Shown here in pieces: positions 1-64,000 of a stretch of 64,000 bases of DNA (position 1 is the first letter of the stretch; each line of letters opens with the position of its first letter). The notes below the pieces were generated by a model, which was given only the letters and a program-made list of their open reading frames with translations, searched no databases and had not been told where the DNA came from. This stretch comes from Candidatus Schekmanbacteria bacterium (GTDB lineage Bacteria > Schekmanbacteria > GWA2-38-11 > J061). Location: assembly GCA_016219965.1 (NCBI GenBank), contig JACRJM010000014.1:1-64000 (forward strand), given 5' to 3'. Made by a program: the position numbers and the translations under genes.

Positions 1-300
1 ATCCATCTGGGCTGCTCCTGTTATCATGTTCTTTACGTAATCTGCATGACCGGGGCAGTCAACATGTGCATAGTGGCGATTGTCTGTCTGGTACTCAACG
101 TGTGCTGTAGCGATCGTTATTCCGCGCTCCCTCTCTTCCGGGGCCTTGTCTATCTGATCAAAGGGAACGTAGCTGCCTCCACCCTTTACGCTCAGCACCT
201 TAGTTATCGCACTCGTCAATGTCGTCTTACCATGATCTATATGTCCTATCGTACCCACATTCAAATGCGGCTTCGTACGCTCAAATTTCTCTTTTCCCAT
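1..300 (-). CDS. tuf: Elongation factor Tu, N-terminal part (cut by window edge)
   Basis: The reverse strand from 300 encodes the EF-Tu start ([20 protein letters not shown]) and the G1 P-loop GHIDHGKTT. It also has the switch I region ending in [12 protein letters not shown] and the G3 motif [12 protein letters not shown]. About 100 of the usual ~395 residues are present; the rest lies beyond base 1. EF-Tu is the GTPase that brings aminoacyl-tRNA to the ribosome. A strong AGGAGG lies 8 bases upstream of the ATG. It is the last gene after four tRNAs, the common bacterial tRNA-tuf arrangement, so it is probably co-transcribed with them. Confidence 0.97.
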
Positions 301-351
301 CTCTCCCTCCCTCCTAAAAAATTCTATTTTATGAAATCCGTTTCTTTATCA

Positions 352-424
352 AGCCCACGACCGGACTTGAACCGGTGACCTCTTCCTTACCAAGGAAGTG
401 CTCCACCACCTGAGCTACGTGGGC
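352..424 (-). tRNA. tRNA-Thr(GGT)
   Basis: A 73-nt cloverleaf read on the reverse strand. The acceptor pair GCCCACG/CGTGGGC closes, the anticodon loop TTGGTAA gives anticodon GGT, and the T-arm carries GGTTCAAGTCC. It is the last tRNA before tuf. Confidence 0.95.
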
Positions 425-451
425 ACCTCATAAAAATCATCCTTCTCCGAA

Positions 452-525
452 AGCGGGAAACGGGATTCGAACCCGCGACCCTCAACTTGGAAGGCTGATG
501 CTCTAGCCAACTGAGCTATTCCCGC
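452..525 (-). tRNA. tRNA-Gly(TCC)
   Basis: A 74-nt cloverleaf on the reverse strand. The acceptor is GCGGGAA/TTCCCGC, the anticodon loop CTTCCAA gives TCC, and the T-loop is TTCGAAT. Third member of the tRNA-tuf operon. Confidence 0.95.
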
Positions 526-594
526 AAAACCAAAAACTTCTTTAAATCAAATTTAAAAAGAATCAGAAAATCACTTCTTCGTTTTCTTTTGTAA

Positions 595-677
595 TGGGGA
601 GGGGAGGATTCGAACCTCCGAAGGACTTCGCCGGCAGATTTACAGTCTGCTGCCTTTGGCCGCTCGGCAACCTCCCC
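595..677 (-). tRNA. tRNA-Tyr(GTA)
   Basis: An 83-nt tRNA with a long variable arm on the reverse strand. The acceptor is GGGGAGG/CCTCCCC with discriminator A, and the anticodon loop TGTAAAT gives GTA. Second member of the tRNA-tuf operon. Confidence 0.95.
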
Positions 678-739
678 TTACCAGACAGAAAATTTACTTT
701 AGATGGCTTCATACTTTGGCATGGAGCTCGGTTAGTTCA

Positions 740-811
740 AGCCGATGAGAGGACTTGAACCTCCAACCTGCTGATTACAAATCAGCTGCTCTGCCATTGA
801 GCTACATCGGC
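740..811 (-). tRNA. tRNA-Thr(TGT)
   Basis: A 72-nt cloverleaf on the reverse strand. The acceptor is GCCGATG/CATCGGC, and the anticodon loop TTGTAAT gives TGT. First tRNA of the operon, nearest the promoter. Confidence 0.95.
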
Positions 812-852
812 ATCACACACTCCACCTGTCTGATTCCTCAAGTAAAACTCGC

Positions 853-882
853 TATATAGTATCAATAATCAGATGTTGTCAA
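853..882 (-). promoter_or_regulatory. Sigma-70-type promoter of the tRNA-tuf operon
   Basis: Reading the reverse strand, a consensus -35 TTGACA (882-877) is followed after 18 bases by TATATA (858-853), about 40 bases upstream of tRNA-Thr(TGT). Position and consensus fit a strong stable-RNA promoter. The rest of 822-1041 is AT-rich and shows nothing else. Confidence 0.75.
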
Positions 883-1041
883 GCAGAATTTATTGAAAAA
901 TTTGTTTATTTAAACTCGTTAACAATAGGCAATAAAATCTGCAAAATGTTGAAAAATGAAATATCATATAAATTCTGTATAGTATAATTGATTATTATGC
1001 TTAAAGACTGGAAGATAAAATAGGGAAATGCCACTTTGAAG

Positions 1042-1674
1042 TTACATCTTTGTTTTCTTATCCGGAAATCGCTTGGCTTCGCTTATTATTTTTTTCTTAA
1101 CATTATCCCATGTTGCAGATTTTAGCATAACAGGCATTGGTTCTTCCTCAGCATCATCAAAAAAAACCAGACTTTTTAAAATATGCATCTTGTTATATTT
1201 TATCCCGCTATATTTTTTTTCAAAAAATCCAAGCATCTCTTCCAAAGAATATTTTTTCAGCAGAAAATAAAGATCAATAAAATCTTTTTTGCTGCCTCGT
1301 GAAGAAATTGCAGCTATTTTCATAGCCGCGATATCCCGTATATCCGCTAATTTTATTTTCCCGAAATCAACCAGAGGATAAAGGCTCTCGTAGTCGTAAC
1401 GGAAAAAACTGATTTTAACTCCGTCTAAAACCCCATCCAAAGTTTTTTCATCCTCATAGCTCATCAGATATTTGCCGGAGGCTGATAATTCTCTTTTGAT
1501 GTCAGCCGCTGAAAAAGAATGGTTCGAAAAAAAATCCAGATCAAGCGATTTTCTGTGCCCCATTTGAATCGCCAGAGATGTCCCACCAGCCAGATAAAAA
1601 CCAAGAATAAAGCTGTGTGAGCCTATATTCTCCAGGACGCGCTTTGTTTTTTGATTGATTGCTTCGGTGTGCAT
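1042..1674 (-). CDS. AbiEii-type nucleotidyltransferase toxin-like protein
   Basis: A 210-residue protein of the nucleotidyl transferase AbiEii/AbiGii family (former DUF1814). The signature FYLAGGTSLAIQMGHR followed by SLDLDFF supplies the GG-T/S-L and D-x-D metal-binding core near residues 27-49. Members act as toxins in type IV toxin-antitoxin and abortive-infection systems by transferring nucleotides to RNA targets. Its start overlaps the upstream small gene by 52 bases, so the two are one translationally linked unit. The toxin role is inferred from the family and from this pairing. Confidence 0.85.
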   Translation of the reverse strand: MHTEAINQKTKRVLENIGSHSFILGFYLAGGTSLAIQMGHRKSLDLDFFSNHSFSAADIKRELSASGKYLMSYEDEKTLDGVLDGVKISFFRYDYESLYPLVDFGKIKLADIRDIAAMKIAAISSRGSKKDFIDLYFLLKKYSLEEMLGFFEKKYSGIKYNKMHILKSLVFFDDAEEEPMPVMLKSATWDNVKKKIISEAKRFPDKKTKM

Positions 1675-1916
1675 TCAGGTTTTTTAATATTAAAATAAAC
1701 ACAAAAAAAATTACTGGATTTGGCGTCCAGTCTTGACATCTTTTTCAGGAAAATATTCCTTACTTCTTCATTCCCGTAGAATTTCACTGCCCAGCGGAAA
1801 TCATCAACATCTCCCCGGGACAAAATTCTCCCTACAATAAAATCTTTGTTTTTTATTAAATCAGTTTTTTTATAATCAATATCCCAGAAAAGATATGGTT
1901 TCTTAAATATGTCCAT
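1623..1916 (-). CDS. DUF6922-like small protein, probable partner of the AbiEii-like toxin
   Basis: A 97-residue protein beginning MDIFKKPYLFWDID. The stretch LFWDID..., a central GRILSRGDVDDFRWAVKFYG and NEEVRNIFLKK resemble the small DUF6922-type proteins that usually precede AbiEii genes. The order (small partner first, toxin second, overlapping frames) matches antitoxin-toxin layout. Its antitoxin function is inferred from position only. The C-terminal tail after about residue 70 overlaps the toxin start and is Lys/Ser-rich. Confidence 0.7.
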   Translation of the reverse strand: MDIFKKPYLFWDIDYKKTDLIKNKDFIVGRILSRGDVDDFRWAVKFYGNEEVRNIFLKKMSRLDAKSSNFFCVYFNIKKPECTPKQSIKKQSASWRI

Positions 1917-1953
1917 ATTTTATATTATAGTATAAGCAAGTTCTAATTCCAAC

Positions 1954-2811
1954 TTAAAATCCAAATATCAAACCATCAAGATAGGCTTTGTGGAGTGATT
2001 GAGTTATCGTCCCCGGCTTGCCGTCGCCGGTTTTTTTACCGTCAATTTTCGTTATTGGCATAATTTCTGCAATACTGTTTGTCATGAAGCATTCCTCTGC
2101 GTTATTCAGGCTGCCAATCCGGTATTTCCCCTCTTTTACTTTAATCCCGAGTTTCTCTGCCGCATCTATCACCGCTTCCCGCGTAATCCCCGGCAGGATA
2201 TCGCAGTCAAGAGACGGTGTGTAGAGAATCCCTTTTTTCACAAAGAAAAGATTCCCCACAGATGTCTCACAAAGATACTCTTTGATATTTAACATGATCG
2301 CCTCATCAGCACATTTAGCAGATGCTTCAAGTCTTGCAGCAATATTGTTAAGATAATTATGGGTCTTAAATCCTGAATCAAGGCAGACTGACGGGACTTT
2401 CATTGTATTAACCACAACTGCGCTCATTCCATCGCTGTAGAACTTTTCAGGATAGAATCTGGAAGCTGAAGCAGTAATGACAATACGGGGAACTTCTTTT
2501 CCTGTCACAGCAACCCCGCCCTCTGAATCTCCCCTTGTTATCATTATCTTTATGCAGGCATCAGCGAGCTTGTTTGCTTTAAGAAGCCTGATGATTTTCC
2601 CACTGATAGTTTTTTCAGAAACCCTGCAATTTATCTTAAGCCCATTAAGGGAATTATTTAACCTTTCAACATGACGTCCAAGAAAAGGCACTTTGCCGCC
2701 ATATGAACGCATTGTCTCAAACACGGCATCTCCATAGAGGAACGCGCGGTCTGAAATCGGTATAAATGCTTTCTTTTCATCAACAAGTTTTTCACTAACG
2801 AGAACTTTCAT
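1954..2811 (-). CDS. pabC: Class IV PLP aminotransferase-fold enzyme, probable aminodeoxychorismate lyase
   Basis: A class IV (BCAT/D-amino-acid aminotransferase fold) PLP enzyme. DRAFLYGDAVFETMR near the N-terminus and FKTHNYLNNIAAR with the PLP lysine are typical, as are the downstream E-x-x-x-GNLFFV and PGITREAV motifs. Because pabB lies directly upstream on the same strand, the most likely reaction is 4-amino-4-deoxychorismate to p-aminobenzoate plus pyruvate in folate synthesis. A branched-chain or D-amino-acid transaminase cannot be excluded. I chose the ATG at 2811 because GGAG sits 6 bases upstream. An in-frame ATG four codons earlier (2823) lacks a ribosome-binding site. Confidence 0.8.
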   Translation of the reverse strand: MKVLVSEKLVDEKKAFIPISDRAFLYGDAVFETMRSYGGKVPFLGRHVERLNNSLNGLKINCRVSEKTISGKIIRLLKANKLADACIKIMITRGDSEGGVAVTGKEVPRIVITASASRFYPEKFYSDGMSAVVVNTMKVPSVCLDSGFKTHNYLNNIAARLEASAKCADEAIMLNIKEYLCETSVGNLFFVKKGILYTPSLDCDILPGITREAVIDAAEKLGIKVKEGKYRIGSLNNAEECFMTNSIAEIMPITKIDGKKTGDGKPGTITQSLHKAYLDGLIFGF

Positions 2812-2840
2812 AAGTCGCTCCATACTGCGTTGTTAATGAT

Positions 2841-2902
2841 TGTCTTGGCAGTTCCTGCGGCAGGCACCTGCTGTTTAGTGCCAGAGCAGGACTGCCAAGA
2901 CA
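2841..2902. repeat. Palindromic intergenic repeat, copy A
   Basis: A 62-bp element whose outer 12-bp arms are perfect inverted repeats (2841-2852 with 2891-2902). Pairing extends with one bulge through TCCTGC/GCAGGA. The core GCGGCAGGCACCTGCTG is shared with a second copy at 53643-53702. Copy A sits between pabB and pabC, so it would form a hairpin in their shared transcript. Confidence 0.8.
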
Positions 2903-2910
2903 TAATAAAT

Positions 2911-4311
2911 TTATTTGAGCGCTTCAAGAAGCGACTCCGCCTTATACATCGTCTCCATATATTCCTTCTCAGGGTTTGAATCAGCGACTATGGCGCCACC
3001 GACCTGAAGGTATGCTTTTCCGCGCCAGAAAACAAGAGTCCTTATGATAATATTTAAATCCATATCACCGTTAAAAGAAATATATCCCAGCGACCCTGAA
3101 TATATCCCTCTGCGCACCGGCTCAAGCTCTTCTATTATCTGCATTGCCCTTATCTTTGGTGTGCCTGTCATGGAGCCTCCGGGGAAACATGCCCTGATAC
3201 AGTCAAAAGCATCCTTACCTTTTGAAAGTTTCCCGCTTATAGTTGATACCATCTGGAACACTCTGGAATAACCTTCAATCTCCATCAGCTTTTCCGCCTT
3301 CACGGAACCAAAATCACAGACCCTTCCGATATCATTGCGGGAAAGATCAACTATCATTATATTCTCAGCGCGGTTCTTCACACTGCTGCCAAGCTTCTCA
3401 CTTAGCCTTTTGTCCTGAGCTATTGTCTTTCCTCTCGGCATCGTTCCCTTGATAGGTCTTGTTTCTAGATTATCACCCCGCAGTGAGAGAAACCTTTCAG
3501 GCGATGCGGAAACTATTGTGAGCTTTCCAAATTTCATATAGGCGGCAAAAGGAGTCGGGTCCCCTGCTCTCAATGACAAATAAACATCCCATGGTTTTTT
3601 ACTGCATTCAATCTCCATCCTGTGCGAGAGATTCACTTCATAGATATCACCGGCGCTGATATATTTCTTAGCCTTCTTTATTGAAGCAAGATAATCCTTT
3701 TTATCTGTAAGATATTTTTTTCTAACAATCCCTTTGCCACTCATCTTTTTAGTCTTAAGATTTTCAGCCTTAAGACAGCTTTTTAAAGACAGTGCCTTTT
3801 CATAAGCGGCTTTCAGGGCATCAAACTTCTCTTCAGCTCTCTTCGCGCTTACAATGGGAAGAGCGAAGATAAAGAGACTGTCATTAATATGGTCAAACAC
3901 TGCGCCGCTATCCATGAACATAAAATAAAGGTCAGGCAACACCGGCCTGTCTGGGTGAAAGGGTTTTACTTTTTCTTCAAGGGTGGAGTTTAGGTTATAT
4001 CCCAGAAAACCTACGGCGCCGCCATTGTATGGAATACCCGGAATGGTTTCCGCCTCTCTGTACTTATTAAAAAAAGTTTTCAGCGCATGAAGCGGGGCGC
4101 CTGCACTTCCTCCCTTACCTTTTAATGTAAAAAAAGGGTTCGCCCCCATTATGGAATATCTGGAGAGATTCCCGTGCGGCATCCCTGATTCAAGAAGAAA
4201 ACAATGTTCCGCGCTTCGAATCTGGTTAAACAATTCATGTGGACTGATGCCCGGAGATTTTATCGCAAGTATAAATTTTTTCCCGCTCCCTCTTGACAAA
4301 GCTTTCTCCAA
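2911..4311 (-). CDS. pabB: Aminodeoxychorismate synthase component I
   Basis: A chorismate-utilising enzyme of the PabB/TrpE/MenF family, 466 residues. The C-terminal catalytic half shows KAKKYISAGDIYEVNLSHR, SPERFLSLRG, TRPIKGTMPRG, ENIMIVDLSRNDIGRVC, FPGGSMTGTPKIRAMQII and GSLGYISFNGDMDLNIIIRT. These include the chorismate- and Mg-binding residues. The PIKGT lysine, as opposed to the TrpE alanine, supports aminodeoxychorismate synthase. With the adjacent PabC-like enzyme it makes p-aminobenzoate. No ATG fits the N-terminus: the first candidate is TTG at 4311, while a second TTG at 4299 has GGAG 6 bases upstream and is the better-supported start. Confidence 0.92.
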   Translation of the reverse strand: MEKALSRGSGKKFILAIKSPGISPHELFNQIRSAEHCFLLESGMPHGNLSRYSIMGANPFFTLKGKGGSAGAPLHALKTFFNKYREAETIPGIPYNGGAVGFLGYNLNSTLEEKVKPFHPDRPVLPDLYFMFMDSGAVFDHINDSLFIFALPIVSAKRAEEKFDALKAAYEKALSLKSCLKAENLKTKKMSGKGIVRKKYLTDKKDYLASIKKAKKYISAGDIYEVNLSHRMEIECSKKPWDVYLSLRAGDPTPFAAYMKFGKLTIVSASPERFLSLRGDNLETRPIKGTMPRGKTIAQDKRLSEKLGSSVKNRAENIMIVDLSRNDIGRVCDFGSVKAEKLMEIEGYSRVFQMVSTISGKLSKGKDAFDCIRACFPGGSMTGTPKIRAMQIIEELEPVRRGIYSGSLGYISFNGDMDLNIIIRTLVFWRGKAYLQVGGAIVADSNPEKEYMETMYKAESLLEALK

Positions 4312-4349
4312 TAAGAGAATGAATATTAGACATCCAAGGCGGAAACATT

Positions 4350-4838
4350 ATGTCAAACCATAGTGAAGTTCAATTGAAATTTCTCGCTGATTCAATGCTT
4401 GGCAAACTTGCGCGCTGGCTCCGCATGGCAGGATTCGATGCAGATTACCGGAAGGGAAGCGATTTCAGCGCATTCTTAAGGATTGCAAGGGAAGAAAAAA
4501 GGATAGTCCTCACACGGGATACAAAGTTTCTTAAAATATATTCTCCGCCTGAGTTTTTCTTTATTGAAGATGATGCTGTTGAAAAGCAGTTCAGGGCTGT
4601 TGCCACAAAGTTCAGACTTACGGTTAACGTTGATAAGCTGTGCAGGTGCCTTTACTGCAACATCCCTGTTGAAGCGGTATCGCGTGAAAATGTGTATGGC
4701 AAAGTCCCTGATTATATCTATGACAACATTCTTCATTTTACAAAATGCCCTGCCTGTTCGCGCATCTATTGGGAGGGGTCACATGTAACAAAGCTTCGTA
4801 AACGGCTGCTGAACGCTTTTAGCAAATGCAATATTTAA
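4350..4838 (+). CDS. Mut7-C RNase domain protein (PIN-like) with zinc ribbon
   Basis: A stand-alone Mut7-C domain of 162 residues. It opens with LKFLADSMLGKLARWLRMAGFDA, the acidic nuclease signature of this PIN-like fold, followed by IVLTRDTKFL. The C-terminal half holds CRCLYCN and CPACSRIYW, two CxxC knuckles of the family's zinc ribbon. The family is predicted to cleave RNA; its bacterial substrate is not settled. It is divergent from pabB with 38 bases between the starts, so the two promoters must overlap. Confidence 0.88.
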   Translation: MSNHSEVQLKFLADSMLGKLARWLRMAGFDADYRKGSDFSAFLRIAREEKRIVLTRDTKFLKIYSPPEFFFIEDDAVEKQFRAVATKFRLTVNVDKLCRCLYCNIPVEAVSRENVYGKVPDYIYDNILHFTKCPACSRIYWEGSHVTKLRKRLLNAFSKCNI

Positions 4839-4977
4839 CATGATGCTTCGTTAGTAGTCGCTTCGCATTTCCTCACATTGAGGTAAGCTCTATCTTCTCG
4901 ATTTTTAAATAGATTTTGACATAACAACAATCAGCAAGATATTATTAATTAAATAAGGATTATTACTAAAAGTGATT

Positions 4978-5370
4978 ATGGATATTGAGCAAAATATCAA
5001 ATACTGGCTTCAATCAGCTGCGCATGACCTTGAAGCTGCAGAGACACTCTACCAAAATGGCAAATACGACTGGTGTCTGTTCTTAGGGCATCTAGTTATT
5101 GAAAAAACAATCAAGGCTTTTTATCTACGGGATAATAAGGATTCTCCTCCAAAGATTCACAACATATTAAGACTGGCAGAACAAACTGCTTTGCCCTTGT
5201 CTGACGAGCAAAAACAATTATTAATGAAAATAAACGATTTTAATATTGAGGCAAGATATCCTGACCAAAAATTCAGTTTCTATAAATTATGCACAATAGA
5301 ATTTGCAGAAGAATATTTTACAAAAATAAAGGGTATGCATTCATGGCTGCTATCACAGATAAAGCCGTAG
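4978..5370 (+). CDS. HEPN-domain protein (partner of the following nucleotidyltransferase)
   Basis: An all-helical HEPN protein of about 130 residues. It has IKYWLQSAAHDLEAAETLY, CLFLGHLVIEKTIKAFYL and, near residue 95, the family's ARYPD segment. HEPN proteins pair with minimal nucleotidyltransferases as toxin-antitoxin modules, where the MNT partner can modify the HEPN RNase. Here the next gene is such an MNT and overlaps this one by 28 bases. The start is unclear: GTG at 4972 or ATG at 4978. Neither has a well-placed ribosome-binding site, and I list the ATG. Confidence 0.82.
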   Translation: MDIEQNIKYWLQSAAHDLEAAETLYQNGKYDWCLFLGHLVIEKTIKAFYLRDNKDSPPKIHNILRLAEQTALPLSDEQKQLLMKINDFNIEARYPDQKFSFYKLCTIEFAEEYFTKIKGMHSWLLSQIKP

Positions 5371-5669
5371 AAGTGTTGGAAGGATTTCTCAAGACATTAA
5401 AAGATGCAAATATCAGGATTGAAAAAGCACTGCTATTTGGTTCTTATGTTAGGGGGAATGCAGGCAAATGGAGTGATATTGATGTCGCCATTGTTTCACC
5501 GGATTTTTCGGGCATTCCATTTTACGACAGAGAAATGCTAATCCCTTTTCAATTAAAGACAGATTCAAGAATAGAGGTGCATCCGTTCAGACCTGAAGAT
5601 TTCACCGAGGATAATGGATTTGTAAAAGAGATTATAAAAAATGGGTTTGAACTGAAAGAGATAAGTTAA
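5343..5669 (+). CDS. Minimal nucleotidyltransferase (MNT) of a HEPN/MNT pair
   Basis: A 108-residue pol-beta-fold nucleotidyltransferase. The signature is LLFGSYVRGNAGKWSDIDVAIV: G-S-x-x-R-G followed by S-D-x-D with both metal-binding aspartates present. The start at 5343 is preceded by AAGGG at suitable distance and lies inside the end of the HEPN gene, giving translational coupling. Family knowledge predicts adenylylation of the HEPN partner and an antitoxin role. Confidence 0.85.
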   Translation: MAAITDKAVEVLEGFLKTLKDANIRIEKALLFGSYVRGNAGKWSDIDVAIVSPDFSGIPFYDREMLIPFQLKTDSRIEVHPFRPEDFTEDNGFVKEIIKNGFELKEIS

Positions 5670-5706
5670 TTAATGCACACAGAAAATATAGCTGAAATAA
5701 TGATTT

Positions 5707-7974
5707 CTACTTAACCGTAACCTTCCCTGTCACGCCGACGTTGTTGTTCTCATTTTCTTCGACTATGATGCTCCCGCTGTCGCAAAAGGCTTTGATATAA
5801 TATTTTCCTTTTGGCACACTCATTGGCACTTTCCATTTGAGGGTGACCTTTGCAGATTTTCCTTTTTTGAGTGCCTTAATAGATTTCGAGTTAATCCAAA
5901 TATCTGAACTAACTGAACCGGGGTTTTTGTTATTGTTCTTGGATAAATAGAAATCAACACCAGAAACTTCTGCCGCGGCTTTGCCTTTATTTTTAACCGT
6001 AGCCGTTAAGAAATAACTATTTCCTTTTTTCAGCGTCTTTGAAGCTTTAATATTCGTTACAGTTAGATCAGGGAAATTTGCCTCTATATTAGACACCTTA
6101 ATTATACGAAGCCCGCCAGAACCATCAGCAATATAAACCTTGGAACCAGAGACAAATACTTTCCGTGCATCACCGGGTGTATTATATGTTCCAAGCAACT
6201 TAGGAGAAGACGGATCTGATACGTCTATTATCTGAAGACCTGAAAGACTATAATCTCCTTCTACAGCCACGTAGGCAGTAGTGCCTGAAACATATATATC
6301 ATTAGCCCAGCCAGATATGGCATATGAACCAAGAAACTCAATTGAAGTAGGATCTGATACATCCATTATCCTAAGACCTCCAGAACCAGCCACATATGCA
6401 GTCGTGCCTGAAACAAATACGTCATACCCCAAATAAGCAGTTGTATCGTATGAACCTTGAAACACAAGCGAAGCAGGGTTAGATACATCAATTATCTCAA
6501 GTCCATAACCAGACACATATGCTATATTACCTGATACATAAAGCCCCTGAGCAGAGCTATGAGTACCGAAGTATGAACCGAGTGGCAACGGCGTTGAAGG
6601 ATCTGATACATCTATTACCTGAAGAGCTGATTCACCATCTACTGCATAAACTATATTACCGGAAACAGATAGATCAGAAACAGACATATCATACGACCCA
6701 CGAAATACCAGAGAAGCAGGGTTCAGCATATCTATTATATTAAGACCATAACCAAAATCACCAACCACATACGCCGTATTAGCGGAAACAGATACACCAT
6801 CAACTGAGCTATAAATACTACCAAGTGACACCGGTGAAGTTGGATTTGATACATCTATTATTTGAAAACCTAACTTATCATCAGACACATATGCTGTTTC
6901 ACCGGAAACATATACATCATTAGATTTACCGGGAAGCTCAATGTACGAACCGCTTAACACAGGATTTGAAACATCGGATACATCTATTATCTGAAGACCT
7001 CTCGAAGAGCTATTATAATATCCGCCTCCGCAAGCCACATATACAGTCGTTCCCAACACATATGCAACAGAAGTTGTACCAGGCGTATCGTATGATGAAA
7101 CTTCAGCAGGCAAATATGGATTTGATACGTCAATTATTATCTGACGACTTGGCGCCCAATAGTCTTCATAATCTTTATAAGCCAAATATACCATTGTACC
7201 GGAAACATATACTTCACTGGCAGTGGAGTAAGAAGGATTGTATGAACCAAGAAAGCGCGGAGAAGATATATCTGATATGCCGATTATCTGAAGACCTGAA
7301 GTGCCATCAGCTACATATGCTGTGCTCCCTAATACATAAACACTATTGGCTTGCCCCGGCGTATCGTATGTCCCAACAAGGATAGGAGAAGATGACACTG
7401 ATACATCTATAATCTGAAGCCCTGAAGTATAATCAGCCACATATGCCCTTGTATCAAGAACATATACACCCCATGCAGAACCAGGAGTATCATATGTCCC
7501 AAGAAGCAACGGAGAAGAGGGGTTTGATACATCAATTATCTGAAGGCCTGAACTCCCGTCAGCTATATATGCCTTAGTCCCCAAAACATATACTCCCTGA
7601 GCAGAGCCGGGTGTATCGTATGAACCAAGCAAAACCGGAGAAGAGGGATCTGATACATCAAAAATCATCAACCCTGATGAAGAACCTAACAAATATAACG
7701 TGTTGCTGGAAACAAAAACACTTATTGCTCTATCCTGAGTCCCATATGTTCCAACCTTCGTGGGAGCGGACGGATTTGAAACGTTAAACACAATCAAACC
7801 ATTTGACGTTGCAACATAGGCATAACTTCCGCTTACTACTACATCATTATAATCTGTTGTGCCTCCATAAAAACCCAAAGATTTAATATTTACCCCTGCA
7901 CCGAAGGAATTGAATGCAAGTGCGATGAAGACAATGACAAACAAAACAAATTTTTTGTTTGGAAAAATTTTCAC
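5707..7974 (-). CDS. Secreted LVIVD-repeat protein with C-terminal CARDB-like domain (755 aa)
   Basis: Residues 1-25 form a signal peptide ending NSFGAG. Then come about 13 full repeats and one partial repeat of roughly 42 residues, each with a variant of LQIIDVSNPSSPVLLGSYDT followed by VYVSGTTAYVAD. These are LVIVD repeats, expected to build beta-propeller-like structures. The last ~115 residues (FPDLTVTNIKASKTLKKG..., then KNKGKAAAEVSGVDFYLSKN) look like a CARDB adhesion-type Ig-fold domain. The protein is probably exported and surface-attached or released; its ligand is unknown. The start is GTG at 7974 with AAGGAG just upstream. It lies 31 bases after its larger paralogue and is likely co-transcribed with it. 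Confidence 0.88.
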   Translation of the reverse strand: MKIFPNKKFVLFVIVFIALAFNSFGAGVNIKSLGFYGGTTDYNDVVVSGSYAYVATSNGLIVFNVSNPSAPTKVGTYGTQDRAISVFVSSNTLYLLGSSSGLMIFDVSDPSSPVLLGSYDTPGSAQGVYVLGTKAYIADGSSGLQIIDVSNPSSPLLLGTYDTPGSAWGVYVLDTRAYVADYTSGLQIIDVSVSSSPILVGTYDTPGQANSVYVLGSTAYVADGTSGLQIIGISDISSPRFLGSYNPSYSTASEVYVSGTMVYLAYKDYEDYWAPSRQIIIDVSNPYLPAEVSSYDTPGTTSVAYVLGTTVYVACGGGYYNSSSRGLQIIDVSDVSNPVLSGSYIELPGKSNDVYVSGETAYVSDDKLGFQIIDVSNPTSPVSLGSIYSSVDGVSVSANTAYVVGDFGYGLNIIDMLNPASLVFRGSYDMSVSDLSVSGNIVYAVDGESALQVIDVSDPSTPLPLGSYFGTHSSAQGLYVSGNIAYVSGYGLEIIDVSNPASLVFQGSYDTTAYLGYDVFVSGTTAYVAGSGGLRIMDVSDPTSIEFLGSYAISGWANDIYVSGTTAYVAVEGDYSLSGLQIIDVSDPSSPKLLGTYNTPGDARKVFVSGSKVYIADGSGGLRIIKVSNIEANFPDLTVTNIKASKTLKKGNSYFLTATVKNKGKAAAEVSGVDFYLSKNNNKNPGSVSSDIWINSKSIKALKKGKSAKVTLKWKVPMSVPKGKYYIKAFCDSGSIIVEENENNNVGVTGKVTVK

Positions 7975-8005
7975 AATCTCCTTTCTATTACAGATAGAAG
8001 AAATC

Positions 8006-11000
8006 CTATTTAACCGTAACCTTCCCTGACACGGCGACGTTGTTGTTCTCGTCTGATTCGACTATGGTGCCGCCGCTGTCACAGAAGGCTTTGATATAGT
8101 ATTTTCCTTTGGGCACAGTCTTTGGCACGTTCCATTTCAGGGTGACCTTTGTGGACTTTCCCTTTTTGATTGCCTTAATAGATTTCGAGTTAATCCAAAT
8201 ATCTGAAATTACTGATTCAGGATCTTTGTTATTGTTCTTAGATAAATAGAAATCAACACCAGAAACTTCAGCAACGGCTTTCCCTTTATTTTTAACCATA
8301 GCCGTCAATGAATAACTGCTATCCCGCACTAGGCTCTTTGGTGCTTTAACATTCGTTACAGCAAGGTCAGGGAAATTCTTGTCTATATTAGACACCTTAA
8401 TTATACGAAGACCGCCGGAACCATCAGCAATATAAACCTTGGAACCAGAAACAAAGATCTTCTGGGCATTGCCTGGTGTATCGTATGAACCAAGCAACTT
8501 GGGATAAGTGGGGTCTGACACATCTATTATCTGAAGACCTGCACTGTCATTAGCTACATATGCCGTAGTCCCGGAAACATATACATCCTTGGGATTACCT
8601 GAGGCATAGTAAGCCCCAAGAAACACAGGCGAAGAGGAATTTGATACATCTACTATCTGAAGACCTTCGCTACCAGCTACATATGCCTTTTTACCTGCAA
8701 CATATACGGCTTTAGCAGAGCTATGCGGACCAAAGTACGAACCGAGAAGTAGAGGTAATGATGGATCAGACACATCTATTATCTGAAGCGCTGAATCACC
8801 ATCCACCAAATATGCTTTTGTACCGGAAACCTTAACATCTAAAAATTGTAAATAATCTTTAGGCTCGTAATTAGGCGCATAATATGAACTACGAAAGACC
8901 ATGGAAGCAGGCGTGGATATATCAATTATATCAAGCCCGTTATAATCAGTCACATATGCCTTTTCCCCGTTTACATATACTCCATAAGCATTTTTAGGTG
9001 TGACAAATTCTCCAAGCGAAACCGGCAAAGATGGAACTGATATGTCTATTGCCAGAAGACCTGATTTGTTATCCGCTACATATGCGGTAGTTCCGAAAAC
9101 ATATACACCCTGTGCATAGCCTGGGGTATCGTATGACCCAACGATAACAGGAAGAGATGGCTCTGACACATCTATTATCTGAAGACCTGAATCACCGTCA
9201 GCCACATAGGCTGTCGTTCCGGATACATAAACATTCCGGGCAGTGCTTGGCTCCGGACTGTTGTATGACCCAAGCAACACAGGGGGAGAAAAACCTGATA
9301 AGCCTATTATCTGAAGACCTGAATCCCAATCAGCGACATAGGCTGTAGTTCCGGATATATATACTCCTCCGTTAGCACCGCTGGATGTATCGTATATCCA
9401 AATAAGAGCCGGAGAGGATGGATCTGATACATCTATTATCTGGAAACCATCACTACCGGACATATATGCCATAGTGCCGGAAACATAGACTCCGTTAGCA
9501 CTGCCGGATGTATAGTATGAGCCAAGAAGTTCCGGAGATGACGGATCTGATACGTCTAATATTGTAAGACCATCACCTCCAACCACATATGCCATAGTTC
9601 CGGATACATAGACACCACGAGACCAAGAATCCGTTATATCGTATGAACCAAGAAGCACTGGCGAAGACGGTTCTGATACATCTATTATCTGAAGACCTGA
9701 ATAACTATCAGCCACATATGCCGTTGTACCGGAAACATATACACCACAAGCCTTACCAGATGTATTATATATTCCAATAAGAACAGGAGAAGATGGATTT
9801 GATACATCTATTACCTGAAGACCTGAAGAACCATTTGCCACATAAGCAATAGTCCCGGACACATAGACATCATAAGCAAGATCAGATGCAGAGGCATGGT
9901 ATGAACCAAGAAGAACAGGAGAAGACGGATTTGATACATCTATTACCCGAAGACCTGAAGAACCATTTGCTACATATGCTATAGCGCCTGAAATATAGAC
10001 ACCATTAGCATAACCGGATGTATTGTAGGAACCAAGAAGAACAGGTAAAGATGGATTTGATACATCTATTATCTGAAGCGAAAAATAATCAGCCACATAG
10101 GCTGTTGTACTCGATACATATACATCTTCTGCATTAAACTTATATGAACCACTCAACGCAGGTGGAGAAACATCTGATACGTCTAATATTTTAAGACCAT
10201 AACCTCCGGCCACATATGCAGTAGTTCCGGAGACATATACTCCGTTAGCACTGCCGGACGTATCGTATGAGCCAAGAAGAACAGGTGAAGATGGATTGGA
10301 TATATCGATTATCTGAAGGCCTGCAGAACTATCTGCTACATATGCCGTGGTACCGACAATATAGACATCATAAGCACGACCAGGTGTATTGTAGGAACCA
10401 AGAAGAACAGGTGAAGACGGTTCTGATGCATCTATTATCTGAAGACCTGAATAACTATCAGCTACATAGGCCGTTGTGCCTGAAATATAGACACCATTAG
10501 CATAGCCGGACGTATCGTATGACCCAATCAACACTGGCAAAGATGGATTTAATACATCTATTATCTGAAGACCTTTATTATTATCAGCCACAAAGACCGT
10601 AGTACCGGAAACATATAAACCATTAGCAGTACCGGGTGTATCATATGAACCTAGAAAAAAGGGAGAAGAGGAATTAAACACATCTATTATCTGAAGACCT
10701 GATTCACCATCAGCTAAATATGCCTTAGCAGCCACAACATAGACACCCTCAGCAATCCCCGGTGAATCGTATGACCCAAGAAGAGATGGAGAAGAGGGAT
10801 TGGACACATCGAGAATTATTAACCCTGCTGACTGTGCTGCCAGATATACTGTGGTGCCGGAAATAAAAATGCCTGTTGCTTCATCTTTGGTTCCATAGAT
10901 TCCAACCTTGATAGGGACTGAAGAATTTGAAATATCAAACACAACCAAGCCATTTGACATGGCAACATAAGCATAATTGCCGCTAACTACAATATCATTA

Positions 11001-11119
11001 TAATTTCTTCCTCCTAAAAATCCTAGGGTTTTAATATCAACACCTGCTCCAAATGAATTGAATGCAAGAGAGATGAAGACAAGCATAAACAAAACAAATC
11101 TTTTGGCTGGTAGCATCAT
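8006..11119 (-). CDS. Secreted giant LVIVD-repeat protein with C-terminal CARDB-like domain (1037 aa)
   Basis: The architecture matches the following gene: a signal peptide (ends NSFGAG), then about 20 full LVIVD repeats plus a partial one, then a CARDB-like domain ending GKVTVK. The two signal peptides and C-terminal domains are close copies, so the genes arose by duplication and differ mainly in repeat number (about 20 against 13). DNA repeats of about 126 bp run throughout, a substrate for repeat gain and loss. Likely an exported adhesin or scaffold; no catalytic motif is visible. ATG at 11119 or the adjacent ATG at 11116 could start it. Confidence 0.88.
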   Translation of the reverse strand: MMLPAKRFVLFMLVFISLAFNSFGAGVDIKTLGFLGGRNYNDIVVSGNYAYVAMSNGLVVFDISNSSVPIKVGIYGTKDEATGIFISGTTVYLAAQSAGLIILDVSNPSSPSLLGSYDSPGIAEGVYVVAAKAYLADGESGLQIIDVFNSSSPFFLGSYDTPGTANGLYVSGTTVFVADNNKGLQIIDVLNPSLPVLIGSYDTSGYANGVYISGTTAYVADSYSGLQIIDASEPSSPVLLGSYNTPGRAYDVYIVGTTAYVADSSAGLQIIDISNPSSPVLLGSYDTSGSANGVYVSGTTAYVAGGYGLKILDVSDVSPPALSGSYKFNAEDVYVSSTTAYVADYFSLQIIDVSNPSLPVLLGSYNTSGYANGVYISGAIAYVANGSSGLRVIDVSNPSSPVLLGSYHASASDLAYDVYVSGTIAYVANGSSGLQVIDVSNPSSPVLIGIYNTSGKACGVYVSGTTAYVADSYSGLQIIDVSEPSSPVLLGSYDITDSWSRGVYVSGTMAYVVGGDGLTILDVSDPSSPELLGSYYTSGSANGVYVSGTMAYMSGSDGFQIIDVSDPSSPALIWIYDTSSGANGGVYISGTTAYVADWDSGLQIIGLSGFSPPVLLGSYNSPEPSTARNVYVSGTTAYVADGDSGLQIIDVSEPSLPVIVGSYDTPGYAQGVYVFGTTAYVADNKSGLLAIDISVPSLPVSLGEFVTPKNAYGVYVNGEKAYVTDYNGLDIIDISTPASMVFRSSYYAPNYEPKDYLQFLDVKVSGTKAYLVDGDSALQIIDVSDPSLPLLLGSYFGPHSSAKAVYVAGKKAYVAGSEGLQIVDVSNSSSPVFLGAYYASGNPKDVYVSGTTAYVANDSAGLQIIDVSDPTYPKLLGSYDTPGNAQKIFVSGSKVYIADGSGGLRIIKVSNIDKNFPDLAVTNVKAPKSLVRDSSYSLTAMVKNKGKAVAEVSGVDFYLSKNNNKDPESVISDIWINSKSIKAIKKGKSTKVTLKWNVPKTVPKGKYYIKAFCDSGGTIVESDENNNVAVSGKVTVK

Positions 11120-11249
11120 AAGATTATTAATTATTTAAATAAAGTGATTGGAATGAGCTTCAACTTTATTAAGTATTATACAATTTTAAAAAAAAACAAT
11201 CATTTTCTAAAACAACATTGGGAAATTTAAGCGGATTTTGTGCAGTTAA

Positions 11250-11483
11250 CTATTTTTCTGCCAATTCAGAAATCTTTTCTTTTATCTTCTCTATAACTTC
11301 CTCAAATTCGTCTTTTTTGAAAAAGAGTTCTTTGTCTATCAAATGACCTGAGAGGAAATTCCCATCATAGATAATGTTGCGCAGGGTAAATCTAGTGACA
11401 CCAAGAAGATGTGCGGCGTCTGTGAGGCTTATGAAATTTTTCATTGTTACGTCTGTCATGGTAACGCGCACTATATCTTCCAT
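11250..11483 (-). CDS. Small helix-turn-helix (excisionase/MerR-like) protein
   Basis: A 77-residue protein with a winged-HTH core around residues 17-55: ISLTDAAHLLGVTRFTLRNIIYDG, then a wing-like LIDKELFFKKDEFEEVI. This resembles DNA-binding excisionase or HTH_17 domains. It has a Lys/Glu-rich helical tail. It stands alone between the LVIVD cluster and the divergent diguanylate cyclase. It may regulate one of these, but no operator is evident. The domain call is moderately secure; the role is unknown. Confidence 0.6.
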   Translation of the reverse strand: MEDIVRVTMTDVTMKNFISLTDAAHLLGVTRFTLRNIIYDGNFLSGHLIDKELFFKKDEFEEVIEKIKEKISELAEK

Positions 11484-11593
11484 AGATTAACCGGTCAAGA
11501 AATAAAGGCAGCAGGTTGACAGATTGCTTAACAGATTGATAGACAGTAGACTAAGTCTAATAGTAAAATAGAAAAAAAGTTGGGGGAGAACAT

Positions 11594-13375
11594 TTGATAA
11601 ACAACAGATCGCAATGGCTGTACCGTCTTAGAACCAAACTTATCTTTGGACTTTTTGCCATATTCGCAGCGTCTCTTATAACTTCAATGTTATGGATCGG
11701 ATATTTTCAGAAGATCGCTCTGCTTAATGACTCCTCCCTTGAAGCCTCGGCAACCAGCGAGACTTTAAAATCTATCCTCAAACTCCAGATGCTGAAAACT
11801 TCTGAAGATGTTCTGCAACGAACCCTTGAGGAGTCTGTAGAGAATAACCAGCTCCTGCGGGTGAATATCATAAATAAAGAGGGAGTAATAAAATATTCGT
11901 CTATAAAAAAAGAGGTGGGGACCGTAATTTCCAAAAGCGATGAAACCTGTGCAGGCTGTCATGGGGACAATGGCTCCATAAAACCCACTACACAGACCAT
12001 CCTTGTCCAAAAGGACGGAGCAAACCGATTTTTAAGAAGCGTGAGTCCCATATGGAACGAGAAAGAATGTGCAAAATGCCACGGCACTGAAAACAAATTT
12101 CTCGGAATACTCCTTACCGAAAAATCCGTGGAGAGAACATTCACTCTTATATCATCAGTTCAGAAAAGATTACTCTTCTCAGCTCTCATTGCATCTGTTT
12201 TTATGATTGTCATCATTTCCATAGTAACTGAGAAGTTCGTAACTAAACCCATTGCAAACCTGTTAAACGGCACACGCGAAATAAGACGGGGGAATTACTC
12301 TGCCCGGATTGAATACAGCGGGCGCGGCGAGCTTGCAGAGCTTTCAGAGGCTTTCAACAATATGTCCGCAGACATAAGAACCAATATCGAAGAAATAAAG
12401 AGCATGACTTCGCAGCTTAATCTTCTTTATACAATCGTTGAGCGGTTAAGCAAGACAATAGACCTTAAAGAACTCAAGTACATAATCGTTGATCTTATAA
12501 ATGATGTTTTAAAAGCCAACACTACCATGCTTGTAACCGAATCCGGACAAGATGAAACATTCGAAATCATGATAAAAAATAAAGATGGAGATGCGCCGGA
12601 AAATCATCTGTACACTTTGAAGCCAAATGGAAATCCTCCATTCAAAGGGCTTACAAATGAGATGCTGAAAAATCTTAAAAAGAAGGGGTCTCTCGACGCT
12701 TATTTAACTGAAGAGAATCACATCGTTTATCTGCCTCTCGGAATAAGGGACCAGAATCTCGGGCTTCTCGTTGTCATGAAGACCGATAAAAACTTCAGGG
12801 ATTCTGACAGGGAGCTCATTAACGCCTTAAGGAACCATGCCTCTGTTGCATTTGAAAATGCATTCCTCTATACCATGGCAATAACTGATGAGCTGACAGG
12901 GGTTTATACTATCAGGCATTTCCACTCAAGGATGGAAGAGCAGATAAACAAGTTCAACAGATATGGACAGAAGTTTGCCATGCTGATGCTCGACATAGAT
13001 AACTTTAAAAAAGTCAACGACAATTATGGACATCCTGTCGGCGACACAGTTCTTATGAAAGTTGCAGAAACAATCAAAACATCAATACGGAATATTGATC
13101 TTCCTTTCAGATATGGAGGAGAGGAATTCGCAGTCATACTGCCGGAAACATCAACAAATGCGGCTGCTACCGTTGCAGAAAGAATAAGAAAAAACGTCAA
13201 CGAGATGATCATTCAGACTGACGATGATCTTAAACTCTCAGTGACTGTCAGTATTGGTGTTTCTGCATGCCCAAAGAACGGCACCATCATACGCGACATT
13301 GTGACAAAAGCTGACGATGCCCTTTATAATGCTAAGGAGACGGGGAAGAACAGAGTCTGCATCTCAGAATCTTAA
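11594..13375 (+). CDS. Membrane diguanylate cyclase with periplasmic diheme c-type sensor, HAMP, GAF and GGDEF
   Basis: A 593-residue sensor protein. A transmembrane helix (~14-38) is followed by a periplasmic domain with two c-type heme motifs, CAGCH (~119-123) and CAKCH (~159-163), then TM2 (~193-212), HAMP (~213-265), a GAF-like region (~275-425) and GGDEF (~428-590). The catalytic motif is GGEEF, and an RNID five residues before it is an intact RxxD inhibitory site, so active c-di-GMP synthesis with product inhibition is predicted. The hemes suggest sensing of redox state or a gas ligand. It starts at TTG 11594 behind a strong GGGGGAG. Its stop codon lies inside a tandem repeat. Confidence 0.9.
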   Translation: MINNRSQWLYRLRTKLIFGLFAIFAASLITSMLWIGYFQKIALLNDSSLEASATSETLKSILKLQMLKTSEDVLQRTLEESVENNQLLRVNIINKEGVIKYSSIKKEVGTVISKSDETCAGCHGDNGSIKPTTQTILVQKDGANRFLRSVSPIWNEKECAKCHGTENKFLGILLTEKSVERTFTLISSVQKRLLFSALIASVFMIVIISIVTEKFVTKPIANLLNGTREIRRGNYSARIEYSGRGELAELSEAFNNMSADIRTNIEEIKSMTSQLNLLYTIVERLSKTIDLKELKYIIVDLINDVLKANTTMLVTESGQDETFEIMIKNKDGDAPENHLYTLKPNGNPPFKGLTNEMLKNLKKKGSLDAYLTEENHIVYLPLGIRDQNLGLLVVMKTDKNFRDSDRELINALRNHASVAFENAFLYTMAITDELTGVYTIRHFHSRMEEQINKFNRYGQKFAMLMLDIDNFKKVNDNYGHPVGDTVLMKVAETIKTSIRNIDLPFRYGGEEFAVILPETSTNAAATVAERIRKNVNEMIIQTDDDLKLSVTVSIGVSACPKNGTIIRDIVTKADDALYNAKETGKNRVCISES

Positions 13376-13485
13376 ATCTTAAAGGGGACGCAACCCTTTT
13401 TATAATCTTAAATCTTAAAGGGGACGCAACCCTTTTTATAGCTTTCTGATGTGAAGAAGTAAAAAAGGGTTGCGTCCCCTTTAAG
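13368..13485. repeat. 36-bp tandem repeat plus inverted copy between convergent genes (putative bidirectional terminator)
   Basis: Copies at 13368-13403 and 13404-13440 repeat with period 36 and share the core AAAGGGGACGCAACCCTTTT. The inverted copy is at 13461-13485. The second copy and the inverted copy form a stem of about 24 bp. The first copy includes the stop of the diguanylate cyclase and the inverted copy includes the stop of aguA, so the structure caps both convergent genes. A-rich and T-rich ends fit a bidirectional terminator. Confidence 0.8.
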
Positions 13486-14515
13486 GCTGCTGTTGACTGA
13501 TACAATGAAGGGTCCCAAGTCCGTAAACTAAATCCCGACAGTTGATTCCAACAACCTTTCTTAACGGAAAAAGTTCCTGCAAAATCCTAAGCGCTTTTTC
13601 ATCATTCTCATGTCCAAAGACCGGCACAAGGACAACTTTGTTTCCAATATAAAAATTAGCATAGCTTGCCGGAAGCCTTCCCTCTTCGTCGCCAATGAAA
13701 CCGGGCATGGGGAGCTTCACAAGTTTAAGCTTGTTGCCGTCCTGATCAGTTGAGTTCTGGAGGATCTCAAAGTTCTTTTTAAGGAGTTCATGGTTTTCAT
13801 CATTCTCATCATCTTCGAAGGCGTATACAACCGTCTGAGAGCTAATGAACCTCGCAATATCATCTATATGCCCGTCGGTGTCATCCCCCACTATTCCATC
13901 CTTGAGCCATATCACATGCCTTACGCCTAGATAATCTTTAAGATATTTTTCTATCTCACTGCGGGAAAGATGGGGGTTTCGGTTTGTGTTAAGAAGGCAT
14001 TGCTCTGTTGTAAGCAATGTTCCTTTGCCATTTACATCAATGGAACCGCCTTCAAGTGTTATGCCGGGTGTAAAACATGGGATTTTCATGGCGCTATTTA
14101 TTACCGAAGGAATCACTGTGTCCTTCATCAATGTCTCATATTTTCCACCCCATGCATCAAAGCGCCAGTGAACCATGGCGAGTTTTTTCTCGGTGTCATT
14201 TACAATAAAAATTGGCCCATAATCTCTAAACCAGACATCTGCGTAGTCATAAATATGGAAGTTGATTCTTTCAAGATTTGTCTTTTTTTCTTTTAGCAAT
14301 CCAATTGCGCGTTCTTTCATCGAGCTGTCTTTTATAAATAGATTTACTACCTCGCTCTCATGGATAGCATGGATTATCTGTGAATAAATCTCCTCCGCCC
14401 TTTCAATCCTGTCAGGAAAAGTTATCGGGTCATGCGGCCAGGAAAGCCATATTGAGCTATGTCTTTCCCATTCTGCAGGCATACGATAGCCAAGTTCAGA
14501 AGGTGTTTTACTCAT
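13481..14515 (-). CDS. aguA: Agmatine deiminase
   Basis: A 344-residue peptidyl-arginine-deiminase-family enzyme that converts agmatine to N-carbamoylputrescine and ammonia. It shows the N-terminal MPAEWERHSSIWLSWPHD, the DYADVWFRDYGPIF segment, EGGSIDVNGKGTLLTTEQCLLN, DGHIDD with the catalytic His/Asp region, and the C-terminal GLGTLHCISQQQP with the nucleophilic cysteine. Length is normal. It follows aguB with a 13-base gap, so the two steps from agmatine to putrescine form one operon, probably for polyamine synthesis. Confidence 0.95.
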   Translation of the reverse strand: MSKTPSELGYRMPAEWERHSSIWLSWPHDPITFPDRIERAEEIYSQIIHAIHESEVVNLFIKDSSMKERAIGLLKEKKTNLERINFHIYDYADVWFRDYGPIFIVNDTEKKLAMVHWRFDAWGGKYETLMKDTVIPSVINSAMKIPCFTPGITLEGGSIDVNGKGTLLTTEQCLLNTNRNPHLSRSEIEKYLKDYLGVRHVIWLKDGIVGDDTDGHIDDIARFISSQTVVYAFEDDENDENHELLKKNFEILQNSTDQDGNKLKLVKLPMPGFIGDEEGRLPASYANFYIGNKVVLVPVFGHENDEKALRILQELFPLRKVVGINCRDLVYGLGTLHCISQQQP

Positions 14516-14528
14516 TTGGAGAGAATCC

Positions 14529-15401
14529 TCATTTAATCTTCTTTGTGATCTTTTTCACAATAGATTTATACATCGCAGGCCTCCTGTTCTTAAGGAAGCC
14601 CCATCCGTCACGTATCTGCTTATTTTTTGCAAGGTCAACTTCAACAACAATCGTCTCTTCCTTTGTGGCGCTTCCTCTCTTTAATACAGTGCCGAATGAA
14701 TCGGAGATGAAGGATTGCCCCCAGAACTTAAGGCTCCCTTCCGTACCTACACGGTTCACCGCCGCTACATGCACTCCGTTTGCAATTGAGTGTCCGCGCT
14801 GTATCGTTTCCCATGCATCGTGCCAGTCGCCGTCAGCAGAGTTATGTCCCCTGATGAAGCCGATAGCTGTCGGATAAAAAATAATCTCTGCTCCCTGAAG
14901 GGCTGTTATTCTCGCTGCCTCGGTGAACCACTGGTCATAACAGATGAGCACGCCAACGGTCGCATACTTTGTCTTAAATACTCCGTAGCCCTTATTGCCC
15001 GGCTCGAAATATGTTTTCTCATAAAAAAGAGGATCATGGGGAATGTGGATCTTCCGGTATGTGCCTATGATTTTTCCGTCAGCATCTATGACAGCGGCAG
15101 AGTTGTAGAATTTTCCGTTTGCACCTTTTTCATAAATAGGGGCGATTATTACAATTTTAAGCTTCTTTGCCAGAGCAGAAAGCGTTGAAGTAATTTTCCC
15201 GGGAATAGGCTCTGCAAATCTGGCGGCATTGATTTTATCTTCCTGCGGGAAATAAATGGTGTTAAAAAGCTCCTGCAGGCATATGATCTTTGCACCTTTT
15301 CCTGCGGCTTCCTTTATTTTGACAATGGCCTTACTCAGATTTGCCGCAACATCATTGCCGGACTTTGTTTGAACAAGACCAATCTTAATTTTTTTTTTCA
15401 T
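14529..15401 (-). CDS. aguB: N-carbamoylputrescine amidase
   Basis: A nitrilase-superfamily amidohydrolase of 290 residues from the start chosen here. The Glu-Lys-Cys triad is visible: the LQELFNT glutamate, the YRKIHIPHD lysine, and the cysteine in VLICYDQWFTEAAR. GYGVFKT and YPTAIGF also match this subfamily, which splits N-carbamoylputrescine to putrescine, CO2 and ammonia. The reading frame stays open upstream through tRNA-Arg, but that part translates tRNA sequence. The true start is therefore ATG 15401 (MKKKIKIGLVQ). It leads the aguB-aguA unit. Confidence 0.94.
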   Translation of the reverse strand: MKKKIKIGLVQTKSGNDVAANLSKAIVKIKEAAGKGAKIICLQELFNTIYFPQEDKINAARFAEPIPGKITSTLSALAKKLKIVIIAPIYEKGANGKFYNSAAVIDADGKIIGTYRKIHIPHDPLFYEKTYFEPGNKGYGVFKTKYATVGVLICYDQWFTEAARITALQGAEIIFYPTAIGFIRGHNSADGDWHDAWETIQRGHSIANGVHVAAVNRVGTEGSLKFWGQSFISDSFGTVLKRGSATKEETIVVEVDLAKNKQIRDGWGFLKNRRPAMYKSIVKKITKKIK

Positions 15402-15420
15402 ATCATTGATAAAAGAGGAA

Positions 15421-15494
15421 CGCGCCCAGGAGGATTTGAACCCCCAGCCTACAGATCCGTAGTCTGTCGCTCTATCCAGTTGAGCTATGGGCGC
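15421..15494 (-). tRNA. tRNA-Arg(ACG)
   Basis: A 74-nt cloverleaf on the reverse strand. The acceptor is GCGCCCA/TGGGCGC with discriminator G, and the anticodon loop TACGGAT gives ACG, with A34 presumably edited to inosine. It ends 20 bases before the aguB start codon, so aguB may be transcribed with it. Confidence 0.95.
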
Positions 15495-15497
15495 AGA

Positions 15498-15621
15498 GCC
15501 AAAGCCAAGATTTGGCATCATGCTTTGTCATCAGCCGGTTTGCAAATACTCACATACAGAAAGTATGCTCCGTTTTGCTCACCGACTGCTTCCTCGCCTG
15601 CTACTCAAACCTTGGCTTTGG
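15498..15621. repeat. Long imperfect palindrome between tRNA-Ser and tRNA-Arg
   Basis: The outer arms CCAAAGCCAAG (15498-15508) and CTTGGCTTTGG (15611-15621) are perfect inverted repeats. An inner CATAC-AGAAA-GTATG hairpin lies near the centre, and partial pairing of GCCGGTTTGCAAA with TTTTGCTCACCG lies between. This could be a processing structure in the Ser-Arg tRNA precursor or an intergenic repeat element. Confidence 0.6.
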
Positions 15622-15646
15622 TAAAGAATATTCACCAAAATTACAA

Positions 15647-15736
<90 letters not shown>

Positions 15737-15856
15737 AAGTGATTTAATTAAATGCGACTTTCTTCTATAACCAAAAGTATTTTGAAAAACAAGTGTAAAA
15801 CTGATTTGAATTATAAAAGCTGAAAGCCAGAGGCTGTCAGGTGGAGGCAGTTCCTG

Positions 15857-18658
15857 TTATTTTTTATTCTTATTCTTCCCTGTATTATCTGAATGATAAG
15901 ATTTTTTGCTTTTTTTCTTTTTTACAGCTTCCAAAATCTTAACTCCTCCCTCTCCATCGGCAACGAAAACGTTCGAACCAGCAACACAAACATTAACGGC
16001 ATCTCCATCGGTATCATAGACTGCAAGGAGCTTGGGAGATGCCGGTTTTTTAACGTCAATCGCAGCTATCCCTCCGTCCATATCTGCAACATATGCGACA
16101 TTTTCCGACACAATTACATCATCAGCATTGCCTTCTGTGTTTATAGAAGTTATCAGCTCAGGCGCTGCCGGCTCAGACACATCAACAATGACAAGCCCTG
16201 CATGCCCGGCTGCGATAAAGAGCGTAGTTCCGTCAGCAAATACCCCTCTTGCAGGAACCCCTTCATATGCTCCTAAGATTATAGGAGACGACAAATTGCT
16301 CACATCTATCGCTATAACCGATGAATCGATATCTGCCAAATATGCGGTAGTTCCTGATACATGCACATCGACAGCGTAGATGTCTGTTACAATAGAGCTT
16401 AATAACTGCGGACCTGAAGGAGTGCTGACATCTATTATTACGAGTCCTCCTTCGCCATCAGCAACATAGGCAGTCGGGCCTGATACAAAGATACCGTTGG
16501 CAAAACCATCAGTATCAAGCGTGCTTAAAACAGATGGGCTTGAAGGAGTTGACACATCGACTACAGAAATCCCTTCATCACCGCTGGCAATATAGGCCGT
16601 TGAATCTGAGATATCCACACCAAGCGCATAAACAGAATCTTCACTTCCAAGAAACTGAGGCAGTTGAGGGGAGCTGACATCAATTATCTTTAGTCCTGAG
16701 TCTCCTCCGCAAACATATGCTTTACTGTCCGATACATCTATTCCAAGCGCATACCCGGAGGAAGGATTCGAACTTATAAGAAGAGGCGAACCACCACCGT
16801 TTAAATCAATGATGTTAAGCCCTTCTGAACCTGAAGCGACGTAGGCTTTAGAGTCTGCGACAAAAATATCATTCGATGTTATGCTGGACGAGCGTAAAAG
16901 TTTCGGCGATGTGCTGTCGCTGACATCAAGCATGGTAATGCCTTCCTGAGTACCTGATATATAAGCAACCGAATCTTTGACATGAATGTCAGTTGCACTG
17001 TTGGTAAAATAAACGCCTAAAAGCTCGGGCTCTGACGGATCCGACACATCGATTATGAGTAAACCGGTAGAACAGTATGGATAGTAAAGATTCTGTGAAA
17101 CAACGTAGGCAGTATTTCCTTCAACATACAGGCTCTGATAATTGCCGCAATAATCAGTAAACTGACTTAGAAGCTGTGGTGATGTGGGGTTGCTCACATC
17201 AATGATTGAAAGGCCTTCATATTCCGACACTACATAAGCAATATCATTTACTGCTACCACATCCGTTGCACTGCTGCTGTAACCTGTCATGTCGTAGGTT
17301 CCCAAAAGGTCAGGCACATATGGATTGGAAACATCCACTATATGAAGACCTCCGGTGCTCGAAGCTACATAAGCTTTAGTTCCTGAAACATAGACATCAA
17401 GAGGATAACCCTCCATATCTAACTGACCGTTCAATACGGGCGAATCAGGAGTTGTAATGTCAACTATCTCAAGGCGTCCCAAAGCTAGATAAGCATATCC
17501 GCCTTTAACATGAAGACCTGTGACTGAATGGCTTGGTTTATAAGTCCCCAAAAGCAATGGCGAAGATGAGTTGCTTATGTCAAAAATCTCAAGTCCTCCT
17601 GAACCTGATGCTGAATATGCTTTGCTGCCGACCACTTCTATCTCTAAAACTTCTCCACCGGAGGCAGCAGTCCCTAGTATTGGGAGAGCTTCAAGACCAA
17701 CAGCGCTAATAATAATAAACCCTCTTTCTTTGTCAGCAACAAAGACCGTATTGCCGCTTGCAAAAACGGAATGGGCTCTTCCCTTTGTTTCATACACCCC
17801 TAAGACAGAAGGTGAATACGGATCACTTACGTCTATTACTGCAATACCTGCCTCACCTGCTGCGACGTAAGCCTTGTCACCTGAAACTGACACCGCCTCA
17901 GCCTTTAAGGACAGGGCTACTGAGCTTAACGTAGATACATATGTCCCACTGCTTATGTCAGCTATGGCGAGACCTGAATCCCTCCCTGTTGCATAGACAG
18001 TATCACCCGAAACGAATGCATTGTTAATATAATCATAGTTCCCCCAGCCGGAATAAGTTGTAATCAAATCAGGATCTGATGGATCGCTCACATCCGCCAG
18101 CACAAGACCGCCGTAACCGGCAGATATATATGCAATACCATCTGCCACATATATACCGCAGGCAGTGGAAGATTTTCTGAACGTTGAAATCTTCCTGGGT
18201 TTTGAAGGCTTTTTCACATCAACAATCACAAGACCTCCGCCACCCGACGCAACATAAGCCTTATTCCCTGTGACGAAGACATCAAGCGCAAAGCCATGAG
18301 TATTGTATGAGCTCAACAATTTCGGTTTGGAAGGTTTTGTCGCATCTACGATGAAGATCCCTTCCTCTCCGGCGGCAAGATAGACTATGCCGTCAACCGC
18401 AAACACCTTGTTGACAGGCGAAGACGTGTTGTAATGAGAAACTAGTTCCGGTGACGATGTATTCGATATATCAAGTATGACCAGACCATTATTGCCTCCA
18501 ATGTACGCATATTTACCCTCAACCTTCACGTCATTGAACGAACCGCCGTACGTCCCAACAAGTTTGAAATCAAGGGCGGCGTTCCCAGTAAGAGGGAACA
18601 TCAGAAGGAAAATTATCGAGGCTGAAAAAAAAGTTATTCTTTTTATCTTTGTCTTCAC
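15857..18658 (-). CDS. Secreted LVIVD-repeat protein (933 aa)
   Basis: A signal peptide (MKTKIKRITFF... to GNA-A) is followed by about 20 LVIVD repeats of 40-45 residues with cores such as LVIVDVSEPAAPELI and GLKIIDVSSPQLPQFLG. A short Lys-rich tail ends the protein (KKKKSKKSYHSD...). Unlike the 5.7-11 kb pair it has no CARDB domain. Repeats are more diverged than in the first cluster, suggesting an older array. Likely exported beta-propeller protein; no enzymatic motif seen. Its start overlaps the stop of the upstream LVIVD gene by 4 bases (ATGA), indicating translational coupling. Confidence 0.86.
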   Translation of the reverse strand: MKTKIKRITFFSASIIFLLMFPLTGNAALDFKLVGTYGGSFNDVKVEGKYAYIGGNNGLVILDISNTSSPELVSHYNTSSPVNKVFAVDGIVYLAAGEEGIFIVDATKPSKPKLLSSYNTHGFALDVFVTGNKAYVASGGGGLVIVDVKKPSKPRKISTFRKSSTACGIYVADGIAYISAGYGGLVLADVSDPSDPDLITTYSGWGNYDYINNAFVSGDTVYATGRDSGLAIADISSGTYVSTLSSVALSLKAEAVSVSGDKAYVAAGEAGIAVIDVSDPYSPSVLGVYETKGRAHSVFASGNTVFVADKERGFIIISAVGLEALPILGTAASGGEVLEIEVVGSKAYSASGSGGLEIFDISNSSSPLLLGTYKPSHSVTGLHVKGGYAYLALGRLEIVDITTPDSPVLNGQLDMEGYPLDVYVSGTKAYVASSTGGLHIVDVSNPYVPDLLGTYDMTGYSSSATDVVAVNDIAYVVSEYEGLSIIDVSNPTSPQLLSQFTDYCGNYQSLYVEGNTAYVVSQNLYYPYCSTGLLIIDVSDPSEPELLGVYFTNSATDIHVKDSVAYISGTQEGITMLDVSDSTSPKLLRSSSITSNDIFVADSKAYVASGSEGLNIIDLNGGGSPLLISSNPSSGYALGIDVSDSKAYVCGGDSGLKIIDVSSPQLPQFLGSEDSVYALGVDISDSTAYIASGDEGISVVDVSTPSSPSVLSTLDTDGFANGIFVSGPTAYVADGEGGLVIIDVSTPSGPQLLSSIVTDIYAVDVHVSGTTAYLADIDSSVIAIDVSNLSSPIILGAYEGVPARGVFADGTTLFIAAGHAGLVIVDVSEPAAPELITSINTEGNADDVIVSENVAYVADMDGGIAAIDVKKPASPKLLAVYDTDGDAVNVCVAGSNVFVADGEGGVKILEAVKKKKSKKSYHSDNTGKNKNKK

Positions 18659-21051
18659 TTACTCACCTTGATTTTTTTTACTTTGCTTTTGCCATACTTT
18701 GTGCGTATGGCAAATCCCATCTGTTTATTCTTAGCATTATCAATCATGACAGTTATTGACTCATTGCCCCATGAAACAACGCTTGCTGAGCCACCTGTAA
18801 CAAGAAGTTTCGTCCCTTCTGCTCCATCGGAACCGGGAGCAGGGCCAAAATTCTCTCCAGTTATTATCACTTCTTCCCCTATCCCGGCAGATTTAGGAGT
18901 TATGTGTTTGATTGCCGGTGCCGGTTTAAGATATTTGAATTTTATACCGTCTTCTGTTCTGACACCGTTTGAAGAGATTACAAACAGCTCGCATTTCCCC
19001 GGATTTACTCCCCATGGCAACGAGACCTTTATTTCCTCATTCCCCCATTTCACTATTCCACAATCTGTTTCTTCATCACCGCTCTTTAATACGACCTTTC
19101 CTTCGACCTCACCAAAACCCGAACCACTTATTGTTATTTTATTATCATAAGTCCCTTTGTTACTGCTGATTTGAGATATTAGCGGATTAGCCAGAGTGTC
19201 CGAAATGCCAAAAACCTTCACCCCCCCGCCGCCGTCAGCGACATAAACCGTATTACCGGTAACCGAAATCCCGAGAGGTGTGCCTGTCGTCTCATAGGAA
19301 TAAAGTAAAACCGGGGTTTTCGGGTCTTTTACATCAAGGACTGCAAAGAGACTTTCATCATAGCAGGTCACATAGGCAAGTCTTCCTTCAACATGTATAT
19401 CAGAAATATATCCGTCTAATGAATACGTTCCTGTCTTCTGAATTGTCCCTGGATCCGTCACATCAGCAATAAAGAACTCTTTCCCTTCTGCGCCGTATCC
19501 CTTATGTCCTTTTACGGAAAATATCCTGCCAAAGTTGTAATAGTATCCAAGTCTTGTGATATCGCCGGGGGAACTGACATCGAGAACTTCCAAAAAATCA
19601 TCTTCGTTGTGGTCTTCATCAATGCCGGTAACATACGCTATATCATCTGTCACATAGACTGTGCTTACTGAAACGTAGTCTCCTTCGAACTTGTAAGAGC
19701 CAATCTTGTCAGGCTCTTTTATATGACTCACATCAACGATTATCATTTTAAAATCATCATACACATTTGTAACGATATAAGCTTTATCGCCGTCAACTGA
19801 AATGTCCGCCGCCGGATAATCATTGTATGTGACTATATGCCTGGGCTCTGATGCTTTGCTTAAATCTACTATCTCGAAGCCGCTCTCTCCAAGGCACAGA
19901 AAAACCCTGTTCTTATAAAAGTCAGCTTTTCCGTTGAATTGTTCCCGTTCATAGATGCCTGAAAATACCGGAGTCAAAGGATTGCTCACATCCATTATCC
20001 CCATGCCGTTTAAAGCCCCAAAAATATAAACGACATTCCCATAACCGTAAATCTCGCTTGTCATGGATGACTCGTTGTATTCTCCGGCAAGCTCAGGTGA
20101 TTCCGGATTTCCCGCATCAACGATTATAAATCCGCCGGTGTCAGTACTGGTAATATATGCAGTGTCTCCACCTATAAAAATACTCCCCATAAATGTTTCT
20201 TCATAGATGCCAAGAAATGACGGCGCTGACGGATTGCTCACATCTATTATAAGCATCCCCTGATCTACCTCATTTATATATGCCTTAGTCCCCGAAACAT
20301 TGACATCTGAAAACTCATTATACCGGGAATAGGAACCTGCCGGAGAAGGGTCTGCAGGATTGCTGACATCGATTATTTTTAAGCCATAATCTGAAACAAG
20401 ATATGCAAACGTCCCTGCCACCTGTACTGAAACCGGGTCGAAGGAAGTGGTGTTATAGGTCCCAAGCAGAGAAGGCGAGGCAGGATTGGTCACATCGATT
20501 ATAAGCAGTCCATCAGAAAATGCAGCGAGAAAAGCCGTTGTACCTGAAACATAAACATCGAAAACATAATCTGTCTCTTCATAGCTTCCCTCAAGCGTGG
20601 GAGCAGACGGATTCGACACGTCAATTATCAGCAGACCGTTGTCGTTGTCTGCGACATAGAGAATATCGCCGGAAATATACAGCTTTTGAAACTCGCCTGA
20701 GCTTCCATATGTTCCAAGAAGGGAAGGAGAAGTGGGATTTGTGACATCTATAATGAATATCCCTTCACTGTCTGAAGCAAGATATGCTTTCCCATCGGCA
20801 ACATCTATTTTCGCAACTGCCGTTGAAGTGACATATGCGCCGGTAAGCACAGGTGAAGATGGTTCTGATATGTCCAGTATTTTAAGGCCGTTTACCGTTG
20901 AAGCGTATGCATAATTTCCTGAAACTTTTATATCAAGAAAAGCTCCGCCATAGGCATAAATAAGATTTAAATCATAAGCATTTAACGAAAATAAACTATG
21001 GAATGTTATGATTAATGAAATAATTACTATTTTAGTTAATTTATTCATCAT
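18655..21051 (-). CDS. Secreted LVIVD-repeat protein with two C-terminal IPT/TIG domains (798 aa)
   Basis: A signal peptide (hydrophobic residues ~7-25, then NAYDLNLIY) leads into about 13-14 LVIVD repeats. Near residue 630 the fold changes to two IPT/TIG Ig-like domains: PLISQISSNKGTYDNKITISGSGFG and PAIKHITPKSAGIGEEVIITGENFG, each followed by a GxxVxSWG-type strand. IPT domains are common in surface and adhesion proteins. It is the upstream gene of a coupled pair with the 933-residue paralogue (ATGA overlap). Probably a secreted binding protein. Confidence 0.86.
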   Translation of the reverse strand: MMNKLTKIVIISLIITFHSLFSLNAYDLNLIYAYGGAFLDIKVSGNYAYASTVNGLKILDISEPSSPVLTGAYVTSTAVAKIDVADGKAYLASDSEGIFIIDVTNPTSPSLLGTYGSSGEFQKLYISGDILYVADNDNGLLIIDVSNPSAPTLEGSYEETDYVFDVYVSGTTAFLAAFSDGLLIIDVTNPASPSLLGTYNTTSFDPVSVQVAGTFAYLVSDYGLKIIDVSNPADPSPAGSYSRYNEFSDVNVSGTKAYINEVDQGMLIIDVSNPSAPSFLGIYEETFMGSIFIGGDTAYITSTDTGGFIIVDAGNPESPELAGEYNESSMTSEIYGYGNVVYIFGALNGMGIMDVSNPLTPVFSGIYEREQFNGKADFYKNRVFLCLGESGFEIVDLSKASEPRHIVTYNDYPAADISVDGDKAYIVTNVYDDFKMIIVDVSHIKEPDKIGSYKFEGDYVSVSTVYVTDDIAYVTGIDEDHNEDDFLEVLDVSSPGDITRLGYYYNFGRIFSVKGHKGYGAEGKEFFIADVTDPGTIQKTGTYSLDGYISDIHVEGRLAYVTCYDESLFAVLDVKDPKTPVLLYSYETTGTPLGISVTGNTVYVADGGGGVKVFGISDTLANPLISQISSNKGTYDNKITISGSGFGEVEGKVVLKSGDEETDCGIVKWGNEEIKVSLPWGVNPGKCELFVISSNGVRTEDGIKFKYLKPAPAIKHITPKSAGIGEEVIITGENFGPAPGSDGAEGTKLLVTGGSASVVSWGNESITVMIDNAKNKQMGFAIRTKYGKSKVKKIKVSK

Positions 21052-21198
21052 TTTTAAATTTTAATGTATTTATGCTATTTCTAACTGCTGAATTAGTCAA
21101 CCCCAATTATGGAATTAACAATAAAATTGCATGGACAGTTTTAAAAAATACTATTTAATCTGAATTCTCTGATTACATTTAAATTGGAGGGGAAATCT

Positions 21199-21471
21199 AT
21201 GCCTGACAAATATCGCCTCACACTCACTATCACCAGCATATCAGGAAAATGCAACGCTGGCTGCAAGGTAGGAGAGAAGTATGACATTTCATCCATAAAG
21301 ACTGATAACCTCTGCGGATTCTTCTACCACAGTCTCTTCCCTACTCTTTGTACGTTCGATTATGGTGGCGAAATCTGGTTTCTTCCTGACAAGAACCGGA
21401 TGGAGGTGCGCTGTCCAGATTATATAAATGATGTTCGCGGCACCCTTGAACGGAAACTGAAAGAAGAATAA
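21199..21471 (+). CDS. TIGR04076-like small protein, copy 1
   Basis: A 90-residue protein starting MPDKYRLTLTITSISG at ATG 21199, behind a good GGAGG. It shows GKCNAGCKVGEKYDIS, a central NLCGFFYHSLFP and a final VRCPDYINDVRGTLERK. This pattern (Cys-x-x-Gly-x-K/H-x-Gly, Cys, then CPD-x-x-N) matches the TIGR04076 family of small Cys-containing proteins of unknown function. It is 60-70 percent similar by eye to the next gene, a tandem duplicate. It may bind a metal through its conserved cysteines; that is inference. Confidence 0.72.
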   Translation: MPDKYRLTLTITSISGKCNAGCKVGEKYDISSIKTDNLCGFFYHSLFPTLCTFDYGGEIWFLPDKNRMEVRCPDYINDVRGTLERKLKEE

Positions 21472-21491
21472 TCTTGGGAAAGGAGAACAAT

Positions 21492-21770
21492 ATGCCCGGC
21501 AAATATAAACTGTCGCTCACCATCACGCATGTTGGGGGAACCTGCATGGCAGGGTGCAAGGTAGGAGGCACTTACGACATTTCAACAATAAAGACCGACA
21601 ACATGTGCGGGAATTTCTACCGCTCTATTTATCCATGGATACATGTATTTTATCATGACGGAGAAGTCTGGTTCCTCCCTGACAAGAACAGCATGGAAGT
21701 CCGCTGCCCTGACTATATAAATGATGTGAGAGGAACGCTGACGAGGGAGTTGATTAAAGAGACAAAATAA
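21492..21770 (+). CDS. TIGR04076-like small protein, copy 2
   Basis: A 92-residue tandem paralogue starting at ATG 21492 behind AGGAG, 20 bases after copy 1. Conserved elements are GTCMAGCKVGGTYDIS, KTDNMCGNFYRS and VRCPDYINDVRGTL; the cysteines are in register with copy 1. The reading frame stays open to a TTG at 21474, but the ribosome-binding site favours 21492. The two genes form a small operon that converges on tRNA-Ser(TGA). Function unknown. Confidence 0.72.
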   Translation: MPGKYKLSLTITHVGGTCMAGCKVGGTYDISTIKTDNMCGNFYRSIYPWIHVFYHDGEVWFLPDKNSMEVRCPDYINDVRGTLTRELIKETK

Positions 21771-21801
21771 AAAACCCTTCAATCGTTAAAATTGAAGGGT
21801 T
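21766..21801 (-). terminator. Intrinsic terminator of tRNA-Ser(TGA)
   Basis: On the reverse strand, an 11-bp stem AACCCTTCAAT/ATTGAAGGGTT (21801-21791 with 21783-21773) with a 7-nt loop is followed by TTTTTTATTTT. It starts 5 bases after the tRNA 3' end. The hairpin also follows copy 2 of the TIGR04076 pair on the plus strand, but without a U-run there. Confidence 0.85.
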
Positions 21802-21805
21802 GAAA

Positions 21806-21892
21806 CGGAGAGGGTAGGATTCGAACCCACGGTACCGTCACCGGTACAACGGTTTTCAAGACCGCCGCTTTCGGCCACTCAGCCACCTCTCC
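21806..21892 (-). tRNA. tRNA-Ser(TGA), integration target
   Basis: An 87-nt tRNA with a long variable arm on the reverse strand. The acceptor is GGAGAGG/CCTCTCC and the anticodon loop CTTGAAA gives TGA. Its 5' half (21851-21892) is duplicated exactly at 34508-34550, so an element has integrated here and rebuilt the 5' half. The integrase stop codon is 3 bases upstream of the tRNA 5' end. Confidence 0.95.
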
Positions 21893-21893
21893 A
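21851..21893. repeat. Left attachment repeat (within tRNA-Ser)
   Basis: Identical over 43 bp to 34508-34550. It spans the tRNA from its 5' end through the D-arm and most of the anticodon arm, plus one upstream base. Confidence 0.92.
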
Positions 21894-21895
21894 AG

Positions 21896-22957
21896 CTATG
21901 TATTACAAGCACTTAAGGCTACTACGTTATCAGCCTTTTTCTGTCTTGTGACCAAATTGTGACTACTTTTTTCAAAAACACCATCTTCAAGACACTCTAC
22001 AGCACGCCTCTGACTGTCTGCGCTTGAGTGTGCATAGCGCATTGTCATTTGAATCGTCGAATGTCCCAAAAGTTGTTGCACTGTTACTAAATCAACTCCA
22101 GCAGCCACCAAACGAGTAGCAAATAGATGCCGGAGATCATGGAACCTAACCTTCGGAACACCTGACCGCTTAATAGCTGACTCAAACGCAGTGCGCACTG
22201 ACTTAATCGGGTTGTCTCCACTGCCAAAGACAAATTTATTGCTATTACCTTTTAACGAGGAAAACAAATTTGTCAATGTCATATTCATCGGTATTTTTCT
22301 ACTCCTGCCGCTCTTTGACTGAATGACAGTAATAGTCTTTTTCTGCATATCAACACACTGCCATTCAAGACTAAGTATTTCATTCAGTCTCATGCCTGAA
22401 TGAACGGCTGTAAGGATAATCGGCTTTATATGCGGATTACACTCAGCTAACAACCGTTCAAGCTCATCAGGTGTCAGAATCTTCTCAATAATGTTATCTT
22501 CTCTGAAAAACTTGATTTCAACAACCGGGTTGCCTTCTGCCTTGTGCCATTTCACGGCCTTGTTGAATAGGGATTTCAGGCAAGTCAAATCTCTGTTTGT
22601 TGAGGCTCCTGTCACTTGTTTTTTACGAAAAAGTTTAAACTTCTCGACGTCAAACGCTGAAATGTCACAAAGCCTTTTCCCCTGAAAGAAAGGAATAAGC
22701 ACTTTAAGAGAAGTCGCATCCCTTGATGGACACTTCTTGTTAGCTCGGCAATAAGCCAAATATTCCTCTGCAAACTCAGCAAACAAGGAACTTCTCTTTG
22801 CTTTATGAAAAGAAAACTTCCCCTGTATCGCTTCGCTTTTCCTGACAGCCAAAGCTCTGCTTGCCTCTCCTTTGCTGCTTCCGACACACTCCCTAACCCT
22901 ACAGCCGTTTACATAAAAATCAATATACCACTTACCTTTTCTACAATAGACACTCAT
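21896..22957 (-). CDS. int: Tyrosine integrase of the tRNA-Ser element
   Basis: A 353-residue phage-type tyrosine recombinase. An N-terminal arm-binding and SAM-like core (SSLFAEFAEEYLAYCRANKK...) precedes the catalytic domain. The catalytic residues are visible: R190 in HSGMRLNEILSLEW, K215 in the beta-hairpin, H273 and R276 in HDLRHLFATRL, H299 in LLGHST and Y308 in MRYAHSS. All are intact, so it should be active. It lies next to the left attachment repeat with the stop (TAG) only 3 bases from the tRNA. A decayed copy of its middle part lies at 34577-34685. Confidence 0.93.
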   Translation of the reverse strand: MSVYCRKGKWYIDFYVNGCRVRECVGSSKGEASRALAVRKSEAIQGKFSFHKAKRSSLFAEFAEEYLAYCRANKKCPSRDATSLKVLIPFFQGKRLCDISAFDVEKFKLFRKKQVTGASTNRDLTCLKSLFNKAVKWHKAEGNPVVEIKFFREDNIIEKILTPDELERLLAECNPHIKPIILTAVHSGMRLNEILSLEWQCVDMQKKTITVIQSKSGRSRKIPMNMTLTNLFSSLKGNSNKFVFGSGDNPIKSVRTAFESAIKRSGVPKVRFHDLRHLFATRLVAAGVDLVTVQQLLGHSTIQMTMRYAHSSADSQRRAVECLEDGVFEKSSHNLVTRQKKADNVVALSACNT

Positions 22958-23489
22958 TTTTTTTATTCACCCCCTTTCATGTTAGCCTTGTTGGATTGAA
23001 GCGGTTTAGAACATCTTTTTAATCTTATGCCGTAAAATTCAGTCGTCAAGGTGGATCTCCCAACTTGCACAAATGGCAATCTACCAGACCAAGATATTTA
23101 GGAGGGGGTACCCCACAGTCGGAAATTGAAGTTAATGGAAATAGTGAAGAGGGGAATAAAAAAGAATTACTCATTCTTCATCATGCCTCCATTTCAGAAA
23201 TAATTTTAGTAATCAAGGATTGGATATTTTTGCCAAGAGGGTCTAAATATTCATTTTTATAACAAACAGTTACAGAACACTCTGGTAGGTAGTAGAGTGG
23301 TGGAGGAAAAAGCAAAGGCAAAGGCGTTAGTAAGAGCAAAAGCCAAGTATAAGAATTAGGATAAGCGCAAGAATAGGTTAAGTGCAAGTAAAAGCTTAAG
23401 CACAGGGGAAGCATTGGGTTAGGAATCAATATTATATATATAGTTAATAGTATAATAGAAGTTAATGGCATAATGGCGACGCCCCCTTA
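22958..23489. other. Gene-free stretch upstream of int with short TAAGNGCAA repeats
   Basis: I see no convincing gene in these 530 bases. A GGGGGTACCCC palindrome is at 23105-23115. The purine-rich part 23290-23430 has TAAGNGCAA at 23331, 23362 and 23379, plus related AAGC/AAAG words. It may hold recombinase arm-binding or replication-initiation sites. A 96-codon reverse frame across it is low-complexity and not credible. Confidence 0.5.
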
Positions 23490-23966
23490 CTAATATGATC
23501 TGTTCTTTTCTATCGAGGCAGACAAATCTTTCTCATCAATTAGCTCCATAAGCTCGTCAAGAACGGAATAGTGCAATACAGCAGGGGTTGGTTCGCCATT
23601 TCGAAATTTCTTATCGCTGGTTCTTGTAGAAAAGCGGAAGAACTTCCCCAAGAACATGGATTTTGGGCTGAATCTGTCCCGTCGAACTGGAGGATTCCCG
23701 TCGGTTGCAACTACAATCCATTTATAAAGTTTTGATGAGCGTGAAATTTTCTTTGAAAAATTCAGATATGCATACACAACGTCTTCGCACTGCACTGGTG
23801 GATTTGAACGAGTTTCAAACCCAAGAATTATTTTAGGTTTGCCATAGTAAGAACCTAACGTAACCTCGATACACTTGCCAATGTAAACCCCGTCAGCCAA
23901 TAATGTCTTGTGGTCTCCTTCTACCTCAATCAAATCATCATCAGAATTTTCTTCTTTTAATTTCAT
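23490..23966 (-). CDS. Hypothetical protein, possible OB-fold ssDNA-binding (DUF669-like)
   Basis: A 158-residue protein starting at ATG 23966 behind AAAAGGAC. The N-terminus is acidic. LLADGVYIGKCIEVTLGSYYGKPKIILGFE looks like the opening strands of an OB-fold as in phage DUF669-type single-strand-binding proteins. YLNFSKKISRSSKLYKWIVVATDG and GKFFRFSTRTSDKKF would be later parts of such a fold. This assignment rests on pattern only. It is last in a run of four small reverse-strand genes led by an excisionase-like regulator, so it probably serves element DNA metabolism. Confidence 0.5.
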   Translation of the reverse strand: MKLKEENSDDDLIEVEGDHKTLLADGVYIGKCIEVTLGSYYGKPKIILGFETRSNPPVQCEDVVYAYLNFSKKISRSSKLYKWIVVATDGNPPVRRDRFSPKSMFLGKFFRFSTRTSDKKFRNGEPTPAVLHYSVLDELMELIDEKDLSASIEKNRSY

Positions 23967-23992
23967 TTTATATGTCCTTTTATTTATTTTAT

Positions 23993-24223
23993 TTAATTTT
24001 CAGCCATTGCCTTTAAGGTTTTTAGTGCTTCCCAAAAAGATACCGGTTCGCATTTCACTTGTTTGTTAAAGAAGCGGAAACTTTCAGTTTCGATATTGCC
24101 ATCATCTTTAAAAACAAAGACTGACCGCCTGCCGCTGGGCTTAACCTGGAGAAGTTGAAATCCACTTACCATCAAATAAGCGCTAAGCCCGAGGTTTGAT
24201 ATTTCTTTGTTCATTTCATTCAT
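23993..24223 (-). CDS. Small hypothetical protein of the integrated element
   Basis: A 76-residue protein, MNEMNKEISNLGLSAYLMV..., with no motif I recognise. It holds a strand-rich centre (FQLLQVKPSGRRSVFVFKDDG) and a helical end. It lies 18 bases after the 24242-24709 gene and 26 bases before the OB-fold-like gene, in the same direction, so it is likely part of their operon. Confidence 0.5.
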   Translation of the reverse strand: MNEMNKEISNLGLSAYLMVSGFQLLQVKPSGRRSVFVFKDDGNIETESFRFFNKQVKCEPVSFWEALKTLKAMAEN

Positions 24224-24241
24224 CTTTCTAAATTGTAGTTT

Positions 24242-24709
24242 TTAATCTATAGAAGGAGAAGTTATGTCTTTACCATTGGTTGGATATGCCTCACTCCCTT
24301 TTTTAGTTTCCTGACCCTTTAAAATTGGCATTTTGTGCCGTGAAAATCTGTAATTCTTGGATGTGCTGAGCAGTTTCTTCTTGTGGTTATCTGAAAGGAC
24401 TCTTTTCCGCTTTGCTCCTGCCACGCTTGCAACATTCAAGAAAATAGAACTCGGTAACCCGAGGATTGAAACATTATCATCCCCTTCTCTAAGCAAATTC
24501 ATCTCAGGAAAGAGCTTCAGTAATTTTTTTTTCAACCTATTTTTTATGCACCAAAAGCCAATGATTTTTTTAGAAGAGGAAATTACATAAAAGTTACCGG
24601 CACGCTTGCAGCATTTGATTATCTGATATTCTGGCTTTTTCCCATCAATTTTAGCTGCTTCATCGTACTCTACTATAAACTTGTCCCCGTATAGTTTTTT
24701 AAGTTCCAT
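24242..24709 (-). CDS. Hypothetical protein of the integrated element
   Basis: About 155 residues from ATG 24709 (MELKKLYGDKFIVEYDEAA), which has AGGG at proper distance. An in-frame TTG at 24724 is less likely. The N-terminal 55 residues (YQIIKCCKRAGNFYVISSSKKIIGFWCIKNR) look like a compact beta-rich domain. The C-terminal third is Lys/Ser-rich and probably disordered. Family not recognised. It directly follows the excisionase-like gene, so it is an early-operon gene of the element. Confidence 0.5.
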   Translation of the reverse strand: MELKKLYGDKFIVEYDEAAKIDGKKPEYQIIKCCKRAGNFYVISSSKKIIGFWCIKNRLKKKLLKLFPEMNLLREGDDNVSILGLPSSIFLNVASVAGAKRKRVLSDNHKKKLLSTSKNYRFSRHKMPILKGQETKKGSEAYPTNGKDITSPSID

Positions 24710-24720
24710 TATCCCAACCC

Positions 24721-24930
24721 TCAAAAGGATCCCATTTTCTTTTCAGAGTGAAATTGACTATCAGCCCAATCCATTAGATCAGATTTTTTAAATACAACCC
24801 TGCGGCCAAGGTGGTAGTGCGGTAATTTATTAGACCAACTCCAAAGCCGAATGCTTGCTACAGAAACATTCAGGAAAAGTGCCGCCTCACTAACTGAAAT
24901 AAACGCTGATTCGTGATTGTTTGTACCCAT
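24721..24930 (-). CDS. Excisionase-like HTH protein
   Basis: A 69-residue HTH_17/Xis-type protein. FISVSEAALFLNVSVASIRLWSWSNKLP is the helix-turn-helix and YHLGRRVVFKKSDLMDWADS the wing, the usual layout of excisionases and MerR-like element regulators. It heads the reverse-strand operon and is divergent from the zinc-finger gene, with a perfect palindrome in the shared promoter region. It may control excision direction and/or its own promoter. Confidence 0.75.
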   Translation of the reverse strand: MGTNNHESAFISVSEAALFLNVSVASIRLWSWSNKLPHYHLGRRVVFKKSDLMDWADSQFHSEKKMGSF

Positions 24931-24962
24931 AGTTTTTTCCTTTCTTCATTAAGTTTAAAAAT

Positions 24963-24991
24963 AGCATATGTTATTTATTAGCTACTGTCAA
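24963..24991 (-). promoter_or_regulatory. Promoter of the excisionase-like operon
   Basis: On the reverse strand, a consensus -35 TTGACA (24991-24986) is followed after 17 bases by TATGCT (24968-24963), about 33 bases upstream of the excisionase-like start codon. Confidence 0.7.
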
Positions 24992-25001
24992 TATATATTG
25001 A
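24988..25001. promoter_or_regulatory. Perfect palindrome, candidate operator
   Basis: TCAATATATATTGA is a perfect 14-bp palindrome overlapping the -35 box of the excisionase-like promoter, within the divergent control region. Suited to binding a dimeric regulator; the regulator is not known. Confidence 0.5.
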
Positions 25002-25041
25002 TGCAATCTAATTATTATTACGTTTTCTAATTGATTATCTA

Positions 25042-25068
25042 TTGACAACACAATATTATCCATATAAT
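25042..25068 (+). promoter_or_regulatory. Putative promoter of the zinc-finger gene
   Basis: TTGACA at 25042-25047 and TATAAT at 25063-25068 have a short 15-base spacer. A second TATAAT at 25072-25077 is too far for this -35. It lies just upstream of the GGAGGAGGG ribosome-binding site. Confidence 0.5.
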
Positions 25069-25094
25069 ATGTATAATATTTGGAGGAGGGCGTT

Positions 25095-25808
25095 ATGAAC
25101 TATAAAAAAAATTACAAGATAGACTTGTTAAAATGGCATTTGGATTTTATTTCTAAAGACTTAGACCAAATGGATGATTTGGAATTAAGCATATTGATTC
25201 TGGAAGCTCGGTATTATTTAAGACAACCAGATCATAAATACAAACTCAATTCAAATTTTACACCAACACATAATATCGAAAGAAATAAAAAGAATAAAAA
25301 GCAGCCAAAATATGATGGAGACACTGCCATACCGACTGATTTTTCGATGAAATGGAATGATGAGGCGATATGGAAAAGAAATATAAAAAATATTCAGGCA
25401 GAATTAAAAGACTTTTTTATTTCCATAATTAATCCTGAAAGGGTTTATTTGCTTCGTACGTTTGCAACCGCCGATTTGAATTTAAGCAAAGATGATGGAA
25501 GTTTTATTATCACTTACAGCGTTTCCGAACCAAAAGAGAAAGATGAGGTTCTTTCTTTTGTTGAGTTTGCAAAAATCAGCCTATGTCATTCTCTTAATGG
25601 GATTCTATGCGAAGCAATAAAAACTTGCAAAGAGTGTGGTAAATATTTTTACCATATTTCTAAAAAGCCCAAATTTTACTGCAATCAAAAATGCACCTCC
25701 CGGGCATTATCAAGAAAACGAAGGGAGGCTGATCCAGAAGGTTACAGGAAAATACAACGAGAAATTATGAGGAAAAAATATGGGCTTTTAAAAGGCTCAA
25801 AAAGTTAA
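25095..25808 (+). CDS. CGNR-like zinc-finger protein of the integrated element
   Basis: A 237-residue protein from ATG 25095, preceded by a strong GGAGGAGGG. The C-terminus has CKECGKYFYHISKKPKFYCN and QKCTSRALSRKRRE, the Cys4 pattern of CGNR-type zinc fingers that are thought to bind DNA, followed by a basic helix. The N-terminal ~170 residues are helical and unrecognised, like the ABATE-type domains that often precede such fingers. It is divergent from the excisionase-like operon. A regulatory or defence role is possible. Confidence 0.65.
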   Translation: MNYKKNYKIDLLKWHLDFISKDLDQMDDLELSILILEARYYLRQPDHKYKLNSNFTPTHNIERNKKNKKQPKYDGDTAIPTDFSMKWNDEAIWKRNIKNIQAELKDFFISIINPERVYLLRTFATADLNLSKDDGSFIITYSVSEPKEKDEVLSFVEFAKISLCHSLNGILCEAIKTCKECGKYFYHISKKPKFYCNQKCTSRALSRKRREADPEGYRKIQREIMRKKYGLLKGSKS

Positions 25809-25842
25809 AAAATAAGGTGGCAGAACTGCAACTTTTTTGAAA

Positions 25843-26049
25843 TCATTTTGCAATTACTTTCTTACCATTTAATGCCCCTGTTGTATTGCCAGATCTTTCT
25901 TTCAGCCATTGTTCAAGAATTTCTTCTCGAACTCTCCATGACCCGCCAATCCTGACAGCGGGAATCTTACCTTCCTTTGCATAGCGGTAGGCTGTGTGCA
26001 TATTAATTTGCAATAGCTTTGCAACTTCAGGTATTGTGAGAATCTTCAT
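25843..26049 (-). CDS. Helix-turn-helix excisionase-family protein
   Basis: A 68-residue HTH_17 protein. KILTIPEVAKLLQINMHTAYRYAKEG is the helix-turn-helix and IPAVRIGGSWRVREEILEQWLKER the wing and last helix. This is the standard short excisionase/DNA-binding domain found on mobile elements. It is the second such protein in the element and stands alone, converging on the zinc-finger gene. A role in excision or regulation is likely, but the target is unknown. Confidence 0.8.
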   Translation of the reverse strand: MKILTIPEVAKLLQINMHTAYRYAKEGKIPAVRIGGSWRVREEILEQWLKERSGNTTGALNGKKVIAK

Positions 26050-26363
26050 TTCTATATCTCCTGAATGAGCAATAACTATAAATAAGCAGCAACTATTGTC
26101 AATTGTATTATATACCTATTAACTCCGTCGGGTTTTTATACACTTTTAGCCTTAGAATATCAGATAGTTAGCATTGTCAGTAAAAAACTGTCAGCTATAC
26201 TGAACACTATTATACATGACTGAATCACTCTTATTAAATCAATTAATTCTGCATTATCTTTATAATCAGTTAGTTATAATTATAAAGATTATTATGGCAT
26301 TAGTTTTGCATTTATGATGTTGATTTTACTAAATTAAGTTTTTCTTTTCGGGGGGTATTACTG
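26050..26363. other. AT-rich gene-free stretch upstream of the RCC1 gene
   Basis: No gene is visible. The sequence is very AT-rich with short palindromic TTATAATTATAA-like words near 26275. It probably carries the divergent promoters of the HTH gene and the RCC1-repeat gene. Confidence 0.4.
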
Positions 26364-27923
26364 ATGAAGTCTAACAAGATAAGTCTATTTGTTTCTCTAT
26401 TATTTATTTCCTCTCTAAGCTTTTTTATTCCTTGTAATACATCAGCTATTGAACCTCAGATTTCAGCAGGTCATGCACATAGTGTAGCTCTTAAATCAAA
26501 TGGAACATTATGGGCATGGGGTAGAAACGAAAGTGGTCAATTAGGAGACGGATTATCTGGTTTTGCAGTATACAGAGAGTATCCTGCCCAAGTTGGCACT
26601 GATACAGACTGGGTTTCTATTGCCGCAGGTAAAAGTCACACCGCGGCATTAAAAACAGATGGTACATGGTGGCAATGGGGAGGTCTAACAGACAAAATAG
26701 AGACAATTCCTACAAAAGTTGGGACTGATACTAATTGGAGTAAAATTGACGCTGGCTTTATTTTCACAATTGCGTTGAAATCAGATGGCACGCTTTGGGC
26801 TTGGGGTGTTAACGGTTTTGGTCAATTAGGTGATGGTACAACAAACAAAAAAACCTCGCCAATTCAAATAGGAACGGATAATAAATGGAGTTCTGTCTCA
26901 ACTGGCGATTCCCATACTATTGCTTTAAAATCAGATGGGACACTTTGGGCATGGGGGAAAAATGAAAATGCTGAATTAGGCGATGGCACAACAATTAATA
27001 AACGTTCCCCTGTTCAAATTGGAAGTGATACTAATTGGAGTAAAATTTCAGCTGGAAATAATTTCACTATTGCTCTTAAATCAAATGGAACATTATGGGC
27101 TTGGGGTAGCAATTCTTTTGGCCAATTGGGAGATGGAACATCTGGATATGTAGTAAGAGAGTATCCTGCCCAAGTTGGCACTGATACAGACTGGGTTTCT
27201 ATTGCCGCAGGTGACACTCATAGTCTCGCTTTAAAATCAGATGGAACACTTTGGGCATGGGGCAGTAACTTATTTATTGGAACGATTAATATTTCAACAA
27301 CTCCAATAAGAGTAGACGTAAATAATGATTGGGTATCTTTTGACGCAGGGGGTTCCCATCATATAGCATTACAATCAGATGGTTCCTTATGGGCTTGGGG
27401 ATATAATGCTTACGGAGAAGTAGGAGACGGAACAACTACAATCAGAGACGAACCTGTTGAGATCTTTCCTGCTTCTGACTTCGATAGCGATGGGATACCT
27501 GATACAATCGATAACTGCCCTAATGATTACAACCCAGACCAAGCAGATTACAATAACAATGGGCAAGGTGATGTCTGTGATCCACCTCCGACACTAATTA
27601 CTCTCTCCTCATTCACAGCTAATCAATCTAACAAGAAAGTTGTACTCAAATGGGAGACCGGAACTGAACTCGACAACCTCGGTTTTAATATTCGGCGTTC
27701 AGAGTCTATTGATAGCAAGTATATACAGATTAACAAGAAGCTCATCAAGGCAAAAGGAAGCAGCACTAAAGGTGCGTCATATACTTTCAAGGATAAGAAG
27801 ATTGAGGCAGGAAAGACCTACTGGTATAAGCTTGAGGATATAGACAGCAATACAGGCAATACACAGCATGGCCCTGTTGAGGTTCCAGTTGCAGCAAAGA
27901 AATCTAAGACAAAAAAAAATTAA
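26364..27923 (+). CDS. Secreted RCC1-repeat protein with thrombospondin type 3 repeat and fibronectin-like tail
   Basis: A 519-residue exported protein. A signal peptide (~1-29) precedes about seven RCC1 (regulator of chromosome condensation) repeats with cores like HTIALKSDGTLWAWGKNENA and QLGDGTT, which should close a seven-bladed propeller. Around residues 370-405 lies a calcium-binding thrombospondin type 3 segment (DSDGIPDTIDNCPNDYNPDQ). The last ~110 residues (LKWETGTELDNLGFNIRR... YWYKLEDIDSNTG) resemble a fibronectin III-like domain common in secreted bacterial proteins. It is element cargo. The small peptide gene begins 14 bases after its stop. GGGGG precedes the ATG. Confidence 0.88.
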   Translation: MKSNKISLFVSLLFISSLSFFIPCNTSAIEPQISAGHAHSVALKSNGTLWAWGRNESGQLGDGLSGFAVYREYPAQVGTDTDWVSIAAGKSHTAALKTDGTWWQWGGLTDKIETIPTKVGTDTNWSKIDAGFIFTIALKSDGTLWAWGVNGFGQLGDGTTNKKTSPIQIGTDNKWSSVSTGDSHTIALKSDGTLWAWGKNENAELGDGTTINKRSPVQIGSDTNWSKISAGNNFTIALKSNGTLWAWGSNSFGQLGDGTSGYVVREYPAQVGTDTDWVSIAAGDTHSLALKSDGTLWAWGSNLFIGTINISTTPIRVDVNNDWVSFDAGGSHHIALQSDGSLWAWGYNAYGEVGDGTTTIRDEPVEIFPASDFDSDGIPDTIDNCPNDYNPDQADYNNNGQGDVCDPPPTLITLSSFTANQSNKKVVLKWETGTELDNLGFNIRRSESIDSKYIQINKKLIKAKGSSTKGASYTFKDKKIEAGKTYWYKLEDIDSNTGNTQHGPVEVPVAAKKSKTKKN

Positions 27924-27937
27924 ATCGGGCGATTATT

Positions 27938-28093
27938 ATGGATAACCCAAAGAAGGCTTACAAGAAACCAACTATCAAGCAAGTGAAGCTTGTTCCTGAA
28001 GAAGCAGTCCTCGGCGTGTGCAAGAGCGATACAGGAGCAGGGCCTAATCAGTCAACGTGTATAATACCGCAGTGCTTTAATCCGGGGAGCTGA
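27938..28093 (+). CDS. 51-residue RiPP-precursor-like peptide
   Basis: An intact small frame, ATG 27938 to TGA 28093. The N-terminal half is a Lys-rich leader-like part, MDNPKKAYKKPTIKQVKLVP, with a Tyr-x-x-Pro-x-Ile motif (Y8, P11, I13) reminiscent of the YxxPxL motif that RRE (PqqD-like) domains bind in lasso-peptide leaders. The second half, EEAVLGVCKSDTGAGPNQST then CIIPQCFNPGS, is Gly/Ser/Thr/Cys-rich with three cysteines, like a core peptide. It follows the RCC1 gene by 14 bases, so they are probably co-transcribed. No radical-SAM maturase, cyclase or protease of a RiPP pathway is visible nearby. The call is inference from architecture. Confidence 0.55.
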   Translation: MDNPKKAYKKPTIKQVKLVPEEAVLGVCKSDTGAGPNQSTCIIPQCFNPGS

Positions 28094-28473
28094 GGGCAGG
28101 AATAAAGGACACTCAAGCCCTCTATTCCATTCAAGGCAAGCCATATACTTTTGGTATGAAAAAAGTCTTGCTGTCGGGGCTTAAAACAACGCATTTGTGC
28201 TGTGGTGGAGATGATGGCGAGTTTCAGCAGAATTCCCTATGTAGTTTCAAACTAATTCCACAATCAGTTTCAGTAGAATTCCTCACTTTGTAAAAATATC
28301 ATTCTACTTGCCTCTAAAACATCTTGCTAACTTATATCTTAAAGTTAACCAGCTTATATTCTCTTAATTAAAATCAAATAGTTACTTACTCCATAAGAAA
28401 ACACCCTTGAATATTTTGTTAAGTTATATATATTATATTATAAATACTTAACTAATTATTGGGTAAATATAAT
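28094..28473. other. Gene-free stretch between the peptide and the second recombinase
   Basis: No further gene is seen in these 380 bases. They contain three 23-bp imperfect repeats (28220-28288, listed separately) followed by a very AT-rich segment before the recombinase start, where its promoter should lie. Confidence 0.4.
28220..28288. repeat. Three tandem 23-bp imperfect repeats
   Basis: Units start at 28220, 28243 and 28266, each beginning AGTTTCA and containing AATTCC at the same offset (AGTTTCAGCAGAATTCC, AGTTTCAAACTAATTCC, AGTTTCAGTAGAATTCC). The exact 23-base spacing, about two helical turns, suggests protein-binding sites such as recombinase arm sites, operators or iterons. Confidence 0.6.
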
Positions 28474-29070
28474 ATGAAAAAATTTCAAAACAGAAACCAT
28501 CCAAAGAAGGGTCAACAGATAAAGGTGGAGCCTATTAAGGATTTGAAGGACATTAAGGCAATTAAAAAGCTGCTTGCTGATAACCCAAGAGACTATGCAC
28601 TGTTCACGATCGGAATAAATACTAATCTTAGAGCAAGCGATCTGTTAAGGCTTAAAGCCGGACAGGTGCGTGGCCTGAAACCAATGGATGAAATTGAAGT
28701 CAAAGAGAAGAAGACTGCCAAGATAAGGAGGATTACTTTAAATGAAACCTGTATAAAAGCCATAGAAAGGCTGTTGGCATCTGTAAAATATCTTGACACC
28801 GATTACCTGTTTAAGTCGCAGCGTGGAGCGGTGCTGACAATTCCCTCGGTTCACAGGTTAGTCAAGCAGTGGACAGGTACTATCAACTTAAAAGGCAACT
28901 ATGGAAGCCATACATTGAGGAAGACTTTTGGCTACCATCAGCGAGTAACATTCGGGGTGGGACTCCCAGAGCTTATGGAATGCTTTAACCACAGCACGCA
29001 GAGGCAGACCCAGACTTATCTTTGCATTCAGCCTGAAGAAATAAGAAGTGTGTATGCTAACCAATTATAA
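28474..29070 (+). CDS. Short tyrosine recombinase (second recombinase of the element)
   Basis: About 198 residues from ATG 28474 (TTG at 28459 is the alternative). Catalytic-domain motifs are present: R53 in GINTNLRASDLLRL, a KEKKTAKIRRI hairpin lysine, H146 and R149 in SHTLRKTFGYH, H173 in CFNHST and Y182 in TYLCI. It lacks the usual N-terminal arm- and core-binding domains, beginning only about 50 residues before the first arginine, like compact integrases of some elements. It may act with int or on another site. The small-terminase-like gene follows after 23 bases. Confidence 0.82.
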   Translation: MKKFQNRNHPKKGQQIKVEPIKDLKDIKAIKKLLADNPRDYALFTIGINTNLRASDLLRLKAGQVRGLKPMDEIEVKEKKTAKIRRITLNETCIKAIERLLASVKYLDTDYLFKSQRGAVLTIPSVHRLVKQWTGTINLKGNYGSHTLRKTFGYHQRVTFGVGLPELMECFNHSTQRQTQTYLCIQPEEIRSVYANQL

Positions 29071-29093
29071 ACAGGAAGGCCAAGACTTCTGTT

Positions 29094-29483
29094 ATGGCTA
29101 ATGGAATAAAAGAACTTTCAGTCAGAGACCGATTGCTAATAATAGGAATGATTAAAGGCTTATCAGCTTCAGAAGCTGCAAGGCGTGCAGGATATGCTGA
29201 AAGCACAGTTCGGAAACAGATAAGTCGTATCGTAGGCAAAAGTAGTGTCCAAGACGCCTTAGACCAGTCTTTAGGGGATAAAAACGTCACTTTTTACGAC
29301 TTAGTGGCCATCATTAAAGAGGGCCTTGATGCAAAAAAAACGATTGCAGTTAGACTGATTGATTCTGAAGATTCATCAGGACATCCGAGAGGAAAGAAGA
29401 AAAGAGTTTTTGTTGAAATACCAGATCATAGGATAAGGTTAAAATTTGCTAAAATTACTCTTACACTCTTGGGATTACCTTGA
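29094..29483 (+). CDS. Small-terminase-like HTH protein
   Basis: A 129-residue protein. SVRDRLLIIGMIKGLSASEAARRAGYAESTVRKQISRI is the N-terminal HTH typical of phage small terminase subunits. It is followed by a helical middle (TFYDLVAIIKEGLDAKKTI) and a basic end, also in keeping with that family. Small terminases recognise phage DNA for packaging. No large subunit or structural gene is present, so it may instead be a regulator or help the element use another phage's packaging machinery, as satellites do. The fold call is fair; the role is inferred. Confidence 0.65.
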   Translation: MANGIKELSVRDRLLIIGMIKGLSASEAARRAGYAESTVRKQISRIVGKSSVQDALDQSLGDKNVTFYDLVAIIKEGLDAKKTIAVRLIDSEDSSGHPRGKKKRVFVEIPDHRIRLKFAKITLTLLGLP

Positions 29484-30134
29484 AGCTTTGAGCAGATAAA
29501 AAACTCGATAGCTACTTTCCATGATCTCTTAGTATAAATGTCAGAAAAATGCACCTAAACTTCCTTTTCTTTTTCCGGGTAAGGCATAACTATGGTTCAA
29601 AGTCAAAACTCGTGTTCTGATGTTGAAAAACTATCTTTTTGTGCCGTGGTGGACGGGAAATTTGAAGGGTAGGCAGAACAGGAATCCTTTTGCAAGAGTC
29701 TCTGCTCATCTTTCTCAACGATAATTTGCCAAAGTCCCCCTGTTTGAGTATCGAGAAGATATTGGTCTTTTCTAAACTCTGAAACCTGTCCAAAAACTTA
29801 CCTCACATTAGGGGTTGCCAAGACTTTCTGTTGTGGTGGTTTCACTTCAAATGGATGAAACAATAATAATGATATGAAAAACAATAAAGAAAATATGTTT
29901 GATGTTATGAAAATTTACTCTTTTTTCACGGCACAAATGAGGGGGTTTTAGGCTTTTAAACATGAATTCTCAATCTTACCCATAGTTCCCCTTGCCTTGA
30001 ACGAAATAGATGGGTTAAGTATCTTTCATGCTTGCCCTCAACTCCCCGGATTAAAGCACTGGGGGATGATGCAGACTTATTTGGTGTCCACTATTTTCAA
30101 CTTATCTCAGGGAAAAACAAAAACCAGAAAACAA
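29484..30134. other. 650-base stretch without a recognisable gene
   Basis: I see only short frames (all under 70 codons) with no ribosome-binding site or known motif. A GTGCCGTG word near 29640 and its inverse CACGGCAC near 29928 form a distant inverted repeat. The stretch may be decayed sequence or non-coding. It lies downstream of both the terminase-like gene and the convergent FGE-fold gene. Confidence 0.4.
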
Positions 30135-31196
30135 CTACTTAGAATTGCAGGCGACCCGAAACCCGATTGCATCTGCTAACGCGTTCGGGTCTATAGCTCG
30201 ACGTAGGCTGCACCTAAAGCCACCAGTTCCACCCCTAATGAGCGAAGAAGAACCACCACGATTCACCCGATAACTACCGGATTCAGGACCTTTAGGGTTA
30301 TCTCTCAGACTATCTTCATAATATTTCTCTCCATACCAATCCGCACATAATTCCCAAACGTTACCGTACATGTCATACAAACCAAGAGCATTCGGTATCT
30401 CACTTTTCACTTCAACTACAAGATTTCCTCTATAAGCATAATCTTCAGAACTTATATTACCATATTTAATATGCTTGCCGCGTTCACGTGCAGCAAACTC
30501 CCATTCAGCCTCAGTAGGCAGGCGGTAATTCCCTCCTGTCATTTCATTCAATCTTTTTAGAAACTCCTGTACTTTATTCCAACTCACATTGCTAACAGGC
30601 TCTAAGTCTTCTCTTTGATAACGGCTTTTCAAAAAACTGCTCGGTGCTGTACTTCCCATTATTTCTTCCCACAGTGCCCGCGTCACCTCAGTCTCTCCCA
30701 TATAAAAATCATCTAATCTTACTGTATGCGCAGGCTTCTCATCCGAATTGCCGTTTCCGAACGTGTCACCCATCTCAAACTCGCCACCCCGGATAAACAC
30801 CATCTTTATGCGGGAGAGCACTTTTCTTTTTTTCTCTTCCGAAAAGCATTTATTTTCTGCGTCAAGTTGAATCTTTATTTCTTCAATTCTCTTTCTCTCC
30901 TCCTCAGACCTAAGTCGCTCTTCTACTGCCTTTCTTTTTGTCTCTTCAATTTTAGCAGTTTCCTGATACTCAACCAGTGGCGCGTTGACAGTTGCATTAG
31001 TATCAGAGGTCTGACGCTGGGAATTATCAATAACAATAAATAGAATGACAACAATCGCAACTATAATCTCTGCAAATATTCTGACGCTTCTGCCTTTCTG
31101 ATGTTGTATTCTCTCCTCAGCAAGCCTTCCTACCTCTTTGCGTGCTTTTCGCTCTGCATTTTCTTTTCTCGTGTGTTCAACTTCATCTTTTTTCAC
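30135..31196 (-). CDS. Membrane-anchored formylglycine-generating-enzyme-fold (SUMF1) protein
   Basis: A 353-residue protein starting at GTG 31196 (AAGGA 8 bases upstream). A charged N-terminus precedes one transmembrane helix (~37-57), a Lys/Glu-rich coiled coil (~80-125) and an FGE-sulfatase/SUMF1 domain (~130-353). Hallmarks are FIRGGEFEMGD, DFYMGETEVTRALWEEIMG, PVSNVSWNKVQEF, RLPTEAEWEFAAR, YDMYGNVWELCADWYG, VNRGGSS and IGFRVA. The C-type-lectin fold is used both by true formylglycine enzymes and by binding proteins, including variable proteins of diversity-generating retroelements. The catalytic cysteine pair of true FGEs is not evident, so a binding role is likelier. Confidence 0.88.
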   Translation of the reverse strand: MKKDEVEHTRKENAERKARKEVGRLAEERIQHQKGRSVRIFAEIIVAIVVILFIVIDNSQRQTSDTNATVNAPLVEYQETAKIEETKRKAVEERLRSEEERKRIEEIKIQLDAENKCFSEEKKRKVLSRIKMVFIRGGEFEMGDTFGNGNSDEKPAHTVRLDDFYMGETEVTRALWEEIMGSTAPSSFLKSRYQREDLEPVSNVSWNKVQEFLKRLNEMTGGNYRLPTEAEWEFAARERGKHIKYGNISSEDYAYRGNLVVEVKSEIPNALGLYDMYGNVWELCADWYGEKYYEDSLRDNPKGPESGSYRVNRGGSSSLIRGGTGGFRCSLRRAIDPNALADAIGFRVACNSK

Positions 31197-31250
31197 TTTA
31201 GCAATCCTTAATAATTATCAAAAAAATAAGATAATTAATTCATAATAACT
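31188..31250. repeat. 63-bp direct repeat (leader region), copy 1
   Basis: Identical over 63 bases to 31624-31686. On the reverse strand it holds an AATTATC/GATAATT inverted repeat, the ribosome-binding site AAGGA and the first codons GTG AAA AAA of the FGE-fold gene. Confidence 0.9.
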
Positions 31251-31281
31251 ATATTATTTTTCTAAAGAAATAGGATATTTT

Positions 31282-31632
31282 TCATTCCTTCTTTATCCTT
31301 CTCTTAATTTCTTTCATGTTTTTTCGAATTCCCTTAATGCAAAAATACATAAAAATAGGAAAAATAATCCACCAAACTACTCCACCGTAGACTTGTAAGA
31401 ATTTAACTAAAAAGGAGGATTCAGTTTTTCGTGTTGCAAGCATTGGGAAAAAAGGGTTACGGCTGGTAACTGTAGTTTTTGGCCCGAGGAAATCATATAT
31501 TACGAATATGATCAGAAGTATTGTCTTAGGATTTGCAAAAAGCAAGATTACAATTCCAATCGTAATAATTCCACCGAAAACGCCTAAACACCCTCTTAAT
31601 TCAGATAAACGCTCATCTTCATTTTTTTTCAC
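31282..31632 (-). CDS. Small two-helix membrane protein
   Basis: A 116-residue protein starting at GTG 31632, using the same 63-bp leader and first codons (MKK-x-E) as the FGE-fold gene downstream. Two hydrophobic segments are clear, ~17-48 (FGGIITIGIVILLFANPKTI and on) and ~80-100 (YGGVVWWIIFPIFMYFCIKG), with a basic C-terminus. No family recognised. The gene sits between the two copies of the repeat, so it may have been inserted by duplication and could be lost by recombination. Confidence 0.6.
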   Translation of the reverse strand: MKKNEDERLSELRGCLGVFGGIITIGIVILLFANPKTILLIIFVIYDFLGPKTTVTSRNPFFPMLATRKTESSFLVKFLQVYGGVVWWIIFPIFMYFCIKGIRKNMKEIKRRIKKE

Positions 31633-31686
31633 TTTAGCAATCCTTAATAATTATCAAAAAAATAAGATAATTAATTCATAATAACT
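31624..31686. repeat. 63-bp direct repeat (leader region), copy 2
   Basis: Identical to 31188-31250; it provides the ribosome-binding site and start codons of the 116-residue membrane-protein gene. Confidence 0.9.
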
Positions 31687-31775
31687 GTGTAGATTTTCTA
31701 AAGAAAACGGTTTTTATACTGGTGAATAGCAGGATAATGTATTGGTAAGGCACGAGAGATACTCTCAAATAGTTG

Positions 31776-32489
31776 TTAGTTATTCCACTCCTCAATTATT
31801 ATTCCGTCAAAATATAATTTTACAGATTGTAAGCCTATAGATAAAACAGGTTCTTCTGGATGACCTGGAGCCTGTCTTTTTTCTATAGGATAATAAAACT
31901 TAAAATCTATATCAACACGAAGTAAATCTTGATTTTTCTTCCACGTAGGTGCTGCATCTATAGAAACCTTTAAAGATGTTATGTTTATCATCGTGCATTG
32001 ATCCTCAGAATACTTAGCGTTTTTAATGACAACCTTCCTAATCATTCCTATCCAATCGTGGAGTCCAGAATCAATACATAAAAAAACATTCGGAACACCA
32101 AAGTCTACGTTAGCATAATCATAATATTCTCTGTCAGAGTCATATTGGCCTAAATTAACCTTAAATCCTTTAAAACGATAGGTTGGTCTGAAAAAATCTT
32201 CTATCGAACTCTGATATTCTTTTCTAATTGAATTCTCAATTTCATCAACTCTACGGTTATAATCTACACTTTTTTCGAATTCGCCTCTTTCGGGAAGATT
32301 CGGTCTTCTGTTTCTTAATGGTATTATCTTTCGCAATTCATTGTATTTGTTATTCATAAAATTAGACCAATTATCTATAAGTAAAATTTTTTCTTCAGCT
32401 TGGTTCTCAAAGATTGACCCCTGACAAACACTAAATAAAATTGTGAAAAGTAAAATTATTTTTAAATGGAATATTTTAAGATTTTTCAT
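31776..32489 (-). CDS. Hypothetical secreted or lipid-anchored protein
   Basis: About 237 residues from ATG 32489, where a signal peptide begins (MKNLKIFHLKIILLFTILFS, then VCQGS). The frame is open to ATG 32582, but those 31 residues precede the signal and look non-native. The mature part is rich in charged and aromatic residues (NLPERGEFEKSVDYNRRVDE; DSDREYYDYANVDFGVPNVF) and beta-strand-like at the end. No family recognised. AT-rich like its neighbours; probably exported cargo of the element. Confidence 0.55.
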   Translation of the reverse strand: MKNLKIFHLKIILLFTILFSVCQGSIFENQAEEKILLIDNWSNFMNNKYNELRKIIPLRNRRPNLPERGEFEKSVDYNRRVDEIENSIRKEYQSSIEDFFRPTYRFKGFKVNLGQYDSDREYYDYANVDFGVPNVFLCIDSGLHDWIGMIRKVVIKNAKYSEDQCTMINITSLKVSIDAAPTWKKNQDLLRVDIDFKFYYPIEKRQAPGHPEEPVLSIGLQSVKLYFDGIIIEEWNN

Positions 32490-32616
32490 TTTATATTTAT
32501 AATTCTCTATTAATGTAAACGTATTTTTGGGGCATTTTATGAAAAGTTTTTTGGTAAATTTAAATAAAATAATATTAATCATTTACCCATGATTAAATAT
32601 GAAATAAAAACAGTTA

Positions 32617-33096
32617 TTAAATTTTTGAATTAGTAAACTCAGGAATACCTTTAAAGATTACATGAATACATCCTGTAACTATTATTCCGAGAAGTAAGAT
32701 ATGTAAACTATTCAGCATCCCTTCTATTATAGAATATAAAATAAATGTGTTTATGATAGATAAAAATAAAACATAAAGTGCAATTCCAATTTCAGTATCT
32801 TTTTTACAAAAAAAATTCCCTAACTCAAGAATGATAAAGCCAGTAATAGCGCCTATTATAAATCTGTATAATGGTTTTAAACTGCTAAATAAGTCTTTGA
32901 TAGAGTTTGTCGTATTTTCAGTAGGTATTAAAGAGAATATTAATATTATTAGTGGCAAAACTGTTGCAACAATTAATCTGATTCTATTTTTATTGTTCTG
33001 TCTTTTAATTGTTATTAGAATAATATAAAAAATGCATCCAAATAAAAAAAAGATAGTAATTGGATAAAGAATTTTTATAAAAATGAAGTTTAACAT
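32617..33096 (-). CDS. Hypothetical multi-pass membrane protein
   Basis: A 159-residue, very hydrophobic protein with about five predicted membrane helices, such as ITIFFLFGCIFYIILITI, LIVATVLPLIILIFSLI, FIIGAITGFIILELG, IALYVLFLSIINTFILYSII and HILLLGIIVTGCIHVIF. No motif recognised. It lies 34 bases upstream of the longest frame of the secreted-protein gene, in the same direction, and may be its partner. Confidence 0.55.
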   Translation of the reverse strand: MLNFIFIKILYPITIFFLFGCIFYIILITIKRQNNKNRIRLIVATVLPLIILIFSLIPTENTTNSIKDLFSSLKPLYRFIIGAITGFIILELGNFFCKKDTEIGIALYVLFLSIINTFILYSIIEGMLNSLHILLLGIIVTGCIHVIFKGIPEFTNSKI

Positions 33097-33413
33097 TGAG
33101 TCAAAATAGTTTTATATTATAATATATTAATAATTAAATATTTTTAATTAGTTTATTATAATTTGACCCGATTCATATTTAAAGTAATATTTTCAAATAA
33201 GTCAACCGGTATTTTTACCTATAGGAACCGGAGGTCAATAACCCCATTCAGTAAATTTTGAAAAATATATAGTGAGAACAGGGGTGGGGTAACACTTTCA
33301 TTACACAATATTTGAAAAATATAATAAGAAATATAAAACATTCAATACTAAGTAAATTACTTAGACTAAAAGTTTTTTATCTCTTTTTTACGAGACTTAT
33401 TATCAGCTTAAAC
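33097..33413. other. AT-rich gene-free stretch
   Basis: About 317 bases without a credible gene; only a short, low-complexity plus frame near 33312. It probably holds the promoter of the membrane-protein operon and the 3' region of the HNH gene. Confidence 0.35.
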
Positions 33414-34151
33414 TTATTGGATTGCCGCGGACTTCTGCCTGTTGCATGTTTGACAGAGAAGTTGGACATTGCGCTCTGTATTGCTCCCCCCCTTTGAAAC
33501 TGGAATAATATGATCATATTCTAACTTTTCCTTACTACCACATTCAACGCACTTTCCCTGATCGCGTCGCCATACGTTTAATTTTACTTCTGATGAAATA
33601 TATCTGTCTGTATTTTCTTCTGAGGATGAATCGTCAATGCTTGCAATCGGCATGAAGTCGGGTTCAATTAGGATCGATAGGGCGTCCAACATATACTCAA
33701 TTTCTAGCAAAAAAATTTCTTTTAAGTACCAATGTTGTTTATTCAATCCAATCTCATGGAAGCTCATTATAACCACTTTTTCATACATCTCATCAGTATA
33801 TTGTCCTGTAAATCCAGGTTTCAACATTTCGTTTGCCAGTTCCAAAGTTAGCTTCATTTCATGCCCAAGTTGTTTTAGCCGCTGAGAATCATTTTGCTGT
33901 AACACCTTCGAGAAACGGAACAAAAGACCATAAAAAGTTGATAATTGTTGATGAATCTCTTTAAGTTTTGTTAATGCTGTAGTGAATGTCACTATTCCCT
34001 TCATCTCATGACCCGATTTTATCTCTTCACCGGATTGCACATCAATCATTTGCATGGCATCATGATAGTCCTGTCGATATTTTTCAATTAGAGTTTTCGG
34101 TGATGGCTCAACTGTAACTGCCTGAGATGGTAATGATGTGGTCTCGTCCAT
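33414..34151 (-). CDS. HNH endonuclease
   Basis: A 245-residue protein from ATG 34151 behind GGAGGATCC. The first ~180 residues form a helical domain I do not recognise (KLKEIHQQLSTFYGLLFRF...). The C-terminus is a classic HNH: VWRRDQGKCVECG, LEYDHIIPVSKGGSN, and NVQLLCQTCNRQKS, with the H-N-H residues and both zinc CxxC pairs intact. It is the last gene before the right attachment repeat. HNH enzymes on islands serve packaging, restriction or competition with other phages; which applies here is unknown. Confidence 0.85.
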   Translation of the reverse strand: MDETTSLPSQAVTVEPSPKTLIEKYRQDYHDAMQMIDVQSGEEIKSGHEMKGIVTFTTALTKLKEIHQQLSTFYGLLFRFSKVLQQNDSQRLKQLGHEMKLTLELANEMLKPGFTGQYTDEMYEKVVIMSFHEIGLNKQHWYLKEIFLLEIEYMLDALSILIEPDFMPIASIDDSSSEENTDRYISSEVKLNVWRRDQGKCVECGSKEKLEYDHIIPVSKGGSNTERNVQLLCQTCNRQKSAAIQ

Positions 34152-34507
34152 GGATCCTCCTTATTCTGTATTTTAATGGTTAACATTAATTATTATACTT
34201 ATTCTATTCTTTGCAGTTTTATATAATCGCTGAAAAAAGTCGTCAATAAAAATTGACTAAACAAAGGAACACCCCTTTTTAAAAATTTGCTCTAAAAAAT
34301 GCGAAGGGGATATGATAAACACTCCAACTCATTTGGGGGGGTACCCCTGTCATTTTCTTGTGACCATATTGTGACTACTCTGAGGAAAAAACCTTGAATA
34401 ATGAGATATACAGAGAACACAGGAAAGAAAAGAAGTTCGACAATAAAAAGAAAGGGTTAGCCCATATTCCTAATTGATTCAGAAACTTAGGCTAACCCCC
34501 TAAATTT
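34152..34507. other. Right-end region of the element with int-like and palindromic remnants
   Basis: No gene. A GGGGTACCCC palindrome core lies around 34338-34347, as at 23105. The 23 bases at 34357-34379 match the integrase 3' coding end (21945-21967) at 22 positions. An inverted repeat GGGTTAGCC/GGCTAACCC is at 34454-34462 and 34490-34498, just before the attachment repeat. Confidence 0.6.
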
Positions 34508-34550
34508 GGTTTTCAAGACCGCCGCTTTCGGCCACTCAGCCACCTCTCCA
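34508..34550. repeat. Right attachment repeat (stranded 5' half of tRNA-Ser)
   Basis: Exact 43-bp copy of 21851-21893. It contains the 5' half of tRNA-Ser(TGA) but no 3' half follows, so it is not a functional tRNA. Confidence 0.92.
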
Positions 34551-34576
34551 GAATAAATCTTGCAACTACTTATTTG

Positions 34577-34685
34577 CAGCGCAAATCCACTTAATTGATT
34601 TGTTCCCACTGACAAATACAAATTTATTTCTATCACCTTTTAACGAGGAAAACAAATTTGTCAACGTCATATTCATCGATGTCAA
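34577..34685 (-). pseudogene. Integrase remnant outside the right repeat
   Basis: About 105 bases align at roughly 85 percent identity to 22196-22300 inside int. The reverse strand encodes MNMTLTNLFSSLKGDRNKFV, where int has MNMTLTNLFSSLKGNSNKFV. It lies 27 bases from the repeat, whereas the matching part of int is some 300 bases from its repeat, so most of the 3' part has been deleted. It represents a second, decayed element at the same site. The rest of 34551-34884 shows no gene. Confidence 0.82.
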
Positions 34686-34884
34686 ATAAACCAGACAAGC
34701 TTGATATCAATTGACTAAATTTACAATAAATATATATCACTTTAATAAGTATTTTTAGATATTATGATATGTTAAATAATTGTTGCGCTTATTCGAATTC
34801 TTACCTTACCCGGACCCGGTCGTGCTGCTGCTATCCTGTAAACTTTTGTGAAATGACACATTAACAATTTTCAGGAGACTGGCA

Positions 34885-36624
34885 ATGTGCAATCTTAGAG
34901 TAAAAAAGTTTTCTGTTCTTTTAAGCATCATTCTATTAATGAGCGGACTGTTTCATTTTCAAACCTCTGCGCAAACATCCGGTTTAACTGTTACAAGTGC
35001 CAAGCTTTATTTTACAGAAGGGAATAACAAATTTGCGATTAAAGGAAAAATTACACCACGGGTATCTGATTTAACCACAGTTGATCTAACAATTCAGGTA
35101 GGTACCTATTCTGAAACCATCACCGCAGGTTCGTTTGTAAAAAATGGCGCAAAACAAACATACCAAGCAGCATCAGGAACTAATGGGATAACAAAGATAA
35201 TTTTAAAAAATGGAAAATATTTTTCTGTTAATGCTGAAGAAATTGACCTCTCCGGGACAGTTACCCCTGTGAATATTTCTATAACCATTGGAGATTCTTA
35301 TTCAGAGTGTGCTTCGATAAATATGACAAAAACCCAAAAGGGTAAGTTGTGGAAACTAAAAGGAAAGAGTAAAAAGTGCAGCAATTCAAGAAACAGCCCT
35401 AATGCCATAAACGAAGTTACTAAAAAAATCTATGATGCATTGGCTGCAGATGAAGATATCAAGTCATACATCATTGGAGTGATGGCGGCGTTTGACGTCC
35501 CTACATTGGGGGACAGCGATTTGACCACTGCTGATTCAAGACTAAGCAAGGGCTTGCCCTTATTCACAACCACACAGGCGGAAAGAATAGCAGATGCATA
35601 TAATGACAATACCGTTGTCACTGTGGATGCCTTTGTTGACGGTCTCAATGAACAGGGACTGACGCTGAAATTCCCATACAGCTTCTACGGTCAAACTATT
35701 ACTAAGGACATCCTGAGTCTGATATTTTCTAAGTATGCCTATACATCCCCGGATGAGGCTGGTGTTCCGTATAAATCAGGGGAGAGACTTCCGGCTCTTG
35801 TGCATTCCCTTGGACAGGAAAGGGCGAAACGCTTTCCCCCTAAAACACCCGACCTGATTTGGGGAGATGATTATCTTGATCCTCTCCAGTTCACACTTCT
35901 GCTCTACAGCATTATGTCCCCGGAAGCTGGAGCTGCTCAATCGGCTGCCTCAACTCCCATAACAGCTCACGCTGGCGCCATTGATCCAATCGTTGATTAT
36001 GTTAAGGATCAGATCAAGGATAAGGTAACCAGCGAGGTTCAGGACGTTGTGGAGGTACCTCTGGGAGAGAAGGAAGCTGCGCAGGTAAGTGTTTGCGCCT
36101 CGCTCCTGCTCTACGGACATAAAGTTACTGTGAGCAATAACCCTGCATTGCTCATGCATAACCCTGATACCCCCAATGTTACCTCGGTGAGCATGACCTT
36201 GACATTCATGGACGACTACTACAACAACTACCTGGCGATTGACCGCTGGATGCTTGAAAATGTCGGCAACTGCACACTTCCTCACCAGGGACCGATAGCT
36301 GGAAAACCGATTGAGTGGTCGGTGTCAAGTGGCATTGAGGACCATGGAAACTACGACCTGACCCCGACTCAGACCGATGACAATGGAGAAGCTCTTGCGA
36401 GCTGGCGTACTATATCTGACTCAATCCCACAGTCTTGTAAGGTTTTCAAAAATCAGAGAGATGCGGTGGGCGCGACAACCGTCAGAGTCGGCAGTCTTGT
36501 TCCGGGATGGAGCACACTGGAGAGTATCGTTGGATTTCTTAAAGACACGGGGAATACCGGTGATTCACGGTTAGAAGTAATATACTATGATATCACCGAT
36601 GATCCGGATTGCCATCCGTTATAG
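34885..36624 (+). CDS. Secreted protein of unknown function (579 aa)
   Basis: Start ATG 34885 has AGGAG upstream. A signal peptide ends near SAQTS (residue ~30). Residues 30-150 are strand-rich (LTVTSAKLYFTEGNNKFAIK; repeated ITIGDSYSE-like parts), like an Ig-type domain. The middle is helical and mentions no known motif. Near residues 410-560 comes another strand-rich portion (VTSVSMTLTFMDDYYNNYLA, WRTISDSIPQSCKVF) with several cysteines. I recognise no family. It is followed closely by the O-antigen-ligase-like gene, so the two may work at the envelope. Confidence 0.65.
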   Translation: MCNLRVKKFSVLLSIILLMSGLFHFQTSAQTSGLTVTSAKLYFTEGNNKFAIKGKITPRVSDLTTVDLTIQVGTYSETITAGSFVKNGAKQTYQAASGTNGITKIILKNGKYFSVNAEEIDLSGTVTPVNISITIGDSYSECASINMTKTQKGKLWKLKGKSKKCSNSRNSPNAINEVTKKIYDALAADEDIKSYIIGVMAAFDVPTLGDSDLTTADSRLSKGLPLFTTTQAERIADAYNDNTVVTVDAFVDGLNEQGLTLKFPYSFYGQTITKDILSLIFSKYAYTSPDEAGVPYKSGERLPALVHSLGQERAKRFPPKTPDLIWGDDYLDPLQFTLLLYSIMSPEAGAAQSAASTPITAHAGAIDPIVDYVKDQIKDKVTSEVQDVVEVPLGEKEAAQVSVCASLLLYGHKVTVSNNPALLMHNPDTPNVTSVSMTLTFMDDYYNNYLAIDRWMLENVGNCTLPHQGPIAGKPIEWSVSSGIEDHGNYDLTPTQTDDNGEALASWRTISDSIPQSCKVFKNQRDAVGATTVRVGSLVPGWSTLESIVGFLKDTGNTGDSRLEVIYYDITDDPDCHPL

Positions 36625-36638
36625 ATTATGAAATAAAA

Positions 36639-38486
36639 ATGATTCCTCTGTCTAAGGCCCTGTCGAAATCATTGATCGCTTCTGCTTCGGTTGGAATTAT
36701 CGCCTTGTTTGTCACTCCGGGGTATGAAGGGGCATACAGACTGTCCAAGTGGGGATTCAGCGGATTTGCCCTGCTTTTACTGAGTGGGGCATTTCTTTTT
36801 TCGATAAAAAAATCCCCTCTTTCATTCATTCCAAAGGAGCGTACTCTATTTATTGCTGCAACTGCCTTCGCAGCATCAGCAATAATTCTTCCGGTTTGCT
36901 TTACTCCATTTATGGTTCTACATATGGCAGGGGCTCTGCGTCTTTTAATGGGTTTGTCATTTGCTTATTTAACTGCGCTGGCTCTTGAAGAAAAACCAGC
37001 TTATAAAAAACAAGGCATTATAGTCATCCTGGCTTTGGGCGCATTTTGCGCGATAATCGTAATCCTCCAGGCAGCAGGGTTAAAGTTTCTGACCAATACT
37101 CATTTTACAACTGCTGAATTCCGCTCACCGGGGACATTCGGCAACCCCAATTGGGCAGCGGCCTTTCTTCTTCCTCTTGTCCCAATATCATTTGCGCTCA
37201 CCGGTAATTCAGATAACCGCCGTGAAAAGTTATTTTACAATGTCACAACCCTTCTAATAATTATAGGGACAATCGTTACCTTCTCTAAAGCAGGCATCCT
37301 GTCTATGATTGGCGGAATAATAATCTATTTCCTACTTGGCAACAGACTGGAGCCTAAAGTCCGAAAGCTGATTCTTTGTGCCATAGCATTAACCAGCCTT
37401 GCCATTCTTATCTTTGCCGGTATCAACGATTATTTTCTCACATTACCCTGGATGCGGGGACGTATATTTCTCTGGAAAGGTGCTTTGTTCCTGATTGCCA
37501 GTCATCCATTTGCCGGCGTTGGCATCGGAGGATTTTTACCATCTTATCCGCTTGCAGCTGCCCGCATCATAAATGGCAGCTCTACAGCTTTCATGCCGCT
37601 GGGAACTATAAGTTTCATGCATAACGAGCCGCTCCAGATAGCTGTGGAAGGAGGCCTGCTTACTGTTTTTCTGTATCTGTCGCTTATTGTTTGGGCAATT
37701 TACTTATCATACAGACGTAAAGAAGATTTGTCCCGGGGAATTGGAGCTGCGATTGCGGCGCTATTCCTGCATGGACTTGCCGACTCGCCGCTTCAACTTC
37801 CGGCGACTTTTATGCTTTTTTGGTTTCTTATTGGATGGATGATGTCCGGAAATCAGGAGAGCATTTCATTCAGCGGGCATAAAAAGCGCTTACAGCATCG
37901 CCTTAAAATTGCAGCTTTCATAGTCACAATTTTAATTATTGCGTTGCTGGCTTTAACCCAGGGAGTGAGATTTACTCTGGGAAATCTTCTTTGGACTAAA
38001 GGTAAGATTTTATTATCAAAGAAAAATGCTTCCGGAATTGAAGCCTTGCAGATTGCCACTGTTTGTCTTCCGGAAATCGGACAAATAAGATCTGATTATG
38101 CAAAAGGACTTGTTGCTGCCGGACTGAACTCTGAGGCTTTGAATGAACTCGATGCTGCGTCGAAACTTTATTTTAACTTTGATGACGTCTTTCTGCGCCT
38201 CAATATCTTAGATAAAATCAGTGACCAAGTCACTGTGATTGAAGAATGGCAGGGATTGTCCAGAGAATTCCCTTCACTTGTGACACCACACTACAGGCTC
38301 GGATTAATATACCTTGAAGAGAATAAAGTAGATTTGGCAGTCGCTGAGTTTTCTAAAGTATTAAATCTTAATCAGGAGAGCGGGCAAACAAAGTTATTTC
38401 AGGATAACACATTGCAAATCCTAAAAAATATTGATGACCTTCGATTGAAGCCAAGCTCAGATAATACCGGAAATAAAGCTGATTGA
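36639..38486 (+). CDS. O-antigen ligase/polymerase-like membrane protein with C-terminal TPRs
   Basis: About 615 residues. There are ten or more membrane helices to residue ~460, with a Wzy/WaaL-type periplasmic loop: FRSPGTFGNPNWAAAFLLPL, GRIFLWKGALFLIASHPFAG-VGIGGF and NEPLQIAVEGGLL. The last ~150 residues resemble TPR repeats (YAKGLVAAGLNSEALNELDA; YRLGLIYLEENKVDLAVAEF). Such proteins join or polymerise surface glycans. I prefer ATG 36639 over TTG 36609, which overlaps the upstream gene; neither has a strong ribosome-binding site. Confidence 0.82.
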   Translation: MIPLSKALSKSLIASASVGIIALFVTPGYEGAYRLSKWGFSGFALLLLSGAFLFSIKKSPLSFIPKERTLFIAATAFAASAIILPVCFTPFMVLHMAGALRLLMGLSFAYLTALALEEKPAYKKQGIIVILALGAFCAIIVILQAAGLKFLTNTHFTTAEFRSPGTFGNPNWAAAFLLPLVPISFALTGNSDNRREKLFYNVTTLLIIIGTIVTFSKAGILSMIGGIIIYFLLGNRLEPKVRKLILCAIALTSLAILIFAGINDYFLTLPWMRGRIFLWKGALFLIASHPFAGVGIGGFLPSYPLAAARIINGSSTAFMPLGTISFMHNEPLQIAVEGGLLTVFLYLSLIVWAIYLSYRRKEDLSRGIGAAIAALFLHGLADSPLQLPATFMLFWFLIGWMMSGNQESISFSGHKKRLQHRLKIAAFIVTILIIALLALTQGVRFTLGNLLWTKGKILLSKKNASGIEALQIATVCLPEIGQIRSDYAKGLVAAGLNSEALNELDAASKLYFNFDDVFLRLNILDKISDQVTVIEEWQGLSREFPSLVTPHYRLGLIYLEENKVDLAVAEFSKVLNLNQESGQTKLFQDNTLQILKNIDDLRLKPSSDNTGNKAD

Positions 38487-38488
38487 GT

Positions 38489-39145
38489 CTACATCCCGAA
38501 AAACTGTATCGCTATTCCGCAAAGGCATATTGTAGCACCGGCCAAAGCATGGGTATAGCGTTCGATTTTGTTTAAAGGCAAACGAGCTATTCCCAATGAC
38601 AGGGTAATGACAACAGCAAGCATCGTAAGAATAGTAACTGCAGCAAAAACACTTGTAACTAATATAAGTCCAAGACGGCTGTTCCTTGCGGCAGGATACA
38701 TTAATATCGGGATCAAAGGCTCACATGGACCAAAAACAAAAATCGTAAACAGTATCCATGGCGTCATATTTTTTGTTTCGTCTGCATGAGCATGTGAATG
38801 TCCGTGAATATGTTCCTTAAATGCGCGCCGCAGTCCCCATGCAAAATAAACAAAGCCAAAAGCAATAAGCACCCAGGCGGCAATGCTCCCCCTGAATGAT
38901 TCAGCTATCTCCAATTTTTTTACCGCGATTCCTAAGGCAATCCCTATAAAACCAAGAATAACAGAGCTTAAAACATGACCGATTCCGCACAGTATTGTAA
39001 CCCATGTGGTTTTGTAGATAGACCATTTCCCTGATTTGGCCATTGCTACAAACGGGATATAATGGTCAGGTCCCATCAGCGTATGAAAGAAACCAATTGA
39101 AGCGGCAGTTATTAAAAGAATCACAATTTCATTAGACAACATCAT
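38489..39145 (-). CDS. NicO/UreH-like metal transporter
   Basis: A 218-residue membrane protein with six or so helices. FFHTLMGPDHYIPFVAMAK carries the GPDH signature, and a cytoplasmic His-rich loop EHIHGHSHAHADE precedes WILFTIFVFGPCEPLIPILM. These mark the nickel/cobalt transporter and urease-accessory UreH/SulfE superfamily. Probable Ni or Co transport; no urease or hydrogenase gene is near, so the substrate is uncertain. ATG 39142 has better GGAG spacing than 39145. It converges on the O-antigen-ligase-like gene with a 2-base gap. Confidence 0.82.
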   Translation of the reverse strand: MMLSNEIVILLITAASIGFFHTLMGPDHYIPFVAMAKSGKWSIYKTTWVTILCGIGHVLSSVILGFIGIALGIAVKKLEIAESFRGSIAAWVLIAFGFVYFAWGLRRAFKEHIHGHSHAHADETKNMTPWILFTIFVFGPCEPLIPILMYPAARNSRLGLILVTSVFAAVTILTMLAVVITLSLGIARLPLNKIERYTHALAGATICLCGIAIQFFGM

Positions 39146-39226
39146 AAATCTCCAACCACAAATTTATTATAAGGAATCTTAATCAGATGAGTTATTACAG
39201 TAACATTAGTGATGAGGTTAGGCTAG

Positions 39227-40498
<1,272 letters not shown>

Positions 40499-40612
40499 TC
40501 ACCACATTAATATAAATGTAAAACGCGTCTTTATTACCATTTAAGAACTAATCAAGTCAATCTCTTTAGGTTTTAAAATTGACTTTGACAGAACTCAGAA
40601 TGTAATATTAAT

Positions 40613-40828
40613 TTGATATACGGTACATTGAAAAATGTGATGCTTTTGAGGAGATCCATTGCACAAAAGGAAGATATAAAAGAAACTATAGAATCATCAT
40701 ATGGAATAAAATATGTTATTGAAGGTATTATACAGTCGCCCAATGGGAGCACCATAAAAATAAAAACAGTTTGGATAATTGAGAAAGGGGAAACGGCTCC
40801 GCGTTTAGTGACAGCTTATCCGATATAA
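40613..40828 (+). pseudogene. DUF6883-like protein, probably 5'-truncated
   Basis: The frame ends with IQSPNGSTIKIKTVWIIEKG then ETAPRLVTAYPI, the C-terminal signature of DUF6883 proteins (NG..., W-I, P-R-L-x-T-x-Y). Full members have roughly 45 more residues at the N-terminus (a KLRDYL-type start), and I cannot find these upstream. The only starts (TTG 40613, ATG 40640) lack a ribosome-binding site. It is either a truncated relic or a short version. It is paired with the DUF4926 gene that follows after 18 bases, a common pairing. Confidence 0.6.
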
Positions 40829-40846
40829 ATACACAGGAGGTAAAAA

Positions 40847-41083
40847 ATGATAAAAGAATTAGATACTGTTGTCTTAACCCATAACATCAAAGAATATGGA
40901 TTGACAGAGGGTGATATTGGGGTTGTAGTGCATTGTTATAAAAATCAGGACACTTATGAAATTGAGTTTGTAACCGCCGACGGGAAAACCATTGCAGTCC
41001 TCACCCTTTCTGCAAATGAGATTAGGTTGATGAAAAATAGAGAAATACTGCATGTGAGAGAAATAGCCCAGCAGACTGTATGA
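40847..41083 (+). CDS. DUF4926 protein
   Basis: A 78-residue protein of the DUF4926 family. It has ELDTVVLTHNIKEYGLTEGD, IGVVVHCYKNQDTYEIEFV and TADGKTIAVLTLSANEIRL, a small beta-barrel with the usual D-x-V-x-L and E-V-E-F spacing. A strong AGGAGGT precedes the ATG. DUF4926 genes sit next to DUF6883 genes in many genomes in a toxin-antitoxin-like way; here the partner seems truncated. Function unknown. Confidence 0.82.
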   Translation: MIKELDTVVLTHNIKEYGLTEGDIGVVVHCYKNQDTYEIEFVTADGKTIAVLTLSANEIRLMKNREILHVREIAQQTV

Positions 41084-41248
41084 TTAATGGTTTTCTCCCA
41101 TCAACTTTAACACCTTCCTGTGTCATGCTACAGATCTCACTTTCCATTGCCATATTATTTTAAGATTTGAAAAAAATATCAGCAGGATATATAAAGGCCA
41201 GTCTTATAAAATAAAACTCAAACCAATAAATTAACGAGGAGGATGATC

Positions 41249-42124
41249 GTGGAACGGCTGAGAAGAACAATGCTCTATATTCCCGGCTCAAGCGATAAGA
41301 TGATCCAAAAGTCAATCGGGCTTGAAGCTGACTCATTAATAATAGACCTTGAAGATGCGGTAGCGCCGGCGCAGAAGGATGCGGCACGCGCCACAGTAGC
41401 AGAGGCGTTGAAGAACATTGATTTTGGCGAAAAAGAAAAAAACGTGAGGATAAACGCCCTCGGCACTCCATACGGGAAGGAAGATATAAAGGCTGTTGTG
41501 AAGGCAAGGCCCCACGGCATAGTGATACCAAAAGTAAATATGGCGGATGATGTGATTGCCGTAGAGGTTCTCGTAAAAGAAGCTGAGCTTGAGGCAGGCA
41601 TAAAAGAAGGAAGCACCAATCTCCATGCCATGATCGAAAGCCCAAAATCAATAGTCAATATTGACAGCATTGCATTATCATCGAAGCGCCTTAAGGCTCT
41701 TTTATTCGGCGCAGCAGATTATACAAAGGAGATGACGGGGAGGATAACGCTCGAGCGGCTTGAAGCAGTCTATCCATTAAGCAGGATTGTAATCGCGGCG
41801 CGCGTTGCAGGGATTGATGCGATTGACTCGCCGTTCTTCAATATAAAAGACGAGGAAGGGCTTGTGAAACACACGCAGTTCGTGGTGAATCTTGGCTTTG
41901 ACGGAAAATCATGCATCCATCCGGCACAGATAGGACCGGTCAACAAACTATTCAGCCCCACTGAAAATGAGATAGAGCGGGCAAAGAAGATAATCGATGC
42001 CTATGAAATAGCAAAACAGCAGGGAAAAGGTGCCATCGAAGTTGACGGAGAACTTATCGAACAACTTCACGTGGACAGTGCAAAGAGGGTGCTTGCGAAA
42101 GCGCAGAAAGCAGGATTGATTTAG
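41249..42124 (+). CDS. CitE-like HpcH/HpaI-family CoA-ester lyase
   Basis: A 291-residue TIM-barrel protein of the citrate lyase beta subunit-like family. It has RRTMLYIPGSSDKMIQKS, DSLIIDLEDAVAP with the Mg-binding aspartate region, RINALGTPYGKED, HAMIESPKSI with the metal-binding glutamate, LLFGAADYT, and FDGKSCIHPAQI. Likely cleaves or makes a 3-hydroxy-acyl-CoA such as malyl- or citramalyl-CoA; there are no citrate lyase alpha or gamma genes nearby. GTG 41249 is 7 bases from GAGGAGG, while ATG 41243 nearly abuts it, so GTG is preferred. It leads a forward run with dxr. Confidence 0.85.
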   Translation: MERLRRTMLYIPGSSDKMIQKSIGLEADSLIIDLEDAVAPAQKDAARATVAEALKNIDFGEKEKNVRINALGTPYGKEDIKAVVKARPHGIVIPKVNMADDVIAVEVLVKEAELEAGIKEGSTNLHAMIESPKSIVNIDSIALSSKRLKALLFGAADYTKEMTGRITLERLEAVYPLSRIVIAARVAGIDAIDSPFFNIKDEEGLVKHTQFVVNLGFDGKSCIHPAQIGPVNKLFSPTENEIERAKKIIDAYEIAKQQGKGAIEVDGELIEQLHVDSAKRVLAKAQKAGLI

Positions 42125-42141
42125 TCCTACAATTTGAAATT

Positions 42142-43299
42142 ATGCCAAAAAAACGAATAGCCATTCTCGGTTCAACAGGGTCAATAGGAGTAAACTCCCT
42201 TGATGTTATCAGGAGGTTCCCTGAAAAATACGAGATCACAGGACTTGCTGCAAATAGAAGCGCTGCGTTACTTGTCGAGCAGGCAAAGTATTTCAAGCCA
42301 AAGCAGGTTGCCCTCTTTGACGAGGAGGAAGCTGAAAAAATACGAAAGAAGCTTCCCTCATCCATAAAAGTATTAAGCGGCATGGAGGGGATTATAAAAA
42401 TAGCAACCGCTGAGCAAACAGACCTTGTCGTTTCTGCAATGGTGGGAGCCGCTGGGCTTTTACCAACCTACATGGCGATTAAAGCAGGAAAGACTATTGC
42501 CCTTGCCAACAAGGAAGCACTTGTGGTTGGCGGAGAGTTGATAACAAGGGAAGCGAAAAAGAACAATGTAAGGATTCTTCCAGTTGACAGCGAGCACAGC
42601 GCGATATTCCAGTCCATGGAAGGGCATAGACACAAAGATATAAAAAGGCTCATACTTACAGCATCGGGTGGGCCATTCCTGAATGTTGATGCTGCAAAAC
42701 TTAAAAAAGTAACACCGGATGATGCGCTAAAACACCCAAACTGGAAGATGGGGAAAAAGATAACCATAGATTCCGCCACAATGATGAACAAGGGGCTTGA
42801 GGCGATTGAGGCAAGATGGCTCTTTGACATAGATATTGAGAATATTTCCGTGATCATTCATCCTGAAAGCATAATACATTCCATGGTGGAATATATAGAC
42901 GGCTCTCTTGTGGCACAGCTAGGAATGCCTGACATGAGGGTGCCTATTTCATTTGCACTTTCTTATCCGGAAAGGCTCGAAAATAAATACGCATCCCTTG
43001 ACCTTGCAAAAAAAGGGACTTTGACGTTCCGCGAGCCTGACATGAAAAAGTTTAAATGCTTAACGCTAGCCATCAAGGCAGGGAAGATTTCAGGGACAAT
43101 GCCTGCGGTTTTAAATGCTTCAAATGAAATTGCCGTGCATGCTTTCCTTGAAAGAAAAATATCATTTACTAGTATTGCAGACATAACGAGCAAAACTATG
43201 GATGCTCACACTGTAAAAAAGGTTAAAACAATAGATGATGTCCTCAATGCTGATAAGTGGGGGCGAAAAAAAGCAAAGGAACTGATAGACAAAATATGA
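42142..43299 (+). CDS. dxr: 1-deoxy-D-xylulose 5-phosphate reductoisomerase
   Basis: A 385-residue enzyme that turns DXP into MEP with NADPH, the first committed step of the MEP isoprenoid pathway. It has KRIAILGSTGSIGVNSLDVI at the N-terminus (NADPH fold), ANKEALVVGGELIT, the metal and substrate motifs VDSEHSAIFQ and LTASGGPF, HPNWKMGKKITIDSATMMNK, and IIHPESIIHSMVEY. Length is normal. Its stop overlaps the start of the next gene (ATGA). It follows the CitE-like gene by 17 bases. Confidence 0.96.
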   Translation: MPKKRIAILGSTGSIGVNSLDVIRRFPEKYEITGLAANRSAALLVEQAKYFKPKQVALFDEEEAEKIRKKLPSSIKVLSGMEGIIKIATAEQTDLVVSAMVGAAGLLPTYMAIKAGKTIALANKEALVVGGELITREAKKNNVRILPVDSEHSAIFQSMEGHRHKDIKRLILTASGGPFLNVDAAKLKKVTPDDALKHPNWKMGKKITIDSATMMNKGLEAIEARWLFDIDIENISVIIHPESIIHSMVEYIDGSLVAQLGMPDMRVPISFALSYPERLENKYASLDLAKKGTLTFREPDMKKFKCLTLAIKAGKISGTMPAVLNASNEIAVHAFLERKISFTSIADITSKTMDAHTVKKVKTIDDVLNADKWGRKKAKELIDKI

Positions 43300-44303
43300 A
43301 AATCAAAGCACTTGCACTTTTATCAGGCGGTCTCGACAGCACACTTGCCGTAAAGGTCATACAGGAACAGGGGGTCGAGGTTTCAGCCATAAACTTTGTT
43401 TCTCCTTTTTGCCTCTGCACATCTAAGAAAAGAGGGTGTCTCAGCGAAGCGTCCCGTGTATGCGATGAACTCGGCGTTGAGCTTAAGGTTGTCTATGTCG
43501 GCAAAGATTATCTTGATGTCATAAGGAAACCAAAATTCGGTTATGGAAAGAACATGAATCCCTGCATAGATTGCAGGATCCACATGCACACTATAGCAAA
43601 GAAACATATGGAAGAAATAGGTGCGCAGTTCATCATAAGCGGCGAAGTCTTAGGACAGCGCCCAATGTCGCAAAGACGTGACTCCATGAATATAATAGAC
43701 AGGGAAAGCGGGCTAAAGGGAATATTACTTCGCCCACTATCAGCAAAACATTTCCCGATTACAATACCGGAAGAAAAAGGATGGGTTGACAGAGAAAAGC
43801 TTCCTGCAATTACAGGACGGTCACGCAAAAAACAATTTGAGCTTGCCGAGGAATTAGGAATTAACGACTATCCCTGCCCGGCGGGTGGATGCCTTCTAAC
43901 GGATTTTAATTTTTCAATAAGGTTAAGAGACCTTTTCAACAATCAGGAAGACGTGACAGTAGGAGACATAAATCTGCTTAAAACCGGCAGGCATTTCAGA
44001 CTCGCACATGGCGCAAAGTTTGTCATAGGAAGAAGCGAGGTTGAAAATATCGCCATGAGGGGAATGTTGAGGGAAGGGGATGTCTGGTTTGAACCTGTAG
44101 ATGTCAGCGGACCTTCAGGATTATTGAGAGCCGTAAATCCTGATGATTTTATCGAGATATCTGCAAGTATCATTGCCCGCTATTCTAAAGAGAATAATGG
44201 GAAAATCACTGTAAGTATAAGCCGCGGTGCAGATGGAGAAACGAGCTCTATCACGGTTAGCTCTGCTTCGCAGGAATTTGTTGAAGGGACGATGGTTTCA
44301 TAA
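43296..44303 (+). CDS. ThiI/MnmA-like PP-loop tRNA-sulfurtransferase-type protein
   Basis: A 335-residue protein with an N-terminal PP-loop ATP pyrophosphatase motif LALLSGGLDSTLAVKVIQEQ. A cysteine-bearing region follows (CLCTSKKRGC; NPCIDCRIHMH), then FIISGEVLGQRPMSQRRDSM and CPAGGCLLTD. The last ~130 residues form a separate domain (HGAKFVIGRSEVENI). The layout matches proteins annotated as tRNA 4-thiouridine/2-thiouridylate synthase-like in anaerobes. The exact modification is not known. The start overlaps dxr by 4 bases, so the two are translationally coupled. Confidence 0.8.
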   Translation: MKIKALALLSGGLDSTLAVKVIQEQGVEVSAINFVSPFCLCTSKKRGCLSEASRVCDELGVELKVVYVGKDYLDVIRKPKFGYGKNMNPCIDCRIHMHTIAKKHMEEIGAQFIISGEVLGQRPMSQRRDSMNIIDRESGLKGILLRPLSAKHFPITIPEEKGWVDREKLPAITGRSRKKQFELAEELGINDYPCPAGGCLLTDFNFSIRLRDLFNNQEDVTVGDINLLKTGRHFRLAHGAKFVIGRSEVENIAMRGMLREGDVWFEPVDVSGPSGLLRAVNPDDFIEISASIIARYSKENNGKITVSISRGADGETSSITVSSASQEFVEGTMVS

Positions 44304-44330
44304 AAAAGCAGGGGATTAGTAAAATAAAAA

Positions 44331-44402
44331 AGCGGGCGATGGGGATCGAACCCACGACGTCAAGCTTGGGAAGCTTGCATTCTACCGCTGAATTACGCCC
44401 GC
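44331..44402 (-). tRNA. tRNA-Gly(CCC)
   Basis: A 72-nt cloverleaf on the reverse strand. The acceptor is GCGGGCG/CGCCCGC with discriminator T, and the anticodon loop TTCCCAA gives CCC. It lies 27 bases from the convergent ThiI-like gene. Confidence 0.95.
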
Positions 44403-44494
44403 AGAAGAATATTAAGGTACGCATTATAGAAACTTAAACCCGCTTGTCAATCTACTTAATTTAGCTGCTTAATTTCGTTTCTTAATTTCTATGC

Positions 44495-45223
44495 TTATAT
44501 ATCTGCCAAAACTTTTGTAATGATTTCTACTGCATTGGTCTTCCCATCTTTAAACTTAGCTGACGGGAAACCATGTGCCCATTCTTTTTTATAAAGTATG
44601 TCTGAAACAACCATGAGGGCGGCAAAGGAAACTTGTCTGAACATTGCCACTGCACACAATGCGGTAAACTCCATATCAACAGCCAGCACACTCAACGAAG
44701 AATAGTATTCTACCTTCTCCACCGTTTCCATAAAGGGAGCATCAGTCGTCCAGACTCTTCCTTTTTTATATGACAGGGAAGATTTTTTTAGAGCTATTTC
44801 AAGTGCTGAAAGAATTTCCATTGAAGGAGAAAGTATCTTTTCCCCTTTGAGATAAAGCACCGATGTCCCCTCCTCGCTGATACCGCCATCAGGAATAAAA
44901 ATATCGCCTATCTCAAGTGAAGGGCTTATTGCACCGCAGGAGCCGAAAAACAAAATCTTCTTCCCACCGCAGGCAATTATTTTTTCCATTAATATGGCAG
45001 CAGCAGGAGCCCCGATTACAGGTCCACAAACCGCAGCTTCAACATTTCCACTTTTTATTAAACTGAAAAAGGTGTTTTCAAGAACACCGAGCTTACTCAT
45101 ATTCTTTTTGCCGCCGGGGACAAGAAGCTCCAACATTGAGAAAGTTGGTACAATTATCACCCTTTCCGGAAGAATGGGGTCTTTCTTTCCAATTTTCGGT
45201 TTTATGATAAATCTGTCATCCAT
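44495..45223 (-). CDS. Nucleoside phosphorylase (PNP/UDP family)
   Basis: A 242-residue phosphorylase-superfamily protein. The phosphate- and base-binding strands are visible: AAVCGPVIGAPAAAILMEKI, KKILFFGSCGAISPSLEIGDIFIP and LAVDMEFTALCAVAMFRQ (the ribose-binding M-E-x-E/T region), with VVSD (catalytic Asp) near the end. It cleaves a nucleoside with phosphate in salvage; purine or uridine preference cannot be told. It stands alone, divergent from the glycosyltransferase gene. Confidence 0.86.
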   Translation of the reverse strand: MDDRFIIKPKIGKKDPILPERVIIVPTFSMLELLVPGGKKNMSKLGVLENTFFSLIKSGNVEAAVCGPVIGAPAAAILMEKIIACGGKKILFFGSCGAISPSLEIGDIFIPDGGISEEGTSVLYLKGEKILSPSMEILSALEIALKKSSLSYKKGRVWTTDAPFMETVEKVEYYSSLSVLAVDMEFTALCAVAMFRQVSFAALMVVSDILYKKEWAHGFPSAKFKDGKTNAVEIITKVLADI

Positions 45224-45288
45224 ATTGAAATATTAACCCAAATCCTATAGACATTGAAATCTAAATTCTTTCTCCGGAGAATGAAGTG

Positions 45289-46122
45289 ATGCCGCTTGTG
45301 TCTGTAATAATCCCAACTTTTAACAGGGAATGGATTGTAGCCGAGGCAATCCGGTCAGTGCTTGCACAGAGATTTCACGACTTTGAGTTGATAGTGGTTG
45401 ACGATGGTTCAACTGACAACACTCGTTCAAAGATTCAACCTTTCATTGAATCCTTTAAAGACAAATTAAAATATATTTATCAGAAGAACAGCGGTGTTTC
45501 ATCTGCAAGGAATCAGGGAATAAAGAATAGCAGGGGAAGTTTAATATGCTTTCTTGACTCAGATGACCTCTGGCATAGAGACAAACTGAAAGAGCAGGTA
45601 AGTTTCATGGAGAAAAATCCTGATTTTAAAATCTGTTATACGGATGAAAAGTGGTTTAAAAATGGTGAACACTTAAACCAGAGCAAACATCACAAAAAAT
45701 ACTCTGGTGATATTTTTAGATATTGCCTGCCTCTATGTATAATCAGCGCTTCGTCGGTTATGATAGCACGCGAAGTATTTGACGACGTCGGTTTCTTCGA
45801 TGAAAGCCTTGAAGTCTGCGAAGATTATGATCTCTGGCTCAGGATAGCATTGAAATATAAAATACATTTTATTGAAAAGAAACTGATAGTAAAAAGAGGA
45901 GGCCATTCCGACCAGCTTTCGAAAAAATATTGGGGGATGGACAGGTTCAGGGTCGAGGCTCTTTTAAAACTCCTAAACAGTGAACTGCCTGAAGAACAAA
46001 AAAAATATGTTATTGAAGAGCTTAAAAAAAAATGCGTTATACTTTCGAAGGGTTTCAAAAAAAGGGGAAAGATTTCAGAAGCACAAATTTATGAGAAAAT
46101 TTTATGCAATTTAAATTTATAA
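45289..46122 (+). CDS. Family 2 glycosyltransferase
   Basis: A 277-residue GT-A-fold glycosyltransferase. It has VSVIIPTFNREWIVAEAIRS, LAQRFHDFELIVVDDGSTDN, NSGVSSARNQGIKNSRG and the metal-binding DSDD in LICFLDSDDLWH; VCEDYDLWLRIALK is the usual later motif. It probably adds a sugar to an envelope glycan. ATG 45289 is preferred, 9 bases from GGAG; GTG 45286 is possible. Its end overlaps the ParB-like gene by 19 bases. Confidence 0.9.
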   Translation: MPLVSVIIPTFNREWIVAEAIRSVLAQRFHDFELIVVDDGSTDNTRSKIQPFIESFKDKLKYIYQKNSGVSSARNQGIKNSRGSLICFLDSDDLWHRDKLKEQVSFMEKNPDFKICYTDEKWFKNGEHLNQSKHHKKYSGDIFRYCLPLCIISASSVMIAREVFDDVGFFDESLEVCEDYDLWLRIALKYKIHFIEKKLIVKRGGHSDQLSKKYWGMDRFRVEALLKLLNSELPEEQKKYVIEELKKKCVILSKGFKKRGKISEAQIYEKILCNLNL

Positions 46123-47087
46123 ACTTAGGCGAAGTAATCATCCCAGATTATTTTGAGAATTCATTCCCTGAACTGCCGGGAGATATTCTTTTATCGGTTG
46201 AAAAGATAGGTATCATTGCCCCGGTACAGGTGATTGAATCGGAAAAAGGCTACATGGTCTTTTCAGGGTGCAGGAGATTTCGGGCAGCGGAAAAACTTAA
46301 CTGGCAGGATATACCGGCTTTTATCTACAAGAGAAATAAAATCACTGATTTCGATGCTCTGAAGATATCAATTGATGAAAACCGCCTGATAAGAGGATTA
46401 AATGATTTTGAGGTTTCAAACATTTTATCAGTTCTGGAAAATCATTTTAAACTTTCAAAGGAAGAAATAGTAAAAACATATTCCCGTAAGTTGGGCATTC
46501 CGGAAAACTTCGCCATGCATGAAAAATACAGATTGCTTAAAAAGCTTGATAAAGAGCTAAAATCATTTATTCTTGAAAAGAAAATCCCTTTAAAAACATC
46601 CTCATCTATTTCATCGTGGCAGAAAAACTCCCAGACTAAATTTTTCAATCTGATTAAAAATTGTTTGATGAGCCATAATGATTTTACTGAAGCAGTGACA
46701 CTTATTGAAGAAATTGCCCATATTCAAAAAAATTCAACAGAAGATATTATTGACAGAGAAGATATTCAGTCAATTTTGAGAAACGAAGAAACAATAAAAG
46801 CTGAGAAAACAGCAAAGATTTTGAAACTTTTAAGAGATATACGCTCACCTCAAAAAGAAAATCTCAAAAAGAATATCAGGGAAACTGAAAAAAGCTTGTC
46901 AAAAGCAGGTCTTGTGAAAGTGAAATTGCCGGAACTTCTTGAAGGGGATGAAATAAAAATCGAGATCACTGTAAAAAATGCTGAGAATCTCGGTGAAGCT
47001 GCAGGAATTATCTCTTCTGACAATTTTTACTCTAAAATAAAAAACCTTTTCAAGGTTAAACCAAAATCAACCAAAATCAATCAATGA
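46104..47087 (+). CDS. ParB-like nuclease-domain protein (not in a parAB locus)
   Basis: A 327-residue protein with a ParB/Spo0J N-terminal domain. It has LGEVIIPDYFENSFPELPGD, LLSVEKIGIIAPVQVIE, VFSGCRRFRAAEKLNWQDIP (the GxRRxxA CTP/DNA-binding box, here G-C-R-R-F-R-A-A) and ISIDENRLIRGLNDFEVSN. An HTH-like part and a Lys/Glu-rich coiled C-terminus follow. There is no ParA nearby. It overlaps both the glycosyltransferase and the radical SAM gene (ATGA), so its partner is probably the latter. Confidence 0.85.
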   Translation: MQFKFINLGEVIIPDYFENSFPELPGDILLSVEKIGIIAPVQVIESEKGYMVFSGCRRFRAAEKLNWQDIPAFIYKRNKITDFDALKISIDENRLIRGLNDFEVSNILSVLENHFKLSKEEIVKTYSRKLGIPENFAMHEKYRLLKKLDKELKSFILEKKIPLKTSSSISSWQKNSQTKFFNLIKNCLMSHNDFTEAVTLIEEIAHIQKNSTEDIIDREDIQSILRNEETIKAEKTAKILKLLRDIRSPQKENLKKNIRETEKSLSKAGLVKVKLPELLEGDEIKIEITVKNAENLGEAAGIISSDNFYSKIKNLFKVKPKSTKINQ

Positions 47088-48169
47088 TGCTTCCTGACAT
47101 AGAAAAGATATATGTTCACCCTGATTCCCTTTCATCACCTATAACAAAAAAAGTCTGTTCCGCTTACAGCGCAGTGCCGGTCATAACTGCTGTAAAGGAA
47201 GAGATTATAAGTGAGATCAGGTCGACAAGAAATGATCCAATATCTTATGGGAAAAAAATTCTCTACCTCGCACAAAATGAAGGGAATTTCTTAAAAAAAT
47301 GTCCGGGGACCAAAGGAGTTATATGCTGCAATTATTACACAATCAATCTTGCAACAAACTGTCCCATTGACTGCACATACTGTATTTTGCAGGAATATCT
47401 TGAAAACAATCCTGCTATTACAATTTTTACCAACATTGAAAATGCTTTTAAAGAGATTGAAGCAGAATTAAGCAGAAACAGGAATTATCCAATCAGAATA
47501 GGTACAGGGGAGTTAGCCGACAGCCTTGCGCTTGACATAATATCAGGAACATCTGTTGAGCTGATGAATTTCATTAAAGGGAAAGATAACATCATATTTG
47601 AATTTAAAACAAAAACAACAAACATTGAAAACCTATTAAAAAACATAGGAGCAAGAAATATCGTAATAAGCTGGTCTCTTAACCCTCAGCGCCTAATCGA
47701 GTCAGATGAAAAAGGAGCCGCATCGCTTGATGAGAGAATCAGGTCAGCAGCACTTTGTGAGAAGAATGGGTTCAGCCTCTCATTCCATTTTGATCCCATT
47801 ATAAGATACAATGGCTGGGAAAAAGATTACAGTCATGTCATAGAAAAGCTTTTTTCAGAAGTTGAGCGAACATCAATTGCATGGATAAGCCTTGGATGCC
47901 TGAGGTTTTCCAAGGAATTAAAGACAATCATGAAAGAAAGATTCCCAATATCAGATATATTTTACAACGAGTTCGCAATGTGTCATGACGGGAAGTACAG
48001 GTATATACGTCCGGTACGGGAAGAAATATTCAGCAAAATGGTAAACATGATAAAAAAAACAGCCCCCAAAGTTCCTGTTTATCTTTGTATGGAGCGGGAT
48101 TTTATATGGGATAATGTTTTTTTAAACCGACCTGCGGATATGAGGGAGATTCATCCTCTATTTCTTTGA
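47084..48169 (+). CDS. Spore-photoproduct-lyase-like radical SAM protein
   Basis: A 361-residue radical SAM enzyme. The cluster motif CPIDCTYC is present in NLATNCPIDCTYCILQEYL, with YPIRIGTGELADSLALD, FEFKTKTTN, IVISWSLNPQR, FSLSFHFDPII and FNEFAMCHDGKYRY. This order matches the SPL (SplB) family, which repairs thymine dimers of the spore type. No sporulation genes are visible and the host looks Gram-negative, so it may act on DNA damage or another substrate. It is coupled by a 4-base overlap to the ParB-like gene. Its stop lies in a 19-bp tandem repeat. Confidence 0.88.
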   Translation: MMLPDIEKIYVHPDSLSSPITKKVCSAYSAVPVITAVKEEIISEIRSTRNDPISYGKKILYLAQNEGNFLKKCPGTKGVICCNYYTINLATNCPIDCTYCILQEYLENNPAITIFTNIENAFKEIEAELSRNRNYPIRIGTGELADSLALDIISGTSVELMNFIKGKDNIIFEFKTKTTNIENLLKNIGARNIVISWSLNPQRLIESDEKGAASLDERIRSAALCEKNGFSLSFHFDPIIRYNGWEKDYSHVIEKLFSEVERTSIAWISLGCLRFSKELKTIMKERFPISDIFYNEFAMCHDGKYRYIRPVREEIFSKMVNMIKKTAPKVPVYLCMERDFIWDNVFLNRPADMREIHPLFL

Positions 48170-48198
48170 TGTGATAAAATTTCTTTGATGTGACAAAA
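48161..48198. repeat. Tandem 19-bp duplication at the end of the radical SAM gene
   Basis: TTTCTTTGATGTGATAAAA (48161-48179) is repeated with one change at 48180-48198. The first copy contains the stop codon, the second is non-coding. Confidence 0.8.
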
Positions 48199-48200
48199 TT

Positions 48201-48283
48201 AAAGCCCCTCATCCTTTTCTTCCGCCCATACTTAATATTAGTGAAGCGGGGCGATCAAGTTTTGATCTTTGATGAGGGGCTTT
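48201..48283. repeat. Large hairpin with perfect 13-bp outer stem
   Basis: AAAGCCCCTCATC (48201-48213) and GATGAGGGGCTTT (48271-48283) are exact inverted repeats enclosing 57 bases. Within these, GATCAA-GTT-TTGATC (48253-48267) forms a second hairpin. It follows the radical SAM gene and may be its terminator or a structured RNA; no U-run follows. The remaining 48284-48654 holds no gene. Confidence 0.65.
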
Positions 48284-48654
48284 AAGACTGCTCCTGCTGT
48301 GTCATTCTTGAACCCTTCTTTTTTCTTAGGATCTCCCGCCGGATTTAAGGTTTCCCAGTAAGCTTTTGCTTACATATTTAAGGGAATCACAATATCCAGT
48401 TTTGGATCCTTTCTGTTAAGTGTTGATTCAATCTTTGATTCACGAGCAGTGCAGTTTTTATATCCTCGTCTAATTATCAACTTAGTATTTAAATGCAGTT
48501 TGTCAAGTCGTCTTAGAAATTTAATTTTCAGTCTATTTTTCGCACAGCATCTGCTTAATTAAATTAATAAGTTAGCGGGAAAAATGTTAGTTGCGGCTTG
48601 ACTACAAATACTATTTGTATTAGAAACCATCCGCAACTGGGAGAGAAAATATAT

Positions 48655-48891
48655 ATGAAGAAAAGTACTTATTTACTTATTGCCGGCGCAATCCTCATGA
48701 TCATAATACTTAATCTTTTGCCTTCAAAAGAAATACCATCACTGCCTAAAGATGAAACACATAAAGAGTATATAATTGATGACAAATGTTTGGAATGCCA
48801 TGGCCCCGGCAAGATTCACCCTCTGCCTAATAAACATCCGCACGAACCGGAAAATTGCAAGCGCTGCCACATAGATAAGATTTACAGATAA
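48655..48891 (+). CDS. Small membrane-anchored diheme c-type cytochrome
   Basis: A 78-residue protein from ATG 48655 behind GGGAGAG. An N-terminal membrane anchor or signal (TYLLIAGAILMIIILNLLP) precedes two CxxCH heme motifs, CLECH and CKRCH, near residues 45 and 68, with several extra His residues as possible distal ligands. Such mini-cytochromes carry electrons in the periplasm. Its end overlaps the convergent AOR gene by 10 bases. Confidence 0.8.
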   Translation: MKKSTYLLIAGAILMIIILNLLPSKEIPSLPKDETHKEYIIDDKCLECHGPGKIHPLPNKHPHEPENCKRCHIDKIYR

Positions 48892-50777
48892 TTATCAGTA
48901 AACTTTCTCGTGTCTTCTGCTATGTCATCAAGGCCTATGCTTTTAAGCTTTTCATAGGTAGGTAACCCGTTACTTTTATCCCATCCGCGGGCTGAATAAT
49001 AATCATCGAGGATTATCTCAAATCTATCCCGGTCCAGTTTCTGTCCTTTTGATGAACCGCCGTCAGTAGGTTCGCGAAAAAATCTTTCAGGGACAGTATC
49101 ATCCTTTCTCATAAAGCCTGCGGTGCGAGCACTGAACATTCTTTCAACATTATAGATTCTCTCCGTAGCAAGTTCCACGTCAGAAGCTGAGAAATCCTCG
49201 CCAGTAGCTAAAGTCAGCATCTCAGCAAAATCTGAAAAGGTAAACACCGAGTATCCTGCGCTTAATATATAAAAAATCTTACACAACCCCAGACAGTCAG
49301 GAACAGTTGTTATATCCTGTATCCATCTGACAGCCTTTCCTTTCCCCACGACACCTTTTGATTTTAGAGCTTCTTCTCCAAAGTTCTTTTTTATATATTC
49401 AACAGGCATCACATCATCTATGAGAAGTCCTCTCAGATGGTCTGCTCCCCTTGTAGATGTCGCATAGCCAAGCACTATCCCATGCTTTACCCTCATATCA
49501 GATGAAACACTCTGCCCTTTGATTGTATGGGCAAACTCATGAGATCCTTTGCCTATCTTCTGGGAAGCCCTTTCAACACCTTCAGATAATATGTCGCCTA
49601 TTCCCTCCCGCTTTGCGATCTTTTCTATCAGCGTATGAACAGTCTTATAATTCCCCCAGTCAAGCTCAAGACCGTCAGTATCTTCTTTAGTGAGTATACC
49701 TCTCTGATAACATTCCATCGCAAAGGCTATGGTGTTGCCGGTTTCGATGCAGTCAACGCCAAGACGGTTGCTAAGAACATCAGCTTTCAATATCGCCGGG
49801 AGCGAAGCAACCTGCGGCTGCGTCCCCCATGACCAGAGGGCTGCAAGCTCGGGTCCCTCACCATCAAGCCCTGAAAACTCTCCCTCTTTCACATCATAAA
49901 GTCTTCCGCAACTGATGCTGCATCCATAACAGGATTTTACTTTTGTAATATATTTTTCACGCAATATGCGGGGATCAATATACTTTATACCTTCAAACAC
50001 GGTAGTTTGAAGATTCTTTGATGCCGGAGAATAACCTGATTTAACCTCAGGGATTACTCCACCGGTTGTCCCATAGAGAGTCATATCACCGCGGATATGG
50101 CTTTTAAGTATTTTCAATGCCTTGTCAGCAAATTCCTTGCTCCTTGCCACTTTTAATGGTTTGAACCCTTTCACTGCTATCGCCTTAAGGTTTTTTGAAC
50201 CCATGACAGCACCCATCCCTTTAGCAGCAGCTCTTTTAAGACCGTGCATAACGCTTGCCACTCGTGCAAGATTTTCTCCTGCGATGCCTATGCATGCTAT
50301 CTGGTATTCTTCGCCGCCAAGTTTTTTTCTGAGTGCTGCCTGCGTATCCCAGGAATCTTTTCCCCATAACTCCCCGGCATCTTCAATAAAAATACCTTTC
50401 CTGTCTATCCTGAGATAAACAGGCTTGTCAGCTTTTCCCCTGAAAATAATATTGTCAAACCCGGCGTATTTAATCTCTGATGCAAACATTCCCCCGGAGT
50501 TGGCGTCACCATGCCCGCCTGTTGTGCTCGAAAGTGCGGTAACCGTAAAACGGCAGGATGCAGGCATGAGCGTCCCGGCAAGAGGACCTGCTCCGAAAAT
50601 AAGTACGTTTGAAGGGTCGAAAGGATCTATCCTGTTTTTCACCTCTTTATAAAGAAAATAGGAATTGAGCCCCCGGCCTCCAAGGAACTTCTTTGCCAGA
50701 TTGATATCAGTATCCTCGATTGAAACTTTCCGGTTAGAGAGGTCAACAATCAGGATTTTTCCGGTCCAGCCATACAT
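48882..50777 (-). CDS. aor: Aldehyde:ferredoxin oxidoreductase (tungsten-type)
   Basis: A 631-residue AOR-family enzyme, normal length, that oxidises aldehydes to acids using ferredoxin and a tungsto-bispterin. It begins MYGWTGKILIVDLSNRKVS and has KKFLGGRGLNSYFLY, FGAGPLAGTLMPASCRFTVT, GHGDANSGGMFASEIKYAG, KGMGAVMGSKNLKAIAVKG and the Fe-S cysteines CYGCSISCGR and DCLGLC. A dedicated four-cluster ferredoxin gene precedes it by 20 bases, as is common. This points to anaerobic metabolism of aldehydes or amino acids. Confidence 0.94.
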   Translation of the reverse strand: MYGWTGKILIVDLSNRKVSIEDTDINLAKKFLGGRGLNSYFLYKEVKNRIDPFDPSNVLIFGAGPLAGTLMPASCRFTVTALSSTTGGHGDANSGGMFASEIKYAGFDNIIFRGKADKPVYLRIDRKGIFIEDAGELWGKDSWDTQAALRKKLGGEEYQIACIGIAGENLARVASVMHGLKRAAAKGMGAVMGSKNLKAIAVKGFKPLKVARSKEFADKALKILKSHIRGDMTLYGTTGGVIPEVKSGYSPASKNLQTTVFEGIKYIDPRILREKYITKVKSCYGCSISCGRLYDVKEGEFSGLDGEGPELAALWSWGTQPQVASLPAILKADVLSNRLGVDCIETGNTIAFAMECYQRGILTKEDTDGLELDWGNYKTVHTLIEKIAKREGIGDILSEGVERASQKIGKGSHEFAHTIKGQSVSSDMRVKHGIVLGYATSTRGADHLRGLLIDDVMPVEYIKKNFGEEALKSKGVVGKGKAVRWIQDITTVPDCLGLCKIFYILSAGYSVFTFSDFAEMLTLATGEDFSASDVELATERIYNVERMFSARTAGFMRKDDTVPERFFREPTDGGSSKGQKLDRDRFEIILDDYYSARGWDKSNGLPTYEKLKSIGLDDIAEDTRKFTDNYL

Positions 50778-50797
50778 TTTTTCACCCGTTTCACTTA

Positions 50798-51226
50798 TTA
50801 AGTTTTATTACTCAAAGAAAGGACTCCTCTCGGACAGACATCAACGCATTTTGGATTGCCTCCGCAAAGGTTGCATATCAATGGGATCATTCTCTCGTCA
50901 TCAAAAACAATCGCCTTATATTGACATTCCCTTACGCATCTTCCGCAACCCGTACAATTTTTCTCATCCAGAATAATTGTGCCATTCTCTGAGCTCTTTG
51001 AAAGTGCATCAAAAGGACAGCAGGCAATACATACCGGTTCTTCACAAAGGTTGCAGGTATGGGGTGTTGTTTCGCGGAAGTCTTTTTCTATTACAATAAT
51101 TCTTGCAAGCCACGGGGCAAAAGAGCCTTCGTGCTCAAATGAGCAGATTGCCTGGCAAAGTCTGCACCCGGAGCAGTTATCAGGAAACACTTTCTCAAGG
51201 ACAGTTATTTTCTTTATATCATTCAT
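50798..51226 (-). CDS. Polyferredoxin-type 4Fe-4S protein (AOR partner)
   Basis: A 142-residue iron-sulfur protein with four cysteine clusters: CSGCRLCQAIC, CNLCEEPVCIACC, CTGCGRCVREC and CNLCGGNPKCVDVC. This arrangement is that of the HybA/DmsB-like electron-transfer subunits often encoded beside AOR. No signal peptide, so it acts in the cytoplasm. It is upstream of aor on the same strand with a 20-base gap, thus the first gene of the pair. Confidence 0.9.
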   Translation of the reverse strand: MNDIKKITVLEKVFPDNCSGCRLCQAICSFEHEGSFAPWLARIIVIEKDFRETTPHTCNLCEEPVCIACCPFDALSKSSENGTIILDEKNCTGCGRCVRECQYKAIVFDDERMIPLICNLCGGNPKCVDVCPRGVLSLSNKT

Positions 51227-51329
51227 TAGCGAAAGAATTTACTCCTAACACTATAAAATTTGTATTATAAAAGGCAAGAATTCTCTAAGGCATCACAAGA
51301 AGAAGAACATTTTTTGCATAAAGGTCTTT

Positions 51330-52484
51330 ATGAAAAAATATTTTGAAAATGCAATCATAGGCGGTGGAATAATCGGGGCAAGCATACTCTACCATCTCGC
51401 AAAAAGCGGGAACACCAACAGTATCCTGCTTGAAAAAGAAGAGATGCTTGGCACAGGTTCAACAGGCAGAAGTGTGGGCGGGATAAGGTGCCAGTTCTCC
51501 GAACCTGCCAATATAAAGATGACCATAGAAAGCATGGAGATACTAAAACATCTGGAAGAAGAGGCTCAAATAGAGCTTGATTTCAAACAGAACGGCTACC
51601 TTCTCATGGCATCAGAGGGAGCTACAATGAAAGATCTTTCTGACATATCTGAGCTCCTTTCGTCATTAGGCATAAGACAAAACCTGCTTGACAGTGAAGG
51701 ACTTAAAAAAAGGTATCCCTATTTGAATACGCAGGACCTCATTGGCGGATTGCTCACACCTGACGACGGATTCTTAGACCCTCACGGAATTCTCTATGGG
51801 TTTTTAAGGATTGCAAAAAAGCTCGGCGCTGTCATAAAAACCTCAGCAGAGGTTGTGAATATAAGAAAAGAAAAAGACGGAATGTTTACACTCTGTTTAA
51901 GCTCGGGAGAAACCATAAACTGCAGGAACGCCATCAATGCAGCAGGTCCATGGGCGGGAAAGGTAACACGTCTTGCAGGTCTTGAGATTCCTGTAACCCT
52001 TTTCAAGAGAAATGTTTTTATAACAGCACCTACAAACATTGTTCCCAAAGACTCTCCTATTACAATTGATTTCGACAATCCTTTTTATTTCAGACCAGAA
52101 AGCGGAGGACTTCTTTTAAGCGCTGCAGACAAAAATGAAACAGAAGAAGTCGACTGCACACTTGACTGGGAAAGCCTTCCTGTAATGGTGGAAAAAGCGA
52201 TTAACCGCGTCCCTGAGCTTGAAGAGACAGAAATAGTTACGGGCTGGGCAGGTGTCCGCACACTCACCCCTGACCAGAATGCCATAATCTGCGAATCTCC
52301 GGAGCTCGGAGGATTTTATTTTGCAGCAGGATTTAGCGGACACGGGATAATGCACTCTGCCTCAGCAGGAAAGCTGTTGTCAGAAATTATAAATGGGAAA
52401 ACCATCACATGGGTGAAAGCAGAAATTTTTAATCTCGAAAGGTTTAATAAAAAGTTTGCTCTTTCTGAAAAGGGCGTTATATGA
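51330..52484 (+). CDS. FAD-dependent oxidoreductase (DAO family)
   Basis: A 384-residue D-amino-acid/sarcosine/glycerol-3-phosphate oxidase-like flavoprotein. It has the FAD-binding NAIIGGGIIGASILYHLAKS, GTGSTGRSVGGIRCQFSEP, AINAAGPWAGKVTRLAG and the C-terminal FYFAAGFSGHGIMHSASAGK. The last matches the sarcosine oxidase beta/proline dehydrogenase group that oxidises secondary amines. Substrate unknown. It is divergent from the ferredoxin-aor operon and sits 86 bases before recA. Confidence 0.85.
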   Translation: MKKYFENAIIGGGIIGASILYHLAKSGNTNSILLEKEEMLGTGSTGRSVGGIRCQFSEPANIKMTIESMEILKHLEEEAQIELDFKQNGYLLMASEGATMKDLSDISELLSSLGIRQNLLDSEGLKKRYPYLNTQDLIGGLLTPDDGFLDPHGILYGFLRIAKKLGAVIKTSAEVVNIRKEKDGMFTLCLSSGETINCRNAINAAGPWAGKVTRLAGLEIPVTLFKRNVFITAPTNIVPKDSPITIDFDNPFYFRPESGGLLLSAADKNETEEVDCTLDWESLPVMVEKAINRVPELEETEIVTGWAGVRTLTPDQNAIICESPELGGFYFAAGFSGHGIMHSASAGKLLSEIINGKTITWVKAEIFNLERFNKKFALSEKGVI

Positions 52485-52528
52485 TGTTCCCACAGATAAG
52501 TCTTGATATTTTATTTTAGCAAATGTAA

Positions 52529-52552
52529 TAATTAGCAACTAAAAGCTAATTA
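52529..52552. promoter_or_regulatory. Perfect palindrome upstream of recA, candidate SOS operator
   Basis: TAATTAGC and GCTAATTA form an exact 8-bp inverted repeat separated by 8 bases, ending 18 bases before the recA start codon. recA is commonly LexA-controlled, so this is a plausible LexA-type box, though it does not match the E. coli or B. subtilis consensus. Confidence 0.5.
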
Positions 52553-52570
52553 AAGCATAAGGAGTATAAC

Positions 52571-53605
52571 ATGGCAGAAAAAGAAACTGGAAAAGAATCA
52601 AGGAAAAAAGCACTGGATTTAGCCTTCTCTCAGATAGAAAAGCAGTTCGGGAAAGGAGCCATAATGAAACTTGGCTCAAAGGAGGCATTGGACGTACAGA
52701 CAATATCTACCGGTTCAATCGGGCTGGATATATCTCTGGGTATAGGCGGCCTGCCGAGAGGAAGGATAATCGAGATCTACGGTCCTGAGGCATCTGGAAA
52801 AACTACACTTGCACTCATGGCAGCAGCAGAATCCCAGAAGATTGGAGGAAACTGCGCCTTTATAGATGCAGAGCATGCCCTTGACCCCATATATGCTGCA
52901 AAACTCGGCGTCAACACTGATGAGCTTCTTATATCACAGCCTGATACAGGAGAGCAGGCGCTTGAAATAGCGGAAACTCTTGTAAGAAGCGGCGCCATTG
53001 ATTTAATTATCATCGATTCCGTAGCAGCTCTCGTGCCCCGTGCAGAGATAGAAGGAGAGATGGGGGACAGCCACATGGGGCTTCAGGCACGCCTTATGTC
53101 ACAGGCGCTAAGAAAACTCACCGGGATTATCAGCAAGTCAAGCACAGTAATGATATTCATCAACCAGATAAGACAGAAGATAGGCGTAATGTTCGGAAAT
53201 CCTGAGACAACTACCGGTGGAAATGCCCTCAAGTTTTATGCATCTGTAAGACTGGATATCCGCAAGATCGGATCAATAAAGGACGGGCAGCAGATAACAG
53301 GGAGCAGGACCAGGGTAAAGATAGTGAAAAACAAACTTGCCGCTCCATTTAAGGAAGTGGAGTTTGACATTATGTACGGCGAGGGGATTTCAAAGGAAGG
53401 AGACCTGGTAGACAAGGCTTCTGAAATGAACATAGTTGAAAAAGCCGGGGCTTGGTATGCCTATAAAGGGGAAAAGATAGGTCAAGGGAGAGATAATGCA
53501 AAAGTCTTCCTTAAGGAAAACCCTGATATCTGCAATAAGATAAAGGAAGAAGTTTACCTTAAATCAGGACTGACAAAGGTCAAAGTTCCGGAACAGGAAG
53601 TATAA
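52571..53605 (+). CDS. recA: RecA recombinase
   Basis: A 344-residue recombinase with all hallmarks. These include [20 protein letters not shown], Walker [10 protein letters not shown], Walker [11 protein letters not shown], loop L1 [20 protein letters not shown], loop L2 [20 protein letters not shown] with [10 protein letters not shown], and the [11 protein letters not shown]-terminal part. It catalyses strand exchange and triggers SOS cleavage. An AAGGAG lies 6 bases from the ATG. No recX or lexA is adjacent; a palindromic repeat element follows. Confidence 0.98.
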
Positions 53606-53642
53606 TATATTTATAACCCTCATCAGATTACTCTAATGAGCA

Positions 53643-53702
53643 GGCTTGGCAGATTCCGCGGCAGGCACCTGCTGGTCAGTGCCAAAGCGGAACTGCCAAG
53701 CC
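53643..53702. repeat. Palindromic intergenic repeat, copy B
   Basis: A 60-bp element with perfect 10-bp outer arms (53643-53652, 53693-53702) and the same core as copy A (2841-2902). Paired positions that differ between the copies change together: outer T-A to G-C, and CCTGC/GCAGG to TCCGC/GCGGA. It lies between the convergent recA and batE genes. Confidence 0.8.
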
Positions 53703-53738
53703 ATGAGTCATACATAATCCAGTAAATTTTAAAACAGA

Positions 53739-54512
53739 TCAAAGATTGTCGCTGATGTTTTTGATAGATGATTTCTGAATCCAGCCTTTTTTGCCGTCTT
53801 CAAGTTCGATTTTCACCCAACTGCCGTTCTTATCAAGGACAAAGGCTTCACTTCCTTCGTGAAGCCTGAATAATGTTACAGAATTCACATCATTTCCTGA
53901 CCTTACATCTGCTTCTTTGTCGGTTATGACTGCTCTCTCATATATGTTGTTACTCCAGTAGATTGAGCCAAGCGAAGCAGCACAAAACAACAGGAGCAGA
54001 AAACAGGAGAGTGCGGTTCTCCCAGTCCAGACATTTTTGTATTTAATCCTTATGATCAGGAGCACCCAGAAAAAAAGATACAGAGAAAGAAACAGGGAAA
54101 CTAATTCTCTAAGGCTTAAAACATCATGCAGGAATAACGTTTTTAACAACCTGCCGCTTCCTCTCTCATCGATCTTATCAACAATTATTTTTTTTGCGTA
54201 TTGAAGGTTTGCAGCAACATCCTGATCCCTTGGGTTAAGTATAATGGACTTTTCATAGTAGAGTATTGCTAATCCTGTCCTCCCCAGCCTGAAATAGGAA
54301 TTGCCGATATTGTAAAATAAATTTTCATCCTTTAATCCTGTTTCAGCAATCTTCATATAATTATTCAAAGCCTGCTCATATTTCCCGGCAGCATAGAGAT
54401 TGTTTGCCTCCAAAAAAATACTTTCTTGTCTTTCTTTAACCTCAGCAGAACATTCAAAAGACATAATAACCAGAAAGAAGAAGCATAACATCTTCAATAT
54501 AACCTTGGTCAT
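53739..54512 (-). CDS. batE: BatE-like TPR/SH3 protein
   Basis: A 257-residue protein. A signal or anchor (~1-22, ...SFECSAE) precedes TPR repeats (YAAGKYEQALNNYMKIAETG; FYNIGNSYFRLGRTGLAILY), two membrane helices (~125-175), and an SH3-like domain (TLFRLHEGSEAFVLDKNGSWVKIELEDGKKGWIQ). This order is that of BatE. It closes the Bat operon; its start overlaps the batD stop by 4 bases. Bat proteins are linked to envelope stress and oxygen tolerance; their mechanism is not well known. Confidence 0.85.
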   Translation of the reverse strand: MTKVILKMLCFFFLVIMSFECSAEVKERQESIFLEANNLYAAGKYEQALNNYMKIAETGLKDENLFYNIGNSYFRLGRTGLAILYYEKSIILNPRDQDVAANLQYAKKIIVDKIDERGSGRLLKTLFLHDVLSLRELVSLFLSLYLFFWVLLIIRIKYKNVWTGRTALSCFLLLLFCAASLGSIYWSNNIYERAVITDKEADVRSGNDVNSVTLFRLHEGSEAFVLDKNGSWVKIELEDGKKGWIQKSSIKNISDNL

Positions 54513-56002
54513 AATAATTTCTCACAATCGGTTATAGACGTTCGCGCAATCTTAATGATTTTTTTTGTCTTCTCCTGTGAGACAGCATTGGAAGCAAAGA
54601 TCATCTGTTCTAAATCATTGATTATTTCTTTCACTTCATCCTTTTTTTCTTCTTTGATATTGGCACCAGAAAGGACATCGCACAATTCTTTGCCTGTAAG
54701 GGCCTCTCCTTCTACGCAGAATTTATCGCCAAAATAACCTTTAACCCCCCTGAGAGTCATCTCACAGGACTCCATGACAGCTCCTTCGGACAATCTTTCT
54801 TCAGCATCTTTAAGTGTGTGCATCGCTTTAGCTAAAGCCTTTGCGCTTCTCGTAAATCTGATGTCTTCACGATACCTGCGTCTTCTCCTCTGCCATGCAA
54901 GCAGAAAGACATAACCTGCCGGAGGGATTATCAGCAACATCATCAGTGTCTTAATTTCATGGAACTTCAAATAAGACATGGAAGGATTGAGGGAAGTTTT
55001 TATCGGCAGTATGTCAAAAGCGATCTGTCTAACCTCATTAGCATGACTGCCTTCCGGAGATTGAAGTGTATAAGCATTTTCTGTTTCAGATTTTGAGCTG
55101 CCGGCAATTTCAGCATATATTTTTTTTGTTTCTACAGACTCGTATCTTCCTTCTTCAGGATCAAAAAATGAGATTCTTACAGGATCAATAACTATTTTTC
55201 CCCCCTTGAAAGAAACAAGCGTTTTCTTAAAAACCTTCTCGCCCGAATAAACTCCGCTGCTGTTAAAAAGCGTAACAACAGGCTGTTCCTCATAAACCTT
55301 TACTCCTGTTATTTCCGGCAAAAGAGGAAGAACCACATCTTTTATGTTTCCCTTCCCACTCACTGTTATTGTCAACAGTGTTGTCTCTCCTGCATTGATT
55401 CTGGTTTTTGATAATTCTGCCTTTATGCTGTATTTCCCGACCATATTGTTGAATCCGGCAGGTTGCCCATTTTCAGGAACCTCCATAACCTCAACAGTTA
55501 CAGGATTTGAAATAAATGTATGTGTTTCACCCCTCAGATTGCTAGAAAATGGATTCAGAAAATCTCCGGAATTTTCTCCAACCCGGACCAGCACATCACA
55601 GGTTATTCCGGCAGACGGAATTTTAAACTCTCCTGCTTTCGTAGGAAAGAGAACAAAGTTTTTCTCATATACATAATATTCCTTAGAAGCAACAGTTACC
55701 GGATACTCCTTGTCTGTCCCCATATCTTCTGAAATAAATCTTTCAAACACCTGCCTTTCAAGTGACGCATTTTTTACCGGTACTCTTCTGTAGAATTTGA
55801 GGCTGTAGATTATCTGCTGATTTACATACGCTCTGGAAGGTGAGGCCTCGGCTTTTACAAAAATCTCTTTCCCCTCTGAAAAGACCTGCTGGCTTTCATT
55901 GTCCGCATTTTCTGCTGAATAAGATTTTTGAGCAACCGCAGGAAGAAGAGATGCGTTTAAAAATGCAATAAATAATAAAAATAGTCCTTTGATTTTTTTC
56001 AT
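54509..56002 (-). CDS. batD: BatD-like protein
   Basis: A 497-residue protein with a signal peptide (LFLLFIAFLNASLLPAVAQ), then two or three Ig-like domains typical of BatD (VKAEASPSRAYVNQQIIYSLKF; YSIKAELSKTRINAGETTLL). A membrane helix lies near 355 (IKTLMMLLIIPPAGYVFLLA), followed by a cytosolic helical end. BatD forms an envelope complex with BatA and BatB in Bacteroides and other bacteria. It lies 3 bases after the batB/C gene and overlaps batE. Confidence 0.86.
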   Translation of the reverse strand: MKKIKGLFLLFIAFLNASLLPAVAQKSYSAENADNESQQVFSEGKEIFVKAEASPSRAYVNQQIIYSLKFYRRVPVKNASLERQVFERFISEDMGTDKEYPVTVASKEYYVYEKNFVLFPTKAGEFKIPSAGITCDVLVRVGENSGDFLNPFSSNLRGETHTFISNPVTVEVMEVPENGQPAGFNNMVGKYSIKAELSKTRINAGETTLLTITVSGKGNIKDVVLPLLPEITGVKVYEEQPVVTLFNSSGVYSGEKVFKKTLVSFKGGKIVIDPVRISFFDPEEGRYESVETKKIYAEIAGSSKSETENAYTLQSPEGSHANEVRQIAFDILPIKTSLNPSMSYLKFHEIKTLMMLLIIPPAGYVFLLAWQRRRRRYREDIRFTRSAKALAKAMHTLKDAEERLSEGAVMESCEMTLRGVKGYFGDKFCVEGEALTGKELCDVLSGANIKEEKKDEVKEIINDLEQMIFASNAVSQEKTKKIIKIARTSITDCEKLL

Positions 56003-56004
56003 TC

Positions 56005-57750
56005 TTACCAGTCTTTATCCGTTCCGGGTTGCGATGAAGGAAAACCTGACTGGATCTGGCGGGACAATACCTTTTTCTTGCTATCGGTGATACTCCCAAG
56101 AAAAGCATCAGCCTCTGCTCTTGATATGGATCTTTTAGTCGTTGCAGTCTCGTCTCTGCCTTCGTTCAACTTGCTGGTATTAGTACTGCCCGAATCCTTA
56201 CTGCTTAAATCAGGATTTCTATCATCATTCATTTTCTTATCCTCTTTCATCAGATTCTGAGTCTTGTCATTCTCATTCATAGCGTTCTTAACAGAACTCG
56301 TTTCCTTTTTTGAAATACTTTCCAATTTCTTTTTTGCAAACTCGAGGTTATATGCTGCATCAGAATCGTTTCCATCTATTGCCAAAGCCTCACTGTATGC
56401 TTTTATCGCTTCAAGAATTTTTCCTTCTCTGAAAAAGGCATTCCCCATGTTGTAAAAACTTTTTTCCATAAGCACCCTGTCAGCAGACATTTTGACAACA
56501 AGCTTATAATATTTTTCGGAATCTCTGTAACGTTTCAGGTTATAAAGGCAATTCCCAATATTATATTTTATATATACATTTTGGGGGGATTCGATTTCTT
56601 CCATTGATAATTTTTCAAGGACATCTTCATATTTTTCCCCATTATATGACTCGAATATATTCGTCATATCGCCAGAGAGCACCGAGGACTCTGCATTCCC
56701 TGAATAAAGAATTGCCAGCAGAATAAGAAAGGAAAACTTCCATCTCTTTTCTTTACCGTTGATGACAGCTCCCCCCTGATAAAAATATTCCAATATAAGC
56801 AGGACAAAAGCAGGTATCAGGAACAACTTATATCTTTCATTCCATTTCTTTTCTTTTTCTCCGCTTTGTTCTTTCGAACCTGGCATTTTCCTGATATCGC
56901 CGTTGTACAACTCTTCAAGGGTATTATTGTAAAGCTCTCCGATCACGAAAGAGCCCCCTGTTTTTACTGCCATAGCTTTCAGCGGCTCAAGACTAAGCCT
57001 TGTAACGATAACATTCCCATAAGAATCTTTTTTAAATACACCATCTTTCATTGGAATCGGAGCACCCTTTTCTGTACCCATAGCAACACAGAATATCCTG
57101 ATCTTGTTTTTCACGGCATCATCAACTGCAAGAGACATTTCAGCAGAATGGTCTTCACCATCGGTTAAAAATATTACTGCCTTGCTGTTGTTCTTCTTCA
57201 TGTCAAAAGCATTGATTGATCTTCTTATGGCACGGTCAAAAGCGGTCCCTTCCGCCGATAAAGTATCAGTATTAATATCGTCGAGAAAAGCCGCTACAGT
57301 CCCGTAATCAAGTGTAAGAGGACAAACAAGAAATGCATCCCCTGAAAAAACCATAAGCCCGACCCTGTCTCCTCCGGCAATCTTAAGCATATCTTTTATT
57401 TCCAGCTTTGCCCTCTCCAAACGGTTAGGTTCCAGATCTCCGGCAAGCATGCTTTCTGAAACATCAAGTGCGATAAGTATATCAGCGCCTTCATGTTTTT
57501 TTTCAATCCACTTGAAACCCCACTGCGGTCTTAAAAGTGCGGCAACCATCAGGACTATAGCAACAAGAATCAGGGTCGCTTTAACTGCATTCACTTTGTA
57601 ATTGTCAGCCGGGAAAAGCTTTTTATGAAGAGAATCCCCGTAAAAGAGGAATGCTTTTCTTTTGGTATCTCTGTGGGAACAAATGAAAAAAACCATGAGA
57701 AGAAAAACAATCGCAATTAACCACATATATTGGGGGCTGTAAAATTTCAT
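56005..57750 (-). CDS. batB: BatB-BatC fusion: VWA domain with TPR C-terminus
   Basis: A 581-residue protein. An N-terminal membrane helix pair (~7-25, 55-75) precedes a VWA domain (~85-290) with the MIDAS motif DVSESM and the later T-D-G-E-D. A further membrane helix at ~310 follows. The second half (~345-480) has TPR repeats (NIGNCLYNLKRYRDSEKYYK; NMGNAFFREGKILEAIKAYS) and a low-complexity tail. In many genomes BatB and BatC are separate; here they are one reading frame. Predicted metal-dependent protein-binding scaffold in the inner membrane. Confidence 0.87.
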   Translation of the reverse strand: MKFYSPQYMWLIAIVFLLMVFFICSHRDTKRKAFLFYGDSLHKKLFPADNYKVNAVKATLILVAIVLMVAALLRPQWGFKWIEKKHEGADILIALDVSESMLAGDLEPNRLERAKLEIKDMLKIAGGDRVGLMVFSGDAFLVCPLTLDYGTVAAFLDDINTDTLSAEGTAFDRAIRRSINAFDMKKNNSKAVIFLTDGEDHSAEMSLAVDDAVKNKIRIFCVAMGTEKGAPIPMKDGVFKKDSYGNVIVTRLSLEPLKAMAVKTGGSFVIGELYNNTLEELYNGDIRKMPGSKEQSGEKEKKWNERYKLFLIPAFVLLILEYFYQGGAVINGKEKRWKFSFLILLAILYSGNAESSVLSGDMTNIFESYNGEKYEDVLEKLSMEEIESPQNVYIKYNIGNCLYNLKRYRDSEKYYKLVVKMSADRVLMEKSFYNMGNAFFREGKILEAIKAYSEALAIDGNDSDAAYNLEFAKKKLESISKKETSSVKNAMNENDKTQNLMKEDKKMNDDRNPDLSSKDSGSTNTSKLNEGRDETATTKRSISRAEADAFLGSITDSKKKVLSRQIQSGFPSSQPGTDKDW

Positions 57751-57760
57751 AGACCGATTC

Positions 57761-58768
57761 TCACGGGATAACCTTGTATAAGGTATTCATAATTATAATT
57801 TCAGAAATAAGCACAAAAAGCCCCGCCATAAGAAAGTACTGATAGATTTCACGGGACTTGAAATATGTTTTTACTTTAAACTTTATTTTCTCCATGCTGT
57901 TTATCCGCTTGTAAATCTCTGAAAGGCTTCGGGTGTCCTTGGCATTAAAATACATGCCGCCTGTGACACTGGCTATATTCTTTAATGAGGGTTCATCAAG
58001 ATCAACCTGACTGTAAAGAAGAGTTTCTCCGTATTCACTATTCATCATCTGCGGGGCTTCTCCCTTTCTTCCGACTCCTATGGTATAGACTTTTATCCCG
58101 TATGAAGCAGCAATATCAGCCGCCATCGAAGGCGTCACGCGTCCGAAATTATTTCTTCCGTCTGTAAGAAGGATCATTAACTTCGAGTTGCCGGGAAGGT
58201 CTTTCATCCTCTTTGCACCCAGAGCCAGTGCTGTTCCTATCGCAGTCACATCTCCGGCAACTCCAACCTCAAGCTTTTCCAGATAGTAAAGGAGCATGGC
58301 ATAATCGAGAGTAATGGGGCACTGCGTATAAGCTTCTTCGCCAAACACTATCATCCCTATTCTGTCCCCCTCTCTTCCTTCGACAAAATCCCGCACCACC
58401 CTTTTTACGGCTTCAAGGCGCGTCACCCTGCTTCCACCCATCGAAAAATCATTTGCGCTCATACTCCCCGATGTATCGAGGACAAGCATTATATCAACTC
58501 CCTCTGACTCCACTTCAGTTGAATAAGTCCCGAGCTGCGGACGCGCCAGAGCAGCAGCAATGATGATTATAAGCAGCGACCTTAATAGAAGTTTTACGAG
58601 TCCGGGTGTTATTTTACCGGGCCTGTTAAACTCTTTAAGAAGTTCTATGGAAGAAAATGGAATCCCTTTTTTCTCATTGTCCCGGGTGTAGTTCCATACC
58701 ATAAAAGGTACAAAAACAATGAGCAGTAAAAAATATGGTGAATCAAACCTAAGCTCTTCCAAGTTCAT
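57761..58768 (-). CDS. batA: BatA-like VWA protein
   Basis: A protein of about 335 residues with a membrane helix (YFLLLIVFVPFMVWNYT), a second (~70-90), a VWA domain with MIDAS DTSGSMSAND, T at 168 and LTDGRNN, and a final membrane helix. Frames open further upstream: TTG 58798 and ATG 58783 are possible. I take ATG 58768 (MNLEELRFDSPYFLL), since family members begin with the F-x-x-P-x-x-L-LL segment. It overlaps the preceding gene's end by about 20 bases. Confidence 0.87.
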   Translation of the reverse strand: MNLEELRFDSPYFLLLIVFVPFMVWNYTRDNEKKGIPFSSIELLKEFNRPGKITPGLVKLLLRSLLIIIIAAALARPQLGTYSTEVESEGVDIMLVLDTSGSMSANDFSMGGSRVTRLEAVKRVVRDFVEGREGDRIGMIVFGEEAYTQCPITLDYAMLLYYLEKLEVGVAGDVTAIGTALALGAKRMKDLPGNSKLMILLTDGRNNFGRVTPSMAADIAASYGIKVYTIGVGRKGEAPQMMNSEYGETLLYSQVDLDEPSLKNIASVTGGMYFNAKDTRSLSEIYKRINSMEKIKFKVKTYFKSREIYQYFLMAGLFVLISEIIIMNTLYKVIP

Positions 58769-59753
58769 CCCCTTCTGTCTCATTCCTGGTCTCTTCAATA
58801 AATTTCACAAAGAGACCTTCGATGGTTCTGCATAATTCCTCAGTAGCACCAAGGGATGTATATTTAATCATATCGGTTTCAACGAGAAATGACTTCCCTG
58901 AATGGAAGGAATCAGAGTGAAGATCTTTTATCCGGTTTAAAAGAGGAATTATCTCTTCAGTGGTACACTCAGCAGTTTTTATCCCAAACCTTTCTGAAAG
59001 ATAGCGCTTGAAAATCGCTGATAACTCAAAATAGAATTCCTTGACTCTCCCTTTCTCTATAAGCCTCTTATCCTTTAAAGCCTTGTAGCTTGACAGAGCC
59101 CCCTTGTCCGGACGATACACAGCAGGCATTTCGGTGACAGGCTCTTTTCTTGAACGAAAGAAAATAAAAACAGAAATTATCATTATTGCAATGACAATAA
59201 GAGCTGCTGCGGCATACCAGATAAAGTTTCCCGAGCCGTTTATTTCCTCAAGGGGTTTTATATCTTTTATATTATCAGCCGTAATGGGCTGGGATCCCGG
59301 GATAACTTCAACCAATATTGCAGGTGTTTTTATTTCTCCTGTTTTCCCATCCACCGCAATATATGTTACCGAAACCTCCGGGAGTAGATAGCTTCCTGCA
59401 CCTCCTGCAGACAAGCTGTACCACTTTGAGAGCTTTGTAGCACCTGCCGGAAGCTTTGTATTGATTTCACCGGAATCAAGAATCCCGAATCCGCTTATAT
59501 CTTTGCTTATATCAGGGAATTTTATTATTGTTCCACTGCTGTATTCTGACTCGATTTCAAACCGTATCTCTTCACCCGGATGGATTTTTGTCCTGTCAAC
59601 ATGGCTGTCAGCAATTACAGTGAAAGCCTCAGTCTGCGAACTATTAATACCTGTGTCATTTGAACTATTACAGGCATTAAACTGCAAAATGCTCAGCAGC
59701 AGAAAGACTAGCTTTAGCCGGAAAATAATTTCAGTGGCAGAGAAAAAACGCAT
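58749..59753 (-). CDS. Bat-operon BatD/DUF4381-like membrane protein
   Basis: A 334-residue protein. A lipoprotein-type signal (LLLSILQFNAC) precedes an Ig-like domain of BatD type (FTVIADSHVDRTKIHPGEEI; SYLLPEVSVTYIAVDGKTGE), a membrane helix near 180 (FIWYAAAALIVIAIMIISVF), and a cytosolic helical region with YSSYKALKDKRLIEKG-like and LSERFGIKTAECTTEEIIPL motifs as in DUF4381-type proteins. It lies between DUF58 and batA, the usual position for such a subunit. Whether it is lipid-modified is uncertain. Confidence 0.75.
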   Translation of the reverse strand: MRFFSATEIIFRLKLVFLLLSILQFNACNSSNDTGINSSQTEAFTVIADSHVDRTKIHPGEEIRFEIESEYSSGTIIKFPDISKDISGFGILDSGEINTKLPAGATKLSKWYSLSAGGAGSYLLPEVSVTYIAVDGKTGEIKTPAILVEVIPGSQPITADNIKDIKPLEEINGSGNFIWYAAAALIVIAIMIISVFIFFRSRKEPVTEMPAVYRPDKGALSSYKALKDKRLIEKGRVKEFYFELSAIFKRYLSERFGIKTAECTTEEIIPLLNRIKDLHSDSFHSGKSFLVETDMIKYTSLGATEELCRTIEGLFVKFIEETRNETEGDELGRA

Positions 59754-59771
59754 CCCAGAGCCTTATGAGAA

Positions 59772-60647
59772 TCAGTGTTTCTTTTCCTTCATTTTGAAAT
59801 AGCGTAAAACCGGATAGATATAAGGGGCATCAGTCCATATATCTATATGGTCAATATTATTAGAAATGAAAAATTTATGCATTATTTCAAGACGCTTTTG
59901 AGACCTTATGCGAAAAATTTTCCGAATCTTCTCATTCGATGTATTTACAAGCATTGTTTCTCCGGTCTCTGCGTCTTGCAGTTCCGCATAACCTACAGAT
60001 GGAAGCTCATATTCTCTTCTATCCATCACAGAAACGGCTACAGTCTCATGTTTATTGTTAATTAATTTTAAAGCTTTTTCATAACCGAAAGAAAAAAAAT
60101 CGGAGATAATGAAACAAACGGCTCTGCGCGGAAGCGCCTTGCTTAAAAAATTAAGAGCCATTGCTATGTCTGTGCCTGTGCCAGAAGGCTCAAAGCTCAA
60201 CACCTCTTTTATAACTCTCCATATATTTGAACGGCCTTTTTTAGGAGGAAGGAATTTCTCAATCTTGTCAGTAAAAAGGAGCATGCCGACCCTGTCATTG
60301 CTTTTCACAGCAAGGCAGGAAAACAAGGCAGCAAGCTCTGCAGCAACATCACGCTTCATCTCTTTTGAGCTTCCAAAGATACTTGAACCTGAGAGATCAA
60401 CGGCTACCATGATATTAAGCTCACGCTCTTCTTTAAACTCCTTGATGAAGGCACCGCCTGTGCGGGCTGTGACATTCCAGTCAATAAGCCTTATATCATC
60501 GCCGGGAACATATTCCCTTACCTGCTGGAACTCCATCCCGCGCCCGCGGAATGCGGATTCGTATTCACCGGCAACAATGGTATTTACAAGTTTATTAGAC
60601 CGTATGTGGATTCTCTTGATTTTTTCAAAAAGGCTCTTGTCAATCAT
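59772..60647 (-). CDS. DUF58 protein
   Basis: A 291-residue DUF58 protein. The signature is FRGRGMEFQQVREYVPGDDI then RLIDWNVTARTGGAFIKEFK, followed by a VWA-like fold with MVAVDLSGSS and FSCLAVKSNDRVGMLLFTDK. DUF58 proteins accompany MoxR ATPases and VWA proteins and are thought to help fold or activate partners. It lies 14 bases after moxR in the same operon. Confidence 0.92.
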   Translation of the reverse strand: MIDKSLFEKIKRIHIRSNKLVNTIVAGEYESAFRGRGMEFQQVREYVPGDDIRLIDWNVTARTGGAFIKEFKEERELNIMVAVDLSGSSIFGSSKEMKRDVAAELAALFSCLAVKSNDRVGMLLFTDKIEKFLPPKKGRSNIWRVIKEVLSFEPSGTGTDIAMALNFLSKALPRRAVCFIISDFFSFGYEKALKLINNKHETVAVSVMDRREYELPSVGYAELQDAETGETMLVNTSNEKIRKIFRIRSQKRLEIMHKFFISNNIDHIDIWTDAPYIYPVLRYFKMKEKKH

Positions 60648-60661
60648 AAGTTAACGTGTGT

Positions 60662-61648
60662 TTAAGGAACGGTGACACGCTCTAAAATCTTTTTTATAAC
60701 ATCGTCGCTTGTCACGTCCTCTGCTTCGGCTTCATAGGAAACAATTATCCTGTGGCGCAGGACATCGGGGCATACAGCTTTTACATCCATTGGTATCACA
60801 TATCCTCTCTCTTCAAGGAAGGCATTGGCCTTCGCACATTGAAGAAGGTAGATAGATGCCCTTGGAGATGCCCCGTACTCTATCCATTCGCTGATATCGA
60901 TTCCGTAACCACCCGGCTCCCTCGTGGCAAAAACAATATTAAGAATGTAGTCATATATTTTGTCATCTACGTAGATTTTATCTGTCACTTCCTGGAGCTT
61001 CCTGATATCAGCCGGTCCGGCTACAGGTGTTGGAATATATTCGTTTATTTCATTAATGCGTTTTACTATATCCTTTTCTTCCTTGATAGAAGGATAGGAT
61101 ATCTTGAGCTTCATCATGAACCGGTCAACCTGGGCTTCAGGCAAAGGATACGTCCCTTCCTGCTCGATCGGGTTCTGTGTCGCAAGGACAAAAAAGGGCT
61201 CATCTATTTTAAATGTAGTTTCACCTATGGTAACCTGTTTTTCCTGCATTGCCTCAAGCAGGGCACTCTGCACCTTTGCCGGAGCCCTGTTTATCTCGTC
61301 GGCAAGTAAAATATTTGTAAAAATTGGTCCTTTCTTTGTTGAAAATGCGCCATCTTTCTGGAGGAAAATCTGAGTCCCTATAAGGTCAGCAGGGAGAAGG
61401 TCAGGAGTAAACTGAATCCTCTGGAATTTTAAATCAAGGCTCTTTGATAATACTTTTACTATGGTTGTCTTGGCAAGACCGGGAACTCCCTCAATAAGGA
61501 TATGCCCTCCGGCAAGGATACCTGTAAGTATCCTGTCTACCATGTATTTCTGGCCGATTATGACTTTCCCAATCTGTCCCCTGATTTTGGACAGAACTTC
61601 CATGTTATCTTTAACAACCTGATTCATCTGAGAAGCGTCAATCCCCAT
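60662..61648 (-). CDS. moxR: MoxR-family AAA+ ATPase
   Basis: A 328-residue AAA+ ATPase of the MoxR group. It has Walker A GVPGLAKTT, Walker B LLADEINRAP, PAKVQSALLEAMQEKQVTIG, sensor 1 FVLATQNPIEQEGTYPLPEAQ, the arginine-finger region QVDRFMMKL, and the sensor 2 SPRAS. It acts as a chaperone-like partner of the VWA proteins. GGAGGTG stands before the ATG. It heads the operon moxR-DUF58-BatD/DUF4381-like-batA-batB/C-batD-batE. Confidence 0.94.
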   Translation of the reverse strand: MGIDASQMNQVVKDNMEVLSKIRGQIGKVIIGQKYMVDRILTGILAGGHILIEGVPGLAKTTIVKVLSKSLDLKFQRIQFTPDLLPADLIGTQIFLQKDGAFSTKKGPIFTNILLADEINRAPAKVQSALLEAMQEKQVTIGETTFKIDEPFFVLATQNPIEQEGTYPLPEAQVDRFMMKLKISYPSIKEEKDIVKRINEINEYIPTPVAGPADIRKLQEVTDKIYVDDKIYDYILNIVFATREPGGYGIDISEWIEYGASPRASIYLLQCAKANAFLEERGYVIPMDVKAVCPDVLRHRIIVSYEAEAEDVTSDDVIKKILERVTVP

Positions 61649-61784
61649 TGCAACACCTCCCTTATTAGAGCTGCCTTATTAAAGCTGATAGAACCTATTT
61701 GTCTTAAGAAATATATTTAGAATATTAATAGCACATTATGAGCCAATATCAAAAGGACAAATAACGGAAGGAATCTGAATGAGA

Positions 61785-61816
61785 TAAAAAAAGCGGCAGG
61801 TTGGAAAACCTGCCGC
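61785..61816 (-). terminator. Intrinsic terminator of groES-groEL
   Basis: On the reverse strand, a GCGGCAGGTT/AACCTGCCGC stem (61793-61802 with 61807-61816) with a 4-nt loop is followed by a run of seven T. It lies 32 bases after the groL stop. Confidence 0.9.
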
Positions 61817-61848
61817 CTTCGTAATGACTTGGAAATGAATCTTTTAAA

Positions 61849-63480
61849 TTAATACATTCCTCCGCCCGGGGGCATCTGAGGCATTCCGCCTGATTCTTTC
61901 TTATCATCAGGCTTGTCTGTGATAAGAGCTTCTGTTGTGATAAGCAGTGATGCAATACTTGAAGCATTCTGAAGCGCTGTCCTTGTTACCTTTGTGGGGT
62001 CTATAATTCCTGCTGCCATCAGATCTTCATAAACATCTGTATCAGCATTATAGCCAAAGGCATCTTTACCTTCTTTAACCTTCTGAACTACGATTGAGCC
62101 TTCAACTCCTGCATTGTTGGATATCTGACGGATAGGCTCTTCAAGTGCCTTCCTTACTATAGCGACGCCTATCTTTTCATCACCTGAGATCTGGAGTTTG
62201 TCAAGCGCAGGCAAAGCTCTAAGCAGAGCAATTCCGCCGCCGGGAACTATACCTTCTTCAACGGCAGCTCTTGTTGCGTGCAGTGCATCTTCAACCCTTG
62301 CTTTTTTCTCTTTCATCTCGGTCTCAGTTGCGGCACCAACGTTGATGACTGCAACGCCGCCAACCAGCTTTGCAAGCCTTTCCTGGAGCTTTTCCTTATC
62401 ATAGTCAGATGTTGACTCTTCAATCTGAGCCTTTATCTGTTTTACTCTTCCCTGGATATTCGACGCATCCCCTTTTCCTTCAATGATAGTCGTGTTGTCC
62501 TTATCAATGACTATCTTCTTGCAGGTTCCGAGATCATCCAGACCTACGTTCTCAAGTTTAAGTCCGAGGTCTTCAGCTATTACCTGTCCATTGGTCAAAA
62601 TTGCTATATCTTCGAGCATTGCTTTTCTTCTGTCGCCGAAGCCCGGGGCTTTTACAGCGGAGCAGTGCAATGTCCCTCTGAGTTTATTAACTACCAGTGT
62701 TGCCAGTGCTTCGCCTTCAACTTCCTCGGATATGATTAAGAACTGCCTGCCGGTCTTTGCTATCTTCTCGAGAAGCGGGAGAAGATCCTTCATGTTGCTG
62801 ATTTTCTTTTCATGTATGAGTATATAAGGATCCTCAAGAATGCACTCCATTCTCTCTGCATCAGTCACAAAGTATGGGGAGAGATACCCTCTGTCAAACT
62901 GCATACCTTCTACAACTTCGAGTGAGGTTTCCATGCTCTTTGCTTCTTCAACTGTTATAACGCCGTCCTTGCCGACCTTGTCCATTGCTTCAGCAATAAG
63001 ATTTCCTATAGTTGAATCATTGTTTGCTGAAATTGTCCCTACCTGGGCTATTTCTTTCTTGTCCTTGGTGGGCTTGCTCATCTTCTTAAGTTCTTCAACA
63101 ACAACTGCAACAGCCTTTTCTATACCTCTTTTAAGGGCCATCGGATTGGAACCTGCTGTTACGTTCTTCATGCCTTCGCGGAAAATAGCATGCGCAAGGA
63201 CTGTAGCAGTAGTTGTACCGTCACCTGCGATGTCGCTTGTTTTGCTTGCAACTTCACGAACCATCTGTGCGCCCATATTCTCAAATTTATCTTCAAGTTC
63301 GATCTCTTTTGCAACGGTTACTCCGTCTTTGGTTATATTTGGGGAACCAAAGCTTTTATCAAGGACCACGTTTCTTCCCTTTGGTCCAAGAGTTACTGCA
63401 ACTGCTTTTGCAAGAGTGGCACAACCCTTCAGTATCTTTGCTCTCGCTTCTTCGCTAAAAAGTATTTGTTTCGCTCCCAT
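61849..63480 (-). CDS. groL: Chaperonin GroEL
   Basis: A 543-residue class I chaperonin. It has [20 protein letters not shown], the ATPase motif [31 protein letters not shown], and ends [13 protein letters not shown], the short form of the Gly-Met tail. It forms the folding chamber with GroES. It is co-transcribed with groS (31 bases between) under the CIRCE operator. Confidence 0.98.
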
Positions 63481-63511
63481 TTTATATTCGCCTCCCTAAT
63501 AATGTCTGTGA

Positions 63512-63802
63512 TTAGCCTTCAATAATTCCGAGGACATCTTCCTCTCTCATTATGATATAATCTTCACCTTCAACCTTTATTTCATTTCCGGCATACTTGC
63601 TGAAAAGTATCTTGTCGCCAGCTTTCACATCAAGGGCTTTGACCTTACCATCATCCAATATTCTTCCGTTACCTACTGCGATTACCTTCCCCTCTTGCGG
63701 TTTCTCTTTCGCGGTATCCGGGATTATAATACCGCCTTTGGTCTTTTTTTCCTCATCAAGTCTCTGAACAACGATCCTGTCATGCAATGGACGAAATTTC
63801 AT
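63512..63802 (-). CDS. groS: Co-chaperonin GroES
   Basis: A 96-residue cap protein. It begins [20 protein letters not shown] and has [25 protein letters not shown] (mobile loop and roof), [19 protein letters not shown] and [14 protein letters not shown] strong AGGAGGG precedes the ATG at 63802. First gene of the groES-groEL operon, behind CIRCE and promoter. Confidence 0.98.
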
Positions 63803-63919
63803 ACTAACCCTCCTTTCAAAACAAAAATTATAAATTTAATTAAATTATTAATTACCAACTAATCAGCCAATTTAATTAAGCAAGAAACCTTAAACCCATC
63901 ACCTCCTACCAAGTTGCTT

Positions 63920-63946
63920 TTAGCACTCTCTTAAGTTAAGTGCTAA
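63920..63946. promoter_or_regulatory. CIRCE operator (HrcA-binding site)
   Basis: TTAGCACTC, a 9-base spacer, then AAGTGCTAA. The arms match the CIRCE consensus (TTAGCACTC-N9-GAGTGCTAA) at all but one position, the first base of the second arm. It sits just downstream of the -10 box, as in HrcA-repressed groE operons. Confidence 0.93.
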
Positions 63947-63947
63947 C

Positions 63948-63975
63948 ACTATAGCTACTGGCAAGAAAAGTTCAA
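63948..63975 (-). promoter_or_regulatory. Sigma-70-type promoter of groES-groEL
   Basis: On the reverse strand, -35 TTGAAC (63975-63970), a 16-base spacer, and -10 TATAGT (63953-63948), directly followed by CIRCE. Confidence 0.8.
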
Positions 63976-64000
63976 ACAGGTATTTTAGGTAAAATTAGAT

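Follow-up and report, generated by a model that had tools for sequence, protein, structure and literature searches.

In lasso systems and in those for linear polyphosphorylated peptides (LPP), it is established that an RRE binds a [Y/W]xxPx leader motif (PMC13381572, PMC10368454). The LPP loci (Popov et al. 2026, PMC13381572) combine a discrete RRE with an HprK-like kinase, a signal peptidase of the SipW/archaeal type, an NTP transferase and an ABC exporter, and often lie near polysaccharide loci; the leader peptidase LppS, with the residues S29/H68/D93, has been shown to depend on the RRE (PMC13381572). As described, these systems have no radical SAM enzyme and are found in Bacillota only, and their precursors, encoded in cis, carry the leader YxxPxVLxHQxIxFETxxS, phosphates on Ser3 of the core and a variable C-terminus. 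The phosphorylated lasso peptides (paeninodin, pseudomycoidin and bsf) have a [Y/W]xxPx leader, a PqqD-like B1 protein and an HprK-like kinase, the target of which in paeninodin and its relatives is the C-terminal Ser; an NTP transferase is present in some (PMC8498205, PMC10368454). PqqD proteins are paired with radical SAM/SPASM enzymes in the SynChlorMet (Scm), HPr-rel-A and GeoRSP systems (NCBIfam TIGR04248-04251, 04302, 04303, 04352, 04353), of which Scm and HPr-rel-A also include an HprK-like protein, and the sactipeptide and ranthipeptide maturases AlbA, PapB and StsB belong to the radical SAM/SPASM enzymes and have precursors that contain Cys as their substrates. In the prochlorosins, many precursor genes lie away from one modifying enzyme.

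Our analysis concerns a 51-codon gene at positions 27938-28093 (plus strand) of a 64,000-nucleotide stretch of DNA, the window (C14:1-64000), from a Candidatus Schekmanbacteria genome of 3.58 Mb in 18 contigs (G000). We consider it likely, at a probability of about 0.8, that this gene encodes a RiPP precursor which is matured in trans by an operon at 131 kb on contig C4; the substrate pairing, the chemistry, the order of steps and the function are inferred. A preliminary description made from the sequence alone had proposed a RiPP precursor, and this reading is supported, while a modified product has not been shown and there are no transcript, protein or mass data.

The 51-residue peptide, MDNPKKAYKKPTIKQVKLVPEEAVLGVCKSDTGAGPNQSTCIIPQCFNPGS, has a leader of approximately residues 1-26, with the predicted RRE-binding motif YKKPTI and the stretch LVPEEAVL, followed by C28-K29, C41, C46 and a terminal G50-S51. 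On translation, the preliminary description held for the gene length, the Lys-rich start, the YxxPxI motif, PEEAVLG and the three Cys, and mildly for a 'Gly-rich' core. It was also correct that the gene directly follows one for an exported propeller protein, with a gap of 14 bp after the stop codon, and that no maturase is nearby, as own-genome searches placed no rSAM or PqqD match in C14:1-64000. Its assignment of the gene to a mobile element is plausible from two Phage_integrase genes (21896-22957 and 28459-29070), but the majority of the other copies are found in different parts of the genome. The peptide matched no NCBIfam or Pfam model even at E 10, tblastn against plasmids gave no match, and no signal peptide is apparent in its sequence. 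An inverted repeat of 83 nt (82%), with a left arm at 28058-28140 that holds the 3' end of the peptide gene and a right arm at 29991-30073, flanks a small integrase gene (28459-29070) as well as an HTH/terminase-small-subunit-like gene (29094-29483); it is possible that it marks an element boundary or is the relic of a second, inverted copy. A decayed fragment of a further peptide-gene copy lies at 30041-30082 on the minus strand (VCIIPQCFNPGS).

The host genome contains eight intact, scattered copies of the gene, with 84-100% protein identity to the window copy, together with truncated copies (C6:27570 and C14:107695) and, besides the fragment in the window, another at C6:13257. Synonymous sites are near saturation in most pairs of these eight copies, with a pooled pS of 0.68 against a pN of 0.07 and an overall dN/dS of about 0.04; the leader portion has a dN/dS of 0.10, and in the core portion (pS 0.77 versus pN 0.03) the Cys-rich half is nearly invariant. 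The low dN/dS despite near-saturated synonymous sites identifies the peptide as an old, strongly constrained coding family and not a DNA repeat; it is a genuine coding gene under purifying selection. A recognizable ribosome-binding site lies just upstream of most copies, and is weaker for the window copy. The multiple copies, the decayed fragments and the inverted repeat of the 3' end beside integrase genes could suggest that the repeats are mobile or regulatory elements acting at the DNA level, in which the open reading frame is incidental. The codon-level constraint already refutes this, the DNA flanks of the copies cannot be aligned as a common element and the same protein is present across phyla, so this explanation is all but excluded; the selection data and the non-alignable flanks also led us to reject chance.

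The peptide is also present in genomes of the same order; in the sister genomes G001-G003 it has the near-identical core CKNDxGAGPNQSQCLIPQCFNxGS, and the peptide loci of G003 match contigs of Candidatus Schekmanbacteria GWA2_38_11. A profile from the within-genome alignment retrieved nothing, while one from a wider alignment retrieved cross-phylum members: in a profile search of genome contigs the leader K[YW]xxPx[ILC]xxVxLxPEEAVLxxCK recurs outside Schekmanbacteria, in Nitrospirota, Aminicenantes, a deltaproteobacterium assigned to Myxococcota, a genome assigned to Bdellovibrio (Bdellovibrionota) and further genomes, and the family thus spans at least five bacterial groups. The existence of this family and the conservation of motifs are shown. 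Across phyla the tails vary, mostly retaining only the plan C-K ... C ... C ... Ser/Thr-end, and some loci (L056, L063 and L071) each encode two precursors with differing tails. Ser or Thr is the last residue in 24 of 25 non-Schekmanbacteria peptides, a count which includes the Portnoybacteria peptide of L064 and in which some sequences are related and not all independent, compared with 16% of background small ORFs; intact Schekmanbacteria copies end in Gly-Ser, save one in Gly-Arg (L030). A lack of homologues with a conserved leader and a variable core would have refuted the preliminary description, and across phyla such homologues exist. A variable core was not found within the Schekmanbacteria lineage, where the core is fixed, which had not been foreseen. 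Three weak profile matches, L077-L079 (E 2e-4 to 1e-3), do not appear to be linked members; homologues of the cassette proteins are absent in L077 and none were seen by eye in L078-L079.

Outside Schekmanbacteria the peptide is syntenic with maturation genes. A PqqD protein (the RRE), a radical SAM/SPASM enzyme and an HprK-like kinase lie near it in 20 of 22 leader-bearing loci, a count that leaves out the weak matches L077-L079 and L064, a 3-kb contig uninformative on neighbors. The exceptions are L056, with an rSAM fragment and a kinase at the contig edge, and L080, with a kinase only; the G047 peptide has a kinase and no rSAM within approximately 9 kb. A SipW-type S26 peptidase is present in most linked loci, subsets of them repeatedly include NTP_transf_5, an ABC-2 exporter, a UPF0489 protein or an exosortase-type ATPase, and several loci adjoin apparent polysaccharide export genes, as read by eye. 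The UPF0489 family protein occurs in several radical SAM/PqqD loci (L057, L059, L065 and L124). Of the enzymes with which co-occurrence had been suggested, radical SAM and PqqD were confirmed in the 20 loci and ATP-grasp was not seen. The family has the genetic features of a radical SAM-type RiPP, with a short precursor made up of a conserved leader and a separate core, and with a modifying enzyme and recognition element linked to it, in the host only in trans; that its product is modified is inferred.

In the host, genes for rSAM, PqqD, kinase and S26 peptidase stand in a row once only, at G000:C4:131.3-134.1 kb, with no precursor alongside, and none of these enzymes adjoins any of the host's peptide copies; the same precursor-less operon is present in G001 and G002. 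In the own-genome search for rSAM matches, the C4 enzyme was found at 48% identity (E 3e-118), and in the rSAM tree it falls in a supported clade (96/93) with 19 peptide-linked rSAMs; deeper forks of this tree are weakly supported. Its CxxxCxxC and SPASM cysteines are kept. In the kinase alignment H158, G173, GxGKS and Asp197 are conserved, matching the motif needed in the lasso kinase BsfK (PMC10368454), with DE in host kinases where most have DD; the predicted model (pLDDT 92.5) matches the PEPCK/HprK fold in the PDB with modest TM-scores. Ser38/His77/Asp93 of the S26 peptidase, a relative of LppS, are invariant in the 13 proteins aligned. A second locus at C15:366-369 kb encodes NTP_transf_5 beside an ABC exporter, the permease of which is 69% identical to that adjoining the G001 operon; the NTP_transf_5 protein is just 27% identical to one clustered in G001. 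G003, a genome that is 70% complete, has the peptide and no clear maturase. The existence of the trans operon and its phylogenetic placement are thus shown, while the correspondence of orphan precursors and orphan cassette is inferred, the substrate pairing resting on phylogeny and leader homology. The preliminary description had left open whether enzymes act in trans or the peptide is a new class, and had proposed searching the host for orphan maturases; that search was positive, the evidence favors action in trans, and 'new class' held only in part, for an uncatalogued variant of known RiPP types. The orphan precursor now has a concrete candidate maturase in the same genome, and a single maturation operon serving many identical-core precursors beside exported proteins would be missed by cluster-based mining. 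Directly upstream of the operon lies a gene for an exported S8 subtilase with CARDB domains (L120:6256-9285), part of which has a close homologue at L017:5533, near another peptide copy; as a candidate leader peptidase it was set aside in favor of S26, since its homologues do not recur in linked loci.

The host has three further cassettes of PqqD, radical SAM and HprK-like genes (C14:93-96 kb, C15:232-234 kb and C4:210-216 kb), and one of these could instead mature the peptide; the C4:210 kb cassette also encodes an exported protein with a distant version of the C-terminal domain found in the peptide's neighbors. We regard this as very unlikely. The rSAMs of all three lie outside the peptide-linked clade, though on long branches, a different candidate precursor is encoded in cis in the C4:210 kb cassette (L140:7736, KYVQPEVITYTNDDVIKHLGPAQACSTTPC...), and the C15:232 kb cassette possibly has one as well (L139:7817). 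The C4:210 kb locus (L140:7443-16691; G000:C4:210.4-219.7 kb) holds, in this order, genes for PqqD, a candidate precursor (KYVQPEVITYTNDDVIKHLGPAQACSTTPCTVSPSGSGF), an exported protein, a radical SAM enzyme, an HprK-like protein, a second exported protein and S26; of the other two (L139:7795-11480 and L138:7751-10517), one has a gene resembling NTP transferases and possibly a Tat-like precursor, and the other a Transglut_core3 protein.

Of the described systems, LPP and paeninodin-type lasso tailoring come closest. The peptide-linked loci share with LPP all the components listed above, the YxxPx leader, the variable C-terminus and the frequent proximity to polysaccharide loci. The combination of SpI-type peptidase, RRE and HprK-like kinase is present, with NTP transferase and exporter in some loci only; the LPP leader is not, as only its YxxPx part is common, and neither is linearity without another cyclizing enzyme, as the radical SAM/SPASM enzyme is a constant member. 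The leader here is ...VxLxPEEAVLxxCK, the three-Cys core ends in Ser, the phyla differ and in Schekmanbacteria the precursors are in trans. With the phosphorylated lasso peptides the loci have in common the leader, the PqqD-like protein and the kinase active-site motif; the C-terminal Ser and the intact-motif HprK-like kinase that mark PadeK-type products, phosphorylated at a C-terminal Ser, are both there, the phosphorylation itself being inferred. Since the leader motif and the tailoring proteins (PqqD B1, kinase and NTP transferase) resemble those of the paeninodin and bsf clusters (PMC10368454, PMC8498205), and a Transglut_core3 protein is encoded at C14:93.8 kb, the product could be a lasso peptide. 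This is also very unlikely: the linked loci carry a radical SAM enzyme in the position expected of a lasso cyclase, no B2 protease or Asn-synthetase-like cyclase was recognized in ORF listings read by eye without a cyclase HMM, the core differs and the Transglut_core3 gene is part of another cassette of the host. The cassette proteins scored far under the curated cut-offs of the Scm, HPr-rel-A and GeoRSP models (for example ScmE 82/400, ScmD 24/100, ScmC 16/125) and of those for sactipeptide and ranthipeptide maturases, and no NCBIfam model fits above cut-off. Prochlorosin cores vary widely and are modified by a different enzyme class, whereas one core is common to all eight host copies. The exact gene set was not found in the literature searched, in which subscription journals and preprints were only partly covered. 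These comparisons suggest a little-described kind of modified peptide, a variant of known RiPP types which connects RiPPs of the radical SAM type with the tailoring kit of the LPP/paeninodin phosphopeptides; its product structure and role are inferred only.

For maturation in trans by the C4:131k operon we propose a model in which the discrete PqqD-type RRE binds the YxxPxI motif of the leader and the radical SAM/SPASM enzyme modifies the three-Cys core, CKSDTGAGPNQSTCIIPQCFNPGS, probably by Cys-based cross-links, which is a natural guess. Cys-to-carbon thioethers of the sactipeptide/ranthipeptide type are possible, inferred from the three conserved Cys and the SPASM cysteines alone. The HprK-like kinase would phosphorylate a Ser, most likely the conserved C-terminal one, because paeninodin-type kinases act there (PMC8498205); this target is uncertain, as the phosphorylated Ser is internal in the LPP and Bsf systems (LPP S3, BsfA S3). 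The SipW-like S26 protease would remove the leader by cleavage close to EEA|VL or a little further on, after which the phosphate may receive a group from the NTP_transf_5 protein and the ABC-2 transporter may export the product; the first four functions would be supplied by the C4 operon and the last by the C15 locus. These predictions are easily testable in E. coli.

The gene upstream of the window copy (26364-27923, plus strand) encodes an exported RCC1-type beta-propeller with a thrombospondin-3 repeat and a C-terminal FN3-like domain with a Lys-rich tail (27573-27917, plus strand; PTLITLSSF...GKTYWYKLEDIDS...KKSKTKK). All eight host copies adjoin same-strand genes for exported proteins that end in this domain, the partners being RCC1, SBBP-like and LVIVD-like propellers (the last two by eye). 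The 17 closest genome-wide matches of the domain all occur where the peptide or a remnant of it is encoded, and ten distant ones lie elsewhere; the domain model was built from peptide loci, which makes the ranking partly circular but does not affect the absence of other close copies. The distances of peptide and neighboring domain are correlated (Mantel r 0.50, p ~0.01, n = 8), and the same neighbor is found beside the G002 copy and one G003 copy and not beside the G001 copies. Because the eight precursor genes adjoin propeller-type proteins sharing one domain, we propose that peptide and partner are probably co-produced, with a site of action at the cell surface or matrix; a shared task there is suggested and not proven. 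The strict conservation favors a lasting structural or surface role over an antibiotic arms race, an argument which bears on what phosphorylated RiPPs near polysaccharide loci do. The fixed core, the tight coupling to exported genes and the distance from the enzymes are also what would be expected if the peptide were now unmodified, a short accessory protein or chaperone of its neighbors that retains an ancestral RiPP leader. This is again very unlikely, as the peptide preserves the leader, the three Cys and the C-terminal Ser exactly like its maturase-linked relatives and shows no apparent signal peptide, and as the genome still has an intact cassette with no other precursor alongside. Returning to a modified peptide, a bolder reading, which we think unlikely as a whole, is of a distinct radical-SAM branch of the LPP/paeninodin group, in which a phosphorylated, possibly sugar-bearing Cys-linked peptide would be joined to or assemble on the C-terminal domain of its neighbors or extracellular polysaccharide; if true, surface proteins throughout the genome, each paired with a precursor gene of its own, would be decorated by one central operon. 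At L016:1429-16331 (G000:C3:43-58 kb), seven tandem genes encode exported proteins, all with the FN3-like, Lys-tailed domain, and two copies of the peptide gene lie among them.
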